From Acidobacteriaceae bacterium (GTDB taxonomy: Bacteria; Acidobacteriota; Terriglobia; Bryobacterales; Bryobacteraceae), in assembly GCA_019240405.1 (NCBI GenBank), contig JAFAYL010000024.1:1-64000 (forward strand): a stretch of DNA of 64,000 nucleotides. Reading direction: 5' to 3'. The notes beneath the pieces were generated by a model. That model ran no database searches and was not told the origin of the DNA. It was given only the letters and a program-made list of their open reading frames with translations. Of the stretch, positions 1 to 64,000 are shown in pieces (within the stretch, counting starts at the first letter, position 1; every line of letters begins with the position of its first letter). Both the position numbers and the translations under genes were made by a program.

Positions 1-1
1 T

Positions 2-811
2 GGTTGGCTCAATCGCGCATTGCTGCCCGAGACTCATCCATCACCGCTCCGGGCGATTAGTTTGAGCGCCGACCTCCCGAGAAGCTTGCGCGGCAAGAAC
101 GAGGCTGTTGCGATTTCGAGCATAGGCGATTTTCAGGTCAGGGATGCGCGCGCTGCCGGCGTTTTTGAAAGCATGTACGGCACAACGTCCGATCGGGTGT
201 TAAACGGAACGGGCCGCGAAACGTTCGAGGCTATCAAAATCATGCAATCGCTGCAGCGGGCTACATACACGCCGTCAAATGGCGTGAAATATCCAGGCGG
301 GCATCTTGGCAAGAGCTTGCAACAGATTGCCCAACTCATCAAAGCGAATGTAGGACTGGAGGTGGCCTTTACCGACGTTGGCGGATGGGATACGCACGTC
401 AATGAAGTGGGCGCTCAGCCTCATGTCGGCCAGCTTGCGAACCTTCTGCGTGAATTCGGCGATTCACTCGCCGCGTTCTCGGAAGATATGGGAGACCGCA
501 TGGCCGATATCACAATTGTCACGATGTCGGAATTTGGCCGCACTGTCAAAGAGAATGGCAATCGGGGAACCGATCACGGGCATGCGAACGTGATGTTTGT
601 GCTGGGCGGTAGAGTGCGCGGGGGAAGAATCTGCGGTGATTGGCCGGGGCTGGAATCAGAGCAGCTTTACGAAGGACGCGATCTGAACGTAACCACTGAT
701 TTCCGCACGGTGCTTGCCGAGCTCGTGACGAAGCACATGGGGAATCGCCGGATTGGAAACATCTTTCCAGGGTTTGAAGCGTCAACGTATCGCGGCATAC
801 TCTCCGCTTGA
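2..811 (+). CDS. DUF1501 family protein, C-terminal part (5' end outside window)
   Basis: Frame open from the window edge (GWLNRALLPE...); 'TIVTMSEFGRTVKENGNRGTDHGHANVMFVLGG' is typical of DUF1501 proteins. Confidence 0.85.
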   Translation, partial: GWLNRALLPETHPSPLRAISLSADLPRSLRGKNEAVAISSIGDFQVRDARAAGVFESMYGTTSDRVLNGTGRETFEAIKIMQSLQRATYTPSNGVKYPGGHLGKSLQQIAQLIKANVGLEVAFTDVGGWDTHVNEVGAQPHVGQLANLLREFGDSLAAFSEDMGDRMADITIVTMSEFGRTVKENGNRGTDHGHANVMFVLGGRVRGGRICGDWPGLESEQLYEGRDLNVTTDFRTVLAELVTKHMGNRRIGNIFPGFEASTYRGILSA

Positions 812-1819
812 GCGTTTCTGCCTGTTGGCGAAGCTCCATGCATCGCCGACGATTCGGTCCAGATCTGCGCGCGCGGGTTTCCATCCCAGTTGTTTCTGCA
901 ATTTTTGAGAATCTGCGACAAGACTTGGGGGATCTCCTTCTCGCCGCGGGCCGATCGTATGCGGGACCTTGTTTCCCGTCACTCGCTCAACGGCCTGCAA
1001 GACTTTCAAAACAGAATGGCCAGATCCGGTGCCTACATTGAAGACATCCGATTGACCATCGCGCAGCAGATGTTCAACCGCGAGAACATGCGCGGAAGCG
1101 AGATCGCTCACATGGATATAGTCACGAATGCAAGTGCCGTCCGGCGTTGGGTAATCGTCTCCGAAAAGAGTGATGGGTTTGCCCGTCAAGATGGCGCGAA
1201 GCATCAGGGGAATCAGGTGCGTTTCGGGATCATGTAGCTCCCCGAGGCCGGCCTGCGGTTCTGCGCCGCATGCATTGAAATAGCGCAAACTAACACTTCG
1301 GAACGCGCGGTAACGATCGAGCCACCCTAGGATTTTCTCGACCATGACTTTGGACTCGCCATACGGATTGATGGGCGCGAATGGCTCGGTTTCAGGGATC
1401 GGTACTCGTTGAGGAATGCCGTAGGCCGCGGCAGAAGAAGAAAATACGAGCCGCGTGATTCCGCAGTGCAACATCGCCTCGAACAGCGAAACGGAGCCGC
1501 TGACATTGTTCGCGAAGTAAACCTCAGGGACCTGAGTGGATTCGCCCACCGCAATATATGCCGCAAAGTGAATTACCGCTTCGACCCGCTCATCGCTGAG
1601 AACTTGTTTCAACCGCTCTGTGTCCCGGATGTCAACGACTCGAAGGAGCCCCTGCGGAACCATCTCCTTGTGCCCCCGCGATAGATTGTCGGCCACCACT
1701 GCCGAATGGCCGGCTTGTTCTAGAAAATATCGAGTGTGGGAACCAATGTAACCGGCGCCTCCGGTGACGAGGATGCGAGCCAAAGCACTTCCGAGTGTAA
1801 CGGATACGCCGCCGATCAT
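782..1819 (-). CDS. galE: UDP-glucose 4-epimerase
   Basis: RILVTGGAGYIGSHT Rossmann motif, SSSAAAYG and YGESK catalytic motifs, RYFNACGA. Start uncertain; a TTG near 1783 fits the family better. Confidence 0.93.
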   Translation of the reverse strand: MIGGVSVTLGSALARILVTGGAGYIGSHTRYFLEQAGHSAVVADNLSRGHKEMVPQGLLRVVDIRDTERLKQVLSDERVEAVIHFAAYIAVGESTQVPEVYFANNVSGSVSLFEAMLHCGITRLVFSSSAAAYGIPQRVPIPETEPFAPINPYGESKVMVEKILGWLDRYRAFRSVSLRYFNACGAEPQAGLGELHDPETHLIPLMLRAILTGKPITLFGDDYPTPDGTCIRDYIHVSDLASAHVLAVEHLLRDGQSDVFNVGTGSGHSVLKVLQAVERVTGNKVPHTIGPRREGDPPSLVADSQKLQKQLGWKPARADLDRIVGDAWSFANRQKRSSGEYAAIR

Positions 1820-1862
1820 CGCTCGCCGCCGGATGAATCATTGCGCATTAGATGCTAAAAAT

Positions 1863-2546
1863 ATGGCGCTCATTGATGTACGCAGCGTGGGCAAGATATA
1901 TCGGTCCGATGGCGCCTCAGTCACTGCGCTAAAGAATGTCTCGCTCGAGGTAAATGCTGGAGATTTTATCGCCGTCGTGGGCCGAAGCGGATGCGGGAAA
2001 TCGACCCTGCTCAACCTATGCGGCGCGATGGACTTTCCCACAACGGGCGAGGTGATAATTGAAGGCCGTTCGACCACGAGTCTCACAGACGCTGAGCTGA
2101 CGCGCATCCGGCGCGAAAAGGCTGGTTTTGTATTTCAATCTTTTCAGCTTCTGCATACCCTGAGCGCAGTGGAGAATGTCGAGTTACCGCTCCTGCTTGC
2201 TCGTAAACCAAACGCCCGGCAAACCGCCCTTGCGCGATTATGCGCTGTGGAGATGGAACAATACGCCGATCGTTTACCCCATCAGCTCTCAGGGGGAGAA
2301 CAGCAACGAGTCGCCATCGCTCGCGCCCTCGTGCACAGTCCACGTGTGATTCTCGCCGACGAACCGACCGGCAATCTGGATTCTGCAACGAGCCAATCTG
2401 TATTGAAGTTGCTTCTGAATTCGACCCGCGAGTTTGGTGTGGCCGTTATCATGGCAACGCACAGTACCGAGAATATCTTTGCGGCGAACCGAATTGTCCG
2501 GCTTCACGACGGACGCATCGAAGGAGCGATGAGCGGAGTTCGATGA
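1863..2546 (+). CDS. ABC transporter ATP-binding protein (LolD/MacB type)
   Basis: Walker A GRSGCGKST, LSGGEQQRVAIARAL signature, Walker B VILADEPTGNLD. Start moved from ORF-track 1764 to ATG 1863. Confidence 0.93.
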   Translation: MALIDVRSVGKIYRSDGASVTALKNVSLEVNAGDFIAVVGRSGCGKSTLLNLCGAMDFPTTGEVIIEGRSTTSLTDAELTRIRREKAGFVFQSFQLLHTLSAVENVELPLLLARKPNARQTALARLCAVEMEQYADRLPHQLSGGEQQRVAIARALVHSPRVILADEPTGNLDSATSQSVLKLLLNSTREFGVAVIMATHSTENIFAANRIVRLHDGRIEGAMSGVR

Positions 2547-5080
2547 AGACGCTCGGGCCTTTGCTCGTCAATTTGATCGTGCGCCCCATGGGCCGGGAGC
2601 GGGTCCGGACAGCGCTTACGCTCTTTGCAGTTGCCTTGGGAGTTGGAGTGGTAATCGCTATTGATCTTGCGGGTGCGGCGGCGGCCGGCAGCTTTCATTC
2701 TTCGTTGGAGTCGCTCGCAGGTAAGAGCACTCTAGTCTTGCATCAAACAGGCGGCATCGATCAGAGTCTTTTGGGACGGCTGGTTCAGTTGCCCTATGCC
2801 TTCGACTTCGCGCCGCGAATCGAAGATTTTGCTTCGATCAACGGCAAAGGCGAGGCGTTGCCGTTTCTGGGGCTCGATCTTATTGGCCATCCCGGACAGC
2901 ACGAGTTCCAGAATGATCGTCCTGATTCGGCCGCCCGGGATTTAGCTGGGGCGAATCCCGTCTGGGTAGGTCAACGACTGAAGCTGCGCCCTGGCGATCA
3001 GGTGAGTTTGCTGATCAACGACTCGATACATAGATTTACCGTGAGGGGCATTCTGAAGACGCGACGCGGCGAGATCGCGGAAAAGAACGCCATCGTCGCC
3101 GACATCGGGCTTGCTCAGCAGGTCACCGGGAGCGCGGGGAAGCTCGACAGCATCGATGTGACAATTCCGCCAGACCACTCCGTCGATTATTGGCGCGAGA
3201 TTCTGGCGAAAAACGTTCCGGCCGGAATCACTATAGATGACCAGGGCTCACGCACCGAGGAAAACCGGAAAATGCTTACGGCATTCCGCTCGAATCTGCG
3301 CGTGCTGAGCTACATAGCTTTGCTTGTCGGAGCATTCCTCATCTACAGCACCATTGAAGTCTCAGTCGTCAGGCGCAGAGCTGATATTGGCATTGTGAGG
3401 GCGCTGGGCGCTACAAGAAAAATGGTGGCGACCGCGTTTCTCGCAGAGGCGCTGGTTATCGGTCTTGTAGGAAGCGTGCTCGGCGTGGTGATCGGCCGCG
3501 TAATGGCCCAAGGCGCAGTCGCATTGATCGGAAGCACAGTGCAGTCGCTTTACGTAAGCAGCGAGCCGGCTCCAATTGCGCTTACCGGAGGGGCCATTCT
3601 CATCGGCATTGGAACCGGACTTCTGGTTTCCATGCTGGCAGCTCTCGCTCCGGCGATCGAAGCTTCACAAGTGGCTCCCGTAGAAGCGATGGCGCGCGGG
3701 CGCCAGGAATACATTACGATTACACGATCGGGGAAAAAAGTTGTGTGGGCCGCTGCAATGTTTGCAACTGCTGTGGTCCTTTCAAAGCTCCCTCCGTTAG
3801 AACGACAGCCAATTTTTGCCTATGCTGCGGCACTCCTGCTCGTCGCCGGCACGGCTTCGGCAATTCCCGCCACGGTGAGCTTTTTTGAAGGTGTTGCGAA
3901 GCGGGCCGTCTCGCTCTTGCTCGGTGTGGAGGGATCACTCGCGTTACATGCGCTTCGAGCATCGCTTGGGCGAACCTCTGTACTGACGAGTGCGTTGGCG
4001 ACCGCCGTGGCCATGAGTTCGAGCGTCGGAATTATGGTGGGCAGTTTTCGAGAGACTGTCTGGGTGTGGATGGAGGATCAGTTGAAAGCCGACTTTTATC
4101 TGAGCCCCGCTGGAAGGCCCGGCGCTGACCGTCATCCCACGATGGACCCAGGAATCGGAAGCGCAATTGAACGGCTCCCCGGTGTTGCTGCGGTGGATCG
4201 AGCTCGGTCCTACACGATCTCTTACGCCGGACTGCCAGCCACTTTGATGGGAGCCGAAATCAGCAAGGCCGGGAGCTCGCGCAATACGCGATTCATGCCT
4301 GGCCAGGATCGCAATAGAATTCTCGGCCAACTCGGGAGGGGCGATTACGCAATCATCAGCGAGCCTTTCGCGAATAAGCATGGCTTGGGTGTGGGGAGCG
4401 AGATTGTGCTTCCGTTGCGTGGTGGCAAACAAACGTTCAAAGTTCTCGGCGTGTATTACGACTATTCAACCGAACGCGGAATCGTCCTGCTCGATTGGCA
4501 CACTCTATTGAAGTACTTGCCGGATGCCGCTCCATCGAGCCTGGTTGTCTTTCTGAAATCTGGAGCTGATCCGGAGGCTGTTCACCGAGGCATCGATGGA
4601 GTGATTGCCGGGCGCCCCGTGATGGTCCTGACGAGTTCGAAATTACGGCGGGAGGGCATCGCGGTATTCGACCGGACGTTTCGCATCACGTATGCTCTGG
4701 AAGCGGTTGCCGTAACAGTAGCGGTCTTGGGGATCGCAGGAGCGCTCCTGGCCCTCGTGATTGATCGCCGCCGGGAGTTTGCGCTCGTGCGTTTTCTTGG
4801 AGGCGCGCAGGTGCAGATCCGGCGAATCATACTTTGCGAAGCAGGTCTGCTGGGCCTGCTCGCGAATGGCATTGGATTGGGACTGGGTACGCTGCTGTCC
4901 CTCCTGCTTGTGTTTGTCATCAATAAGCAATCGTTCGGATGGACCATTCAGTTTCATTGGCCGGTTGCTTTACTGCTTGCTGTACTCACGACGGTGTTTG
5001 TGGCAACTTTGTTGGCAGGTATCTATCCCGCGGGAGTCGCTACACGCATGAATCCTATTGAGGTGATCCATGAAGAGTAG
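2543..5080 (+). CDS. FtsX-like ABC transporter permease
   Basis: Two FtsX-like membrane blocks; ATG overlaps the stop of the ATPase gene (ATGA). ORF-track start 2240 is an artefact inside the ATPase gene. Confidence 0.9.
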   Translation: MKTLGPLLVNLIVRPMGRERVRTALTLFAVALGVGVVIAIDLAGAAAAGSFHSSLESLAGKSTLVLHQTGGIDQSLLGRLVQLPYAFDFAPRIEDFASINGKGEALPFLGLDLIGHPGQHEFQNDRPDSAARDLAGANPVWVGQRLKLRPGDQVSLLINDSIHRFTVRGILKTRRGEIAEKNAIVADIGLAQQVTGSAGKLDSIDVTIPPDHSVDYWREILAKNVPAGITIDDQGSRTEENRKMLTAFRSNLRVLSYIALLVGAFLIYSTIEVSVVRRRADIGIVRALGATRKMVATAFLAEALVIGLVGSVLGVVIGRVMAQGAVALIGSTVQSLYVSSEPAPIALTGGAILIGIGTGLLVSMLAALAPAIEASQVAPVEAMARGRQEYITITRSGKKVVWAAAMFATAVVLSKLPPLERQPIFAYAAALLLVAGTASAIPATVSFFEGVAKRAVSLLLGVEGSLALHALRASLGRTSVLTSALATAVAMSSSVGIMVGSFRETVWVWMEDQLKADFYLSPAGRPGADRHPTMDPGIGSAIERLPGVAAVDRARSYTISYAGLPATLMGAEISKAGSSRNTRFMPGQDRNRILGQLGRGDYAIISEPFANKHGLGVGSEIVLPLRGGKQTFKVLGVYYDYSTERGIVLLDWHTLLKYLPDAAPSSLVVFLKSGADPEAVHRGIDGVIAGRPVMVLTSSKLRREGIAVFDRTFRITYALEAVAVTVAVLGIAGALLALVIDRRREFALVRFLGGAQVQIRRIILCEAGLLGLLANGIGLGLGTLLSLLLVFVINKQSFGWTIQFHWPVALLLAVLTTVFVATLLAGIYPAGVATRMNPIEVIHEE

Positions 5081-6173
5081 AGCGATCGCCGCATTCTTGG
5101 CGATGCTGCTCTCTGCGTCCGCCAGGCAATGGCAGCTTGCTTTGCCGGGTTGTCATTATCAGTTCCCACGCGATCATTTCAGCCATCCTGACTACGAAAC
5201 CGAGTGGTGGTACTACACCGGAAATTTGCGTGACCCCGGCGGACATCGCTTCGGGTTTGAATTGACCTTCTTCCGCGTAGCGGTCAACCTTCCCCAACAG
5301 ACTGTCCCCAGCGACGCGAGCTGGCGGCCCGATCAAATCTATCTTGCGCATCTTGCGCTGAGCGACATTGATCGGGGCGAGTTTTATCACACGGAGCGTC
5401 TCAACCGGGCAGGTCCTGGATTGGCGGGAATCGATTCATCTGAAGGCCGGTATTGGAACGGCAACTGGCAAGTACGCTGGGTCTCGCTCGAAACAGGAGA
5501 GCAAGAGCTGCGAGCCGTGTGCGAGAGATTTGCTATACATCTGGATCTCACGCCTGAAAAGCCATTTGTCATTCACGGAAGAAACGGCGTGAGTCAGAAG
5601 GGGGCCGAGCCGGGGCGGGCATCGCATTACATTTCGTTTACTCGCCTCCGCGCGTCGGGACAACTTGAATCGAACGGCGGCTCTTTTTCTTTGACCGGAC
5701 TTGCGTGGATGGACCACGAATTCTTCACAGGGCAACTTGGCAGCTCGGTAGCCGGATGGGACTGGTTTGCGATTCAACTCGATAATAACGAGGAATTGAT
5801 GCTTTATCGTCTAAGAAACAAATCAGGACAAGCGGATCCTTATTCGTCCGGAACTTACGTTGACGCGCGTGGCGAATCGCGGTTCCTCGATTCGTCACAG
5901 ATATCCTTCTCGCCGGGAGAATTCTGGCAAAGTCCGGTTTCCGGGGCTGCATATCCGGTGGCGTGGAAGATCGCAGTGCCTTCTCTCGATCTGGAATTGT
6001 CCGAACGCACTTCGCTCAAGGATCAGGAGCTGTTCAGCCGGAACAGCTATTCGCCGGCATACTGGGAGGGCGCGGTAACTTACTCAGGGCGCATCCACTC
6101 GCAGCCGGTCAACGGCGTGGGATATCTCGAGATGACGGGGTATAAAGAAACGCAGAAGGTGGGCGCGCACTGA
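5070..6173 (+). CDS. AttH / CrtC-like lipocalin-family hydrolase, secreted
   Basis: HPDYETEWWYYTGNL...FGFELTFFR and GLAWMDHEFFTGQL motifs; signal peptide-like N-terminus; overlaps the permease stop. Confidence 0.85.
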   Translation: MKSRAIAAFLAMLLSASARQWQLALPGCHYQFPRDHFSHPDYETEWWYYTGNLRDPGGHRFGFELTFFRVAVNLPQQTVPSDASWRPDQIYLAHLALSDIDRGEFYHTERLNRAGPGLAGIDSSEGRYWNGNWQVRWVSLETGEQELRAVCERFAIHLDLTPEKPFVIHGRNGVSQKGAEPGRASHYISFTRLRASGQLESNGGSFSLTGLAWMDHEFFTGQLGSSVAGWDWFAIQLDNNEELMLYRLRNKSGQADPYSSGTYVDARGESRFLDSSQISFSPGEFWQSPVSGAAYPVAWKIAVPSLDLELSERTSLKDQELFSRNSYSPAYWEGAVTYSGRIHSQPVNGVGYLEMTGYKETQKVGAH

Positions 6174-6178
6174 TGCGC

Positions 6179-7543
6179 TCAATCTTTCGGCGCGATGCCA
6201 AGAGCTTTCATCTTGCGGTAAAGATTGCTTCGTTCGAGTCCCAATAGCTCGGAAGCGCGCGTCACGTTCCCGCCTGTTTCTTCAAGCTTTCGCAGAATGT
6301 ATTCGCGCTCGGCGGCTTCTTTTACATCGTGAAGACTGCCGAATCCATTCCAGGCTTTGGCTTGCCCCTTGCGCACCGCTTCGAGGGGTAGATGCCGGGC
6401 CTCAATCCGATGTTGCGGATGCAGAATGACGATCCGTTCCATTAGATTGCGCAGCTCGCGCACATTTCCCGGCCAATGATGGTTCATCAATGCCGCAGTG
6501 GCGTCCTCACTCAGCTCCTTCGGCTTGCGGCCATATGCGAGAGCAAATTCACGCAGAAAATGGTCCGCGAGCAGCGGAATATCTTCGACCCTTTCTCGTA
6601 ACGGTGGCACTGTGAAAGGAATCACGTTCAACCGATAGAAAAGATCTTCGCGGAAATTTCCCCGCTCGATCTCTTTCTCCAGATTCTTGTTCGTCGCAGC
6701 AATGACACGCACATCGACTTGAATGTATTGCGCCGTGCCTACGGGCTCGAAACGATGCTCATCCAGAGCGCGCAGCACCTTGGCTTGCGTCTTAAGGCTC
6801 ATATCGCCGACTTCGTCAAGGAAGAACGTACCACCATGCGCCTTCTGCAACTTGCCGGTCTTATGATCCGTGCTGCCATCCAAATTGGTTCTGCGATGTC
6901 CGAATAATTCGCTTTCAATCAAGTCTTCGGGCAATGCCGCGCAGTTCACTTCAACGAACGGCCCGCTCGAGCGCTGGCTGGATCGATGAATCGCGCGCGC
7001 TACCAGTTCCTTCCCTGTGCCGCTTTCCCCATAGATGAGTACCCGGCCATTGGTCCCGGCCATCAGCTTCAGTTGCTGACGCAGGGCTTTCATGGCAACG
7101 CTCTCGCCAATGATTTCGTGAGCACCCGCGTCTTCCCGAAGCCTTTGCAGTTCAAGGTCCATGCGCCGCTGTTGCACGGCGTTCTTCACAACAACACTGA
7201 CCTTCTCAATCGTAAGCGGCTTCTCGATGAAATCAAACGCGCCGAGCTTCGTTGCTTTGACCGCGGTTTCGATATTCCCGTGCCCAGAGATCATGATCAC
7301 CGCGGGCCGCGATGCCGCAGGCAGCTCCTGAATCTGCGATAACGTCTCCAGGCCATCCATGCCCGGCAGCCAAATGTCTAACAGCACCGCTTCATAGGAC
7401 TGGCGGGCGAGCTCCGTTAGACACAACTCGCCGCTGTTTACCACCGTGCACTGATAGTTTTCATCGCCGAGTACACCGCCTAACGATTGGCGTATGCTCG
7501 CCTCATCATCGACAATGAGAACCCTGGGACCGAGCGCCGGCAT
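6179..7543 (-). CDS. NtrC/NtrX-family response regulator (receiver-AAA+-Fis HTH) with aberrant GAFTGA region
   Basis: Receiver domain VLIVDDEASIRQSL, Walker A GESGTGKELVARAIH, FLDEVGDM, C-terminal Fis-like HTH. Loop reads ELFGHRRTNLDGSTDHKTGK instead of ELFGHxxGAFTGA. Confidence 0.92.
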   Translation of the reverse strand: MPALGPRVLIVDDEASIRQSLGGVLGDENYQCTVVNSGELCLTELARQSYEAVLLDIWLPGMDGLETLSQIQELPAASRPAVIMISGHGNIETAVKATKLGAFDFIEKPLTIEKVSVVVKNAVQQRRMDLELQRLREDAGAHEIIGESVAMKALRQQLKLMAGTNGRVLIYGESGTGKELVARAIHRSSQRSSGPFVEVNCAALPEDLIESELFGHRRTNLDGSTDHKTGKLQKAHGGTFFLDEVGDMSLKTQAKVLRALDEHRFEPVGTAQYIQVDVRVIAATNKNLEKEIERGNFREDLFYRLNVIPFTVPPLRERVEDIPLLADHFLREFALAYGRKPKELSEDATAALMNHHWPGNVRELRNLMERIVILHPQHRIEARHLPLEAVRKGQAKAWNGFGSLHDVKEAAEREYILRKLEETGGNVTRASELLGLERSNLYRKMKALGIAPKD

Positions 7544-7553
7544 TTTTGGATCG

Positions 7554-9650
7554 CTATACCTTCAGCGTAGCGGGATCCGTGTCGCGCATCTCCGTGAGAG
7601 ACATAGTCTCATTCGGAGCGAAGGCGTTCAGTTCAACGATAAATCGCGCGCCGGCTGGATAATTATCCTCTACCCTCACTCTTCCGTGGTGCTCCGTAAT
7701 GATGTGGCTCACAATCGCCAAACCAAGTCCGGTGCCGCGATTCTTGGTCGAAAAGTAAGGGAGAAACAGCTTTTCTTTGTCCGAAACCGAAATCCCGCAA
7801 CCTGTGTCGGTGACCGAAAGCTCCAGGGTTTCTGGGGAGATGCGGGAGGTAGCGACCTGCAAATTCCGGACCGGTGCATCACTCATCGCGTGTGCGGCGT
7901 TGTCGATCAAATTGACAATCACTCGCTTGAGCTGTTCCTTATCGGCAAGCACGAGAGGAATGGCGCGGTCCAGATCGACATTCACAGCGATGCTATCAAG
8001 GCGGCCCGCGAATACAGTCAACGCGCTTTCGACAACTTCATTCAGATCGATGGGAAGCGGGTGCGCGCTCGGGAAGCGGGAGAATTGCGAGAACTCATCG
8101 ACCAGAGACTTAACCGTTTGCACTTCCTGCTGGATAATGCTGGTGCATTCTTGAAGAATCGCGCGGGCCTCGCCATCGATGCGCAGCCGGATTAGTTGTC
8201 GCGCGATCCGGTCCGCGCAGAGTGAAATGGGCGTTAAGGGATTCTTGATCTCATGCGCGATACGGCGCGCCACTTCCTGCCAGGCTGCGGCCTTTTGCGC
8301 CCGCAATAAGTCGCTTGTGTCTTCCAATACCAGCACGAACCCGCGCTGCTCCGCTAATGATGCGGCCGTCACAGCGAGATGCAGTACGGACGATGCCTGC
8401 CTGATTTCAAGCTGAGATGCTGCTGCGCCTGTTCGCCGCGCGCGTTTCAGCAAGTATCGGATTTCGGCAAGATGCTCGGGCGAAAAAAGATCTGCAAGGC
8501 GTTTGGCGGAGGCCACGGCTTCGCGCGAAAAGATTCCGCTCAAGGCGCGATTCACGCGCTCGATGTGCTCGTCCGCTGAAACTGAGATAACACCTGTCGG
8601 AATGCTCTCGAGAATCGCCTCCGTAAAACGGCGCCGAGCTTCCAGTTCTCGCGCATTCGCCTCGAGATCGCTAGTCATTTCATTAAATGCCCGAACCAGT
8701 GTGGCTAGCTCGTCGATGGCATTCACTCGCACGCGATACGATAAGTTCCCGCGCTGTACCTCCTGCGCTGCTCCCAGCAGTGCGGAGATCGGCATGCTGA
8801 TTTGACGCGAGAGAATCTGCGCGGACCATGAAGCGAAGAACAAAACGAAAAGTGTAATCAGGCAGATCAACAGAAAGTATGTATCGTGATAAAATTTTCT
8901 GCGGCCGGCTTGCTGATTTTGTTCTTCCAGCAGCCGCTCGATTGCAGTTGCTTGCGGCAACGCGTCGGCGGACAATTCTGAAACCGCAGTTAAACGCCCC
9001 AGTTGCGCTGCGCCATCGAAAATATCCGCATTCGTCCGCAGCAGAGGTCCGTTCGGCTTGGCCGGGCTTCGAAACAGCGAGATAAGAGCTCCCGCTGGGC
9101 CGGTGAGGTCAAGCTCGCGAATGCGGCGCGGTTCGCAAATCGCGCGAAAAAAGCCAGCATCTACTTGCTCTGTTACGGCCGCCTTGCGCGTCTCTGGAAG
9201 TAAGCTGATCCAGTCCGTTTCGGCTTGCGCGCGCTCACGGACAACCCTCTCGTAAGAGTTCTTCAAATCCTGGACTTCGAGCTGTATAGTTTCCGCAGGA
9301 CGGCTGAACCATTTATCGAGAGTACGATTCAGAACATAAACGCTGAAGAGAACATAAAACAAAGCGGGAGCAAGTGTTAAGGCCAGCGCCCCGAACAGCA
9401 ATTTAGAGCGAATTCTCGAGCCTTCTCTGTTCTTTTGGCGATCAATGTAAACCTTCACGCCCGCTCGAAACAGCATGAAGGCAAGCGTCACTGTCAGGAC
9501 AAAAATAAAGGTCGAAACCGCCCATAAAACGATGGTTTCGATCAGACCGGAAGGCGAATAACTGATGCGGAAGGAGCCCTGCCATATGACGAGCCCCAGA
9601 AGAGCGAGGAAACTTAGCGCGGCGGCAGCTAGGGCAATACGTCGGCGCAC
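7554..9650 (-). CDS. NtrY-like sensor histidine kinase (TM-HAMP-PAS-HisKA-HATPase)
   Basis: HAMP region, RRIAHEIKNPLTPI H-box, NLIDNAAHAM N-box, DTGCGI G-box; directly upstream of the NtrX-like regulator. Confidence 0.92.
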   Translation of the reverse strand: MRRRIALAAAALSFLALLGLVIWQGSFRISYSPSGLIETIVLWAVSTFIFVLTVTLAFMLFRAGVKVYIDRQKNREGSRIRSKLLFGALALTLAPALFYVLFSVYVLNRTLDKWFSRPAETIQLEVQDLKNSYERVVRERAQAETDWISLLPETRKAAVTEQVDAGFFRAICEPRRIRELDLTGPAGALISLFRSPAKPNGPLLRTNADIFDGAAQLGRLTAVSELSADALPQATAIERLLEEQNQQAGRRKFYHDTYFLLICLITLFVLFFASWSAQILSRQISMPISALLGAAQEVQRGNLSYRVRVNAIDELATLVRAFNEMTSDLEANARELEARRRFTEAILESIPTGVISVSADEHIERVNRALSGIFSREAVASAKRLADLFSPEHLAEIRYLLKRARRTGAAASQLEIRQASSVLHLAVTAASLAEQRGFVLVLEDTSDLLRAQKAAAWQEVARRIAHEIKNPLTPISLCADRIARQLIRLRIDGEARAILQECTSIIQQEVQTVKSLVDEFSQFSRFPSAHPLPIDLNEVVESALTVFAGRLDSIAVNVDLDRAIPLVLADKEQLKRVIVNLIDNAAHAMSDAPVRNLQVATSRISPETLELSVTDTGCGISVSDKEKLFLPYFSTKNRGTGLGLAIVSHIITEHHGRVRVEDNYPAGARFIVELNAFAPNETMSLTEMRDTDPATLKV

Positions 9651-9714
9651 AACACTGCCATGTTAGCCCAGAAACGCCGCCTGTTGAACGGGGGAAGAGC
9701 GGACAGATTCAGCG

Positions 9715-10128
9715 CTATTTCTCTTTACCCGTTACCGTGCGGCTTTGCGTCCGAAATTCATACTGCTGAATCTGCAAAGCCATCTGCCCTTTATCGTGAC
9801 GCGTAATCCGGCCGCGAGCCACCAAATTCAGAAAACATTTCTCATTCAGTTGCGCCGGCCAGCTAATAGAAACCTCCAGCCGCGTGCCGACTGGCAGATC
9901 GTGTTCCGAAGTAAAGAGCACACCCGAGCTACTGATATTCAGCGTCTTTCCGGCGCCCGCTAGAATCTCGGTCCGTTGATTCAGCGTTTTATACCGCAGC
10001 TCTCGTTCGATTGGGAAGCGGCTCGACCGCCGTCTCTCCGTGACTGCATCCGATTTTTCTTGGCGCCTGGGTTGGGTCAGAGTATTTTCGGACACTGTTT
10101 GAGGACCCCGATACCTAAGCTTACACAA
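9715..10128 (-). CDS. PilZ domain protein
   Basis: ERRRSSRFPIERELRY...ISSSGVLFTSEHDLPVGTRLEVSISWP resembles PilZ (RxxxR...SxGG-like). Confidence 0.8.
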   Translation of the reverse strand: MCKLRYRGPQTVSENTLTQPRRQEKSDAVTERRRSSRFPIERELRYKTLNQRTEILAGAGKTLNISSSGVLFTSEHDLPVGTRLEVSISWPAQLNEKCFLNLVARGRITRHDKGQMALQIQQYEFRTQSRTVTGKEK

Positions 10129-10147
10129 TTGCCAATCATTATTCTAT

Positions 10148-11491
10148 TTATTCCGCGTTAATTCCGCTTTCTTTGCCGCGTTTTTTATTTAGCCATTCCA
10201 GGCGCTCCCGCAATTTTTCTTCGAATCCCCGGTTCGTTGGCTCATAGAATACTGCACCGCGCAAGGAATCGGGAAGACATGGCATATCCGTAACCGCATC
10301 CGGCTCGGCATGCGCATGTCTGTATCCTTTTGTATACCCCATTTCCCTCATCAAGGGGGTAGGAGCGTTCCTTAAGTGTAGAGGAACCGGCACCGCGACC
10401 GTACTCTCTATGATTGCGTTCACTTTGTTGAGTGCCTGATAAGCCGCTTCCGATTTGGGCGCGAGAGCCAAATAGATAGTCAGTTGGGCCAGCGCTTGAT
10501 CTCCCTCCGGCATTCCCAAAAAATGTACCGTTTCCATACACGCAATCGCCTGTTCGACAGCTCTAGGATCGGAAAGCCCAATGTCCTCAATTGCCATCCG
10601 GATGAGCCGCCGCGCGATGTAAAGGCGGTCTTCTCCGGCTTTCATCATCCGCCCCAGCCAGTACAGGGCGGCATCGGCATCGCTTGACCGCACCGATTTG
10701 TGCAGGGCAGAAATCAGATTATAGTGTTCCTCGCCGGATTTGTCATACAGCAGAACCTTGCGCTGCAACGCGTCAGCGACAGCTTGCGGCTCAATGACCC
10801 CCAACTGGGCCCGTTCGGCTGCGATTTCGAGAGTATTGAGCGCGGCACGGGCATCACCGCTCGAAGCGATCGCGATTTCTTCGAGCAATTTCGGGTCGAT
10901 TTTCAGGTGTCGATCGCCCAAGCCTCGCTCCGGATCCGCGAGAGCCCGTTTGAGCAGCTCAACCACTTCTGAGGTCTCCAGCGCGCGAAGCCAGTAGACC
11001 TTGGTCCGCGACAACAAGGCGGAGACGACTTCAAATGAGGGATTCTCCGTCGTCGCGCCTATCAAAACAATGTCTCCGCGCTCAACGTAGGGCAAAAATG
11101 CATCCTGCTGCGCTTTATTGAAACGGTGAATTTCGTCTATGAATAGCACCGTTTTGCGGCCCAGCCGCCTCATTTTTTCAGCGTCGGCCATTACCGCTTT
11201 TATCTCTTTGATCCCGCTCAAAACAGCGCTGAACGGGAGGAAATGCGACTTGCTCTGCTGAGCGATCAAACGGGCGAGCGTGGTTTTTCCCGAGCCGGGA
11301 GGGCCCCAAAGAATGAGCGATGTCAAATGGCCGCTTTCGATTTGCGCCCGGAGCGGCTTATCCGGTCCGATGATATGCTCCTGGCCGATAAATTCATCGA
11401 GGCTTCGAGGCCGCATGCGGTCTGCGAGCGGGCTCTGCGCGTCTTTGTGGACTCGCTCCGATTGCAATGGGATGCTGTCGAACAGGCTCAT
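10148..11491 (-). CDS. rarA: Replication-associated recombination protein A (RarA/MgsA AAA+ ATPase)
   Basis: PLADRMRPRSLDEFIGQEHI, LWGPPGSGKTTLARLIA, FIDEIHRFNKAQQDAFLPYVE. Confidence 0.95.
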   Translation of the reverse strand: MSLFDSIPLQSERVHKDAQSPLADRMRPRSLDEFIGQEHIIGPDKPLRAQIESGHLTSLILWGPPGSGKTTLARLIAQQSKSHFLPFSAVLSGIKEIKAVMADAEKMRRLGRKTVLFIDEIHRFNKAQQDAFLPYVERGDIVLIGATTENPSFEVVSALLSRTKVYWLRALETSEVVELLKRALADPERGLGDRHLKIDPKLLEEIAIASSGDARAALNTLEIAAERAQLGVIEPQAVADALQRKVLLYDKSGEEHYNLISALHKSVRSSDADAALYWLGRMMKAGEDRLYIARRLIRMAIEDIGLSDPRAVEQAIACMETVHFLGMPEGDQALAQLTIYLALAPKSEAAYQALNKVNAIIESTVAVPVPLHLRNAPTPLMREMGYTKGYRHAHAEPDAVTDMPCLPDSLRGAVFYEPTNRGFEEKLRERLEWLNKKRGKESGINAE

Positions 11492-12276
11492 TGCGAGTTC
11501 CTCGCCCGGGACGCTTGATACAAGGCGATAGAACAGGCAATCGCCGCATTCAAGGACTCAACTTTCTCGGTTGGAATGGAGACGCGCTGTGCCACTCTCT
11601 GCAATTCTTCGGAAAGGCCAAAAGCTTCGCTCCCCACCGCGAGGGCACAAGCGGAACCCAGATTTGCTTCGGCGATTTCGAGTGTCGCCCCGGAACTCAG
11701 GGCATAAATCGTCACAGCGCCGCGGCGGGCATGTTCAATGAGTTCGGCTACAGCGAGTCCTTCGAGAAAGGGCACACGAAACATGGACCCGGCGCTCGCG
11801 CGCAGTAGTTTACCGTTCGATACACGGACGCAGCCTTTCAGGAAAACCACTCCGGTCGCGCCGAATGCTTCAGCAGACCGGACAATTGTTCCTGCGTTGC
11901 CCGGATCTTGAATGCCGTCCAATATAACAATTAAGGCGGCAGCGCCGGTTAACTCCTTCCAGGACCAGATTCGAGGACGCACAACGGCCATCACTTCCTG
12001 AGGAGTCTCCGTCGCGGCCGCTGCAGCGAAAGCTCGCGGCGAAAGCTCAACCAGTTCGGCACCGGCTTGCTGCAACAAATCAGAGTAGTGGCCGCGCGCG
12101 GCTGCAGTGGCAAAAATCTGCTCGATCCGCCACTCACCGCGAAGCGCTTCTTCGAGCAAATGGGGACCTTCGATCACGACAAGGCCATCCTCGGTGGGGC
12201 GACCCATGGCCGCAGCCCGGCGGATAGTCTGCACGCGTGGATTCTTCGTGCTCGTGAGTTGCATCCTGGTTCTCAA
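11488..12276 (-). CDS. SpoU/TrmH-family RNA methyltransferase (RlmB-like)
   Basis: ILDGIQDPGNAGTIVRSAEAFGA, ALAVGSEAFGLSEE, IPTEKVESLNAAIACSIALY; 4-bp overlap with rarA. Confidence 0.93.
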   Translation of the reverse strand: MRTRMQLTSTKNPRVQTIRRAAAMGRPTEDGLVVIEGPHLLEEALRGEWRIEQIFATAAARGHYSDLLQQAGAELVELSPRAFAAAAATETPQEVMAVVRPRIWSWKELTGAAALIVILDGIQDPGNAGTIVRSAEAFGATGVVFLKGCVRVSNGKLLRASAGSMFRVPFLEGLAVAELIEHARRGAVTIYALSSGATLEIAEANLGSACALAVGSEAFGLSEELQRVAQRVSIPTEKVESLNAAIACSIALYQASRARNSQ

Positions 12277-12337
12277 CCAGATTTCCGGCGTAGACTAAAT
12301 TCAGCCAAATCAAAATGCGAGCGCTGAAATTCGCCTC

Positions 12338-12928
12338 ATGAAGCGCGCTGTTTTAGGTTTGTTCGTCCTGCTCCTTGTTCTGCTTTTAGCGTATCTATTT
12401 TATGCTGCAAAACAAATCGAGCAGCAGTCGACGATCGATGAAGCGCAAAATGCAGACGTGATTATCGTCCTGGGGGCGGCCGAATATCGGGGCAGGCCAT
12501 CGCCGGTCCTGCAAGGCAGATTGAATCATGCGCTCTTCCTTTACTTGAGGGGCTTGGCCCCGTACATTTTGACCACCGGCGGCGCGGGCGGCGATCCAGT
12601 CTTCACCGAGGGCGAGGTAGGTCGCGCTTACCTGGCCGAACATCAAGTTCCCTCCGAGGCGATCCTGGTTGAGCCGAAAGGATCGACAACCGCTCAGAGC
12701 GTCGACGCGGCGGCGGAAATCATGCGGCGGATGAACATGCATTCCTGCATCGTCGTCAGCGATGGGTATCACATCTATCGCGTGAAACGCTTGTTGGAGG
12801 CGCAGGGGATTAAAGTTTATGGCTCGCCACGTCCCCCTGCCGCCTTATTCAGCCGCATGGAGCTTCGATGGCTCTATTTCCGGCAGGCGATCGGATATGC
12901 GCTCTGGAAAATCGGGATCAATATTTGA
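12338..12928 (+). CDS. YdcF/SanA-family (DUF218) protein
   Basis: DVIIVLGAAEYRGRPSPVLQGRLNHAL...ILTTGGAGGD...STTAQSV. Confidence 0.9.
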   Translation: MKRAVLGLFVLLLVLLLAYLFYAAKQIEQQSTIDEAQNADVIIVLGAAEYRGRPSPVLQGRLNHALFLYLRGLAPYILTTGGAGGDPVFTEGEVGRAYLAEHQVPSEAILVEPKGSTTAQSVDAAAEIMRRMNMHSCIVVSDGYHIYRVKRLLEAQGIKVYGSPRPPAALFSRMELRWLYFRQAIGYALWKIGINI

Positions 12929-12930
12929 TC

Positions 12931-13496
12931 GCGTCGATTCGCAGACCACGAACCCCGATGGTCTGCGCCACCCGATTCTTAGGCAGCGTTTTCGACGGCG
13001 ATGATGCGCTGGCGCGTGACGGTGATGCGATGTTCGGGAGTTTCCGAGTGGATGTTTTGTAGAACCTGGTTGTCGACTTTCGCCTGCGCGAGCAAAATAT
13101 CCCATCTGTGGGTGTCCTGCTTGCGCTTTTCGGCTCTGAGCTTTACGAGGTCGTTGAGGCAGCGGTGGAAGGCACGATCGTTCGTGGTCTGATAGCGAAG
13201 GAACAGCGCGAAGCTTTCGTCATCGGCTTCGGCCAAAGCGGCATTCTGCAATCGAAGAGCGCGGCGGGTGAGCCAGTGATGCTCGGCCATTTTGTCGACC
13301 AAAATAGTTTCGGTCGGAGTGGCGGGCTGGTGCTCGTTGTGGAGCGCAGCCTTGAGTTCGTCGAATTCTTGTTGGGATTCGCAGGGAAGGACGGAAAAGC
13401 GGCCGCAGAAACCCCACTGAAGATTGTTGCGCGAGGAAATGGCTTTGCCTTTGGGCGTTTTGGGACCCGAGGAATGTTGCGCATTGGCGCGATTCG
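12931..13496 (-). repeat. Dispersed repeat block, copy 1 (gene body plus 3' hairpin)
   Basis: Aligns by eye to 45958-46597 almost throughout, including ~45 bp beyond the stop codon; lacks 75 bp present in copy 2. Confidence 0.88.
12941..12966. other. Conserved hairpin GCAGACCA-N10-TGGTCTGC, copy 1
   Basis: Perfect 8-bp inverted repeat 3' of the repeat gene; same stem at 45968-45993. Confidence 0.8.
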
Positions 13497-13521
13497 CGGT
13501 GATCTGAGCTGGCGTAGACAT
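12979..13521 (-). CDS. Dispersed-family small protein ('[18 protein letters not shown]'), copy 1
   Basis: [33 protein letters not shown]...; SD-like AAGGAG before ATG 13521. Near-identical at DNA level to 46005-46601. Confidence 0.8.
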   Translation of the reverse strand: MSTPAQITANRANAQHSSGPKTPKGKAISSRNNLQWGFCGRFSVLPCESQQEFDELKAALHNEHQPATPTETILVDKMAEHHWLTRRALRLQNAALAEADDESFALFLRYQTTNDRAFHRCLNDLVKLRAEKRKQDTHRWDILLAQAKVDNQVLQNIHSETPEHRITVTRQRIIAVENAA

Positions 13522-13733
13522 TGATAGTTGCTCCTTCGGAGCGGAATCTAGCATTTCGGGCAGGCGAAACAGAATGACCTGAGTTTCGATGGGCGTTTGT
13601 TTTCAAGCAGAAGAAAGTTTTGGGAATTTGTGAATGCGGTCGGGGCGTTCGGCGAGCGAGATGTAAAAGAGATGCCCTCGCTGACTGGAGATCTCGAACG
13701 CCGGGCCGTTTGCTGCGCAGCTAAAATCGGGCT

Positions 13734-14243
13734 GTGGGTCGCAAACCAGATACCCTTACGGCTGCCCTAATGGTTCTCGTTGGGATTCTGGCCTCAAACT
13801 GCGATTGGCACAAGAGAGACGCTTTGGACACCACTGAGCAGCGGGATCAGGCAATCAGGCTCCTCAGGAATGCTTACGACGCGTTCAATCGAGGCGACAT
13901 TGCAAAAGCAGTCGCGGAGCTTGATCCCGCTATCGAATGGACGGAACCAGCGCCTTTCTCCGGCGGCGGAACTTATCATGGGCGCACAGGCGTTTGCCAG
14001 TATCTGACCCAATCGCGAGCTGGCTGGGCAGAAGGTCGAAGCGAACCCGAGAAGTTCATCGTGACACGAAATCGTGTTGTCGTCTTTGTTCACGCCCGAA
14101 TACGAATGAAGGGGAGTAGCGACTGGCACGAGATCCGATTGGCCGACGTTTATACGTTCCGAGAGGGCAGACCTATCAGCATGCGAGCGTTTGCGGACCG
14201 AAATGAGGCCTTAGATTGGGTCGGCGTTCACGATGCTCTCTGA
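13734..14243 (+). CDS. SnoaL-like / NTF2-fold nuclear-transport-factor-2 family protein
   Basis: LLRNAYDAFNRGDIAKAVAELDPAIEWTEP...YHGRTGVCQYL. Confidence 0.75.
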   Translation: MGRKPDTLTAALMVLVGILASNCDWHKRDALDTTEQRDQAIRLLRNAYDAFNRGDIAKAVAELDPAIEWTEPAPFSGGGTYHGRTGVCQYLTQSRAGWAEGRSEPEKFIVTRNRVVVFVHARIRMKGSSDWHEIRLADVYTFREGRPISMRAFADRNEALDWVGVHDAL

Positions 14244-14499
14244 TTGCATCGGTAGAGCGCTCGGGCGTGGCCTGCGCCTCTGATGTAAATTTTTTGCCGC
14301 GTCAGCCCCCTGCTGCTGCTAGCGTTCTCCACTCCACGACTCGAACCGCGCGTAACGACGTCCTAAACGGAAAGTCCTTCAGCCAAGCCGGAGCCCGATG
14401 AGCGCATAGTGCCATAGCTCCTGCATTACGCGAATTTCTTCGGAATCAGCCCGGCCACGATAATCCCTTCAACGCGGCGATCAGCGGCGATTGAATCCT

Positions 14500-14977
14500 C
14501 AGCCCACGGCTTTCTTCACGAGTGCTCCGATCTTTGCTTCTTCGGCCGCGGTCAGCTTATTTAGCGCGAAGGGGTTGGCCACATGTGGCCTTCGTCCAGG
14601 TTCGCTTTGTCACTGAAGCCGAGCGTTGCGTACCGCGTCTTGAATTTCTGTGCACTTTGGAAGAAGCAGACGACATTGCCGTCCTTAGCATACGCGGGCA
14701 TCCCGTACCAGGTTTTCGGCGCGAGGGTTGGCCCGTTGGTCTTGATGATGACATGGAGCCGCTCGGCCATGGCGCGATCCGGCTGCGGTAGTGCGGCGAT
14801 CTTCGCGAGCACGGCGCTTTCCCCGTCCGCTTGGCTCGCGCCCCGCCGTTCCGCCGTCAACTCTTGGATGTGCTCCCTTATCGCGATTCGTTCCTCGTCC
14901 GTCAATCCCTTGGGCTCCTTTCCGCTCGCGCTAGTGCTCGTGCGGGATTTCGGAGTGTTCTTCTTTGCAGGTTTCAT
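14500..14977 (-). pseudogene. DUF1801/YdhG-like protein with frameshift near the C-terminus
   Basis: ORF ends early as ...GHMWPTPSR*. One base shift at the CCCC run restores [23 protein letters not shown] ending at 14500, the expected family C-terminus. Confidence 0.75.
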
Positions 14978-15069
14978 TCTGACGAGGGTATCAACCTGCC
15001 CGGGCGCATGGCAAAATACCTCCTGCACATGCGTGCGGTACACTGCGTTCGCTGGTTAGTATTCCCGCA

Positions 15070-15195
15070 ATGAAACGTGAGTTCGCCGGGATTGTCGTTG
15101 TTATTGCTCTGCTCGGTGTCGAGCTCTTGGCCCAGTCACATTCCGGCTTTCCTGTTGACATCACGGGCGATCCGAGTCCCCAGCCGTTGCGTTGA
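15070..15195 (+). pseudogene. Possible N-terminal remnant of a secreted protein (41 aa)
   Basis: MKREFAGIVVVIALLGVELLAQSHSGFPVDITGDPSPQPLR*: signal peptide, then an abrupt stop. Confidence 0.4.
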
Positions 15196-15205
15196 GATAC
15201 GAGTA

Positions 15206-16009
15206 ATGTTGTCCCAGGCTCGCGCGATCGCCGTTGTGCTAGCGCTACTCTCGTCAACGGCGTGTATTTCGGGTACCTCTCGCGCGTTCCGAGTTTTGCC
15301 CGCGAGTCCGGACTATCTGTTGCGATATCCGAATTCGAAAGTGGCAACTTTCTCGGACGTGCTTCGCCTCTACAACGGCTTCAAACCCGGCGATGGTTCC
15401 ATGTTTCTTCGCTCCGGCATGGAACTCCGGGTCGAGAACGCGTACTACAAACCCGGAAGCTCAAAGCGAGGCCTAGAGGGGTTTCTTGGAACCGAAGTTG
15501 CTCGATACCGTATGCGGCCGAATGGGGAACTTGAACTGTTATCTGTTCAGTCGATGAAGGACCGTCCGAGTGACGACGTCCCGGTCGAAAGACTCATATC
15601 CGGTGTCCAAACCCGTTGCCGGTATCACCGCTTCTATTACGAAATTTTCTTCCGGAAAGCTGGGGAGTCGCGTGGCTCTGTGCTGCTAGGCGCTAACTCT
15701 TCGGACGAACTCACTTCGCTCGCTGCGCAATTGCTCAGCGATCCTGAGTCCGTTTGTAGGCACGGATCAGAGCAGTGCACAGTTTTTCCCGAAGCTTGTT
15801 CGGTCTCAGTGGAGATACAAATCGTCGTCGATGGAAAAGCAACAACCGTTCCTTGGAGCAGCACTCTTTCTGCTGTCGCGGAGCATACCGGCACACTCAA
15901 GCTATTTCGCGTGAACAATGGGCGGCTGCTCCCCGTTGAATTCGACGCGCGTGATGACGAGGCGCTTGAATTGCCGCTGTTGCCTGGAGACCATGTGACG
16001 TCGCAATAG
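15206..16009 (+). CDS. Hypothetical lipoprotein/secreted protein
   Basis: MLSQARAIAVVLALLSSTACISG lipobox-like N-terminus; ORF to 16009. No family recognised. Confidence 0.65.
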   Translation: MLSQARAIAVVLALLSSTACISGTSRAFRVLPASPDYLLRYPNSKVATFSDVLRLYNGFKPGDGSMFLRSGMELRVENAYYKPGSSKRGLEGFLGTEVARYRMRPNGELELLSVQSMKDRPSDDVPVERLISGVQTRCRYHRFYYEIFFRKAGESRGSVLLGANSSDELTSLAAQLLSDPESVCRHGSEQCTVFPEACSVSVEIQIVVDGKATTVPWSSTLSAVAEHTGTLKLFRVNNGRLLPVEFDARDDEALELPLLPGDHVTSQ

Positions 16010-16077
16010 ATCCATTTTCGGCGAATTCATGTTGCTATCAGACAGGGTTTCGCGAGCGATCGGAGGCTTGCGTTCGG

Positions 16078-16803
16078 CTACTTCCTCGTGAGCACGGCCG
16101 CCAGATAACGGAGTTCGGACTCGACTTCGGCGGGATCGGCCACCGTATCGGTGATTTCCTGGCGAAAGAGGTCGCGATACCTCTTGCGAAGCCTGTGGAT
16201 GGCCACCTTAAGTGCTCCTTCTGACATATTCATCTCGTGTGCCAAAGTGGCATACGGAGCCTGGGACTGACCGAGGAGGAACACCTTCAAACGCTCAAAA
16301 TGCTCCGCACAGCCGCCCTGTAGAAAGTCGTCGTGCAATCTCGCCATTACTCGCTCAAGCACTGAAAGCGCCCAGCGGCGTTCGAAGATGCGCTCAGGCG
16401 TTTCATCGTGCGAAGGCTCGCGCTGGTACCGCTCTTCGCCCGACGAAAACTCAAGCGGGAGAAGCGCTCCGCCGCCACGTTTGTGCGCACGCTGGCGGTC
16501 TTCTTCGTCGGCCACGAAGAATTTCAACGAGGCCAAAATAAACGAGCGAAAGCGGCCCTTTTCCGGGTCAGCGCGATCGAGGTATCGGCCTGCCAACACC
16601 CGCCTGAAGAACTCTTGCGTGAGATCTTGCGCCTGATCGGCCGGATAACCGCCACGCCGCAGCCAGGCGTATAACGGATACCAATAGTTCTCACATAGAG
16701 CCGCGAGAGCTGAACGAGCTTCCTTTCGACGCGGATCGCCGGCAGCTACCACCAAAGTCCACCGTGTCGTCGGAAACCGCGCTGATCCCGGCGGCGTGTG
16801 CAT
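16078..16803 (-). CDS. ECF-type RNA polymerase sigma factor
   Basis: RFPTTRWTLV, DLTQEFFRRVLAGRYLDRADPEKGRFRSFI, MSEGALKVAIHRLRKRY (sigma4 HTH). Confidence 0.9.
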   Translation of the reverse strand: MHTPPGSARFPTTRWTLVVAAGDPRRKEARSALAALCENYWYPLYAWLRRGGYPADQAQDLTQEFFRRVLAGRYLDRADPEKGRFRSFILASLKFFVADEEDRQRAHKRGGGALLPLEFSSGEERYQREPSHDETPERIFERRWALSVLERVMARLHDDFLQGGCAEHFERLKVFLLGQSQAPYATLAHEMNMSEGALKVAIHRLRKRYRDLFRQEITDTVADPAEVESELRYLAAVLTRK

Positions 16804-16882
16804 AGTCTTACCTTCTGTCATGCGCTCATCCTCGCATTCCGCTAAACAGAATAAGGAAATGCGCGATCAAAGTTACACGCAA

Positions 16883-19127
16883 TTATTGTTGTTTCGCAAA
16901 CTCAGCCTTGGCTTGTTGGACAACTGGAACATCAGGATCGGCATCCTTCCAGATAGCCAGCAGGTCCTTATAAGCTGCGGCCGATTTCGCTCGATCTCCG
17001 GAAGCGGATAATGCTCGGGCGAGTTGGAGCCGCGCCATGGGTCCGATCGGATCGTTCTGCGTAATTCCCGGATGATCGAGAATTTTTTGAAACTCGGCTG
17101 CTGCCTCGTGACGACGGCCGATCCGGGAATAAGCAAGACCACGCACGTAGAGGGGATAGAGAGCTCCGAAGAACGCCCCAGTGTAATACGCTGTCCCCGG
17201 AACGCCAAGTTCATAGGGAACGGCCGTTTGCGTCATTTCAAGCGCCTTCGCCGGGTCTCCGCGGTTGAGAGCTTCGAGTGCGCGCAGCGCAGGCAGATAA
17301 CTGAATTGGACTGACGTGTCCTCGGGGTACCGCTTTTCGAAGTCTGCCTGGATCTTGTGAGCTTGCTCGGAATCGTGTAGAAGCGCTAGACCAAACGCAG
17401 GCCCGTAATCGGCGTCCCTGCTTCGGTACAGGGACAACGCCGTCGCGGCGCTTCTTTTCGCCTCCGTACGCTTTTCAAGCAACGCATTCCAAACAGCGCG
17501 AGCGCCCTCAAACTGGGCGGCGCGCTCCAGCAAACCTGCCTGCCGGGCCAGGTTTACCGCACGATCCGATACCCGATTTGCTTCTTTCACACGGCCTTGG
17601 TATGCCAACGTCAGGGCTTCCTGGTGATCGAACGATCCTTGAGCTTCCAATTTTGCCTGACGGTGGGTCACCTCTCGTTCCATTGCCGCCTGGTCGCTCT
17701 CCAGAAAGGCAATCATGTACCGGCACAGGGAAAAGTGAACGATGTCTATCCTACGTTCCGATCCCTTACGAAGCACTGCCTCGGCTTCCGACAGGCGGTT
17801 CTGGTAGACGTAGGCCCAAGCGATGTTTGCGTACGCGATGGAGAAGCTCGGGGCGAGTTCGATCGCTTTTTGACCTTCTTCTACAGCCTTTTCGTAGCGC
17901 CCAACACCCTGGGACGTAAAGCCCGACATAAGCCCGTGAGCGTCGATATCCCCGGGATACTTTTGGGACCACGATTCAAGGCTCTGACGCGCCAATTCCA
18001 GATTCCTCGTTACCTGTCGGTGATAGTTAAAAGTTACGAAATAGTTTCCGCGGTCTGTGCCCTACCTAGGGTAGCCTTCGTCGCGGCGCTGAAGGATCTC
18101 CAGGCTTCCAGTGAAGGCGTGGTTACATCGGTCCGCTCACTTGCGTCCTTGTTGGTGGGCGGAACCGATTCACCTCCCCGGGTCCCGAACCGGTTCGCCA
18201 TTTGGCCCAGCGCCTTGAAGACTTCCTCTTTCCTGGCCACGGCGGCCTGCTCTTGGTCCAGAACATCTCCGGTTCGGCAATTCCTGGCGCGCAAGCCCAA
18301 GGTGTACTCGCTTCCAAGACTTGCGATGGACCCTTCTACGACTGCTCCGCTTCCTGTCCGCTCGCAGATTTCGGACGCAACCTCGGGTGTGAGCTTAGTA
18401 TCTGCGGGCCGGACCATGAGACGAAGTGTCTCGCTCATGCGTGCATCGGAAAGCACTTTGAGGTATGGGGAATTCTCAAGGTCGCCTGCCAATACACGGC
18501 GAAGCGTACCGCCGAATGCCGGATCGCCAGTGGAGTTCGCGAAATCCGCCAAAACGATGGTGCGCTTATCAGCCAGCTTGGGTTTTGGCGGTGGCTCGTG
18601 GCGCAGGAGCGACAGAACCAGCACTCCGCTCAGCAGCAGGAAGACGAACGCAGCGGCTGCGCCGAAAACCCTCGGCTTGTGCCTGCGAACAAACTTGCGC
18701 GAACGGTCGACCGCGCTCGGAGGCGATGCCAGCACCGGACGGTGGTCGATATGTCGCTGGATATCGGCGGCCAATTCAGCCACCGAAGAATATCGCCGCT
18801 CGCGAACTTTTTCCAAAGCCTTAAGCGTGATCCAGTTGAGATCGCCACCTACGAGACGACGCAGCGAAGTCACGTCGGTCTTACGGTTCGCGGCGATCTC
18901 GACAGTCGCAGGGCCCATGGCGTTCAGTTTTCGCGAAAGCGGCGGGGCCTCTTCTTCGCGGATGATTTCGAGCATTTCGGCGAAAGCTGCGCGGCGCAGT
19001 CTGGCGGCATCGAAAGGGACAGTCCCGATGAGCAACTCGTACAAGAGGACGCCGAGCGAATACACATCGGAGCTCTCGTCGACATCTCCCGTCATGACCT
19101 CGGCCTGCTCGGGACTCGCGTATTCTA
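16883..19127 (-). pseudogene. Ser/Thr protein kinase-TPR gene, degraded (5' truncation, internal deletion/frameshift)
   Basis: Kinase C-lobe (EYASPEQAEVMTGDVDESSDVYSLGVLLYELLIG) then TM and TPR. N-lobe, HRD and DFG absent; frame switches between 18034 and 17995. Confidence 0.8.
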
Positions 19128-19566
19128 TGCGCAAAGCGTATTTGCGCAGGACGCGAGCGCGCAGGAAGAGTCAGGCAAGGTTACAGGATGTTCAAAGGCT
19201 ACCCTACGGGGCAGCTTCGGATACACCAGCGCAGGAACTCTTCTTCCTTCCTATGCCCCGCCTCCTTTTGCGGGTCCGTTTGGCGAGATCGGTAGGCAGA
19301 CCTTCAATGGGAAAGGTCATACTGACGCAACCGCAACTTCAAGCGCAAACGGCAACATCGCAAAGATAACCGCTGAAGGCACGTATAAGGTGAATGCCGA
19401 TTGTACCGGCTCCATGACACTCTACATACCTGCTTTTGATGCCACGGTTCACGCGGACTTTGTGATCGATGACGACGGGGCAGAGCTTCGAGTCATCGGC
19501 ACAGACTCAGGATTGGTGGAGACGCGTGTTTACAAAAAGCAGTGCCGAGCGGGTCGCGAGGAATAG
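19127..19566 (+). pseudogene. 5'-truncated secreted protein, hypothetical acidobacterial family
   Basis: FYAQSVFAQDASAQEESGKVTGCSKATLRGSFGYTSAGTLLP...AEGTYKVNADCTGSMTL; only the end of a signal peptide remains and no start codon is evident. Confidence 0.6.
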
Positions 19567-19598
19567 TAAAGGGTCTTGCCGATAGGGTGCGCGTTTCT

Positions 19599-19619
19599 CT
19601 GCGCAACGTGATTGCGCAG
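19599..19619. other. Inverted repeat CTGCGCAA-CGTGA-TTGCGCAG
   Basis: Perfect 8-bp stem, 5-nt loop, between convergent genes. Confidence 0.75.
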
Positions 19620-19632
19620 GAGCAGGGGGCAC

Positions 19633-19684
19633 GGCCGACGACGATTTTGCGTTAAGTCAACGCAGAAGCGCTCCGTCGTCGGCC
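19633..19684. other. Two-tier inverted repeat: GGCCGACGACG/CGTCGTCGGCC outer, TGCGTT/AACGCA inner
   Basis: Outer 11-bp and inner 6-bp perfect stems read directly; spans the MFS stop codon. No T-tract. Confidence 0.75.
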
Positions 19685-20889
19685 TCTGCGAATTCGATTC
19701 CTTTTCTTTCGCGTCCGAGGGCCGCGATCAGAGCCGCGCCTGCAAGCACGACGCCCGCGGTCAACGACATTGCCGCCGCATAACTCACATGCTCGGCAAG
19801 TACGGCTTCCAGATAACCGACGGATCCGGCTACGAGGACGCCACATTGATACGCGAAACCAGGCATAAATCCGCGGATCTGATTCGGCGAGAGCTCGCTG
19901 AGATGGGCGGGAATTACGCCCCATGCGCCTTGCACGCAGAACTGTATCAGAAATGCTCCGATGACGAGCAAAGCCAGTCGCGGCGAGTAGGCCCAGAGCG
20001 GAATGAGAAGAATTCCGCCCAGTAACGAAAAGACCATCGCTCGCCTCCGGCCAATTCGATCGGACAGCAACCCGATGATGACGCCTCCGATGAGAGCTCC
20101 AACCATCGAGATCGCCGAGATTGCCGATCTTTCGACCGGGCCGAATTTCCAGAAGCGCTGCAAAAAGGTCGGATACATGTCCTGCGTGCCGTGGGAGACA
20201 AAATTCATTGTCGTCATGAGCAGCGTCAGATAGAGAAACAATTTCCAATGACTACTGATGCTCTTGCCGAGATTCGCCCAACTCTCTTGCTTCGATTTTT
20301 GCCAGATCTCCGACTCCTTCACGCGGAATCGGACAAACAGCGCGAGCAAGGCCGGCAAGCCGCCGAGAAAAAATAACGGCCGCCACCCCCATCTTTGAAA
20401 CAGCAGCAAATAGCACAGAGCGGCGAGGAGGTTCCCCAGCGCATAACCTTGCTGAAGGAAGCCCGACAACACGCCGCGCCATTTTGGCGGCACTTTTTCC
20501 ATGGCGAGCGACGCCCCAACGCCCCACTCGCCGCCCATCCCTATTCCGAATAGGGAGCGCAAGATGAGGAAAGTTGTGAAACTAGGGGAGAAGCCCGTTG
20601 CCACCTCGACAGCGGAATAGAAGATCAAATCGATCATCAGCGGTATGCGCCGCCCATAGCGGTCGGCCATCAAGCCGAAGATAAATGCGCCGACGGGGCG
20701 AAACGCAAGCGTAAGCGTAATCGAGAGCGCGACCGCTTTGTCCGGCTGGTGAAACTCTCGGCCGATTGCGGTAAGGCAAAACGCCACGAGGAAAAAATCG
20801 AATGCGTCGAGAGTCCAACCAAGGAAGCTGGCGGTCAAAGCCGCCCAATGATCGCGATGTGTGCTGGCTGCCTGGGATGGCGCGCTCAT
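19657..20889 (-). CDS. MFS transporter (sialate/lactate-type SHS/AAHS-like)
   Basis: SFLGWTLDAFDFFLVAF, GLMADRYGRRIPL, GIGMGGEWGVGASLAMEKVPPKWRG. Confidence 0.88.
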   Translation of the reverse strand: MSAPSQAASTHRDHWAALTASFLGWTLDAFDFFLVAFCLTAIGREFHQPDKAVALSITLTLAFRPVGAFIFGLMADRYGRRIPLMIDLIFYSAVEVATGFSPSFTTFLILRSLFGIGMGGEWGVGASLAMEKVPPKWRGVLSGFLQQGYALGNLLAALCYLLLFQRWGWRPLFFLGGLPALLALFVRFRVKESEIWQKSKQESWANLGKSISSHWKLFLYLTLLMTTMNFVSHGTQDMYPTFLQRFWKFGPVERSAISAISMVGALIGGVIIGLLSDRIGRRRAMVFSLLGGILLIPLWAYSPRLALLVIGAFLIQFCVQGAWGVIPAHLSELSPNQIRGFMPGFAYQCGVLVAGSVGYLEAVLAEHVSYAAAMSLTAGVVLAGAALIAALGRERKGIEFAEADDGALLR

Positions 20890-20905
20890 CTCGCGCGGCG
20901 GTTGC

Positions 20906-21541
20906 TCATGGGTTCTCGCTTCCGCTCGCTGCCGCATTCGGTTCCCAGACAGTTTCTGGAGTGCCGAGGACGCGATTCGCCCACCGGCTCCAGACAAAGA
21001 GCGCATCACTGAGCCGGTTCACGTATTTGAGTGCCTCCGGCGGAACACTTTGCTCCTTCGCCAAGCGGACAAGCAGCCGTTCGGCTCTTCGACAGACGGT
21101 GCGGCAGACGTGTAATTCAGCATCAAGCCGGCTTCCGCCGGGCAATACGAACGACCGCAGCGGCTCGAGCTCTTCATTGGCGCGATCAATTTCGCGCTCC
21201 AGTTGCTCGATTTCGGCGTTGGTAATGCGTGGCTGCTTCGGGTGTACATCCTCGGGCAAGGTTGCGAGAATCGAGCCCAGGTTGAAAAGCTCGTGTTGCA
21301 CTCGTTTCAAGATCCGTGAAAAATCCGCGAGTTTTTCCGTATGACCGGCTTCGTTTTCGGCAGTGACACGCGCCAGACCCATGAATGCATTCAACTCGTC
21401 CACCGTGCCATAGCATTCGATACGGAGATCGTCCTTTTCTACACGCTGGCCGCCGGCCAACCGGGTTTGTCCTTCGTCGCCCATGCGGGTGTAGATGCGG
21501 TTAAGCGCGATCCGCGGCTCGTTGAACGTCTTTTCACTCAC
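20906..21541 (-). CDS. Cob(I)yrinic acid a,c-diamide adenosyltransferase (PduO type)
   Basis: IYTRMGDEGQTRLAGGQRVEKDDLRIECYGTVDELNAF and VCRRAERLLVRL...YVNRLSDALFVWSRWAN. Confidence 0.93.
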   Translation of the reverse strand: MSEKTFNEPRIALNRIYTRMGDEGQTRLAGGQRVEKDDLRIECYGTVDELNAFMGLARVTAENEAGHTEKLADFSRILKRVQHELFNLGSILATLPEDVHPKQPRITNAEIEQLEREIDRANEELEPLRSFVLPGGSRLDAELHVCRTVCRRAERLLVRLAKEQSVPPEALKYVNRLSDALFVWSRWANRVLGTPETVWEPNAAASGSENP

Positions 21542-21617
21542 GTCTTGGAGTCCCTCTTGAAGTGTAGACGGAATGCGCTCGCCCCTGGCGCGGTTTTATA
21601 ATCTTGACAGCACAACT

Positions 21618-22019
21618 ATGGGGATCCCGATTCGTGTGCTCGTCGCCAAGCCGGGCCTCGATGGACACGATCGCGGCGCTAAGGTGATTGCACGCGCCCT
21701 GCGCGATGCGGGGATGGAGGTTATTTACACCGGTCTCCGGCAAACGCCCGAGATGATCGTGAATGCGGCCTTGCAAGAGGACGTCCAGGTCATCGGGTTG
21801 TCGATTCTTTCAGGGGCGCACAACGCGATTGTGCCGCGCTTGATGGAATTGCTGCGCGAGAAAGGAATGACGGATGTTCTGGTGGTCGTCGGCGGGATAA
21901 TTCCTGACGAAGATGCGGCGGAGCTGAAGAAGCTGGGAGTTGCTGAGGTGTTCCAACCCGGCGCTTCGCTTGAAAAGATCATCCAGTTCATTCGCGACTC
22001 GGTGAAGCAAGCCGCCTGA
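21618..22019 (+). CDS. Methylmalonyl-CoA mutase small (B12-binding) subunit
   Basis: [41 protein letters not shown]; DxHxxG cobalamin motif. Confidence 0.93.
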
Positions 22020-22096
22020 GCGAGATCCCGGCTTAGGATGAACCGTGCAACTCGGTTTCTGCTAGAAACAGAGCAGCAGGGTAGAAGAGGAAATTC

Positions 22097-23368
22097 ATGC
22101 AGGACAGATTGAGCATTGCGGTGTTCGTCGATTACGACAACATCGAGATCGGAGTGAAATCGACGCTGAGGCGTGAATTCGATGTCTCACTCCCGCTCGG
22201 CGCGCTGAAGGAGCGCGGCGATATTGTCGCGAAATTCGCATACGCGAACTGGGGACGGCAGGAGGGCGCGACACGGCAAATGGCAGAGAACGCTGTGCAG
22301 ATGGTCCAGCGCATCCCGTCTCCGCGCGGCGACAAAAATGGGGCCGACATCAATCTGGCGCTCGACGCGCTCGAAATGGCTTTCACGCATGCACATGTCA
22401 ACGCCTTCGCAATCGTGAGTGGCGACAGCGACTTCATTCCGTTGGTCAACAAGCTTAAAGAGTACGGCAAAACGGTGTTTGTGGTGGGCGGGAAAGCGTT
22501 CACGAGCACGATTCTGCAGCAGAATTGCCATGAGTTCGTGAGCTATGAATCCTTGCTCGAAGACGGTGAGCGCATCGTACCGCAAGCCATGCCGGACCGG
22601 CGCGAGCGCGGTGATCGCGGCGACCGCAGGGAACGAAAGGAGCGCGGGCAGAGACCTGCGCCGCTAGATCTCACGCAGGTAATGCCGCTCGTCGAGCGAG
22701 CTTTGCAGGTGCTTGAACGGCGCGCCGTTCAGCCTCAGCTCGGTCTTTTAAAAAGCACGATGCTCCAGCTTGACCCCGCGTTTAGCGAGCGCGCATATGG
22801 CGCGGGAAGCTTTTCCGATTTCGTCGAAAAGCTCAAGCGGGCCGACTTCATTAACGTGAGCGGTTCAGGCGGGCGCTATGTGATTGAACGGCGGGGCGGC
22901 CATTCCCCCGAAAAAGCCGCGCCGAAGCCGGAAGAGGCGCTGCCGTTATTGCGCGATGTGCTTGAAACGCATCGCATGGAGCTCGAAAACGGCGCGACCG
23001 CAGAAGAGCTCGAGCAATGGGTGCAAGGCGAACATCCTCAGTTTGAGCTGGCGAAGTACGGATTCCAGCAGTTTTCAGAGTTTTTGAATTACGCTCAGGA
23101 CAAAACGGTGGTTCGCAGTGAGCCGGATGAAGAGCGCGGGCTGATCGTGCATCTCGGCGCGGAATTCTATCCCCCGGCGTTGCCGGAGCCTGTGGCCGAG
23201 CGCGTTCTAGAAGAGGAAGACGAGCCACAACCGATTGTCGAAGGCCAGCCAACAATTTTCGAGCCGAATCCTCCGCCTCCCAAGCCCAAGAAGGCAGCAG
23301 CACCCCGAAAGCGCGCTGCTTCTGGCGCTGCGGCCGGCCGCCGTCCACGGAAAAGAAAGCCTGAATGA
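22097..23368 (+). CDS. NYN (LabA/DUF88) domain protein with OST-HTH/LOTUS-like domains and basic tail
   Basis: IAVFVDYDNIEIG, AIVSGDSDFIPLVNKLKEYGKTVFVVG; LLKSTMLQLDPAFSERAYGAGSFSDFVEKLKRAD; C-terminal PKPKKAAAPRKRA. Confidence 0.88.
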   Translation: MQDRLSIAVFVDYDNIEIGVKSTLRREFDVSLPLGALKERGDIVAKFAYANWGRQEGATRQMAENAVQMVQRIPSPRGDKNGADINLALDALEMAFTHAHVNAFAIVSGDSDFIPLVNKLKEYGKTVFVVGGKAFTSTILQQNCHEFVSYESLLEDGERIVPQAMPDRRERGDRGDRRERKERGQRPAPLDLTQVMPLVERALQVLERRAVQPQLGLLKSTMLQLDPAFSERAYGAGSFSDFVEKLKRADFINVSGSGGRYVIERRGGHSPEKAAPKPEEALPLLRDVLETHRMELENGATAEELEQWVQGEHPQFELAKYGFQQFSEFLNYAQDKTVVRSEPDEERGLIVHLGAEFYPPALPEPVAERVLEEEDEPQPIVEGQPTIFEPNPPPPKPKKAAAPRKRAASGAAAGRRPRKRKPE

Positions 23369-24552
23369 GAGCCGGGGCGCCGCTTCACTCATTAGATCTC
23401 TCGCTGGACGTCTACTCGCTTGACAACGCCGATGACGTTTTAACGCCGGCATTGATCATCTACCCCGAGTTGGTAGACGCCAACATCTCGGCAACCCTGA
23501 GGATGCTCGGAAATGATCCGAACCGGTGGCGTCCTCATATCAAGACGGCAAAACTGAGCGCGATTCTGCACCAACTGATCGGGCATTCCGTTGTGAACTT
23601 CAAATGTTCGACGACGCTCGAATTGTTGACTGCGTGCCAGGCGGGGGCTGCTGACGTTCTGCTTGCCTTTCCGGTGACGGGAGCTAATGCGCGGCGCGCA
23701 GTCGAGATTGCGAATCAGTTTCCGCAGACGCGCGTCTCTGTTCTGGTCGAAACATTTGAGCAGGCCCTTCACTGGAGTGGCTCGAGCATCGGAGTTTTCA
23801 TCGATGTGAACCCCGGCATGGACCGAACGGGCATCGGCCAGGAGCGCGTCGAAGAAATCGTCGCGCTGGCCCGCCGGATCGGCAACCAGTTCCGGGGGCT
23901 TCATTACTATGACGGCCACGTGTCGGCCTTCGAGCTGGCGCAGCGGGAAACGCATGTCCACGAAGGTTACGATCACCTGCTGCAGATCATAGATGCGCTC
24001 GAATCGAGCGGCCTGCGGCCAGGCGAATTGATCACCTCCGGGACGCCGGCGACTCCTTTTGCGATTACGTACCCCGGCTTCCGCAATCGTTCGCTCTTGC
24101 ACCGGGTGTCGCCGGGGACGGTTGTGTTCAACGATATGACCAGCCTGGAGCAGCTTCCGCCCGAATGCGGCTACGTGCCGGCTGCTGCCGTGCTTTCAAC
24201 CGTGATTAGCCACCCCACCCCCAACCGCGTCACGTGCGATGCGGGACACAAGAGCGTTTCGGCCGATGCCGGCATTCCGACTTGTTCGGTAATTGGCCGG
24301 TCGGACTTGGCGCCGCTCAAACCGAGCGAAGAGCATCTGCCGATTGAAGGTTCGCCGGCTGGAACCCTTCCCAAAATCGGCGAGAAGCTTTACTTAATTC
24401 CCCGGCACGTTTGTCCCACCGTGAACAATTTCGATGAAGCTTTGTTTGTTGTTCAAGGGCGCATACGGACAATCGAGCGAGTGACGGCCCGCGGACACGA
24501 GAGTCCTTTAGGGCTCGAAACAGAGAAGCTCGTCTTGTCGCTTTCATCGTGA
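23365..24552 (+). CDS. D-threonine aldolase-like / alanine racemase N-domain PLP enzyme
   Basis: TPALIIYPELVDANI...RWRPHIKTAKLSAI; C-terminal PRHVCPTVNNFDEALFV metal-binding motif. Confidence 0.9.
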   Translation: MRAGAPLHSLDLSLDVYSLDNADDVLTPALIIYPELVDANISATLRMLGNDPNRWRPHIKTAKLSAILHQLIGHSVVNFKCSTTLELLTACQAGAADVLLAFPVTGANARRAVEIANQFPQTRVSVLVETFEQALHWSGSSIGVFIDVNPGMDRTGIGQERVEEIVALARRIGNQFRGLHYYDGHVSAFELAQRETHVHEGYDHLLQIIDALESSGLRPGELITSGTPATPFAITYPGFRNRSLLHRVSPGTVVFNDMTSLEQLPPECGYVPAAAVLSTVISHPTPNRVTCDAGHKSVSADAGIPTCSVIGRSDLAPLKPSEEHLPIEGSPAGTLPKIGEKLYLIPRHVCPTVNNFDEALFVVQGRIRTIERVTARGHESPLGLETEKLVLSLSS

Positions 24553-25043
24553 GCACTCGGCGCTCCATGGCGGGCGGCCCCTGCGATCCTGACGCGCTTA
24601 CGAAAGGGCCAAATGGCCGGGCTCTATGCAGATGGTGCAGTTTAGAAGTTCCACGCGGCCGCTTCACGTTCTGCTCGGAGTGGTGCGTCGAAGAATGGAA
24701 GCTTCGCAGCAATCCGAATTATCTTCGAGAAAAAGTATTTCAGCGGGATCGCGGCATCTGTTCGATCTGTGGATTGAACTGCATTGCGGAACTGCGCCGC
24801 ATTAAACGACTGCGCGGGGCGGCACGTTTCAGAGCTTCCACTGATTGGGGACTTCGTGGCCGCAAAACACTCTGGGACGCGGATCACATCATTCCGGTCA
24901 TTGAAGGCGGCGGCGAATGCGATCTATCGAATCTGCGTACACTTTGTCTGAAGTGTCACCGCGCGCAAACTCTGGAATTGCGAAATAGACGAGCACTCGC
25001 GACCAGCGAAACCGTGGCCGCGAGTGCAGGGACTACTGAGTAG
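24549..25043 (+). CDS. HNH endonuclease
   Basis: CSICGLNC...LWDADHIIPVIEGGGECDLSNLRTLCLKCHR; GTG start overlaps previous stop. Confidence 0.85.
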   Translation: MSTRRSMAGGPCDPDALTKGPNGRALCRWCSLEVPRGRFTFCSEWCVEEWKLRSNPNYLREKVFQRDRGICSICGLNCIAELRRIKRLRGAARFRASTDWGLRGRKTLWDADHIIPVIEGGGECDLSNLRTLCLKCHRAQTLELRNRRALATSETVAASAGTTE

Positions 25044-25045
25044 GC

Positions 25046-25801
25046 TTAGGTACCGGTCTTACTCTTTGACTCGCTTCCCGTTGAGGACGGGCCCATGCGC
25101 TGCGATCCGGCAGATCCACCGCTGTGAGAGCCGCTTTGCGAAGCTCCTCCCGCTGCGGCAGACGCGGCAGATCCAGTTGTGCCTGTTCGCGAGGTGCCAC
25201 TGCTTGGCTCGCCACTGTGAATCGGAATCTCGCGGCGATTCGAAACCTGCTGCGGCACAGGGACGGATATTTCTAGCACTCCGTTGCGGAACTGCGCCTT
25301 TGCTTCGTCAGGATTTACACCGTCGGGCAAAGGGATCTCCCGATAAAACTCGCCATAACGGCGCTCCGACCTATAAGCGCCGCCCAGCTTATGTTCATGT
25401 TCCGATTTGCGTTCGCCGCGAAGAACCAGGGAGTCGTTTGTTACTTCCACCTTTACGTCTTCGGGCTTCAAACCAGGCAGTTCGGCGTGTACGTGCAACT
25501 GGCCGTTCTCTTCCGCTACTTCAATCGCGGGAAACCATGTACCGCTGCCTTGGCCCGCGCTTTGGCCGAAGAAGCTCCCGAACGTGCGATCCATTTCCTC
25601 GCTCATGCGACGCATCAGCGAGAATGGGTTAGCCGAGAAGAAGTCGGTTGGGGTTAAAGAGAAACCGAACGGATCACCGCCCCATGAACGGGACAAATCA
25701 CGCCCACCGCCATGGCGTTGAAGTCCGGTCTGATTTGTTTTAGAAGTTTGTTTGTCCTCAGAAGTGTGTGTCGAAGATTTCTTCACGTCAACTTCCGCCA
25801 T
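25046..25801 (-). CDS. Hsp20/alpha-crystallin family protein with low-complexity C-terminal tail
   Basis: FPAIEVAEENGQLHVHAELPGLKPEDVKVEVTNDSLVLRGERK, GVLEISVPV; Ser/Gly/Thr-rich tail. Confidence 0.93.
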   Translation of the reverse strand: MAEVDVKKSSTHTSEDKQTSKTNQTGLQRHGGGRDLSRSWGGDPFGFSLTPTDFFSANPFSLMRRMSEEMDRTFGSFFGQSAGQGSGTWFPAIEVAEENGQLHVHAELPGLKPEDVKVEVTNDSLVLRGERKSEHEHKLGGAYRSERRYGEFYREIPLPDGVNPDEAKAQFRNGVLEISVPVPQQVSNRREIPIHSGEPSSGTSRTGTTGSAASAAAGGASQSGSHSGGSAGSQRMGPSSTGSESKSKTGT

Positions 25802-25915
25802 AACAATTCCCTCCGTTAGTTTGACGCCTCAGACGTGCCGTCGTGCACTTTCTGATTTGAGATTTAATGGTGGTCTTAATCTTTTTGGGCGAAAAAAGTT
25901 CGAAAGAGCTTAGGT

Positions 25916-26812
25916 TCAGCGGCTCTCGCGGGTAAGCAACTCTCGCGCGCGATTTAGCTCCTTCCGTTTGGCCGCATCTACTCGTGGAAATGTGAGATGT
26001 AGGCCGTCAAGTGTATCGACTATAACGGATGCCACCACCATCCGCGTGAACCATTTGTGGTCGCCGGGGATCACGAACCAGGGATTTCGTGGAGTCGCGG
26101 TGTGGCGGATCATATCCTCGTATGCTTCCATGTAGTCATCCCAGCGCTCACGTTCTTTGACGTCGTTTTCAGAGAATTTCCAGTTCTTGTCAGGCTCATC
26201 CAACCTGCTCAAAAACCGCTTTCTTTGCTCCTCCTTGGATATGTACAGAAAGAATTTTCGGACGAGGACGCCATTACGATCCAGATACGATTCAAACGAA
26301 TTGATAGCTTTGAACCGCTCCTTCCAGATTTCTTTCCCGACAAGAGACGGCGGCACGTGCGCTTTTTGCAGCAGCTCCGGATGCACGCGCACAATGAGAA
26401 CATCTTCGTAATAAGAACGGTTGAAGATTCCGATTTGACCTCTTTGCGGTAACAGCTTTGACGCCCGCCAAAGGAAATCGTGATTGAGATCTTCTTGGGA
26501 AGGCTGCTTGAAGGAAAAAACCTGGCATCCTTGTGGATTCACACCCGACATGACATGCTTGACAACGCTATCTTTGCCCCCCGCGTCCATGGCTTGCAAA
26601 ATGACCAAAAGCGCCCAGCGATCCTGAGCGTATAACTTTTGCTGTAAATCGCTCAGGCGCTGGATATCCTTCTCTAGGACATCTTCTGCTTCGTCTTTCA
26701 AGTCGAGACCCTGAGTGTCGGCGGGATTCACGTCCTTTAGAAGAAAATCCTTTCCATGCTTCACGCAGTAGGGCTTAATGAGCTTCGATGGTTTCGGCAG
26801 CTTCTGGTTCAT
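25916..26812 (-). CDS. Polyphosphate kinase 2 family protein
   Basis: VILQAMDAGGKDSVVKHVMSGVNPQG, FNRSYYEDVLIVRVHPE, RWDDYMEAYEDMI. Confidence 0.93.
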   Translation of the reverse strand: MNQKLPKPSKLIKPYCVKHGKDFLLKDVNPADTQGLDLKDEAEDVLEKDIQRLSDLQQKLYAQDRWALLVILQAMDAGGKDSVVKHVMSGVNPQGCQVFSFKQPSQEDLNHDFLWRASKLLPQRGQIGIFNRSYYEDVLIVRVHPELLQKAHVPPSLVGKEIWKERFKAINSFESYLDRNGVLVRKFFLYISKEEQRKRFLSRLDEPDKNWKFSENDVKERERWDDYMEAYEDMIRHTATPRNPWFVIPGDHKWFTRMVVASVIVDTLDGLHLTFPRVDAAKRKELNRARELLTRESR

Positions 26813-26894
26813 GCTGGATCCCGTCATTCTTAATATCGCGAAGCTGCACGCTGATCTCTGGAACTCCAGACCGGGCTCCTTCGTATGAGCCGGT

Positions 26895-29366
26895 ATGGAA
26901 TCTTTCGGCGCCGATGTGCGCCAGTCCCTTCGCATGATGGGCAAAAGTCCAGCCTTTACCGCTATCGCCCTAACCGCACTAGCCCTCGGCATCGGCGTGA
27001 ATACGGGAATTTTTAGTGTTGTCGATAAGGTGCTGCTCCAGCCGCTGCCTTATCCTGAGCCGGACCGGCTTGTGAAGCTAGGACGCAAGTCTCCGGGCGA
27101 TGAGGGATATACCGACTCGATTCCAAAGTACATGATCTGGCTGCAAAACCACGTGTTTTCAGCGATGACGATCTACGATCACCAAGGTCCTGGTCTCAAT
27201 CTGAAGAACGGAGACAGGCTCGAGCAAGTCAAGGGCTTACACGTTTCGGCTGATTACTTTAAGGTTTTTGGCTTCGGACCTGCGATCGGAAGAACATTCA
27301 ACAGCTCTGAGGATTCGCCGAACGGGCCCAAGGCGGCAGTGGTCAGCGAGAAGCTTTGGAAAACTCGCTTCGGAGGCGATCCGAAAATCCTGGGACGAAC
27401 AATCATCCTGAACGGGGATCCGTATCCGGTGATTGGCATAATGCCCGCGAATTTTATACCAGATCCGCCGGCGGATATCTGGATTCCGTTGCAAGCGGAC
27501 CCGAATAGCACAAACCAGGCGCATTATTTGGCGGTTGCCGCAAGATTGAAGCCGGGCGTCGACATCGGGCAAGCTCGCGCAGAGATGAAGCTTCGCGGAG
27601 AAGAGTTCCGGCGCCTAAACCCGAAATGGATGGATAAAAGCGAGAGCGTTGCGGTTACTCCTATGCGGGATGTGATGGTGCGCAACGTGAAGACAGCTTT
27701 GTTGATCTTGCTCGGAGCGGTTGTTTTTGTGTTACTTATTGCATGCGCGAATGTTGCGAACTTATTGCTTGCCCGCGCGGCTAGCCGCCAGAAAGAGCTT
27801 GCGATCCGCGCTGCCATGGGCGCCAGCCGGGGGCGCGTGGTCCGGCAGCTATTAACCGAGAGCGTAATTCTTTCAGGCATTGGGGGAGTTCTCGGCTTGT
27901 TTTTGGGAGCCTGGGGCGTCGGAACTCTACTCGTTCTGGTACCGGGCAATATTCCTCGATTGACCGACCCCGATATCGCGCACGGCGTCTTGTCGATTCT
28001 CGATTGGCGCGTGGCGATATTCACGATGGGCATTTCGTTCGCTACGGGAATCGTCTTTGGCTTATTTCCGGCGCTGCACGTTTCAAATCCCGATCTTGCA
28101 TCCACGTTGAAGGAAGCGAGCGGGCGGTCGAGCACCGGAGCCCGGCAGAGCCGAATGCGCAAGGCGCTGGTCGCGGGGGAAATGGCTCTCGCGCTGGTCT
28201 TGCTTACGTGCGCTGCGCTTCTCATCCGAACATTTATCGGACTGAGCACGGCCAATTCGGGCATTGACTCGCATGGCGTATTAACGATGCAAACTTCGCT
28301 TGCCGGCGGGACCTATTCCAGTACCGAGAAGGTGAACAATTTTGCCGTTCAGGTAATTCGGCGAATCGAAGGCATTCCGGGTGTGAAAGCGGCCGCTATG
28401 GCGGTTGCGCTCCCGACTGAAACGGAGATCGATCTGCCTTTTTCCATAGTTGGCAAGCCGCCGAAGGCCGGAGAACAGTTTAACGGCAACGAGCAATGGC
28501 GATTCGTGTCGCCCCATTACTTTGACGTGTTCAAAATCCCTTTGCTGCGAGGCCGAATGCTTAACGAGAGAGATACGGGCAATTCAGCGAAAGTAATCAT
28601 CATCAATCAGGCAATGGCGAAAAAGTATTGGCAGAAAGAGGACCCCCTCGGCAAGGTGATTGTAATCGGCAAAGGCTTGGGACCGCAGTTTGAGGATGCG
28701 CCACGCGAGATTGTCGGAGTGGTGGGCGATGTGCGCGAAACGGGTCTTGCGGACCAGGATGTTGCGGCGATGTACATTCCGCAGAGCCAGGTTCCTGAGC
28801 CGCTGACCCAGCTTGCGAATAATGTGATACCGCTTTCCTGGTGTGTGCGCTCTGCGATGGACCCGAACTATCTCGCGATCGCAATACAGAAGGAGTTTCA
28901 CGCCGTGGATGCCTTAATGCCCATTTCAAAAGTGCGCACGATGGATCAGGTCATTGCGGAGGGCGTGTCGCGGCAGAATTTCAATATGCTCTTGCTGAGC
29001 ATCTTTGCGGCGATAGCGTTGGTGTTGGCCGCCATCGGCATTTACGGCCTCATGTCTTACTCGGTCGAGCAGCAAACGCAGGAGCTAGGGATTCGCATGG
29101 CGCTCGGCGCGGGGCGGCAGGAAGTCTTGGGGCTGATTCTGCGGCAGGGAATGACGCCGGTGGGAATTGGAGTGTTCGTTGGGCTTGGGATAGCCTTCGG
29201 TCTCACGAGACTGCTGTCCAGCTTGCTGTACGGAATAAAGTCGAGTGACCCGCTCTCGTTCGGCGCTGTCGCGATAGTGCTGACCTGCGTTGCTCTTATT
29301 GCGATATACGTTCCGGGCAGGCGAGCGATGAAACTGGATCCGCTGGTTGCGCTGCGAAACGAGTAA
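26895..29366 (+). CDS. MacB/FtsX-like ABC permease (acidobacterial ADOP type)
   Basis: DVRQSLRMMGKSPAFTAIALTALALGIGVNTGIFSVVDKVLLQPLPY; C-terminal ELGIRMALGAGRQEVLGLILRQG. Confidence 0.92.
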   Translation: MESFGADVRQSLRMMGKSPAFTAIALTALALGIGVNTGIFSVVDKVLLQPLPYPEPDRLVKLGRKSPGDEGYTDSIPKYMIWLQNHVFSAMTIYDHQGPGLNLKNGDRLEQVKGLHVSADYFKVFGFGPAIGRTFNSSEDSPNGPKAAVVSEKLWKTRFGGDPKILGRTIILNGDPYPVIGIMPANFIPDPPADIWIPLQADPNSTNQAHYLAVAARLKPGVDIGQARAEMKLRGEEFRRLNPKWMDKSESVAVTPMRDVMVRNVKTALLILLGAVVFVLLIACANVANLLLARAASRQKELAIRAAMGASRGRVVRQLLTESVILSGIGGVLGLFLGAWGVGTLLVLVPGNIPRLTDPDIAHGVLSILDWRVAIFTMGISFATGIVFGLFPALHVSNPDLASTLKEASGRSSTGARQSRMRKALVAGEMALALVLLTCAALLIRTFIGLSTANSGIDSHGVLTMQTSLAGGTYSSTEKVNNFAVQVIRRIEGIPGVKAAAMAVALPTETEIDLPFSIVGKPPKAGEQFNGNEQWRFVSPHYFDVFKIPLLRGRMLNERDTGNSAKVIIINQAMAKKYWQKEDPLGKVIVIGKGLGPQFEDAPREIVGVVGDVRETGLADQDVAAMYIPQSQVPEPLTQLANNVIPLSWCVRSAMDPNYLAIAIQKEFHAVDALMPISKVRTMDQVIAEGVSRQNFNMLLLSIFAAIALVLAAIGIYGLMSYSVEQQTQELGIRMALGAGRQEVLGLILRQGMTPVGIGVFVGLGIAFGLTRLLSSLLYGIKSSDPLSFGAVAIVLTCVALIAIYVPGRRAMKLDPLVALRNE

Positions 29367-29423
29367 GCCTAAGCGAGCTCATTGACACTTCGAGATCGTG
29401 CCTCGATCTGATAGCTTCGAGGC

Positions 29424-30767
29424 ATGTCCAATCGTTCGCGCAGGCGTTTTCTTCAGTTCGCAACCATCGGCGCAGCGGGCGCCATTGCCGGCAACGCGCA
29501 TTCACCTGAAGGCTCACCCACTTCTTCGAGCGTAATTAATCTGCCTTTCGCGCCGCTTAATCCGCGGCTGGGCATGATTGGTACGGGAGGGCGCGGCACT
29601 GAGCTTCTGAAAAACTTTCTGGGGGCGGATGTTCAAGTCAACGCACTATGTGACATCGTGTCCGAAAAGGCTGAGAACGCGCGCACGCTGGTCGAGAAGG
29701 CCGGCCAAAAGCAACCAGTTCTTTATACGAAAGGGGATTACGCATTCGAGGGTTTAATTTCCCGCGAGGATATCGATTTGATCGTGATCGCGACGCCATG
29801 GCGCTGGCACACCACGATGGCAGTTGCTGCGTTGAAACAGGGTAAGCATGTGGCAATCGAAGTCCCAGCGGCAACGACTCTCGAAGAGTGTTGGAAACTT
29901 GTCGATACCTCTGAAGCGACTCGACGGCACTGCATCATGCTCGAGAACTGCTGCTACGGCTACAACGAAACGCTGATACTTGGCATGGTGCGAGCCGGTA
30001 TGTTCGGCGATCTCCTCTACGGGGAGGCGGCGTACCTCCACGATCTCCGCGAGGAGCTGTTTTCAAACAAGGGGGAGGGTCTGTGGCGCCGCACGGTTCA
30101 CACGGAGCGCGACGGCAATTTATATCCGACGCACGGCCTTGGACCCGTGGCCAACTATATGGGAATTAATCGAGGAGATCGCTTCGATTATCTTGTCTCG
30201 ATGAGCACGCCGGCGAAGGGGCTTGCCGAATACCGGAGCTCTCACGTGCCGAAGGACGATCCGAAATGGCAGGAGCGTTACATCACGGGAGACATGAACA
30301 CGTCTCTCATCAAGACGGCGAACGGATTGACGATCAATCTGCAGCATGATGTTTCGAATCCGCATCCTTACGATCGTCTGAACGCGATCGCAGGAACGAA
30401 AGGCATTTTTCGAGATTATCCTCCCCGCATCTACTTTGATGAGCAGCCGGGCGGCGAGGAGTGGGGCAGCATCGATCAATATAAAGAACGCTTCGAACAT
30501 CCGCTTTGGAACCGGGAAGGCGAAATCGCACGCAAGCTGGGCGGCCACGGAGGCATGGATTATCTGGAGTGTTACCGGCTCGTCGAGTGCATGCGTCAGG
30601 GTCTGCCGCCGGACATGGATGTATATGATGCAGCCTCGTGGTCTGCGCCGGGCCCCTTAAGCCAGGCGTCCATCGCTTCTGGTAGCGCTCCCGTAAAATT
30701 TCCGGATTTCACTCGCGGGCGATGGAAGGAGCGGAAGGGTTCCACCATCGCCGGTGCGGTCGCGTAA
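29424..30767 (+). CDS. Gfo/Idh/MocA-family oxidoreductase, GH109-like, Tat signal
   Basis: SRRRFLQFATIGAAGA Tat motif; RLGMIGTGGRGTELL; LYPTHGLGPVANYMGINRGDRFDYLVSMSTP typical of GH109-like proteins. Confidence 0.88.
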   Translation: MSNRSRRRFLQFATIGAAGAIAGNAHSPEGSPTSSSVINLPFAPLNPRLGMIGTGGRGTELLKNFLGADVQVNALCDIVSEKAENARTLVEKAGQKQPVLYTKGDYAFEGLISREDIDLIVIATPWRWHTTMAVAALKQGKHVAIEVPAATTLEECWKLVDTSEATRRHCIMLENCCYGYNETLILGMVRAGMFGDLLYGEAAYLHDLREELFSNKGEGLWRRTVHTERDGNLYPTHGLGPVANYMGINRGDRFDYLVSMSTPAKGLAEYRSSHVPKDDPKWQERYITGDMNTSLIKTANGLTINLQHDVSNPHPYDRLNAIAGTKGIFRDYPPRIYFDEQPGGEEWGSIDQYKERFEHPLWNREGEIARKLGGHGGMDYLECYRLVECMRQGLPPDMDVYDAASWSAPGPLSQASIASGSAPVKFPDFTRGRWKERKGSTIAGAVA

Positions 30768-30842
30768 GCGAGCGGACATAGTAATTAGACTAGGTAATTT
30801 CGGAACTCAGCAGGAGTCCCATGTTTCGGAAAGGATTTCGAA

Positions 30843-31193
30843 ATGAAGAAGACTCTCTACTCTTTGATCTTGAGCGCTGTATCCATTCCGCTGATTGCGT
30901 TCGGGATGCCGCAGTCTAGTTCCAGCTCGGGCTCAGGTTCCAGCAGCCAATCGGGCCAGTCCGGGCAAAGCGGCCAGTCCGGGCAAAGCGGACAATCCGG
31001 ACAGTCCGGGCAAAGTGGGCAAAGCGACAGGATGGGACAATCCGGCCAGAGCGGTCAATCGGGTGACACGAGCGGCGCGGGCCGGAGCGGGAAATCGCAC
31101 AGGCATAAGAAGAACAAGAACTCCTCCGGTGATACGAGCGGCAGCGCCGGTACAAGTGGCACGTCCGGACAGAGCAGTACGCCTCCACAGTAA
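30843..31193 (+). CDS. Secreted low-complexity (SGQ)n repeat protein
   Basis: Signal peptide MKKTLYSLILSAVSIPLIAFG, then a (QSG/SGQ)n array and basic KSHRHKKNKN patch; followed by a terminator. Confidence 0.7.
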   Translation: MKKTLYSLILSAVSIPLIAFGMPQSSSSSGSGSSSQSGQSGQSGQSGQSGQSGQSGQSGQSDRMGQSGQSGQSGDTSGAGRSGKSHRHKKNKNSSGDTSGSAGTSGTSGQSSTPPQ

Positions 31194-31215
31194 TCTCCTT
31201 ACCTGACGAAGCCAC

Positions 31216-31247
31216 AGCCGGCATACGGAAGTATGCCGGCTTTTTTT
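31216..31247 (+). terminator. Rho-independent terminator
   Basis: AGCCGGCATAC-GGAA-GTATGCCGGCT followed by a T7 tract. Confidence 0.93.
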
Positions 31248-31274
31248 GTGCCGTAACGCAGCTAATCTAGGGGT

Positions 31275-32873
31275 ATGGCTCACATATCCAGCGCCCCCCA
31301 ATTCACGTCCATTAGCGGAGTTCCTATAGAGCCTCTTTACGGGCCTGAGCAACTGGCGAACTTCGATCCGGCGCGGGATTTGGGGGATCCTGGCGAGTTC
31401 CCGTACACGCGTGGCATTCACCGCGACATGTATCGCGGAAAGCTATGGACGATCCGGCAATTCTCGGGGTTCGCAACGCCAGAAGAGACGAACCGGCGTT
31501 ATCACTACCTCCTCGAACACGGACAAGCCGGGCTATCGGTTGCGTTCGATCTGCCCACATTAATGGGCTACGACCCGGACCACCCGATGAGCGAAGGCGA
31601 GGTAGGCAAATGCGGCGCTTCGATCTGCTCACTCGAGGATATGGAGATTCTGTTCCGCGGCATTCCGCTGGGCGAAGTGACGGTATCGATGACCATCAAT
31701 TCGCCGGCTGCGGTTTTGTGGGCCATGTACCTGGCGGTCGCGGAAAAGCAAGCGGTCGATTGGCAGCGCTTATCGGGGACGCTTCAGAACGACATCCTAA
31801 AAGAATATATTGCGCAGAAAGAATACATCTTTCCTCCCCGGCCGTCGATGCGACTTGTGACCGATACGATCGAGTTCGGCGCGCGCCACACGCCTCGTTT
31901 CAATCCGATTTCGATCAGCGGATATCACATACGGGAAGCCGGTTCTACGGCCGCGCAAGAACTGGCGTTCACTCTGCGCGATGGAATTGAATATGTCGAC
32001 TGGGCGCTTGACCGAGGCATGCAGATTGATGAATTCGCGCCGCGATTGAGCTTCTTTTTCAACGCTCATAGCGATTTTTTTGAAGAGATCGCAAAATACC
32101 GGGCGGCGCGCAAGATTTGGGCGCACGTGATGAGAGAGCGTTATGCGGCGCGGAATGAGCGCAGCATGAAGCTGCGATTTCACGCGCAAACCGCGGGATG
32201 TTCGCTCACCTGGCAACAGCCTTATAACAACGTCGTGCGCACAGCGTGGCAAGCCATGTCGGCCGTGTTGGGCGGAGCGCAGTCGCTCCACACAAATTCG
32301 CTCGATGAAGCATACGCATTGCCGAGCGAAGAAGCCGTCACGATCGCTTTGCGCACGCAGCAGATTCTCGCGCACGAAACTGGGGTGGCCAATACTCCGG
32401 ACCCGCTCGGTGGTTCATACTTCATCGAAAAGCTGACCCTCGATATGGAGGAATCGGCGAACGACTATATTCGGCGCATCGATCAACTTGGCGGTATGAT
32501 CCCGGCTATCGAAGCGGGATTCCCTCAATCGGAAATCGCCAGCGCGAGTTATCGATATCAGCGGGAGGTAGAGCAAGGCGAACGCGTGATCGTGGGTGCA
32601 AACCGGTTCCATTCGCAAGAGCAGCAGATTGAAATTTTGCAAATCGATGAAACCGCGCAGCGCAGCCAGGAGGAGAAACTGAAAAGGCTCCGCGCGCGCC
32701 GGGACCGCGGGGCTGTTCAAAAGAGTCTTGACAATTTGAAACGGTCCGCGGAGAGCACAGAGAACACGATGCCCTGTATCATTGACGCCGTCCGCGCGTA
32801 TGCAACTTTGGGCGAAATTTGCGACGCGCTTCGGCATGTCTTCGGCGCTTACACAGAAACGACGCACCTTTAA
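31275..32873 (+). CDS. Methylmalonyl-CoA mutase large subunit (acyl-CoA mutase)
   Basis: [45 protein letters not shown]...[33 protein letters not shown]. Confidence 0.95.
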
Positions 32874-32893
32874 GGCGTGTATCGGACAGAGGA

Positions 32894-33151
32894 TCAGATA
32901 TTGAGTTTGTCGACTACGATCTTCGTAACGGATCCAGGCTTTTTCCACTCGTAGCGGTCTATCCTCACGGTTTGTTGAGCTTCGCCGAGCGCGAATGTAA
33001 TTAAGAGCTCGCCTGCGACTTGTTGGTTTTCGAGAAACGTCACAAGATAGCCGCTTTTCTTCAATTGCGTGAAGGCATTGGAAATTTCAGCCGAAATCTC
33101 TTCAGCGCTTCGCGCAGTATAAACGTGGCCAGAAATCGTGTTCGCACTCAT
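32894..33151 (-). CDS. Small hypothetical protein
   Basis: 85-aa ORF of normal composition in an otherwise empty interval; no family recognised. Confidence 0.5.
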   Translation of the reverse strand: MSANTISGHVYTARSAEEISAEISNAFTQLKKSGYLVTFLENQQVAGELLITFALGEAQQTVRIDRYEWKKPGSVTKIVVDKLNI

Positions 33152-33214
33152 AAGATCGTCTAGCCCTAGATTCTACTTCAGAACGCGGCCCGACAATCCA
33201 CGCCGCGGTGCGCT

Positions 33215-33514
33215 CTATCTGCGCCGCGCCGTCTTTCGTGAAGCAGATTTCCGTCCTGAAGGTCCCTTTGACGTGCTCTTTTTCTTAGCCGCACCTTTCT
33301 TCGGAATCTTCGCTCCTGATCTGCGGGCTTCGCTCAAACCGATAGCAATCGCTTGCTTGGGATTTTTCACTTTTTTCCCGCTGCGGCCCGATTTCAGTTC
33401 GTGATGCTTAAACTCGTGCATCGTTTTTTTCATCTTTCCGCGAACGATCCGCTTCGATTTTGGATCGGAGCCTGAAGATGATCTTTTCGAACTGCTCTTC
33501 TTTTTAGTCGGCAT
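33215..33514 (-). CDS. Small Lys/Arg-rich protein, DUF6496-like
   Basis: MPTKKKSSSKRSS...KVKNPKQAIAIGLSEARRSGAKIPKKGAAKKKS, histone-like basic composition. Confidence 0.7.
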   Translation of the reverse strand: MPTKKKSSSKRSSSGSDPKSKRIVRGKMKKTMHEFKHHELKSGRSGKKVKNPKQAIAIGLSEARRSGAKIPKKGAAKKKSTSKGPSGRKSASRKTARRR

Positions 33515-33628
33515 GAATCTCTCCCCTTTCTTACTGGAGACAAATATTAGAAAAGTTGTTTCAGGCAAGTGAATTTCAAAGCGCCTTAAAGAGCAGCGCC
33601 GTTGATATCCTGAGTTCCAGAGGTTGTT

Positions 33629-34153
33629 TTGTCCCGAGTTTCCGCGGCATTCAGAAGTTTCTTTTCCATTCTTTTTTCAGGTGTATTGCCTGAGGACATC
33701 GCCTATCAGTTTGGATTCACGAAAGCGAAAGCTGTTCCGGCGACACCCGCCCGGGAAGCACCCAAAGCGAGCGATGGAGCGCTCCAAATTCTGCACGTGC
33801 TGCAACGCGATGCGAGGCTGGTCGATTTTCTTATGGAAGACATCAATTCCTATAGCGACGACCAGATCGGCGCGGCGGTGCGCAAATTACACGCCGACTG
33901 TAGAGCTAGTCTGACTCGCCATTTGTCGCTCAATCCAGTAATTGACGGCATCGAAGGCACGTATCAGGCGCTTGATGGATCGAAAACTCCAGATGCGAAT
34001 CGAATCAAGCTGATCGGGAATGTGCCTGCAAACGGGAAAGTGCCGGGCGGCACTCTGCGGCACCGTGGTTGGATAGCTTCGTCCGTCAATCTTCCTTCGC
34101 TTGGCAAGCAAGATCCGGCAATTCTCGCTCCGGCGGAATTAGAAATCGAATAG
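33629..34153 (+). CDS. DUF2760-like protein
   Basis: ILHVLQRDARLVDFLMEDINSYSDDQIGAAVRKLHADCRASL; directly upstream of Hsp70 genes. Confidence 0.75.
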   Translation: MSRVSAAFRSFFSILFSGVLPEDIAYQFGFTKAKAVPATPAREAPKASDGALQILHVLQRDARLVDFLMEDINSYSDDQIGAAVRKLHADCRASLTRHLSLNPVIDGIEGTYQALDGSKTPDANRIKLIGNVPANGKVPGGTLRHRGWIASSVNLPSLGKQDPAILAPAELEIE

Positions 34154-34166
34154 AACTTTACGCGGC

Positions 34167-36002
34167 ATGCCTGAATTTGTAATTGGCATTGATCTAGGCA
34201 CGACTAACAGCGCGCTGGCCTATGTGCCGTTCAGCGTCTCGAATGGCGACCGCCCCGAAGTGAAAATGTTCGGCGTGACACAGCTTGTGAATCCGGGCGA
34301 AACTGCCGAGCTTGATCTTTTGCCGTCGGCGCTGTATTTGCCGGGCGAAAGCGAATTTGTAGAAGGCGCTCTTGCGCTCCCCTGGAACGAGCGACCTCCA
34401 TACATCACCGGCCAATTTGCTCGAAAGCGTGGGGTTGAGAATGCTACTCGGCTGGTGACCTCAGCTAAATCATGGTTATCGAACCAAAGCGCCGATCCTA
34501 CGCAGCCGATTCTCCCGCTTACGGCTCCTGAAGGTGTAAAGAAAATCACTCCTTTAGAAGCATCCCGCGAATATCTGCTTCATTTCCGGCATGCATGGAA
34601 TCAAGCGCATCCGGAGGCCAAGTTCGAACATCAGTCGGTTCTTATTACTGTTCCTGCATCGTTCGATCCGGCGGCGCGCGAATTGACTCAGCGAGCGGCG
34701 AAGTTCGCTGGTTATCCCGAAGCGATCATTTTGGAGGAACCGCAGGCGGCTTTCTACGCCTGGATTGAGCGCAATCCGAATTGGCGCGAGCAGGTAAAAC
34801 CCGGAGATCTGATCCTGGTTGTCGATATCGGCGGCGGGACGACGGACTTCAGTTTAATCGCTGTGACGGAAGAATCCGGCGAACTGCGGCTAGATCGAGT
34901 TGCGGTGGGAGAACATCTGCTACTGGGCGGCGACAATATGGATCTCGCGGTAGCGCGGTACGCCGAACAGCAGTTCGCGCAAAAGGGCACGCGGCTGGAT
35001 GCGATCCAATTTAACTCACTGTGGCAGCAGTGCCGGGCTGCAAAGGAAGTGCTGCTTTCGGGCAGTTCCTCCTTACCCGAAGAGCATCCCTTAACGATAC
35101 TTGGGCGCGGAACGGGACTGATCGGCGGAACGATTCGCGGAAAAATCACGCGGCACGAGATTAGCAGCTTGTTGCTCGACGGATTTTTTCCGCGTGTGAA
35201 CGCCGATGCAGCACCGGAACGCCAGCGCCGCGCCGCGCTGATGGAAGTCGGGTTGAACTATGCAGCCGACCCTGCGGTTACGAAGCATCTGGCACAGTTC
35301 CTGAGAAACGCGGCCAAGAGTGCGGGATCGGGCGAACTCGCGCGTCCTTCTCATCTTTTGTTGAACGGCGGCGTGCTTCAAGCGGCTGCGATTGAGCAGC
35401 GATTGTTCGAGGTGGTGAATAGCTGGATTCAAGAGGCCGGCAAAATAGGTGTAATCGAGCTGCAGAACGAATCGAAGCAGGCCGATCTCATGCACGCCGT
35501 GGCGCGCGGTGCTGCCTATTACGGGCTGGCGCGAACCGGCAGCGGCGTGCGCATCCGTGGAGGAGTTCCGCGCACTTACTATGTCGGTATCGAAAGCTCG
35601 TTGCCTGCTGTTCCTGGTTTGCAGTTACCCATGAAAGCGTTCACCGTTGTTCCGTTCGGCTTAGAGGAAGGCTCGACAATCGAATTGCCTCAAAAGAAGT
35701 TTGCGTTGGTTGTAGGAGAGCCGGCCGAATTCCGTTTCTTCTCGTCGCTGTCGCGAAAGAGTGACGCTCCCGGCGTGCTGCTCGAAGAAATCTCCGAGGA
35801 TATGGATGAACTCGCGCCAATCGAGGTATTCTTGCCGCCACAGGACAACGGAGCGCGCGAGGAAGTGGTACCGGTGACGCTCGAGAGCAATGTTACCGAA
35901 ACAGGCATGCTCGAGCTATGGTGCGTTGCGGCTGACGGACGGCGCTGGAAACTTGAATTCAGTGTGCGTGAGCGGGCCGACGGCGTTTCAGTCAGCTCAT
36001 GA
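34167..36002 (+). CDS. Hsp70 family protein (DnaK-like)
   Basis: VIGIDLGTTNSALAYVP, LILVVDIGGGTTDFSLI, LLLNGGVLQA. Confidence 0.93.
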   Translation: MPEFVIGIDLGTTNSALAYVPFSVSNGDRPEVKMFGVTQLVNPGETAELDLLPSALYLPGESEFVEGALALPWNERPPYITGQFARKRGVENATRLVTSAKSWLSNQSADPTQPILPLTAPEGVKKITPLEASREYLLHFRHAWNQAHPEAKFEHQSVLITVPASFDPAARELTQRAAKFAGYPEAIILEEPQAAFYAWIERNPNWREQVKPGDLILVVDIGGGTTDFSLIAVTEESGELRLDRVAVGEHLLLGGDNMDLAVARYAEQQFAQKGTRLDAIQFNSLWQQCRAAKEVLLSGSSSLPEEHPLTILGRGTGLIGGTIRGKITRHEISSLLLDGFFPRVNADAAPERQRRAALMEVGLNYAADPAVTKHLAQFLRNAAKSAGSGELARPSHLLLNGGVLQAAAIEQRLFEVVNSWIQEAGKIGVIELQNESKQADLMHAVARGAAYYGLARTGSGVRIRGGVPRTYYVGIESSLPAVPGLQLPMKAFTVVPFGLEEGSTIELPQKKFALVVGEPAEFRFFSSLSRKSDAPGVLLEEISEDMDELAPIEVFLPPQDNGAREEVVPVTLESNVTETGMLELWCVAADGRRWKLEFSVRERADGVSVSS

Positions 36003-38695
36003 ACGTTGGTATCGATCTCGGGACCACCAACTCCGCGCTCGCCTATATCGATCCACAAGAAGCCGCTGAGGCGGACTTCCCGCCGATTCATGTCTTGCCG
36101 ATCGAGCAGCAGGTTGACGCGCATCAATCCGCAACACTGAGGACGCTTCCTTCATTTCTTTATCTAAGCGATCCGCCGGTTGTGGGCGTATTCGCGCGTG
36201 ATCAGGGCGCCCTGGTTCCAACTAAGACGGTCCATTCGGCGAAATCGTGGCTCTCTAATTCCGAAGCGGACCGCACCGCGAAAATTCTTCCTTGGGATTC
36301 GCACGAAGAAGGCCGCGTACTGTCGCCAGTAGAGGCGTCGAGTCAATACCTTGTGCATTTGCGAAATGCTTGGGAGCACGCGAAAGGTACTGGGCTGATG
36401 GCTCAGAAAGTTGTGCTGACTGTGCCAGCGAGTTTCGATGAAGAAGCGCGGGAGCTGACCGTAGAGGCGGCTCGTGACGCTGGAATTGAGAATCCGACGC
36501 TGCTCGAAGAACCGGCAGCGGCTTTCTACGCCTGGATCTCAAGTCATCTTGCGCGATCGAACAAGGAGCTGTTCGATGGACAGATCGTACTCGTATGCGA
36601 CGTGGGTGGGGGGACGAGCGATTTTACGCTGGTGCGCGTAGATCGCGAAGGCGATCGCGTTCAGTTCACGCGCACAACTGTTGGACGGCATCTGCTGCTG
36701 GGCGGCGACAACCTGGATCTCACCATATCCTGGCTTGTCGAATCGAAACTTGGCAAAACATTATCATTGCGGCAGCGCAGCGCTCTTCGGCGGCAATGTT
36801 CAGCAGCAAAAGAACTGCTGCTTTCGCAAAGCGGCCCGCCTACTGTCGAAGTAACCGTTCTCGGCGGCGGGTCTTCATTAATTGGCGGAACGCTAAAGAC
36901 GTCAGTTACTTGCGACGAAGTTCTAGAACTGGCTCTCGGCGGCTTCCTTCCGCCATGCCAGCTTACAGACAAGCCCCAGCAGGAAAAGCAAAGCGTGTTT
37001 CGGGAACTGGGACTGCCGTACGTATCCGACCCAGCGATTACGCGGCATCTCGCTGAGTTTTTGCAGAACTCGCCGGCTGCTGAACATGGAGTCGACGCAA
37101 TCCTGTTCAATGGCGGGTTTTTCATTCCACAGGTTTTTCGGCAGCGTGTTTCTGATGTTGTTGAGCACTGGTTCGGCCGCAAACCGCTGCTGCTCGAGAA
37201 TCAAGATCTGGATCTCGCGGTTGCAATCGGCGCAGCCTATTATTCATACGTGCGCGCCACGGGAAGCGGCGTTCTGGTTCGAGGAGGCTTGCCGCGTGCA
37301 TATTTTCTCGAGCTCCAAGATTCCGGCACCTCGGCGATTCGCGCCGTGTGCCTAATGCCACGAGGTACCGAAGAAGGTCAAGAGATCAAACTCAAAGAAC
37401 CCGAATTGCAGCTTCTGGCGAATACGCCCGTGGCTTTTCGACTCTACAGCTCATTAAGCCGCACAGACGATGCGGCGGGCGACCTGATTTCATTCACTCC
37501 GCCGGAAGACATGCTCGATCCGGCGAGTGATCCACGATTGCACGCGCCCTTGCGAGCGGTGATTCGATTTGGTAAGAGTGGTGAGCGTTTGATTCCGGTA
37601 GCGCTCGGAGCTCGTCTGACAGAGGTGGGCACCCTCGAGACGTGGGCCGATTCTAAGGTTAGCGAACATCGATGGCGCCTTCAATTTCAGTTGCGCAAGA
37701 CTGCAGAGACTGTTGAGGCTGGTCCAGCAGTCGCCGCAGTGCGTTCTAACGCGGTGGTCAGTCCAGAAGCGCAGGATCGCGCGGAGTCGCTGATTGAGCA
37801 AGTTTTCGGCCAGCGAAATTCGAACGTACCTCCTGAGCAGCTTCCGGCTCGTCTCGAGCAGGCGTTGGGATTGGGGCGGCTTTCATGGCCGCTTGTAACC
37901 ATCCGTTCACTGGCCGACCAGCTCCTCGCTGTTTCCAGCGGACGCACGAGAAATCCTGCTTATGAAGTGCGCTGGCTCAACCTGACGGGGTTTTGTTTGC
38001 GGCCCGGCTTCGGATTTGCGGGCGACGATTTTCGGATTGAACAAGCCCGGCGCATTTATGCCGGAGGACTCACGTTCGGCAATCAAGTTCAATGCGAGAT
38101 CGATTGGTGGATCTTTTGCGGCCGGATTGCCGGAGGCCTGAATCGCAACCAACAAGCCGACATTTTTCAGCGCCTCTCGCCGGTTCTGTTGCCCAAGCAA
38201 AAGCGAAAGCAGCGGATCAACAAGAGCCTTCATCGCGAGATGTGGCGAACTGCCGCAAGTCTCGAATTACTGCCGCAGCAAACAAAGGCGCAACTGGGCG
38301 AGAGCTTGCTCGCAATGGCGCAGCAAGGGGAGATGATCGATTCCGCCGCGTGGTGCTTATCGCGCATCGGCGCCCGCAAGCTCTTCAGTGGACCGGTAAA
38401 TCTGGTCTTGTCACCCTCAATTGTTAGCCGCTGGGTGGGAGTGTTGCTCGGTTTGGCGAACACACCCGCGCTACTAGAAGCTGTCGTTCAAATGGCGCGG
38501 CAAACAGGAGACGTTGCACGGGATCTTCCTCCAGCGACGCTCGAAATGGTGCGGCGCGCGTGTGAGGGTAGCTCGCGAGCTGCTGATTTGCTCCATCAGC
38601 TTGCAGGCGCGGAGGACGATCTCGCGCTCTCAAGCCGTGTATTCGGCGAGGAGCTTCCTGCAGGTCTCGTTCTTGTGAGCGCTGCTGCCGAGTAG
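35999..38695 (+). CDS. Hsp70 family protein with long C-terminal extension (DUF3731-like)
   Basis: NVGIDLGTTNSALAYID, LVCDVGGGTSDFTLV; ~300-aa C-terminal extension; ATGA overlap with preceding Hsp70. Confidence 0.9.
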   Translation: MNVGIDLGTTNSALAYIDPQEAAEADFPPIHVLPIEQQVDAHQSATLRTLPSFLYLSDPPVVGVFARDQGALVPTKTVHSAKSWLSNSEADRTAKILPWDSHEEGRVLSPVEASSQYLVHLRNAWEHAKGTGLMAQKVVLTVPASFDEEARELTVEAARDAGIENPTLLEEPAAAFYAWISSHLARSNKELFDGQIVLVCDVGGGTSDFTLVRVDREGDRVQFTRTTVGRHLLLGGDNLDLTISWLVESKLGKTLSLRQRSALRRQCSAAKELLLSQSGPPTVEVTVLGGGSSLIGGTLKTSVTCDEVLELALGGFLPPCQLTDKPQQEKQSVFRELGLPYVSDPAITRHLAEFLQNSPAAEHGVDAILFNGGFFIPQVFRQRVSDVVEHWFGRKPLLLENQDLDLAVAIGAAYYSYVRATGSGVLVRGGLPRAYFLELQDSGTSAIRAVCLMPRGTEEGQEIKLKEPELQLLANTPVAFRLYSSLSRTDDAAGDLISFTPPEDMLDPASDPRLHAPLRAVIRFGKSGERLIPVALGARLTEVGTLETWADSKVSEHRWRLQFQLRKTAETVEAGPAVAAVRSNAVVSPEAQDRAESLIEQVFGQRNSNVPPEQLPARLEQALGLGRLSWPLVTIRSLADQLLAVSSGRTRNPAYEVRWLNLTGFCLRPGFGFAGDDFRIEQARRIYAGGLTFGNQVQCEIDWWIFCGRIAGGLNRNQQADIFQRLSPVLLPKQKRKQRINKSLHREMWRTAASLELLPQQTKAQLGESLLAMAQQGEMIDSAAWCLSRIGARKLFSGPVNLVLSPSIVSRWVGVLLGLANTPALLEAVVQMARQTGDVARDLPPATLEMVRRACEGSSRAADLLHQLAGAEDDLALSSRVFGEELPAGLVLVSAAAE

Positions 38696-38699
38696 ATTT

Positions 38700-39614
38700 G
38701 TGCGCGAGCCAGTACGCGAACTGAAGATCGTTCAGCGCATCCGCGATCTGGCCGAGTCAGGACATCGTGACCGTCGGATCACTCGCGGCATTGGGGATGA
38801 CAGCGCGGTTTTTCGGCCACACGCGAACGAAGACCTTGTTTTCACCTCCGATTTCGTTTTAGAGGGCAGGCACTTCACGCTCCAGACTCACACGCCAGGG
38901 GACATTGGGTACCTAGCGCTCGCGAGAAGCCTTTCCGATTTGGCAGCGATGGGCGCTGAACCGGTGTTTTGCATTGTGTCGCTCGCGGTGCCAGGCGGTC
39001 ACGCGTCCGGCTGGGTGGGGCAGTTTTATCGAGGGCTTCTTAGACTGGCAGATAAGTACAAGATGACGCTGGCAGGAGGCGATCTCGCGAGATTTGATCG
39101 AGTCGTTTCGGATGTGATGTGCTGCGGACGGGTTCCGCGCGGCGAAGCGATTCTGCGTAGCGGAGCGAAACCGGGAGACGGCATTTATGTCACGGGCGAG
39201 CTTGGTGGATCTGCGCATGGATTCGCGATCCGCCGCGGGAAAGCATGGGGGCGCCTTTTACGTCCACAGCCTCGAATTGAAGCTGGCGTCGCGCTGCGTC
39301 GCCTGGGCGTTTCCGCCGGAATGGATATCAGCGATGGCCTCTCGCTCGATCTGCATCGATTGTGTATCGAATCTCGTGTTAGCGCAGAACTGGAATTCAA
39401 TTTGCCGATAGCCGCAGGCGCGAGCGTCGAGGAAGCGCTGCATGGCGGCGAAGATTACGAACTTCTCTTCACGGCTTCGCCTGGTACACGAGTACCAGGG
39501 CGAATTGCGGGACTAAGTGTAAGCCAAATCGGCGTGATTACACGAGGGCGAATAGGGCAGGTCCGCTTCGGCGGGCGCGTGCTGAAGTCAAAGGGATTCG
39601 ATCACTTCAGCTAG
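38700..39614 (+). CDS. thiL: Thiamine-monophosphate kinase
   Basis: GIGDDSAVF, VFTSDFVLEGRHF, LARSLSDLAAMGAEPV, GMDISDGLSLDL; GTG start. Confidence 0.93.
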   Translation: MREPVRELKIVQRIRDLAESGHRDRRITRGIGDDSAVFRPHANEDLVFTSDFVLEGRHFTLQTHTPGDIGYLALARSLSDLAAMGAEPVFCIVSLAVPGGHASGWVGQFYRGLLRLADKYKMTLAGGDLARFDRVVSDVMCCGRVPRGEAILRSGAKPGDGIYVTGELGGSAHGFAIRRGKAWGRLLRPQPRIEAGVALRRLGVSAGMDISDGLSLDLHRLCIESRVSAELEFNLPIAAGASVEEALHGGEDYELLFTASPGTRVPGRIAGLSVSQIGVITRGRIGQVRFGGRVLKSKGFDHFS

Positions 39615-40557
39615 GCGAAACGGTGGGTGCGGGCGGCGGGGAAGCGGAGTTCACGTCTTTGCGCATCTGCGTGACAGATTTGATCAAGCTCTCCACTTCA
39701 TTGCCGACGGGAACATATTCCATGGCGATGTAGCCTGCGTACGCTGCCTTGCCGATGGTTTTGTAAATCTCGTCCCAAGGCATTTTCCCGGTACCGGGAT
39801 CATGCCTGCCCGGCGCGTCGGCAACGTGAAAGACGGCTACATACGGCATCGCTTCGTTGATCGTTGAAATCGGATTTCCATTTTGAACGTATTCATGATA
39901 GATGTCGAACAACAAGCGGAAATGAGGATTGTCCACATCCTTGACCGCTTGCAAACCCTCCTTGCAACTCGTCAAATAATAGCCCTTGTGATCCACCTTG
40001 CTGTTGAGCGGTTCGAGAATCAGGGTCACGTTTGCCTCTGCCGCAAGGTCGGCGGCTCGTTTTCCACTCTCGACCATGCTGGCGTATTGCGCCTCGTGAC
40101 TCATGCCGGGCTGAAGGTTTCCGCTCATGACGATGATCTGCTGAATACCCAGTTTCTTGGCCCATGCGATCGAGTCCTTCACGTCATTCAGGAATCCATC
40201 GCGATGATCGGGGTTGACCATCGTGACAGGCCGCTTCGTCCAGTCATGCTGCCCGAGTAGCGCATCCATGGCTAGTCCGTACGATTGGGCGACACGTTTA
40301 TATCTGGCGACTTCAGCTTCGGACCACGCGAGGTGCTCGCTCACGAGTTCTGTTGACTGCACACCGGCATGGGCCGACTTTGCCAGCTTTTCTTCGAGCG
40401 TGCCTTTCAGCGTCCACAACATGACTGAGGAAGTGATACGCGCTTGCTTCGGCGGTGCTGCCGGCGCGGCTTGTTGCGATGCTTGCGCGAGAACGGCTTC
40501 CCTCGCTGCTCCTGCGAGCACCGCGATTCCTAAGAACGATCTTCTCGAATAATGCAT
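39607..40557 (-). CDS. Sugar phosphate isomerase/epimerase (hydroxypyruvate isomerase-like), Tat signal
   Basis: YSRRSFLGIAVLAGAA; LILEPLNSKVDHKGYYL, RLLFDIYHEYVQNG TIM-barrel motifs. Confidence 0.85.
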   Translation of the reverse strand: MHYSRRSFLGIAVLAGAAREAVLAQASQQAAPAAPPKQARITSSVMLWTLKGTLEEKLAKSAHAGVQSTELVSEHLAWSEAEVARYKRVAQSYGLAMDALLGQHDWTKRPVTMVNPDHRDGFLNDVKDSIAWAKKLGIQQIIVMSGNLQPGMSHEAQYASMVESGKRAADLAAEANVTLILEPLNSKVDHKGYYLTSCKEGLQAVKDVDNPHFRLLFDIYHEYVQNGNPISTINEAMPYVAVFHVADAPGRHDPGTGKMPWDEIYKTIGKAAYAGYIAMEYVPVGNEVESLIKSVTQMRKDVNSASPPPAPTVSPS

Positions 40558-40608
40558 GCGGACTTCTACGATCATAGAGGTTCTAGGATAAGTAAGGACG
40601 CGATTTTA

Positions 40609-42771
40609 ATGTCCGAGTTGCGCTACACCACGCCGCATGGAATTACAGTAGTGCGATCGGCTTCGAAGGCGCAGTACGCGCGAGGGCTTTCGCGACTTTT
40701 GAAGCAGCTCGATACAACACGGGGCGCTTATCTTTCATCCGGCTACGAGTATCCTGGGCGCTACTCGCGCTGGGATGTTGCCAGTGTCGCGCCGCCGATC
40801 GAGATCATCGGACGAAAGCGTGAGATAGAAATTCACGTATTGAATCAGCGCGGCGAGATTCTGTTGGCGTTGCTTGCCGGGGTGCTGCGCGATCACCCAC
40901 ATTGGGCGTCGTTTGAGCAGACTGAAACATTGTTAGTTGGCGAATTGAAGCCGCTTGCGGACCGGTTTCCCGAAGAGGAGCGCAGCAAGCAGCCCTCGGC
41001 GTTCTCTATTTTGCGATCGCTTATTCAAGAGTTCCGCCACCCTGAGGACTCACGGCTGGCTCTTGTTGGAGCATTCGGATACGATCTACTTCTCGAATTC
41101 GATCCGATCCAACTGCGCTTGCCGCGCGAATCTCAAAAGGATCTCCACTTGTTCCTCTGCGATGACATTTACTTCATGGATCGCAAGCGGGAGGTGATCG
41201 AGCATTTTCAATACGATTTCTCGGGCGCGTCAGGAAGTACGGCGGGACTTCCGCGAACATCGGCCAAGGAGGCGAAACCCAAGTCTTCGGGCAACTCAAG
41301 CGAAATTGTCTCGGATCACACGCCCGAGGAGTACATGGCGAAAGTGGAAACTGTGCGCGAAGGTATGCGGCAGGGCAACTATTACGAAGTTGTGCTGCGG
41401 CAGACGTTCAGCGCTCCGTACAGCGGCAGTCCATCCGAGCTTTTCAAGCGAATTCAGGAATTGAATCCAAGTCCATACCAATTCGTCATTCAAATGGGCG
41501 ATGAACAACTTGTTGGAGCATCCCCAGAAATGTTTGTTCGCGTAGAAGGCGAGCGGGTTGAGACGTGTCCGATTTCAGGAACGGCTCGCCGGTCCGGTGA
41601 CGCGCTGCTTGATGCGGAAAGCATCCGGGAGCTTCTGAATTCAACGAAAGAAGAATCTGAACTGACTATGTGCAGCGACGTGGACCGGAATGATAAGTCG
41701 CGCGTCTGCGTTCCCGGTTCGGTTCAAGTCATCGGACGCCGGCTGATTGAATCGTATGCAGCCCTGTTTCATACAGTCGATCACGTTACGGGGACTTTGA
41801 TGGACGGCTTCGATTCGCTTGATGCTTTTCTGACACACATGTGGGCGGTGACCGTAATCGGCGCGCCGAAAAAGGCAGCCGCGCAGGCGGTCGAAGATCT
41901 CGAAAAGGACACCCGCGGTTGGTACGGTGGCGCAGTGGGCATGATCAGCCTTAACGGCGATATCAATACCGGCATTCTTATTCGCACTGTTCATCTGAAA
42001 GACGGAATGGCGCGTTATCCGGCGGGAGCGACGCTGTTGTACGATTCAGACCCGGCATCCGAAGATCAAGAGTGCCGGTTAAAGGCGACGAGCTTTTTCC
42101 GGGCGCTGTCTCCTGAGATTCGTCCAGAAACAAGGCATCATGAAATGCGCCGCGTGGGCGAAGGGGTTCGAATGCTGCTAGTCGATAACGACGATTGCTT
42201 CATTCACACGCTTGCGAATTACGCGCGCCAAACAGGAGTGAGCGTATCGACATATCGCTCCAACGTGGCACTCGACGCGATTAGAAGCACGAACCCGGAT
42301 ATCGTGCTCATCTCGCCGGGACCGGCCCGGCCCTCTGATTTCGGAGTCCCGGATCTGGTCAAAGAACTCGTAAGACGCGGGATCCCAACGTTTGGCGTTT
42401 GCCTCGGTCTGCAAGGGGTTGTTGAAGCGTTCGGTGGTCAGCTCGACGTGCTCGGATACCCAATGCACGGCAAGCGATCGCTTGTGATCCACAACGGGCA
42501 GGGCGTGTTTCGCGGCTTGCCTTCACCATTTCGCGTGGGGCGCTATCACTCGCTGCATGCGAATCGCGACACCTTTCCTGCGTGTCTCGAAATCACGGCC
42601 GAGTCCGAGGACGGCATCGTTATGGGTATTCGTCACCGCGAACTGCCCCTTGAAGCCGTGCAATTCCATCCAGAATCCATCCTTACCCTCGAGCGCGACT
42701 GCGGACTTCAATTGATGGAGAACATGGTCGAGATTTACGCGAGCCAGGCAGTTGCGCTTCAGCGAAATTGA
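40609..42771 (+). CDS. Fused anthranilate synthase component I/II (TrpE-TrpG)
   Basis: Chorismate-binding SPEMFVRVEGERVETCPISGTARR, SELTMCSDVDRNDKSRVC; C-terminal GATase GVCLGLQGVVEAFGG, AVQFHPES. Confidence 0.92.
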   Translation: MSELRYTTPHGITVVRSASKAQYARGLSRLLKQLDTTRGAYLSSGYEYPGRYSRWDVASVAPPIEIIGRKREIEIHVLNQRGEILLALLAGVLRDHPHWASFEQTETLLVGELKPLADRFPEEERSKQPSAFSILRSLIQEFRHPEDSRLALVGAFGYDLLLEFDPIQLRLPRESQKDLHLFLCDDIYFMDRKREVIEHFQYDFSGASGSTAGLPRTSAKEAKPKSSGNSSEIVSDHTPEEYMAKVETVREGMRQGNYYEVVLRQTFSAPYSGSPSELFKRIQELNPSPYQFVIQMGDEQLVGASPEMFVRVEGERVETCPISGTARRSGDALLDAESIRELLNSTKEESELTMCSDVDRNDKSRVCVPGSVQVIGRRLIESYAALFHTVDHVTGTLMDGFDSLDAFLTHMWAVTVIGAPKKAAAQAVEDLEKDTRGWYGGAVGMISLNGDINTGILIRTVHLKDGMARYPAGATLLYDSDPASEDQECRLKATSFFRALSPEIRPETRHHEMRRVGEGVRMLLVDNDDCFIHTLANYARQTGVSVSTYRSNVALDAIRSTNPDIVLISPGPARPSDFGVPDLVKELVRRGIPTFGVCLGLQGVVEAFGGQLDVLGYPMHGKRSLVIHNGQGVFRGLPSPFRVGRYHSLHANRDTFPACLEITAESEDGIVMGIRHRELPLEAVQFHPESILTLERDCGLQLMENMVEIYASQAVALQRN

Positions 42772-42777
42772 TAAGCT

Positions 42778-44112
42778 TTGTCATCGCAGCCTGATGTTGC
42801 GGTAATCGGCGGTGGTCTCGCGGGTCTTTCTGCGGCGCTCGCAATCGGATCGGCTGGGTATGCGGTCACGGTCTTTGAAGCGCGAGCGTTTCTGGGCGGC
42901 CGCGCGACGTCTTATCCGCTGAATGCCGCTGACGACGACAGTCCGACCATTGATAACTGCCAGCACGTTCTACTCCGGTGCTGCACGAACCTGATGGACT
43001 TCTACAAACGGCTCGAGGTGGAAGATCGCATTCAGTTCGATCGCGAGTTCTATTGGATCGAGCCTGGCGGCCGTGTTTCGACAATGCGGCACGGCCTTTT
43101 GCCTGCGCCGCTACATTTCGCTGGCTCGTTCGCTCGTCTGCACTTTCTCGGAGCGGCAGACAAAATCAGCGTCGTACGGGGCCTGCTCGCCGTTCAGCGC
43201 GAGTTCCGAAAGCGGGCAGGGCTTGAAGAGATGAGCATGCTCGATTGGCTGCGGGAGAAGAAACAAACGCCTGTAGCGATTGATCGGTTTTGGCGCCAGG
43301 TGCTGGTCAGCGCGGTGAATGAAGATTTGGGGCGCATGGCGGCTGTTCATGGATTGCAGGTTTTCTATCTTGGTTTCCTCTCGCATGCCGATTCGTACGA
43401 GATGGGCGTCCCAAGGGTGCCGCTTGCGGAGCTCTATTCCGAAAACGCCTGGACGAAGTATCCGCGCATCAACATTGTGCATCGGGCGCCTGTGACAAAC
43501 CTGCGAATCGAAGACCAGAAGATTTCTGAGTTGATTGCTAATGGTGAACCAGTTAAGGCTTCGCGCTATGTTCTTGCGATTCCCTTTGAGCGGATAGCGA
43601 CCATTGCGCCGGAGTTGCGCATTGACGTTTCGCAGTTCACGCACTCCCCGATCACCGGGATTCACCTTTGGTTCGATAGACCGGTCACGGATCTACCGCA
43701 CGCCACGCTACTCGACCGTACCATTCAGTGGATGTTCAACAAGCGCGAAGGCAAGCAGATCCAATTGGTCGTGAGCGCGTCGCGGAGCATGGTCGAGATG
43801 AGCCGCGCCGAGATCATTGAGCTTGCGCTGAAGGAGCTGAAAGAATTTTTTCCCACAGCGGCGGAGGCGCGACTCGAGCGTGCCCACGTAGTGAAAGAAG
43901 TGCGGGCCACATTTTCAGCCGCCCCCGGAATCGAAGATCAGCGGCCGGCCAGTTCGACAACCGTTTCCAACTTGTTTCTAGCCGGCGACTGGACGCGCTC
44001 GGGATGGCCTGCCACGATGGAAGGCGCGGTGCGCAGCGGCTATCTGGCTGCGGAAGCAGTGCTCGGTTCCTTTGGTCACCCGCAACGATTTCTTTTGCCG
44101 GATGTCGCCTGA
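42778..44112 (+). CDS. hpnE: Hydroxysqualene dehydroxylase / squalene-associated FAD desaturase
   Basis: DVAVIGGGLAGLSAALAIGSAGYAVTVFEARAFLGGRATS...IDNCQHVLLRCCTNL; LFLAGDWTRSGWPATMEGAVRSG; TTG start. Confidence 0.88.
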   Translation: MSSQPDVAVIGGGLAGLSAALAIGSAGYAVTVFEARAFLGGRATSYPLNAADDDSPTIDNCQHVLLRCCTNLMDFYKRLEVEDRIQFDREFYWIEPGGRVSTMRHGLLPAPLHFAGSFARLHFLGAADKISVVRGLLAVQREFRKRAGLEEMSMLDWLREKKQTPVAIDRFWRQVLVSAVNEDLGRMAAVHGLQVFYLGFLSHADSYEMGVPRVPLAELYSENAWTKYPRINIVHRAPVTNLRIEDQKISELIANGEPVKASRYVLAIPFERIATIAPELRIDVSQFTHSPITGIHLWFDRPVTDLPHATLLDRTIQWMFNKREGKQIQLVVSASRSMVEMSRAEIIELALKELKEFFPTAAEARLERAHVVKEVRATFSAAPGIEDQRPASSTTVSNLFLAGDWTRSGWPATMEGAVRSGYLAAEAVLGSFGHPQRFLLPDVA

Positions 44113-44118
44113 AGCGCT

Positions 44119-45924
44119 TTAACGCTGATTTGCTTTGAGGACTTTCTTCCGTAGCCGGATGGATTGCGGAGTCACTTCGACGAGCTCATCTTCGCGAATG
44201 AACTCGATGGCCTGCTCCAGGTTCAACAGTCTGGGTGGAACGAGCCGGATCGCTTCGTCTGATGTCGAAGCTCGCATGTTCGTCAATTTTTTCTCCTTAA
44301 CGATGTTCACGTCGAGATCGCTATCGCGCGCGTTTTCACCGACGATCATTCCCTCGTATACTTCCGTCCCAGGCGAGATAAAAATGACACCGCGTTCTTG
44401 CAGATTATAAATGGCATAACTCGTGGCAACGCCGGGCCGATCTGCGACGAGCGAACCCGTCGGCCGCATTGCGATTTCGCCTTGCCATTCTATGTAGCCG
44501 TGAAATAGCGAATTCATGATCGCTGTGCCCTTAGTATCTGTCAGCAGCTCACTGCGCAAGCCGATCAATCCGCGAGAGGGCACGTGAAACTCCAGCCGCA
44601 CCCGGCCAGAGCCATGATTGATCATTTTGGTCATCTTGCCTTTGCGCGCGCCCATCTGCTCGATGACCACTCCGATAAACTCTTCCGGGCAATCGATGAC
44701 CAGCAGTTCGACCGGCTCATGAAGCGCGCCGTTGATCGTGCGAGTAAGAATTTCCGGCTTGCCTACTTGGAGTTCGTAGCCCTCGCGGCGCATCATTTCG
44801 ATGAGAATTGCCAGTTGCAGTTCGCCGCGGCCCATCACTTTGAAAGTTTCCGGGCCGCCGGCCTCCTCAACGCGAATCGAGACGTTTGTCAGGAGCTCCT
44901 TATCCAGACGATCTCGAAGATTTCGCGAAGTGACGAACTGGCCTTCACGGCCCGCAAAAGGCGAATTGTTCACCGTGAACGTCATCGCGATGGTCGGTTC
45001 ATCGATCTGAATGTTGGGCAGAGCTTTCGGAGTCTCCGCATGCGTCACTGTTTCGCCGATCGTGATTCCCTCGACCCCGGCAATTGCGAGCACATCTCCG
45101 GGCTGCCCGACCGTTTCGTCAACGCGCTTCAGACCCTCGAACGAATAGAGCTTCGTGATGCGCGTCTTCTGAAGTGATCCATCGAGCTTGACAATACCTA
45201 CTTCATCACCATGGCGCAACGTGCCATTGAAAACGCGTCCAACGGCGAGGCGGCCAAGATAATCGCTGTAATCCAAATTCGCGACCAGCAGTTGCAGGGT
45301 GGCTTCGGGATCGCCCTTTGGAGCGGGGATGTGCTTCACAATGGTTTCAAACAAAGGCGCGAGATTGTCGCCATTTCCGTTAGGATCGAGCTTGGCAATG
45401 CCCGCCTTTGCGTTCGTATAGATCACCGGGAAATCGAGCTGATCTTCGGTAGCGTCGAGATCAATGAAAAGATCGTAAACCTCATTCAGCACTTCCTGAA
45501 TGCGCGCATCGGGACGGTCAATCTTGTTAATAACGAGAACAGGCGGAAGGTGGGCTTCGAGTGCTTTCATCAGCACATAACGGGTTTGAGGGAGCGGCCC
45601 TTCGCTGGCATCGACCAGCAGCATCACGCCATCGACGATCTTCAGGGCGCGTTCGACTTCGCCGCCAAAATCACTGTGGCCGGGCGTATCGACAATGTTA
45701 ATTTTTGTTCCTCGATAACGAACGCCCGTGTTTTTCGCGAGAATCGTAATGCCGCGTTCGCGCTCTAGTTCGTTTGAATCCATCATGCGTTCCATGACTT
45801 CTTCGTTAGCTCGAAATAAACCGCTCTGACGGAGCATGGCATCGACGAGCGTGGTTTTTCCGTGATCAACGTGCGCGATGATCGCTACATTACGCGTGTT
45901 GATGGTTCCATTCTCGACACCCAT
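44119..45924 (-). CDS. typA: Translational GTPase TypA/BipA
   Basis: [47 protein letters not shown]. Real start MGVENG or MGLRMG (45924/45936), not 46131. Confidence 0.95.
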
Positions 45925-45957
45925 CCGTAAGCCCATCGTCTCACGCAGAGCGGCTAT

Positions 45958-46597
45958 GCGTCGATTCGCAGACCACGAACCCCAATGGTCTGCGCCACCG
46001 ATTCTTAGGCGGCGTTTTCGACGGCGATGATGCGCTGTGGAGTGACGGTGATGCGATGTTCGGGACTTTCCAGGTGTATGTTTTGTAGAACCTGGTTGTC
46101 GACTTTGGCCTGCGGGAGCAAAATATCCCATCGGTGGGTGTCCTGCTTGCGTTGTTCGATGGCTTGTTTGAGAGCAAGCTCACCGTTCTTGCGACGCTGC
46201 GATTCGAAGCCAATTTCCTGCTTACACTTTTCGGCTCTGAGCTTTACGAGGTCGTTGAGGCAGCGGTGGAAGGCGCGATCGTTCGTGGTCTGGTAGCGGA
46301 GGAATAGCGCGAAGTTTTTGTCATCGGCTTCGGCCAAAGCGGCATTCTGCAATCGAAGAGCGCGGCGGGTGAGCCAGTGATGTTCGGCCATTTTGTCGAC
46401 CAAAATAGTTTCGGTCGGAGTGGCGGGCTGGTGCTCGTTGTGGAGCGCGGCTTTGAGTTCGTCGAATTCTCGTTGGGATTCGCAGGGAAGGACGGAAAAG
46501 CGGCCGCAGAAACCCCACTGAAAATTGTTGCGCGAGGAAATGGCTTTCCCTCCGGGCGTTTTGGGACCCGAGGAATGTTGCACATTGGCGCGATTCG
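45958..46597 (-). repeat. Dispersed repeat block, copy 2 (gene body plus 3' hairpin)
   Basis: Near-identical to 12931-13496; carries 75 bp absent from copy 1 and lacks copy 1's N-terminus. Confidence 0.88.
45968..45993. other. Conserved hairpin GCAGACCA-N10-TGGTCTGC, copy 2
   Basis: Perfect 8-bp stem, between repeat gene copy 2 and typA. Confidence 0.8.
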
Positions 46598-46640
46598 GCG
46601 ATAGGAGATAGAGGCGTTCAAAACTGCCCTTTCGCTCCAT
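46005..46640 (-). CDS. Dispersed-family small protein, copy 2 (5' end altered)
   Basis: ...[29 protein letters not shown]...; matches copy 1 but canonical MSTPAQITA N-terminus replaced by [15 protein letters not shown]. Confidence 0.65.
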
Positions 46641-46752
46641 CTACGCGTTTTGTTGAGATGTTATTTGTAAATTCTACTCAGATCGTGCAGTGCTTATAAA
46701 TGTAGGCGCATTTTAATACAGAGAACTGGCTGCGGTATAATTCTCACACGCA

Positions 46753-48315
46753 TTGAGCACTGCTTTCTACCGAGAGCTGAGGCACCGGTTTGCTCTAGGT
46801 ACCTTATGGCTACGCATTTGTGTGTGTGCTCAGTCAGCGGAGCGCTGGTTGTGGCTTCGTATCCGAAAGAATCCGTTCCGCGCTCTGCTTTCAGTAATCT
46901 TCGTTTTTCTTGGCTGGTACGTGTTTACGGAAGCGAGACGTGACGTGATCATCATTGAGGTGATCAGTGTGCCAAAGAAGTACGAAGAACTGGGCTTCAC
47001 GTCGGCTGTCATGACGCTGAGAGTCGTTGAACAGCTCCAGCAACTAGAACAGGCCGTTGAGAGTAGATCCACGAAAGATCGCTTAGCGCAGAACGCCGAT
47101 ATCGATGTACCTGATATCGAGGTGCCGGAAACGAAGCTCTCCTTGAAGACAATCGTGCAGCTCGTCCAGCAGGCTCTGCACGATGAGCCGCAGCACGTCC
47201 GCGGCGAGATTACCCGGCCGTGGGAGCAGAATGACTACGCAACCACAGATTCGGTTATCGTCTCGTATCACATTTATAAGGGCTCAGAATTCTTGCGGGC
47301 TGACGAAGAAGAATTTCATACTCAAGTGCCCGAAAAAGTCGTGCAGCAATATGCACAAGGCTTGTTGAAGAGATTAAATCCGTACCTTTGGGTTGTCTAC
47401 TTGCGATCGAATAGGAACGATCGTGCGGCGGCTTGGAGAGAGTGTCAATCAATAATCACCTCCACGTCGGATAGCCACTTGCTTGCGAAAGCCTACTCGT
47501 TCCTTGGCCTCATGCTCGCCGATGAGGGGAAGCGTGACGAAGCCATCGAGAAATACCGCAAGGCCATTGATCTCGACCCGAAACTTCTAATGGCATACAA
47601 CAACTGGGGCCTCGTACTCGCCGATCAGGGGAAGCGTGACGAAGCCATCGGGAAATACCGCAAGGCCATTGATCTCGACCCGAAATTTCCTCTGACGTAC
47701 AACAACTGGGGCCTCGTACTCGCCGATCAGGGGAAGCGTGACGAAGCCATCGAGAAATACCGCAAAGCCATTGATCTTGACCCGAAACTTCCGCTGGTGT
47801 ACAACAACTGGGGCATCGTACTTGCCGATCAGGGGAAGCGTGACGAAGCCATCGAGAAATACCGCAAGGCCATTGATCTCGACCCGAAATATGCTGCGGC
47901 GTACTACAACTGGGGCAACGTGCTCAAGGAGCAAGGCAAGCGTGACGAAGCCATCGAGAAATACCGCAAGGCCATTGATCTCGACCCGAAATTTCCTCTG
48001 GCGTACAATAACTGGGGCATCGTGCTCGCCGATCAGGGCAAGCGTGACGAAGCCATCGAGAAATACCGCAAGGCCATTGATCTCGACCCGAAATTTCCTC
48101 TGGCGTACTACAACTGGGGCCTCGTGCTCAAGGAGCAAGGCAAGCGTGACGAAGCCATCAAGAAATACCGCAAGGCCATTGATCTCGACCCGAAATATGC
48201 TGCGGCGTACTACAACTGGGGCCTCGTGCTCAAGGAGCAAGGCAAGCGTGACGAAGCCATCGAGAAATACCGCAAGGCTAAGGAAATTGATTCCGGGATT
48301 CGCATACCTGAGTAA
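46753..48315 (+). CDS. Membrane-anchored TPR protein with a near-perfect 34-aa tandem array
   Basis: N-terminal TM (LLSVIFVFLGWYVF), then eight GKRDEAIEKYRKAIDLDP units of 102 bp. Confidence 0.85.
   Translation: MSTAFYRELRHRFALGTLWLRICVCAQSAERWLWLRIRKNPFRALLSVIFVFLGWYVFTEARRDVIIIEVISVPKKYEELGFTSAVMTLRVVEQLQQLEQAVESRSTKDRLAQNADIDVPDIEVPETKLSLKTIVQLVQQALHDEPQHVRGEITRPWEQNDYATTDSVIVSYHIYKGSEFLRADEEEFHTQVPEKVVQQYAQGLLKRLNPYLWVVYLRSNRNDRAAAWRECQSIITSTSDSHLLAKAYSFLGLMLADEGKRDEAIEKYRKAIDLDPKLLMAYNNWGLVLADQGKRDEAIGKYRKAIDLDPKFPLTYNNWGLVLADQGKRDEAIEKYRKAIDLDPKLPLVYNNWGIVLADQGKRDEAIEKYRKAIDLDPKYAAAYYNWGNVLKEQGKRDEAIEKYRKAIDLDPKFPLAYNNWGIVLADQGKRDEAIEKYRKAIDLDPKFPLAYYNWGLVLKEQGKRDEAIKKYRKAIDLDPKYAAAYYNWGLVLKEQGKRDEAIEKYRKAKEIDSGIRIPE
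47528..48280 (+). repeat. 102-bp tandem repeat array (8 units) inside the TPR gene
   Basis: Recurring GGGAAGCGTGACGAAGCCATCGAGAAATACCGCAAGGCCATTGATCTCGACCCGAAA. Confidence 0.92.
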
Positions 48316-48714
48316 ACCGCCTGCCTGAATGACAACGCAAATTCATGCCGTGGCGGCAATGCTGTCAGGTCCCTCCAGACCGATTTCACGTTCCTGACAA
48401 ACCCACCAATTCCCCTAACTTCACCCAATGCCGCCGATGCGGGATCTTCTAACCACCCGCAATCTCTCTCACGAAGGCGAAAGCTTTGCGATTCTACCTT
48501 TCGAGAGAATTAGATCGTACCTTTGTTTAAGGCCAAATGAAATAGCCGCGTGAACGTTTGCCCCAGCCAGTGAGCCAACTTCCGAATAAGCGCCTAAACG
48601 GTGGGCAATTCGAAGAGACCGGGTCTGGTTGTGCTATAGGCGACGGTCCCTCATTCGGGACTGAATTTCGGGACTGGCGAGCCATTGATGCTATGGCATT
48701 TCGAAACTGGCCAG

Positions 48715-49100
48715 AACTTACTCCTTATGAGACAAGCAAGCAAATATAATCCAATGATGACCACTGGACATATGCGGAATGTGGTTCGCCGCAGCCTCGC
48801 TGTGCTGATGCTCGTCGGCACACCAATGGGCTGGGGCAGAGAAAAGATAGACCCTCCGTGCGAACGTGCAGCGCTGATAGACGTTTCGAACGTAGGCCGT
48901 CCCATGGACCACTGGTTCGTGATGCAAACAGAATGCTGCAACTGCACAATCCAAAACTGGCGGTTATTCTCTGGATTCAATCGGTGGGGTGAACGAAGTA
49001 CAAATCAAAGACCAGACCGCGATTATACGGGTAGGGAAAAAGACGGCAAAAGCCCGCATCCTGAGAGCCGAACAAAGAGAGGGCTATAACGCCTCCTTGT
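48715..49100 (+). pseudogene. Possible frameshifted small secreted protein
   Basis: MRNVVRRSLAVLMLVGTPMGWG... in one frame; VNEVQIKDQTAIIRVGKKTAKARILRAEQREGYNASL* continues in another. Confidence 0.35.
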
Positions 49101-49107
49101 AATCGCC

Positions 49108-49672
49108 TTGGACCCGCAGGCGAATTACTACAGAACGAGCGATCCGACATCGTTGCCAGAAGGCTGGGTCATCGATTACTGGGTGGCAGTGCTACGGCAA
49201 CGGGAACTGCTCTTCCATCCAGTTGCACGAAGGCGACTCGATTCAGGTCGCTCGCGAGGCATTCGGATGGAGCTGCGGATATGTAGTCAGTGCGAATGGC
49301 GCGGGTGCCGAGTGGATTCGCAGTAGCGAGATCGCGCCGGTCAAGGCGGATTCCGATCCACCTCTGAGAGCCTGGTTTGGGACTTGGCAAGGAGGCGAGG
49401 ACTTGGTTCACATCCAAGCCTCAAAGACGGTCGGGTGGCTAGCGCTGGATGGAACAGCAGCTTGGGACGGCCTCAACGGCATTCAGCACTTCGGCAACCT
49501 GGAGGGCGAAGCCAAGCCGACCGGCAACAAGCTGCATTACACCCGAGGCCAAGGAGAATGGGCCTGCGCCGTTGACATGACACTCCTGGGCGATTACATC
49601 CTCGCTAGCGACAACGATAAGTGCGGTGGAATGAACGCGCGCTTCGGTGGCGTCTGGCGGCGAAAGAAGTAG
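49108..49672 (+). pseudogene. Hypothetical protein, probable frameshift
   Basis: Frame A: NYYRTSDPTSLPEGWVIDYW; frame B resumes CYGNGNCSSIQLHEGDSIQVAREAFGWSCGYV...GGVWRRKK*. Confidence 0.45.
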
Positions 49673-49767
49673 TTCGCAACATCGGTGCCCTGGCTTCAAT
49701 TGCGAGTGCGTGGGAAAGGCACATTGTTTCGGTTTTAGCCCTAGCGGGCGGCATTGTCACCCCTCGA

Positions 49768-50391
49768 CTACTTCTCGGTCGAGCGCAGCCTGGTAATGGC
49801 AGCCTCAAGCCCGGCAGCGTTTGCATCACTTGCAGGACCGCGGGTTTGCGAAACGATCCTACCGCTTCCATCGGCCAAAACGACATATGCAATCTTCGGG
49901 TCGTCGTAGTGAACCAGAGTTTTCCAATACGCTTCCCGCTCAAAGAAGGGAATGAGATGGGATCGCTCAGGCTCCTTGACGGAGCGCCGCATGCCGTGCA
50001 GGATCATTTTCATAACAAAGCCCGGTATACCTTGAAAGTCCGCGAGCTCGTAGTAGTCGACGAGGTCGCTTTTGTACATAGCTTGGAAGTGCTGGTTCCA
50101 GCTTGCGAGATCCTTGTTGCTTTTATGCGTAAAGCTGAGCACAAGAAGTATTGGCTTGTGACTCGCCGTTTTCGGGAATGCGACGCGACCCCCGCTCAAT
50201 GTTGTGCCCTCGGTATGAGGGATCATGTTGGAAGTCGAGGCTGCCCCTGCGGCGGCTACGAGAACGGCGAAGGCTAGATGGATTGACCTTGTTCGGCGCG
50301 CTAGGGGATGGACATTTCGACGCCACAATTCAGGACTGCGTTCCATCCGATTCAGTAAGAGCCCAAAAGTTTGGCTAATCTCTATCAACAA
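49768..50391 (-). CDS. Thioredoxin-like (Atp10-type) hypothetical protein
   Basis: LSGGRVAFPKTASHKPILLVLSFTHKSNKDLASWNQHF...MRRSVKEPERSHLIPFFEREAYWK...AYVVLADGSGRI. Confidence 0.6.
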   Translation of the reverse strand: MLIEISQTFGLLLNRMERSPELWRRNVHPLARRTRSIHLAFAVLVAAAGAASTSNMIPHTEGTTLSGGRVAFPKTASHKPILLVLSFTHKSNKDLASWNQHFQAMYKSDLVDYYELADFQGIPGFVMKMILHGMRRSVKEPERSHLIPFFEREAYWKTLVHYDDPKIAYVVLADGSGRIVSQTRGPASDANAAGLEAAITRLRSTEK

Positions 50392-50426
50392 TAGTACTTG
50401 ACAATACCTTCATTCCCATAGAGAAT

Positions 50427-51209
50427 ATGGGCATGGCTGGTGCGGCCCTTCGATTACCGGATCAGAGAGGGTATGTTTCTGATCGGGATCTCGAACAACT
50501 CCATGGTGCAAAAGCATGGCGCCACCCGCTCAACATTGCGGTCGTGGGTGCTCATCCGGACGATCCCGAGACCGGATGTGGCGGAACTATCGCGAAACTA
50601 GCTAGCGATGGCCACAACGTCACAATCGTTTACCTGACTCGCGGCGAAGCGGGCATTAAAGGCGGCGATCCCTGTACAACAGCCCGTCTGCGGACGGCTG
50701 AGGCGATTCGGGGGGCGGAGATATTAGGCTGCCGCGCTGTTTTCGCGAATCAGATCGACGGAAATACGAGGGTCGATGGCGAGCATGTGGAATGCTTCAC
50801 TCGACTGCTTCACTCGCTCAAACCAGATCTCGTGTTCTCACATTGGCCGCACGATAGTCACTGCGATCACCGCAATGCAGCCGAGCTGACCCGCAGAGCG
50901 TGGGAGGCGCTGGGGCATTCCTTCACCTTGGCGTACTACGAGGTCATGGCTGGCATTCAAACGTACGATTTTGAACCCAACGTTTACGTCGATGTTTCGG
51001 GTACCGAAGGGCGAAAGCGGGCCGCCATCTATGCGCACGCCTGCCAACGGCCGGACCGCTTTTACCCATTCCACGTTGATATGGAAAAAGAAAGAGGAGA
51101 AGAGGCGGGCGTTGCACGTGCCGAAGCCTTCCATGTTGTTAGGCAAAGCGGCCTCGCGCAGGTCATTCCTTTCCCAGCGCGCGAAGGCGGTTGTCAGGCA
51201 TCGACATAA
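50427..51209 (+). CDS. PIG-L family deacetylase
   Basis: IAVVGAHPDDPETGCGGTIAKLASDGHNVTIVYLTRGEAG; HWPHDSHCDHRNAAEL. Confidence 0.92.
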   Translation: MGMAGAALRLPDQRGYVSDRDLEQLHGAKAWRHPLNIAVVGAHPDDPETGCGGTIAKLASDGHNVTIVYLTRGEAGIKGGDPCTTARLRTAEAIRGAEILGCRAVFANQIDGNTRVDGEHVECFTRLLHSLKPDLVFSHWPHDSHCDHRNAAELTRRAWEALGHSFTLAYYEVMAGIQTYDFEPNVYVDVSGTEGRKRAAIYAHACQRPDRFYPFHVDMEKERGEEAGVARAEAFHVVRQSGLAQVIPFPAREGGCQAST

Positions 51210-51360
51210 TTACCTGCACAGAACCCACCAACGCCTCATCTGAAAACGCCGCAATAAAGGATACGCTCGTTCCTCCGAATGGATTCAGCCGCATTCTCGA
51301 AAAAATCCGTGGCCTGACTCTTCGAGCAGGGGCTACAAGCGCGGAGAGGTAGAAGAGGAC

Positions 51361-52202
51361 ATGTGGCCGAAATTGAGAGAATATGCAGAACTCGGTGCGA
51401 TGGACAGCGAAGGGATTCGCTTCGTCGAATTTTTCTTGAACAAACATTCGGAAACCATTACTGAATCGACACGACTGCACAACTCCGAGCCGACGGTGGC
51501 CGTGACGAGCTGCTTGTTGCACTAGAGACCATTCGGCTTCAGGCCGGAAGGCCCATGCAATTCAAGGCGCTCCCGCCGGACGTACAAGCGGACATCAAGT
51601 CCCTCTGGACCAGCTACCAGCAGTCGTTGAAGGAATCCGAAGCCTTTCTGTTCGGCATGGGAAATCCCGTGCTTGTGAAAGCGGCAATCGATAACGTGGA
51701 GTTCGGCAAGAAGTTGCCGAAGGATTTCTATTTCCACATCTCGCAGGAACCCTTGCTCCCGCCGTTATTGCGCCTCGTCGTCTTCGCGGCGCGCCAGATC
51801 GTGGGCGATGTGGAATGTGACCTCATCAAAATCTCGACAGACGGACGGAAAGTCTCCTTTCTGCGGTACCCGAATTTCGACCGCGTGCCACATCCCGAGC
51901 TGAACTATAGGGTGAAAGTCTATCTGCCCAAGGCGGCGCACAGCTTCCAGGATTATGCGGATTCGACCAATCCACCGGTATTGCATCGAAAGGAAGCTTT
52001 CCTCAACGAGCTTCACCCCGACTACGGGCGCTGCCTTCAGCTCACGGAACACGAGGAAGAGTTGGGGTTGCTCTCGCGCGCGGACATCGGCCTTCGAAAC
52101 GGCTGGCACGCCGCGCTCGCCGAAAAAAATCTCTCCGAAAACGACTACGAGCTGGTACCTTTAGGAACCGGAACGCCCGCTTCCGAGGAACAACGATGCT
52201 AG
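51361..52202 (+). pseudogene. C-terminal remnant resembling DNA phosphorothioation-associated putative methyltransferase
   Basis: GRDELLVALETIRLQAGRPMQFKALPPDVQADIKSLW...LLPPLLRLVVFAARQIVGDVE...SFLRYPNFDRVPHPEL...NPPVLHRKEAFL...LTEHEEELGLL. Upstream WPKLREYAELGAMDSEG in another frame; methyltransferase domain not found. Confidence 0.6.
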
Positions 52203-52338
52203 CTGATCATCCGGCGAAACCCTAACCCTCGCCTGATCTCATCACCGCCATCCCACCTGAAATTTACATAGTCCCGCCAATAACTTACGCCACGCTCTTG
52301 CTCCACCTTACGTAAGTAGTCACGATAATTCCCGCATC

Positions 52339-53019
52339 ATGTCCTCATACGCACAAATCCAAGCGAACCGTGCCAATGCTCACCTCTCTACCGGTCCGAA
52401 AACGCCGGAAGGTAAAGCCAAATCTTCTTTGAACGCAGTCAAAACCGGGCTCACCGGCCGCACCGTCCTGCTGCCAAGCGACGATACCGCCGCTTACCAG
52501 AAGCACGTCCAACGCTTCTTCGATCAATACAAGCCCGCCGGCGATGAAGAATCCGCTCTCACGCAATCGCTCGCCGACACCGAATGGCGCTTGCTCCGCA
52601 TCCCGTCACTCGAAATGGGCATCTACGCCATCGGCCGCCTCGCGCTTTCCAAACAGTTCGAGCACGAAGAAGACCCGCAAGTCCGCGCCTCTCTCATCGA
52701 AGCGCAAGTCTTCCTCAGCTATCGAAAAGACCTCAACAATCTGAGCATCCAGGAAGGCCGCCTGCGCAAGCAGCGCGAAAAAGATCAAGCTGAGCTACAA
52801 AAGCTGCAACACGAGCGTAAACAGCGCCGCGAGAATCAGATGACGCAAGCCTGGCAGCTCTATGACCAGGCTCTGAAGGCCGGCGCGGTGTTCGATGCTG
52901 CCGAATTTGGGTTCGAATTTTCAACTGAAGAAGTCGAGCGTCACGCCGCCGAGGTGAGCAAGAAGATGGCCATCTATAACCACACGTACTACGACAAAAA
53001 ACGGAACGGCGAACTGTAG
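52339..53019 (+). CDS. Dispersed-family small protein, divergent copy 3
   Basis: MSSYAQIQANRANAHLSTGPKTPEGKAKSSLNAVKTGL...; N-terminal motif shared with copies 1 and 2. Confidence 0.8.
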   Translation: MSSYAQIQANRANAHLSTGPKTPEGKAKSSLNAVKTGLTGRTVLLPSDDTAAYQKHVQRFFDQYKPAGDEESALTQSLADTEWRLLRIPSLEMGIYAIGRLALSKQFEHEEDPQVRASLIEAQVFLSYRKDLNNLSIQEGRLRKQREKDQAELQKLQHERKQRRENQMTQAWQLYDQALKAGAVFDAAEFGFEFSTEEVERHAAEVSKKMAIYNHTYYDKKRNGEL

Positions 53020-53039
53020 CGGCCGCGGTACCGGGCTCG

Positions 53040-54668
53040 ATGCCGCTACGAAGCCTTGAATCGGCGCGGAAACACCATCTCGATCCTGTTAATCCCTTAA
53101 GCTACACTGGGCCTGAGCCCTACCGCTCCAAAGCCGTCTTGATCCGCCGCCCTGCCTGCTTCATTTTTGCCCTTCTTCTCGCCCTGCCGCTCATAAGTCT
53201 GAGTTCGCCAGATCCGTATTTAACCGCTCAGGCGCCTCAAAGCAATTCGCGGGAAAACGAGTTCGGCATCAGCCTTACCTTGTTTTCGACACTGGCGGCC
53301 ATCAACGCAGCGGGCTACGATGCCGGGATGGATTCGCCGCTCAACGAGCGCTTCAAGGTTCGTACACAACTTCGCGAAGAGCTGGCGAAACGCAACATCC
53401 CCTGCCTCCCGGATTTAAAAGCCTTTTATAAAGCGCATAAGCCTGCGTCCGATACGGCGGATCTCAGTCAATACATCTCGTTCGCGTTGATTGCCGATGG
53501 ACCGCCCAATTTCGCCCTTCCCGCAAACGTGCCAGCCGATGCCGAACCCCTGAGGCCGCTTAGCGAGCTGCTTGCACGCTTCTATAAGCAGGCCAATCTC
53601 GAAGATCTTTGGAACCGCTCGCAAAAGCCTTATCTCGCGGCCATCTCGGAATATCAAGATGCGGTGATTAACACGCTTTTCGAAGCGAACGGTTATCTGC
53701 GGAATCCTTCCGGCTCCGGCTATCTCGGCAGGCGCTTCCAGATCTATCTCGATTTGCTAGCCGCGCCGGATCAGGTGCAAGTGCGAAGTTATCGCGATGA
53801 CTACTACGTTGTGATCACGCCGGCGAGCGTGCCTGTGGTCGACCAAGTTCGCGATGCGTATCTCGCTTACCTGCTCGATCCGCTCACTTTCAAATACAGC
53901 GAGGTGATCAAAGAGAAGAAGCCCCTTGCGAAATTTGCCCAGGATGCTCCGGCTCTGGACCTTGCGTATAAAGACGATTTTTCTCTGCTGGTGACAAAAT
54001 GTCTCATCAAGGCCATCGATAGCCGTCTTATTCACGGAGGCGCGGAGAAGAGGCAGGCATTTGTGGACCAGGCGATGCGCGAAGGGTTCATTTTAACGGC
54101 AGCTTTTGCCGACCTGTTGCCCGCGTACGAGAAGCAAGAGGAGGCCTTTCGTCTGTATTACCCGGACCTGGTCTCGGCGGTCGACGTCGGCAAAGAGCAA
54201 AAGCGATTGAAACGCGTGCAGTTTGTCCAGACGGTTGCTCCGCGCGTTATCACGCCGCCGGCTCGCATTCAGTTGGACCCGGCAGAAGAGTCGCTGCAGA
54301 CGGCTGAGGGGCTTTACGAGCAGCACGATTATGAAAATGCGCGCAAAGCTTTCAAAAAGGTATTCGAGCAGACCGCGGATCAGGCGAAGCAAGGTCGCGC
54401 ATATTACGGTTTGGCCTTGATCGATCTTCAAGAGAAACATTGGGACGAGGCTCTCGATCTCTTTCAACGTACGGTCGACAACAATCCCAAGTCTGCGCTT
54501 GCCGCGTGGTCGCATTATTACCTGGGCCAGCTCGCTTTAAAAGCTGGGGATCAGGACAAGGCGGCTACTCAGTTCAAACAGACTCTCGCAACGGAGGGCG
54601 CGTCGGCCAAGGCGCGTGATGCAGCGCAAAGGGCGTTGCAAAACAATCCAGGAGAACAAGACCAATGA
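53040..54668 (+). CDS. Secreted TPR-containing hypothetical protein
   Basis: Signal-like FIFALLLALPLISLSS; C-terminal TPRs AEGLYEQHDYENARKAFKKVFEQ...; 4-bp overlap with next gene. Confidence 0.8.
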   Translation: MPLRSLESARKHHLDPVNPLSYTGPEPYRSKAVLIRRPACFIFALLLALPLISLSSPDPYLTAQAPQSNSRENEFGISLTLFSTLAAINAAGYDAGMDSPLNERFKVRTQLREELAKRNIPCLPDLKAFYKAHKPASDTADLSQYISFALIADGPPNFALPANVPADAEPLRPLSELLARFYKQANLEDLWNRSQKPYLAAISEYQDAVINTLFEANGYLRNPSGSGYLGRRFQIYLDLLAAPDQVQVRSYRDDYYVVITPASVPVVDQVRDAYLAYLLDPLTFKYSEVIKEKKPLAKFAQDAPALDLAYKDDFSLLVTKCLIKAIDSRLIHGGAEKRQAFVDQAMREGFILTAAFADLLPAYEKQEEAFRLYYPDLVSAVDVGKEQKRLKRVQFVQTVAPRVITPPARIQLDPAEESLQTAEGLYEQHDYENARKAFKKVFEQTADQAKQGRAYYGLALIDLQEKHWDEALDLFQRTVDNNPKSALAAWSHYYLGQLALKAGDQDKAATQFKQTLATEGASAKARDAAQRALQNNPGEQDQ

Positions 54669-55510
54669 GATCTCGAATCAGTAAGCACCTAGCAGCATTA
54701 CTTCTCATCTCGATGCCGGTTGTCGCACACCAACAAGCCCAGCAGCAAACCCAGCAAAGCCAACCGGCAGGTCAACAACCGCAAGGACCGCACGCGAAGT
54801 CACAGAAAGAACTCGATGCATTGAGGCAAGTTCAGGCAGCGGAACAGGCCAGCAATTGGGATGCGGAAATTGCTGCCATCAACAACGTGCTCGAAAACTT
54901 TGCCGATACCGAATACAAGCCGATGCTGCTCAATGCGGCTATGCAGGCGGCGCAACGAAAAAATGATTATCCGCAAACTATCGTTTGGGGCGAGCGCGTT
55001 ATTCAGAACGATCCCAAAGATTTTTCCGCCCGCATCATGATGGCGGCTACAATCGCGCAGCACACGCGCGAAAACGATCTGGATAAAGAGCAGAGTCTCA
55101 AGAAAATTGACGATTACGCTAACCAGGGTCTAGATCTGCTCAAAACGGCATCCGATACGCCGCCAGTCGGTTCCAGCATGTCGGCCACCGATTACGCAGC
55201 TTACAAGAAAAATGAAGCGGGATTAGCCCACATGGCGCTGGGCAAAGCTAACGAAGTGCGGAAGAAGTATCCCGAAGCGATTGCCGAATACAAAACGGCA
55301 TTGAGCATAGACCCTCGTCCGGACCCCACGACGATGGCTTATCTGTCTCAGGCATACATCGAAAACAAGCAATACGACGACGCCATTGCGACTGCGGATA
55401 AAATTCTAGCCATGACCGACGTTTCGCCCCAAGTGAAACAGTTCGCCCAGGTGCAAAAAGACAACGCGACGAAATTGAAGGGAGCCGCCGCGCCTGCCGC
55501 GCCGAAATAG
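54665..55510 (+). CDS. Secreted TPR-containing protein, Q-rich N-terminus
   Basis: Signal peptide, QQAQQQTQQSQPAGQQPQ, TPR-like KYPEAIAEYKTALSIDPRPD. Confidence 0.8.
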   Translation: MRSRISKHLAALLLISMPVVAHQQAQQQTQQSQPAGQQPQGPHAKSQKELDALRQVQAAEQASNWDAEIAAINNVLENFADTEYKPMLLNAAMQAAQRKNDYPQTIVWGERVIQNDPKDFSARIMMAATIAQHTRENDLDKEQSLKKIDDYANQGLDLLKTASDTPPVGSSMSATDYAAYKKNEAGLAHMALGKANEVRKKYPEAIAEYKTALSIDPRPDPTTMAYLSQAYIENKQYDDAIATADKILAMTDVSPQVKQFAQVQKDNATKLKGAAAPAAPK

Positions 55511-55522
55511 CTTTCCGGGTTA

Positions 55523-56293
55523 ATGAACGCTTCTATCGGAAGCTTAGAAGAAAAGATTGGATACTGGTTTCGCGATCCGAACCTGCTGCTGCGCGCTCTT
55601 ACTCATCGCTCGTGGTTATCGGAGCGCGGATCGCCTCTGCATCCGGAGCATGATAACGAGCAGTTCGAGTTTTTAGGCGATTCGGTTCTTGGCTTCGTCG
55701 TAGCTGAGTCTCTCGTTCAATCTCATCCGACTCTTACCGAAGGGCAGCTCTCGAAATGGAAAGGGCATCTAGTAAGTGCGGTTTACTTGTATGCGCGGGC
55801 GGTTGAACTGGATTTGGGTCATTATCTGCGCCTCGGGAAAGGCGAAGCGCGAAATGTGGGACCAGGCCGCAAAACTCTACTCGCGAATGCTTTTGAAGCG
55901 GTGATTGCAGCCATACACGTGGATGGCGGCATTGAAGCGGCGCGCAATTTTGTACGAAGGCATGTCCTCGGCGGCATTGATGATCCGGACAAGATGGATT
56001 CTATCGGTATCGTCAGCCACAAAAGCTTGCTGCATGAAAGGGCGCAGGCGCTCAGGCTCCCCGTTCCGGAATATGAACTGGTGGAAACAAGCGGGCCCGA
56101 GCACGCGAAGGTGTTTACGATTGAGGCAAGGATCGGCGAACTAGCTAGCCGGGGGAACGGGTCGTCAAAGAAGGAAGCAGGCCAGCATGCTGCGCGCCTG
56201 CTCCTGGATCGACTGAAGGATTTTGAAGTACGCGGCTCCGAATCAAGCGCTGACGACGAACCTACTTTGAGCGCCCACCGCGCGGCTGATTGA
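55523..56293 (+). CDS. rnc: Ribonuclease III
   Basis: ALTHRSW, NEQFEFLGDSVLGFVV signature, LLANAFEAVIAAI, C-terminal dsRBD. Confidence 0.95.
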   Translation: MNASIGSLEEKIGYWFRDPNLLLRALTHRSWLSERGSPLHPEHDNEQFEFLGDSVLGFVVAESLVQSHPTLTEGQLSKWKGHLVSAVYLYARAVELDLGHYLRLGKGEARNVGPGRKTLLANAFEAVIAAIHVDGGIEAARNFVRRHVLGGIDDPDKMDSIGIVSHKSLLHERAQALRLPVPEYELVETSGPEHAKVFTIEARIGELASRGNGSSKKEAGQHAARLLLDRLKDFEVRGSESSADDEPTLSAHRAAD

Positions 56294-56678
56294 GGATTTC
56301 GAGAATCTCTTTCAGCTCTCGACGCAACTCGTGGTAAAGCGCGGAAGTGGCCGAGAACAACTCAACCTGCGTTCGGGACGGAGTGGTCTTCTTGTTATCT
56401 CGCTTCGGTTTTGCTTCGAGAATTTTGCGCGCACCCTCGATGGTGAACCGCTTGTCGTAGAGCAGGCGCTTGATCTCGAGCACCAGCTCGACATCTTTCC
56501 GCTTGTACAAGCGATGCCCGGTTCCGGATTTCTTGGGTCCCAGGCTGCCAAATTCGGATTCCCAGAACCGCAGCACGTACGGCTTGATACCCGCCAGCTT
56601 GGCGACTTCGCCGATCCGAAAGTACAGCTTATCTGGAATTTCCGGATTTGGACCACGCTTTGCGGCCAAATCTTCCAT
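56262..56678 (-). CDS. MerR-family transcriptional regulator
   Basis: YFRIGEVAKLAGIKPYVLRFWESEFGSLGPKKSGTGHRLYKRKDVELVLEIKRLLYDKRFTIEGARKIL. Confidence 0.92.
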   Translation of the reverse strand: MEDLAAKRGPNPEIPDKLYFRIGEVAKLAGIKPYVLRFWESEFGSLGPKKSGTGHRLYKRKDVELVLEIKRLLYDKRFTIEGARKILEAKPKRDNKKTTPSRTQVELFSATSALYHELRRELKEILEILNQPRGGRSK

Positions 56679-56745
56679 CGACTGACCTTAATTGTAGCGG
56701 AGAAACGGCAAGCAGGCGAATCGCGGAGCGCGATAAAGGCGTTCG

Positions 56746-59208
56746 CTACTGGAGCTTTTGACGAACTGCTTCGAGCGTATCTTTTGCCCAGGCGTTTTGA
56801 GGTGAGAGGCCGAGAATAATAGTGAGTTCCTTCTGTTCGGCCTGCAGGTCCGCCTGCTTCGCGCACAGTTTGGCGCGATTTTCGCGCGCGACTATGAGGT
56901 TGGGCTCGAGCTCAATAGCCTTGTCGAGGTTGGCTCTGGCTGAATCCAATTGCCCAAGGTCCAGGTACGCCCACCCGAGATCGTTGTAAGCGGACGCGAA
57001 TTCGGGCTCCAACTGAATGGCTTTCTGATAATCCTCGAGCGCGAGTTGGTGCTGCCCCAGGCGAGATTTGGCGAGACCGCGGCGACGATGCGCTTCTGCC
57101 CAATCGGGCGCCTGGTGGACCACTTTATCGAAGGCATCCAGCGCGACCTGGTACTCTTTGTTGTCGTAAGCGGCGCGCCCGCGTAGGAACAACGCCATCA
57201 CCGCGTCGGGCTGCAGTTTCAGCGCATCATCTGCGTCTGCCTCCGCCTGCGCGTATTTGTGCGCGTGCAAACGCATGTAGCCGCGAGCGAGAAATTCGTC
57301 TGGTGTTTTGGGCTGCCAGGTTGGATCTGGTTCCTGGGCTTGCGGTGCTCCGGCAGTGGAGGCGGGGCTTTGAGGCGCTCCGAACCTAGTCCCCACTTCG
57401 AAGGTCCCCTTGACTTCGATCGGTTGCCCGTTTAGCTCAGCAGGGCGGAAACGCCAATGTTTGATTTCTTCGATTGTTTTCTCGGCCCAAGCAGTGGACG
57501 TCGTGTTCAGGAGAGAGACGTCCTGCGGTTTCCCTTGCGAGTCGACCGTCAAGGCCACCTTCAAGTCGGAATTAGCCGGGTCGTCCTTTGGATTTTCCGG
57601 AATTTTACCGTGCGTAAGCTCTGGACGAATAGCTCCAGAGGGAAGGTTTAGCTGCAGGCTGGCGATTTGATTGTCGTGATGCGGCGCGACCAAGAGACGG
57701 AAGTTGACTTCAATGTTTGCGGTTACCGCTACCGGTTCGCCGTTTATCGTGGCGGGTTTGAACCGCCAGGAGGCGATTGCGCGAATCGCCATCTCATCCA
57801 AGCCGAAGCCAGCGCCGCGCTCCACTTTTATGTTTTGTGGGACGCCAGCGGTGTCTATCACAGCAGAGCAAACGACTATCGCGCTAACACCGGCGTGGCG
57901 AGCTTCGTCCGTGTACTCTGCTTCGGTTTTAGAAACGATGACGGGTTCAACATCCGCACGAGGCTGATTCGGCTGTTTTGGAGTTGGGATGGCCGCCGGC
58001 AATTGTCCTTGCTGGGCCGCAGCCACGGCCTGTCTCGCCCATTGATCATTGGGCGAAATGCGAAGAATAAGATTGAGTTCAGCCAGTTCATCTGGCCACC
58101 TCTTCTGAGTTCCGAAGAGAATCGCCCGATTCTCGCGGGCTCGCACAAAGTCGGGTTCGAGCTCGATCGCCTTGCTCAGATTAGTTGTGGCTTTGTCGAA
58201 TTGGTTGAGCTCGCGGTATGCCCAGCCTAGATCGTTATAGCCTGCCGCTACGTATGGATTGAGCTGAATAGCTTTTTGATAATCCGGGACGGCTAAGTCG
58301 TGATGGCCGCTGTAAGAGTAACTCAGTCCGCGGAAGAGATAGCCCCGCGGCCAATTCGGCCTTGCCTGAATTACTTTATTGAAATCTTCAATGGCGGTTG
58401 AGTAGTCCTTTTCTTCATAAGCGGTACGCCCATGCAAGAACAAGGCGATAGAGGAATCGGGATATAACTTCAGAGCTTCTTCGGCGTCGGTTTTGGCAGC
58501 AGAATTTTGGTGTAAGTTAAGCCGCACAAAACCGCGAGCCAGGAATTCTTCTGCGGTTTGCGGTTTCCAGTTAGGATCGGGCCCGGAGGGGGCCGAAGCG
58601 GTGGGCGGCACGGGCGTGGTTGCCGGAGTTTGCGCCAGTTGTATCGGTTTAGGCTGAGGCGCGACGTACTTCGCACTCAGAACGTGATGGATATCGCTAT
58701 AAATCAGATCTTCGCTGTCAGGGCGCTCGCCCACGCGGTAGGCCGCGATGATTCCGTCCTTGTCAATTACAGCAATGGTCGGTAAGTTTCTAGCACCATA
58801 CTGGCGAATGACAGCCGCGTTTTCCCGCGTCAGCACGATGCGGTAGGTCAGCTTATTTTTTGCGACAAACCTACGGACCGTATCTTCCGGTTCTTCCGAA
58901 TTGACGCCGAGGACGACGACATTCTTCTTTGCAAATTGCTTGGAGAGGCGTTCGATGGCGGGAATTTCGGCGCGGCAAGGACCGCACCAGGCCGCCCAAA
59001 AATCAAGGACAACGACTTGGCCTTTGAGCGAGCGCAACTCGACATCGTGACCACCGAGGTCTTTCAGGTGAAAATCAGGCGCAGCATGCCCAACGAAATA
59101 ATCGGCCATGGATTGAGGCTTTTGAGCGAGGCCGGGCCCTACTGAGACGGCCCCAAGCGTGAGAATTACGAACGCATCTCTCCAGAACTGCTGCCGTAGG
59201 CGTGGCAT
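56746..59208 (-). CDS. Multi-domain TlpA-like thioredoxin / TPR / TonB-C / TonB-C / TPR protein
   Basis: VVLDFWAAWCGPCRAEIPAIERL (CxxC); two TPR blocks; VSAIVVCSAVIDTAGVPQNIKVERGAGFGLDEMAIRAIASWRFKPA TonB-C. Confidence 0.88.
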   Translation of the reverse strand: MPRLRQQFWRDAFVILTLGAVSVGPGLAQKPQSMADYFVGHAAPDFHLKDLGGHDVELRSLKGQVVVLDFWAAWCGPCRAEIPAIERLSKQFAKKNVVVLGVNSEEPEDTVRRFVAKNKLTYRIVLTRENAAVIRQYGARNLPTIAVIDKDGIIAAYRVGERPDSEDLIYSDIHHVLSAKYVAPQPKPIQLAQTPATTPVPPTASAPSGPDPNWKPQTAEEFLARGFVRLNLHQNSAAKTDAEEALKLYPDSSIALFLHGRTAYEEKDYSTAIEDFNKVIQARPNWPRGYLFRGLSYSYSGHHDLAVPDYQKAIQLNPYVAAGYNDLGWAYRELNQFDKATTNLSKAIELEPDFVRARENRAILFGTQKRWPDELAELNLILRISPNDQWARQAVAAAQQGQLPAAIPTPKQPNQPRADVEPVIVSKTEAEYTDEARHAGVSAIVVCSAVIDTAGVPQNIKVERGAGFGLDEMAIRAIASWRFKPATINGEPVAVTANIEVNFRLLVAPHHDNQIASLQLNLPSGAIRPELTHGKIPENPKDDPANSDLKVALTVDSQGKPQDVSLLNTTSTAWAEKTIEEIKHWRFRPAELNGQPIEVKGTFEVGTRFGAPQSPASTAGAPQAQEPDPTWQPKTPDEFLARGYMRLHAHKYAQAEADADDALKLQPDAVMALFLRGRAAYDNKEYQVALDAFDKVVHQAPDWAEAHRRRGLAKSRLGQHQLALEDYQKAIQLEPEFASAYNDLGWAYLDLGQLDSARANLDKAIELEPNLIVARENRAKLCAKQADLQAEQKELTIILGLSPQNAWAKDTLEAVRQKLQ

Positions 59209-59292
59209 TATATTCTCCAGAAGGTTAGCGCGTTAAGAATAGGTTATCTCTCTGGGTCGGACTGTGCGCTGCGGGTACGCATGCGACCATGC

Positions 59293-62200
59293 TTATAGTC
59301 GCTCATAGAATCGCCGAAAGGCAGAGCCATACGTTTGGCCCGCGTCACTCCAAACCTCCTTGAATGTCGGACTTGTTTTCCAGTGCTGGAATAACCTAAT
59401 CCATCCAGCATTCTCCGGATGCTCGACCTGTGCGTCGTCCTCCAAATTGAGATCGAGATAAACCTCTTCCATCAACTGAATGAAATCGATAATAAGCAGT
59501 TTCGCTTTTCGCATCTCAGGCGAGAGTGGATCAGGGCGCGGGTTCGATAAGAATCCGGGAAACACCTCAGCATCGAGGAACCGAAGGTTATCCGATTCCG
59601 ACAATCTTCCGATCAACTCAGAGTAGGCACTTGCATGTTTCGTAAAAGCGCCGGCCGCCGCTGTCACGGGCGGCATCCAATCCTGCTTCAAGTCTTTAAA
59701 AATAGCTTTCAGATCGGCTGGGGTTTGGGGGCTTGTTACTCGATGAAATACCTTCTCGACTACGTGCTTGCCCAGGGCTCGGTAACTTTCAAACTTCGAT
59801 TCGGTGAAGAACTGATTAAGTGTTGAGTCGTGCGGAAAAGCAGGATCAGCTTTCTTGTATTGGGTTACATCATAGGTTTCGTCTCCCGTCAAACTTGCCT
59901 TTAGATACAGTAGAGTGCCATAAGATCCATCGTTGTAACTTATCGTTCCCGTGGCGCAATGGACTTGACTCAAGCCACCGTCCAGGAAAATTCGTTTTGG
60001 CGAGATCGTGACTGAATGGCCGAAATCGATGCGAATTTTTCGGATGGCTCCGCCGAGCGACTCGAACTGGTACGTCTTATCTTCTTCGCCGTCACAAACA
60101 ATAATGAAGCGGCACTTTCGGCGTGCTAATTCGTATAGCCCCAGGTTTTCGAAATGTCCGCCGTCAGAAAGATTCACGTACTTCGAGTCTTCCGTAGTGA
60201 GGCCAAGCAACTCTGAGATCAAATATTTAAACGCGATGCGAGGACCGGGAGTGGCGGCGGGCGCAGGCATCCGAGTATTGCCAATCCACCACCCTAAGCG
60301 AACGTTAAACAAGGTGAGCAGAAACGCAGTGGTGGGGTCGGTGTGATAACCCCAATTGGGATTTGCGGCAGCGCCTGAAATCGAGGTCGCCGTACCGATG
60401 TGCGGTCCGCCTGGATCTGCGAAGTTTTCGGTTTTGATAAAACCGTTCGGGTCGTGATTGGGGACATAGCCGCAAAACTTCGGAGTAAACACAAAAGAGC
60501 TTGCCTTGCGTTCCTGCCATGCCAGCTCGGATCCATGATTGAGGTTCAAGGCACAGTTAAATATTGCGAATGGGCCTAAATAACCTCTATCCGGATCCAG
60601 ATCTACGAGAGGAATGTCATCCCTTGGATCGAAGCCGGTGAACGCATTCGGCCTTCGCTGGCCTACATGGCTTGCGCCCAGATAACATCGGACGAGCCGG
60701 TTTTTATAAAAATGGCTCATCGAAAATTCGTTGATGTTAAAGCGCGCCGAAAGCAGCAAGGCGATTACAAAGATCGCGATGACGGCCGCGGTAAGCCGGA
60801 CAGTTCCGTGCGCATCGAGCGATAAGACTGCAAGACCTGACGCGTTGTCGTGAAAGTTAGCGAGCACCGTGTTTACGGATAGAAAAGAGATTGTGGAAAT
60901 TGCGATTAGAATGCCGAGCAGCGCGACGGGAGGCGCGTACTCTGCCAGCAACTCGAGTTTCGACTTCTTAGCGGCGCCTGCCGTCTCGGTGCGTTTACCT
61001 GAAGTGGCAGAACTCTTGCCGCTTAGCACGCCGATCAATGTGGCGGCAATCCAGCTGAGGACGACCGTCACTCCCAGGCTTTTAACGTACTGAAACAGCC
61101 AAATGACGCCAAGAGGAGCGAAGGCCGCTAAAGCGAACCAGCTTGCCCAAAGCGAACCGGTGATCACGAGTTTGGCCGAAAGTCGCGAATACCATTCTCT
61201 CGCGGCGTCGGGAAAATCGACGCCCATCAAGCCTACTAGCAGCGCAACACCTCCAGCAAGAGCCAAGTTAGTAAACGCCGGACCCCAACTCATGCTCTGC
61301 CACATGCCGATTGCAGTTGGACCGATATCAAACTGCTTCAACGAAATGCGGGTTTGCGTGTGAGCAAGATACGAAACCAGCTTCTGATCGAGCACTAATA
61401 AGAAGAAGGTCGCCAACGCACATACAACAGCTATGATTCCTGCGAGAAAGGCTCGATACGCCTTCCATCCGGGTGTTTTGCAATGACGCTCGCGATAGCA
61501 CAGCCAAAAACCCCCGTGACTCAGCGTAATCCCAAATAGCGTAAGGAGAGCGAAGTAAGTAATGAAACCTGTCAGAGGGTGTAGCGGATTGAAATGCCCG
61601 GTGGCAATCAAAAAGCTAATCAGGACAGATATCAGCCACAGAGGCGCAATGACAGTTCCCCAGACAGATACATCGTTATCCGGAGACATTCGTTTCGATC
61701 GGGTGTTGAATTCACGAGCGACGATTGGACCAAGATTTCTCGCGATCCGAATAACTGTCCAAAGGATCGATGCCAAGATCAAGGCGTCAAGAACGCGAGG
61801 GGCGTACTCGGAGAGGTGCGCTACGGCTTCAAGCGCTCGGGCGAAGTTGCCGATCAATAATGGCATCAAGAGCACGGCCGCTATGAACAAATAAAGAATG
61901 ATTTGATTCAGGATTGTATTGCGCAGCCAGATAGTTCCGATCACCCAGGTGTCAGGGCTTAGCAATCCGAGTTGCGGCGACAAATAGTTGCTGTACTTGC
62001 GAAGAAAGGTGATGGGGTCTTCGGAAGCTTTTCCAGGCTTGGACTCTTCTGCCGAAAGGTAACTTTCGTAATCCAAGAAATTGTTTCCTGCCGCATCTCT
62101 GAGTTGTTTATACGGCTCCCGCTTGACCAGTCCGTGGAACCAACTTCCGATATAGCCACCGCCGGATACTGTCGAAAGGTAATCGGCAAATCTTAATAAT

Positions 62201-62403
62201 TTGTATCCAGCTAGTCCCTGAAGAATACCCAGATTAAAAGTTGCACTCCGAATGCCTCCACCGGAAAAGCAGATTCCGAAAAGCGTGTTTCTAAGGTCAC
62301 GATCGATCTCGTCATCACTCTGCTCGTTGGCGAACAAATTTTTTCGTCGGGTTATTAACGCTCTCCGCTCGGCTTCGAGCACGGATTCAAGATTTTCGGG
62401 CAT
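59293..62403 (-). CDS. Patatin-like phospholipase with large multi-TM region
   Basis: GICFSGGGIRSATFNLGILQGL, YLSTVSGGGYIGSW nucleophile region, LSDGGHFENLGLYELARRKCRFIIVCDG (DGG); many hydrophobic segments between. Confidence 0.85.
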   Translation of the reverse strand: MPENLESVLEAERRALITRRKNLFANEQSDDEIDRDLRNTLFGICFSGGGIRSATFNLGILQGLAGYKLLRFADYLSTVSGGGYIGSWFHGLVKREPYKQLRDAAGNNFLDYESYLSAEESKPGKASEDPITFLRKYSNYLSPQLGLLSPDTWVIGTIWLRNTILNQIILYLFIAAVLLMPLLIGNFARALEAVAHLSEYAPRVLDALILASILWTVIRIARNLGPIVAREFNTRSKRMSPDNDVSVWGTVIAPLWLISVLISFLIATGHFNPLHPLTGFITYFALLTLFGITLSHGGFWLCYRERHCKTPGWKAYRAFLAGIIAVVCALATFFLLVLDQKLVSYLAHTQTRISLKQFDIGPTAIGMWQSMSWGPAFTNLALAGGVALLVGLMGVDFPDAAREWYSRLSAKLVITGSLWASWFALAAFAPLGVIWLFQYVKSLGVTVVLSWIAATLIGVLSGKSSATSGKRTETAGAAKKSKLELLAEYAPPVALLGILIAISTISFLSVNTVLANFHDNASGLAVLSLDAHGTVRLTAAVIAIFVIALLLSARFNINEFSMSHFYKNRLVRCYLGASHVGQRRPNAFTGFDPRDDIPLVDLDPDRGYLGPFAIFNCALNLNHGSELAWQERKASSFVFTPKFCGYVPNHDPNGFIKTENFADPGGPHIGTATSISGAAANPNWGYHTDPTTAFLLTLFNVRLGWWIGNTRMPAPAATPGPRIAFKYLISELLGLTTEDSKYVNLSDGGHFENLGLYELARRKCRFIIVCDGEEDKTYQFESLGGAIRKIRIDFGHSVTISPKRIFLDGGLSQVHCATGTISYNDGSYGTLLYLKASLTGDETYDVTQYKKADPAFPHDSTLNQFFTESKFESYRALGKHVVEKVFHRVTSPQTPADLKAIFKDLKQDWMPPVTAAAGAFTKHASAYSELIGRLSESDNLRFLDAEVFPGFLSNPRPDPLSPEMRKAKLLIIDFIQLMEEVYLDLNLEDDAQVEHPENAGWIRLFQHWKTSPTFKEVWSDAGQTYGSAFRRFYERL

Positions 62404-62503
62404 GCAATGGTTCCTTCATGTGAGGCGCTAAATATATCATGTAACCAGCACAGACCTCGGTTTGTAAGTGATTCAAAGTTTCCAACGCAGGAAGGCGAAC
62501 ACG

Positions 62504-64000
62504 ATGTTTAAGTTCGATAAGTCTTTCACAAACTCAGTCCTTTTATCAGCTCTGGTAATCACGCTTTCCGGCTGCAGTCACACTCCGAAGCCGGGAACTG
62601 TACAGGACGAAGCCATGCGCGCGGGGCGTGACGCTAAGTCGTTTCCAGCAGCGGACGAAGATTACTTCCATGACATGGATGGCGGGATAGGGCTCACTCC
62701 CAACGAAATCAAGGGCCGGAACACCTGGATTGTTTGGACGGGCGGCAATGATCGCTTTTGGGACATCATCGGCGTTGACAGCTTTGGGGCGCTTGATTTT
62801 CTAAAGACGATTTCCTCACATCCGAGCCTCAAATTCAGCCGTGACAACCGCTGGAGTTGGCTCGGCTTAGTTAACGAGCCGTGTTTTGAAAAAGCTACTG
62901 GACCCGATCCCAACCGGTATGGTTTGTGGCTCGATAAGCGCCGCTCTGATTGTCCACCTGATCCTTTCGAGAATGAATCGAAATATCCAGGCGTGAAGAT
63001 TGGCGCGCGCGGAAGGAATTTGCCGGTTGGCTCCTTTTACGGTTCTGCGACGGGAATTGTTGGTTTGCGTTTGTTTCCGAATCCTGAGTTCGACGAAGCA
63101 GCAGCCAAAAGGTGGGATGCGAACCGTTTCTACACCGATCCAGGTTACTATCGCGATCGAAAACTGATTCGGCCGTATCGGGTCGGCATGTCGTGCGGAT
63201 TTTGCCACATTGGCGCGAATCCTGTGAAACCGCCTAGTGATCCTGAACACCCTCGATGGCAGAATCTCAGTTCCAACGTTGGAGCGCAGTACTTCTGGCT
63301 GGATCGCGTGTTTGATTGGGACAGTGATCCGACCAGTTTCGTCTTCCAGTTATTCCATACCCAGCGCCCTGGAACACTTGATACCTCGCTAGTGTCGACG
63401 GATAACATCAATAATCCGCGCACAATGAACGCTATTTACAACCTCGGTGCGAGATTGCAGCAGGCTAAACGCTTCGGGAAAGAAACGCTAGGCGGTGGCA
63501 GCTTGAACAACAGGCAGTTTAACAACTACGTTCCTCCGGATTCGCCACTCGCGGCATTTTTTGTATCACCCGCCACCGTATACTCGCCTCGGGTATTGAA
63601 GGACGCCGCTGACTCTGTTGGCGCACTAGGGGCGCTGAATCGTGTTTTTATAAACATCGGTTTGTTCAGCGAAGAGTGGCTACTACACTTTAATCCACTG
63701 ATCGGAGGGAAACGTCCATCGCCGATTGAAATCACGGTGGCGCGGAGTAATTCAACATATTGGGGTGCGACCGAAGCTCAGACGCCCAACATGGCGCTTT
63801 TCTTTCTCAAGAGCACTGCGCCTCACAAGTTGCGGGATGCACCGGGTGGATCCAAATACCTGAGTGACAACACCGGAATCTTGAGCCGCGGCAAGATTAT
63901 GTTTGCTGAAAAGTGCGGGCGATGCCACTCTAGCAAGCTGCCGTCACCTGCAGTCGGGCTCGATCCAGGCGGCTGCTCCGGTAGAGACTATTTGACTTGC
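62504..64000 (+). CDS. c-type cytochrome lipoprotein with two CxxCH motifs (3' end outside window)
   Basis: Missing from ORF track because it has no stop in the window. ATG 62504 open to 64000; lipobox LSGCS; CGFCH and CGRCH haem motifs. Confidence 0.85.
   Translation, partial: MFKFDKSFTNSVLLSALVITLSGCSHTPKPGTVQDEAMRAGRDAKSFPAADEDYFHDMDGGIGLTPNEIKGRNTWIVWTGGNDRFWDIIGVDSFGALDFLKTISSHPSLKFSRDNRWSWLGLVNEPCFEKATGPDPNRYGLWLDKRRSDCPPDPFENESKYPGVKIGARGRNLPVGSFYGSATGIVGLRLFPNPEFDEAAAKRWDANRFYTDPGYYRDRKLIRPYRVGMSCGFCHIGANPVKPPSDPEHPRWQNLSSNVGAQYFWLDRVFDWDSDPTSFVFQLFHTQRPGTLDTSLVSTDNINNPRTMNAIYNLGARLQQAKRFGKETLGGGSLNNRQFNNYVPPDSPLAAFFVSPATVYSPRVLKDAADSVGALGALNRVFINIGLFSEEWLLHFNPLIGGKRPSPIEITVARSNSTYWGATEAQTPNMALFFLKSTAPHKLRDAPGGSKYLSDNTGILSRGKIMFAEKCGRCHSSKLPSPAVGLDPGGCSGRDYLTC

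Follow-up and report, generated by a model that had tools for sequence, protein, structure and literature searches.

A dispersed family of gene-sized units with a recurrent left-edge motif in a genus of Acidobacteriota

How a small gene comes to lie, in nearly the same form, at separate places of a bacterial genome with no transposase at its side is the question raised by two blocks of the window, i.e., the whole stretch of 64,000 nucleotides analysed here, which is contig 14 of a 63-contig, 4.45-Mb Acidobacteriota-type genome (G000). An earlier note on this DNA had described the two blocks as matching almost base for base; the homology is real (93–96%) but not gap-free, positions 12931–13132 aligning with 45958–46158 at 92.6% identity and 13115–13496 with 46216–46597 at 95.6%, with copy 1 short by 75 bp. 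As the note had stated, the DNA flanking copy 1 and copy 2 is unrelated, and no transposase is found beside either, the adjacent genes encoding a SpoU methylase, a DUF218/YdcF protein, a SnoaL-like protein, TypA and a TPR protein. The placement of the blocks also holds, the homology beginning 2 bp past the ydcF stop codon for copy 1 and stopping about 34 bp short of typA for copy 2. Nothing in the window matched Rfam. Inside the TPR ORF next to copy 2 (46753–48315), a tandem array occupies 47506–48278 with a period of 102 bp, 7.6 copies and a 90% match.

One small gene, a member of a dispersed family, underlies both blocks, each of which is a damaged copy of it; a third copy, intact and encoding 205 aa, lies on contig 5 (12.4–13.2 kb; 94–96% identity). 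The CDS of copy 1 (12979–13521, minus strand), which encodes 180 aa from MSTPAQ... to a C-terminus ...ENAA, the longest ORF reaching 13554, shows, against copy 2 and the contig 5 copy, an in-frame loss of 75 bp, apparently due to recombination between two 11-bp CGCAA(A/G)CAGGA repeats. Its leader (13522–13695, minus strand) is common to the contig 5 copy (90% identical in the last 100 nt ahead of the ATG) and contains a TTCACA box (13629–13634, minus strand), an instance of the family's left-edge motif of the TCACAA type. Since these two copies are alike up to about 175 bp 5' of the ATG (window ~13695), position 13521, previously taken as the upper limit of the unit, is a gene edge and not a unit edge. 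Just 3' of the stop codon stands a GTGG-tagged REP-type palindrome (12940–12971, minus strand), with which the shared part of the unit ends at 12931. The block of copy 2 (45958–46597, minus strand; 94.2% identity to the contig 5 copy over 641 bp) retains such a palindrome 3' of its stop codon (45967–45998, minus strand) and is truncated at its 5' end, where the leader, the native start codon and the first ~12 codons are missing; its ORF of 211 aa (46005–46640, minus strand) therefore has a chimeric start in foreign sequence, residues 1 to 12–14 deriving from the unrelated flank. The view that both copies had inserted cleanly is as such half right, copy 2 being without its 5' end. Two further 3' fragments lie on contigs 27 and 23.

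Only two copies had been noted; the genome holds about 20 relatives of them, mostly more divergent. A protein search of G000 returned 26 matches at ~20 loci, which comprise singletons and four near-identical clusters, namely (i) cluster A, with the two window copies and the contig 5 copy, (ii) cluster B, a pair on contigs 28 and 30 with about 90% DNA identity, (iii) cluster C, with a member in the window (52339–53019, plus strand; 226 aa, C-terminal Ala-Ala lost) that is 88–92% identical in DNA to five copies dispersed over contigs 12, 23, 34, 35 and 37, and (iv) cluster D, on contigs 62, 57 and 32. Within these clusters, homology is restricted to the gene and its leader. On contig 12, a 260-bp internal fragment of a cluster C gene, with both ends missing (182072–182331), lies upstream of a full copy. 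Beyond G000, matches number 7–46 per genome in all 16 relatives of the genus and 0–15 in other genera of the family, and were present in one genome only of the sister family f3; a profile search of the phylum, whose first pass scored at most 10 candidates per genome, matched 6 of 297 genomes, G000 included. In a tree of 69 rows, copies group by genome, with 15 label changes for a possible minimum of 12 and a shuffled mean of 46.1 (0 of 200 shuffles as low as observed), and the family has therefore undergone expansion or homogenisation within lineages. Cluster A represents a single member, in three near-identical copies, of a large gene family expanded by lineage in a genus of Acidobacteriota.

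In the 70 family ORFs extracted from 13 genomes, the typical unit is composed of a leader of 100–180 nt, one ORF of ~200–300 aa and a short 3' tail, and pairs within a genome are homologous from a point between about −100 and −180, counted from the ATG, to the stop codon or as far as about +55. A left-edge motif recurs: in nine genomes, the homology commonly begins at an (A/G/T)TCACAA box located 100–180 bp 5' of the ATG, and TCACAA is the most enriched hexamer of the leaders (31 of 69, for 5.5 expected from shuffles), while found in only 2 of 62 downstream and 2 of 62 far-upstream control regions. When within-genome pairs are aligned on the box (39 copies from 9 genomes), mean identity is 0.36 in the preceding 30 nt versus 0.70 in the next 30 nt, of which only the upstream value is unbiased because the downstream one served for selection; across the box of the close cluster B pair, identity is 1.00 downstream and 0.43 upstream. 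The edge does not lie at the box in every case, since the cluster A pair of copy 1 and the contig 5 copy has ~60 bp in common beyond its TCAC box and a few copies of genome G009 are alike beyond theirs, two of which have a further upstream repeat in common. Right edges vary and coincide with the REP palindrome in cluster A, with AACTGYGYCC ~50 nt past the stop codon in G009 (and a similar sequence in G002, G006, G012 and one G001 copy), with the stop codon itself in cluster B, G001, G005 and others, or with a position shortly before it in G016 (L220/L223). No terminal inverted repeat is common to all units, a weak likeness by eye (G-N-CACA / TGYGYC) being visible between the ends of the G009-type units; by eye, the left edge of the leaders bears no hairpin, and scans of three leaders or units for sigma-70 promoters and terminators gave nothing above chance. 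In G005 (L285–L287) and G001 (L289, L290), attenuator-like GC-rich hairpins followed by T runs are visible by eye between leader and start codon; a simple terminator scan of L285 and L289 did not report them. The TCACAA motif could have a regulatory role instead of marking a unit end; a CRP-type operator was considered and rejected, as TCACA occurs without a regularly placed TGTGA.

The encoded proteins follow the consensus MSTxAQIxANRANAQxSTGPKTxxGKAxSSxNxxxHGLxG...TExxLVxxMAQHxWLxxRA...LRYQTTHERAFHKCLNDLLKLRAEKRK..GFESQ, for which Pfam, NCBIfam and the PDB sequences gave no match, PHROGs gave none that was credible, and PDB and viral folds gave none at E ≤ 0.001; they carry no nuclease motif. 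AlphaFold2 predicts an all-helical chain folded as a hairpin, of which a long coiled coil is part (pLDDT 83), and leaves the small conserved N-terminal domain uncertain; the protein would probably bind DNA. Given a dN/dS of 0.02–0.31 for every close pair tested, the proteins are maintained by purifying selection. A C-terminal Ala-Ala, encoded by mixed codons, ends 50 of 64 complete family proteins versus 16 of 332 other ORFs (4.8%). The element that matters most in the ssrA degron of ClpXP is Ala-Ala-COO- (PMC7652416). By this sequence resemblance the family protein would be turned over rapidly, ClpXP probably keeping its amount low by way of the Ala-Ala end. Of note, a GFVSQ/GFESQ/GFVFS motif recurs in the C-terminal regions of several members, and a motif of this type is found several times within a single protein on contig 62 (4917–5714). 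The anatomy of the unit, with its TCACAA-type left edge, the Ala-Ala C-terminus of its protein and, in cluster A, a 3' REP, is new.

The relatives carry both ydcF and typA, the latter mostly adjoining a gene that reads as der/engA, and no family copy was found beside ydcF at the 14 relatives' loci with downstream sequence or beside typA at the 10 loci with upstream sequence. The insertions are therefore particular to the G000 lineage; the relatives' intergenic DNA is too diverged for an exact alignment of empty sites. No target duplication was seen by eye at the edges of cluster A and G009, where the right edges are uncertain. A large segmental duplication is ruled out by the unrelated flanks. 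The genes are thus dispersed as gene-sized units free of a transposase, as the earlier note had proposed, with unrelated flanks, copy-free ydcF and typA loci in relatives, lineage-specific expansion and a recurrent left edge. Its further suggestion that high identity reflects recent copying or gene conversion was a fair one, and both readings still stand. With a little better than an even chance, in our estimation, the family is a gene-sized, transposase-less mobile unit, mobilised either by the encoded coiled-coil protein or by a host enzyme. The unit would then move as DNA copies made by an enzyme with specificity for its left edge, which may be supplied in trans or may act together with the encoded protein. 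Gene conversion between copies also acts, or is mimicked, in some pairs.

The strongest rival of mobility is a family of lineage-specific paralogues that arose by occasional illegitimate duplication and were kept alike by gene conversion (concerted evolution), where selection would keep coding region and leader while the flanks eroded and where TCACAA would be a conserved distal regulatory site. The grouping of copies by genome, the purifying selection on coding regions and the many right edges that end at the stop codon all agree with it, as do several pairs in which the coding regions are similar but the leaders are not; for instance, L072 and L074 have a dS of 0.16 and leaders only 52% alike, and thus fit gene conversion of the coding region. 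Against it, copy 1 and the contig 5 copy (dS 0.115), L274 and L275 (dS 0.088) and the cluster B pair have wholly unrelated outer flanks and abrupt edges, which erosion of the flanks cannot explain, and the orthologous sites tested are devoid of family copies. We hold this account to be possible, with the odds against it; unit movement and gene conversion are in any case not mutually exclusive. An autonomous element of unknown type, in which the coiled-coil protein of ~200 aa would copy its own gene from TCACAA and limit itself through its Ala-Ala proteolysis tag, appears unlikely.

The palindrome GTGGCGCAGACCATCGGGGTTCGTGGTCTGCG, which closes all three cluster A units with one base different in copy 2, brings forward another explanation, namely that, through its 3' REP, the unit would be acted on by a Y1 HUH transposase of the REP/RAYT (TnpA_REP) type, the gene being a REP-linked passenger. 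The orthologue of the cluster A gene in G003 (79% protein identity) has the palindrome at the same place, with a GCGG tag and a compensating stem change (GACCA/TGGTC to GACGA/TCGTC, i.e., a CCA/TGG to CGA/TCG covariation), and GTGG palindromes stand within 130 bp downstream of 3 of 61 family copies for 0.06 expected, two of the three belonging to one subfamily. The pattern GTGGSGCAGRC..GYCTGCS occurs 15 times in G000 and up to 48 times in relatives, its reversed control almost never, and in relatives RAYT (Y1) genes are flanked by, or lie beside, GTGG palindromes, as at G014:C263:66–608 (RAYT 161–445, palindromes 66–87 and 587–608), G012:C103:6506–7097 and G016 contigs C3, C217 and C312. This suggests that a GTGG-tagged REP class exists in Acidobacteriota beside the GTAG and CGTC classes already described (PMC3733652). 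A REP array on contig 37 of G000 (46060–46331), just upstream of an acyl-carrier-protein-like gene and independent of the gene family, contains GTGG palindromes, four to five of them, set in direct order and separated by TTCTGAGCTTTTRTGG...CCCCAC spacers. Yet Y1_Tnp (PF01797), positive in 13 of the 17 genus genomes, has no match in G000; REP is absent from clusters B and D and from most relatives' units; the palindromes flanking RAYTs are short-loop, unlike the long-loop type of cluster A; and the fragment on contig 27 keeps a 3' gene end without any REP. With no Y1_Tnp in G000 and most units REP-free, we regard the REP as a cluster A passenger or terminator rather than as what mobilises the family, a role we consider distinctly improbable for it.

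Such compact single-ORF units might also be what is left of a phage, plasmid or integron cassette system, in favour of which a Planctomyces plasmid contains a single distant match to the N-terminal part; we give this origin very little credence, as viral contigs yielded one 28-residue match and no confirmed full-length relative, phage records no match, PHROGs no credible one and a plasmid search with copy 2 none, and as the copies are single and dispersed, forming no cassette arrays, with no attC-like pair noticed. LINE-like retrocopying, raised by the 5' truncation of copy 2 and of the fragments on contigs 27 and 23, finds no support in view of the fixed left and variable right edges found elsewhere (G016 L220/L223). 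A Helitron- or IS91-like rolling circle, raised by the 5'-TC start, the 3' hairpin and the lack of a visible target duplication, was rejected on inconsistent flanking bases and mostly hairpin-free units.

A first comparison is with mobile insertion cassettes (MICs, e.g., MIC231), at the ends of which stand inverted repeats from a known IS. The present units resemble MICs and other non-autonomous passenger-gene elements in being small, dispersed, provided with a non-transposase gene and presumably moved in trans, but have neither an inverted repeat in common nor an evident IS-derived end, and no target duplication visible by eye. REP/REPIN and RAYT systems share with them the tagged palindrome that closes cluster A, whereas the ORF here is unrelated; IS200/IS605-type elements have a Y1 transposase, which G000 lacks, and hairpins near both ends, of which the present units show only a 3' one, in cluster A. 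In soil Acidobacteria such as Solibacter usitatus, paralogues were reported to be mostly old and divergent, mobile-element genes excepted (PMC3174227); the present family likewise adds many paralogues to large soil genomes, but as near-identical dispersed copies of a non-transposase gene. This dispersed family is neither an artefact nor a known element.

Near-identical genes other than transposases can break Acidobacteriota assemblies, and in that of G000 four contig ends fall inside cluster C-type members (right ends of contigs 23 and 35, left ends of contigs 23 and 7). With the left-edge motif and the Ala-Ala tail as handles, further members of the family could be found, movement could be traced across strain collections and the protein could be put to bench tests. 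If the unit is mobile, a highly copied gene of a soil lineage spreads by machinery unrecognised in present annotation.
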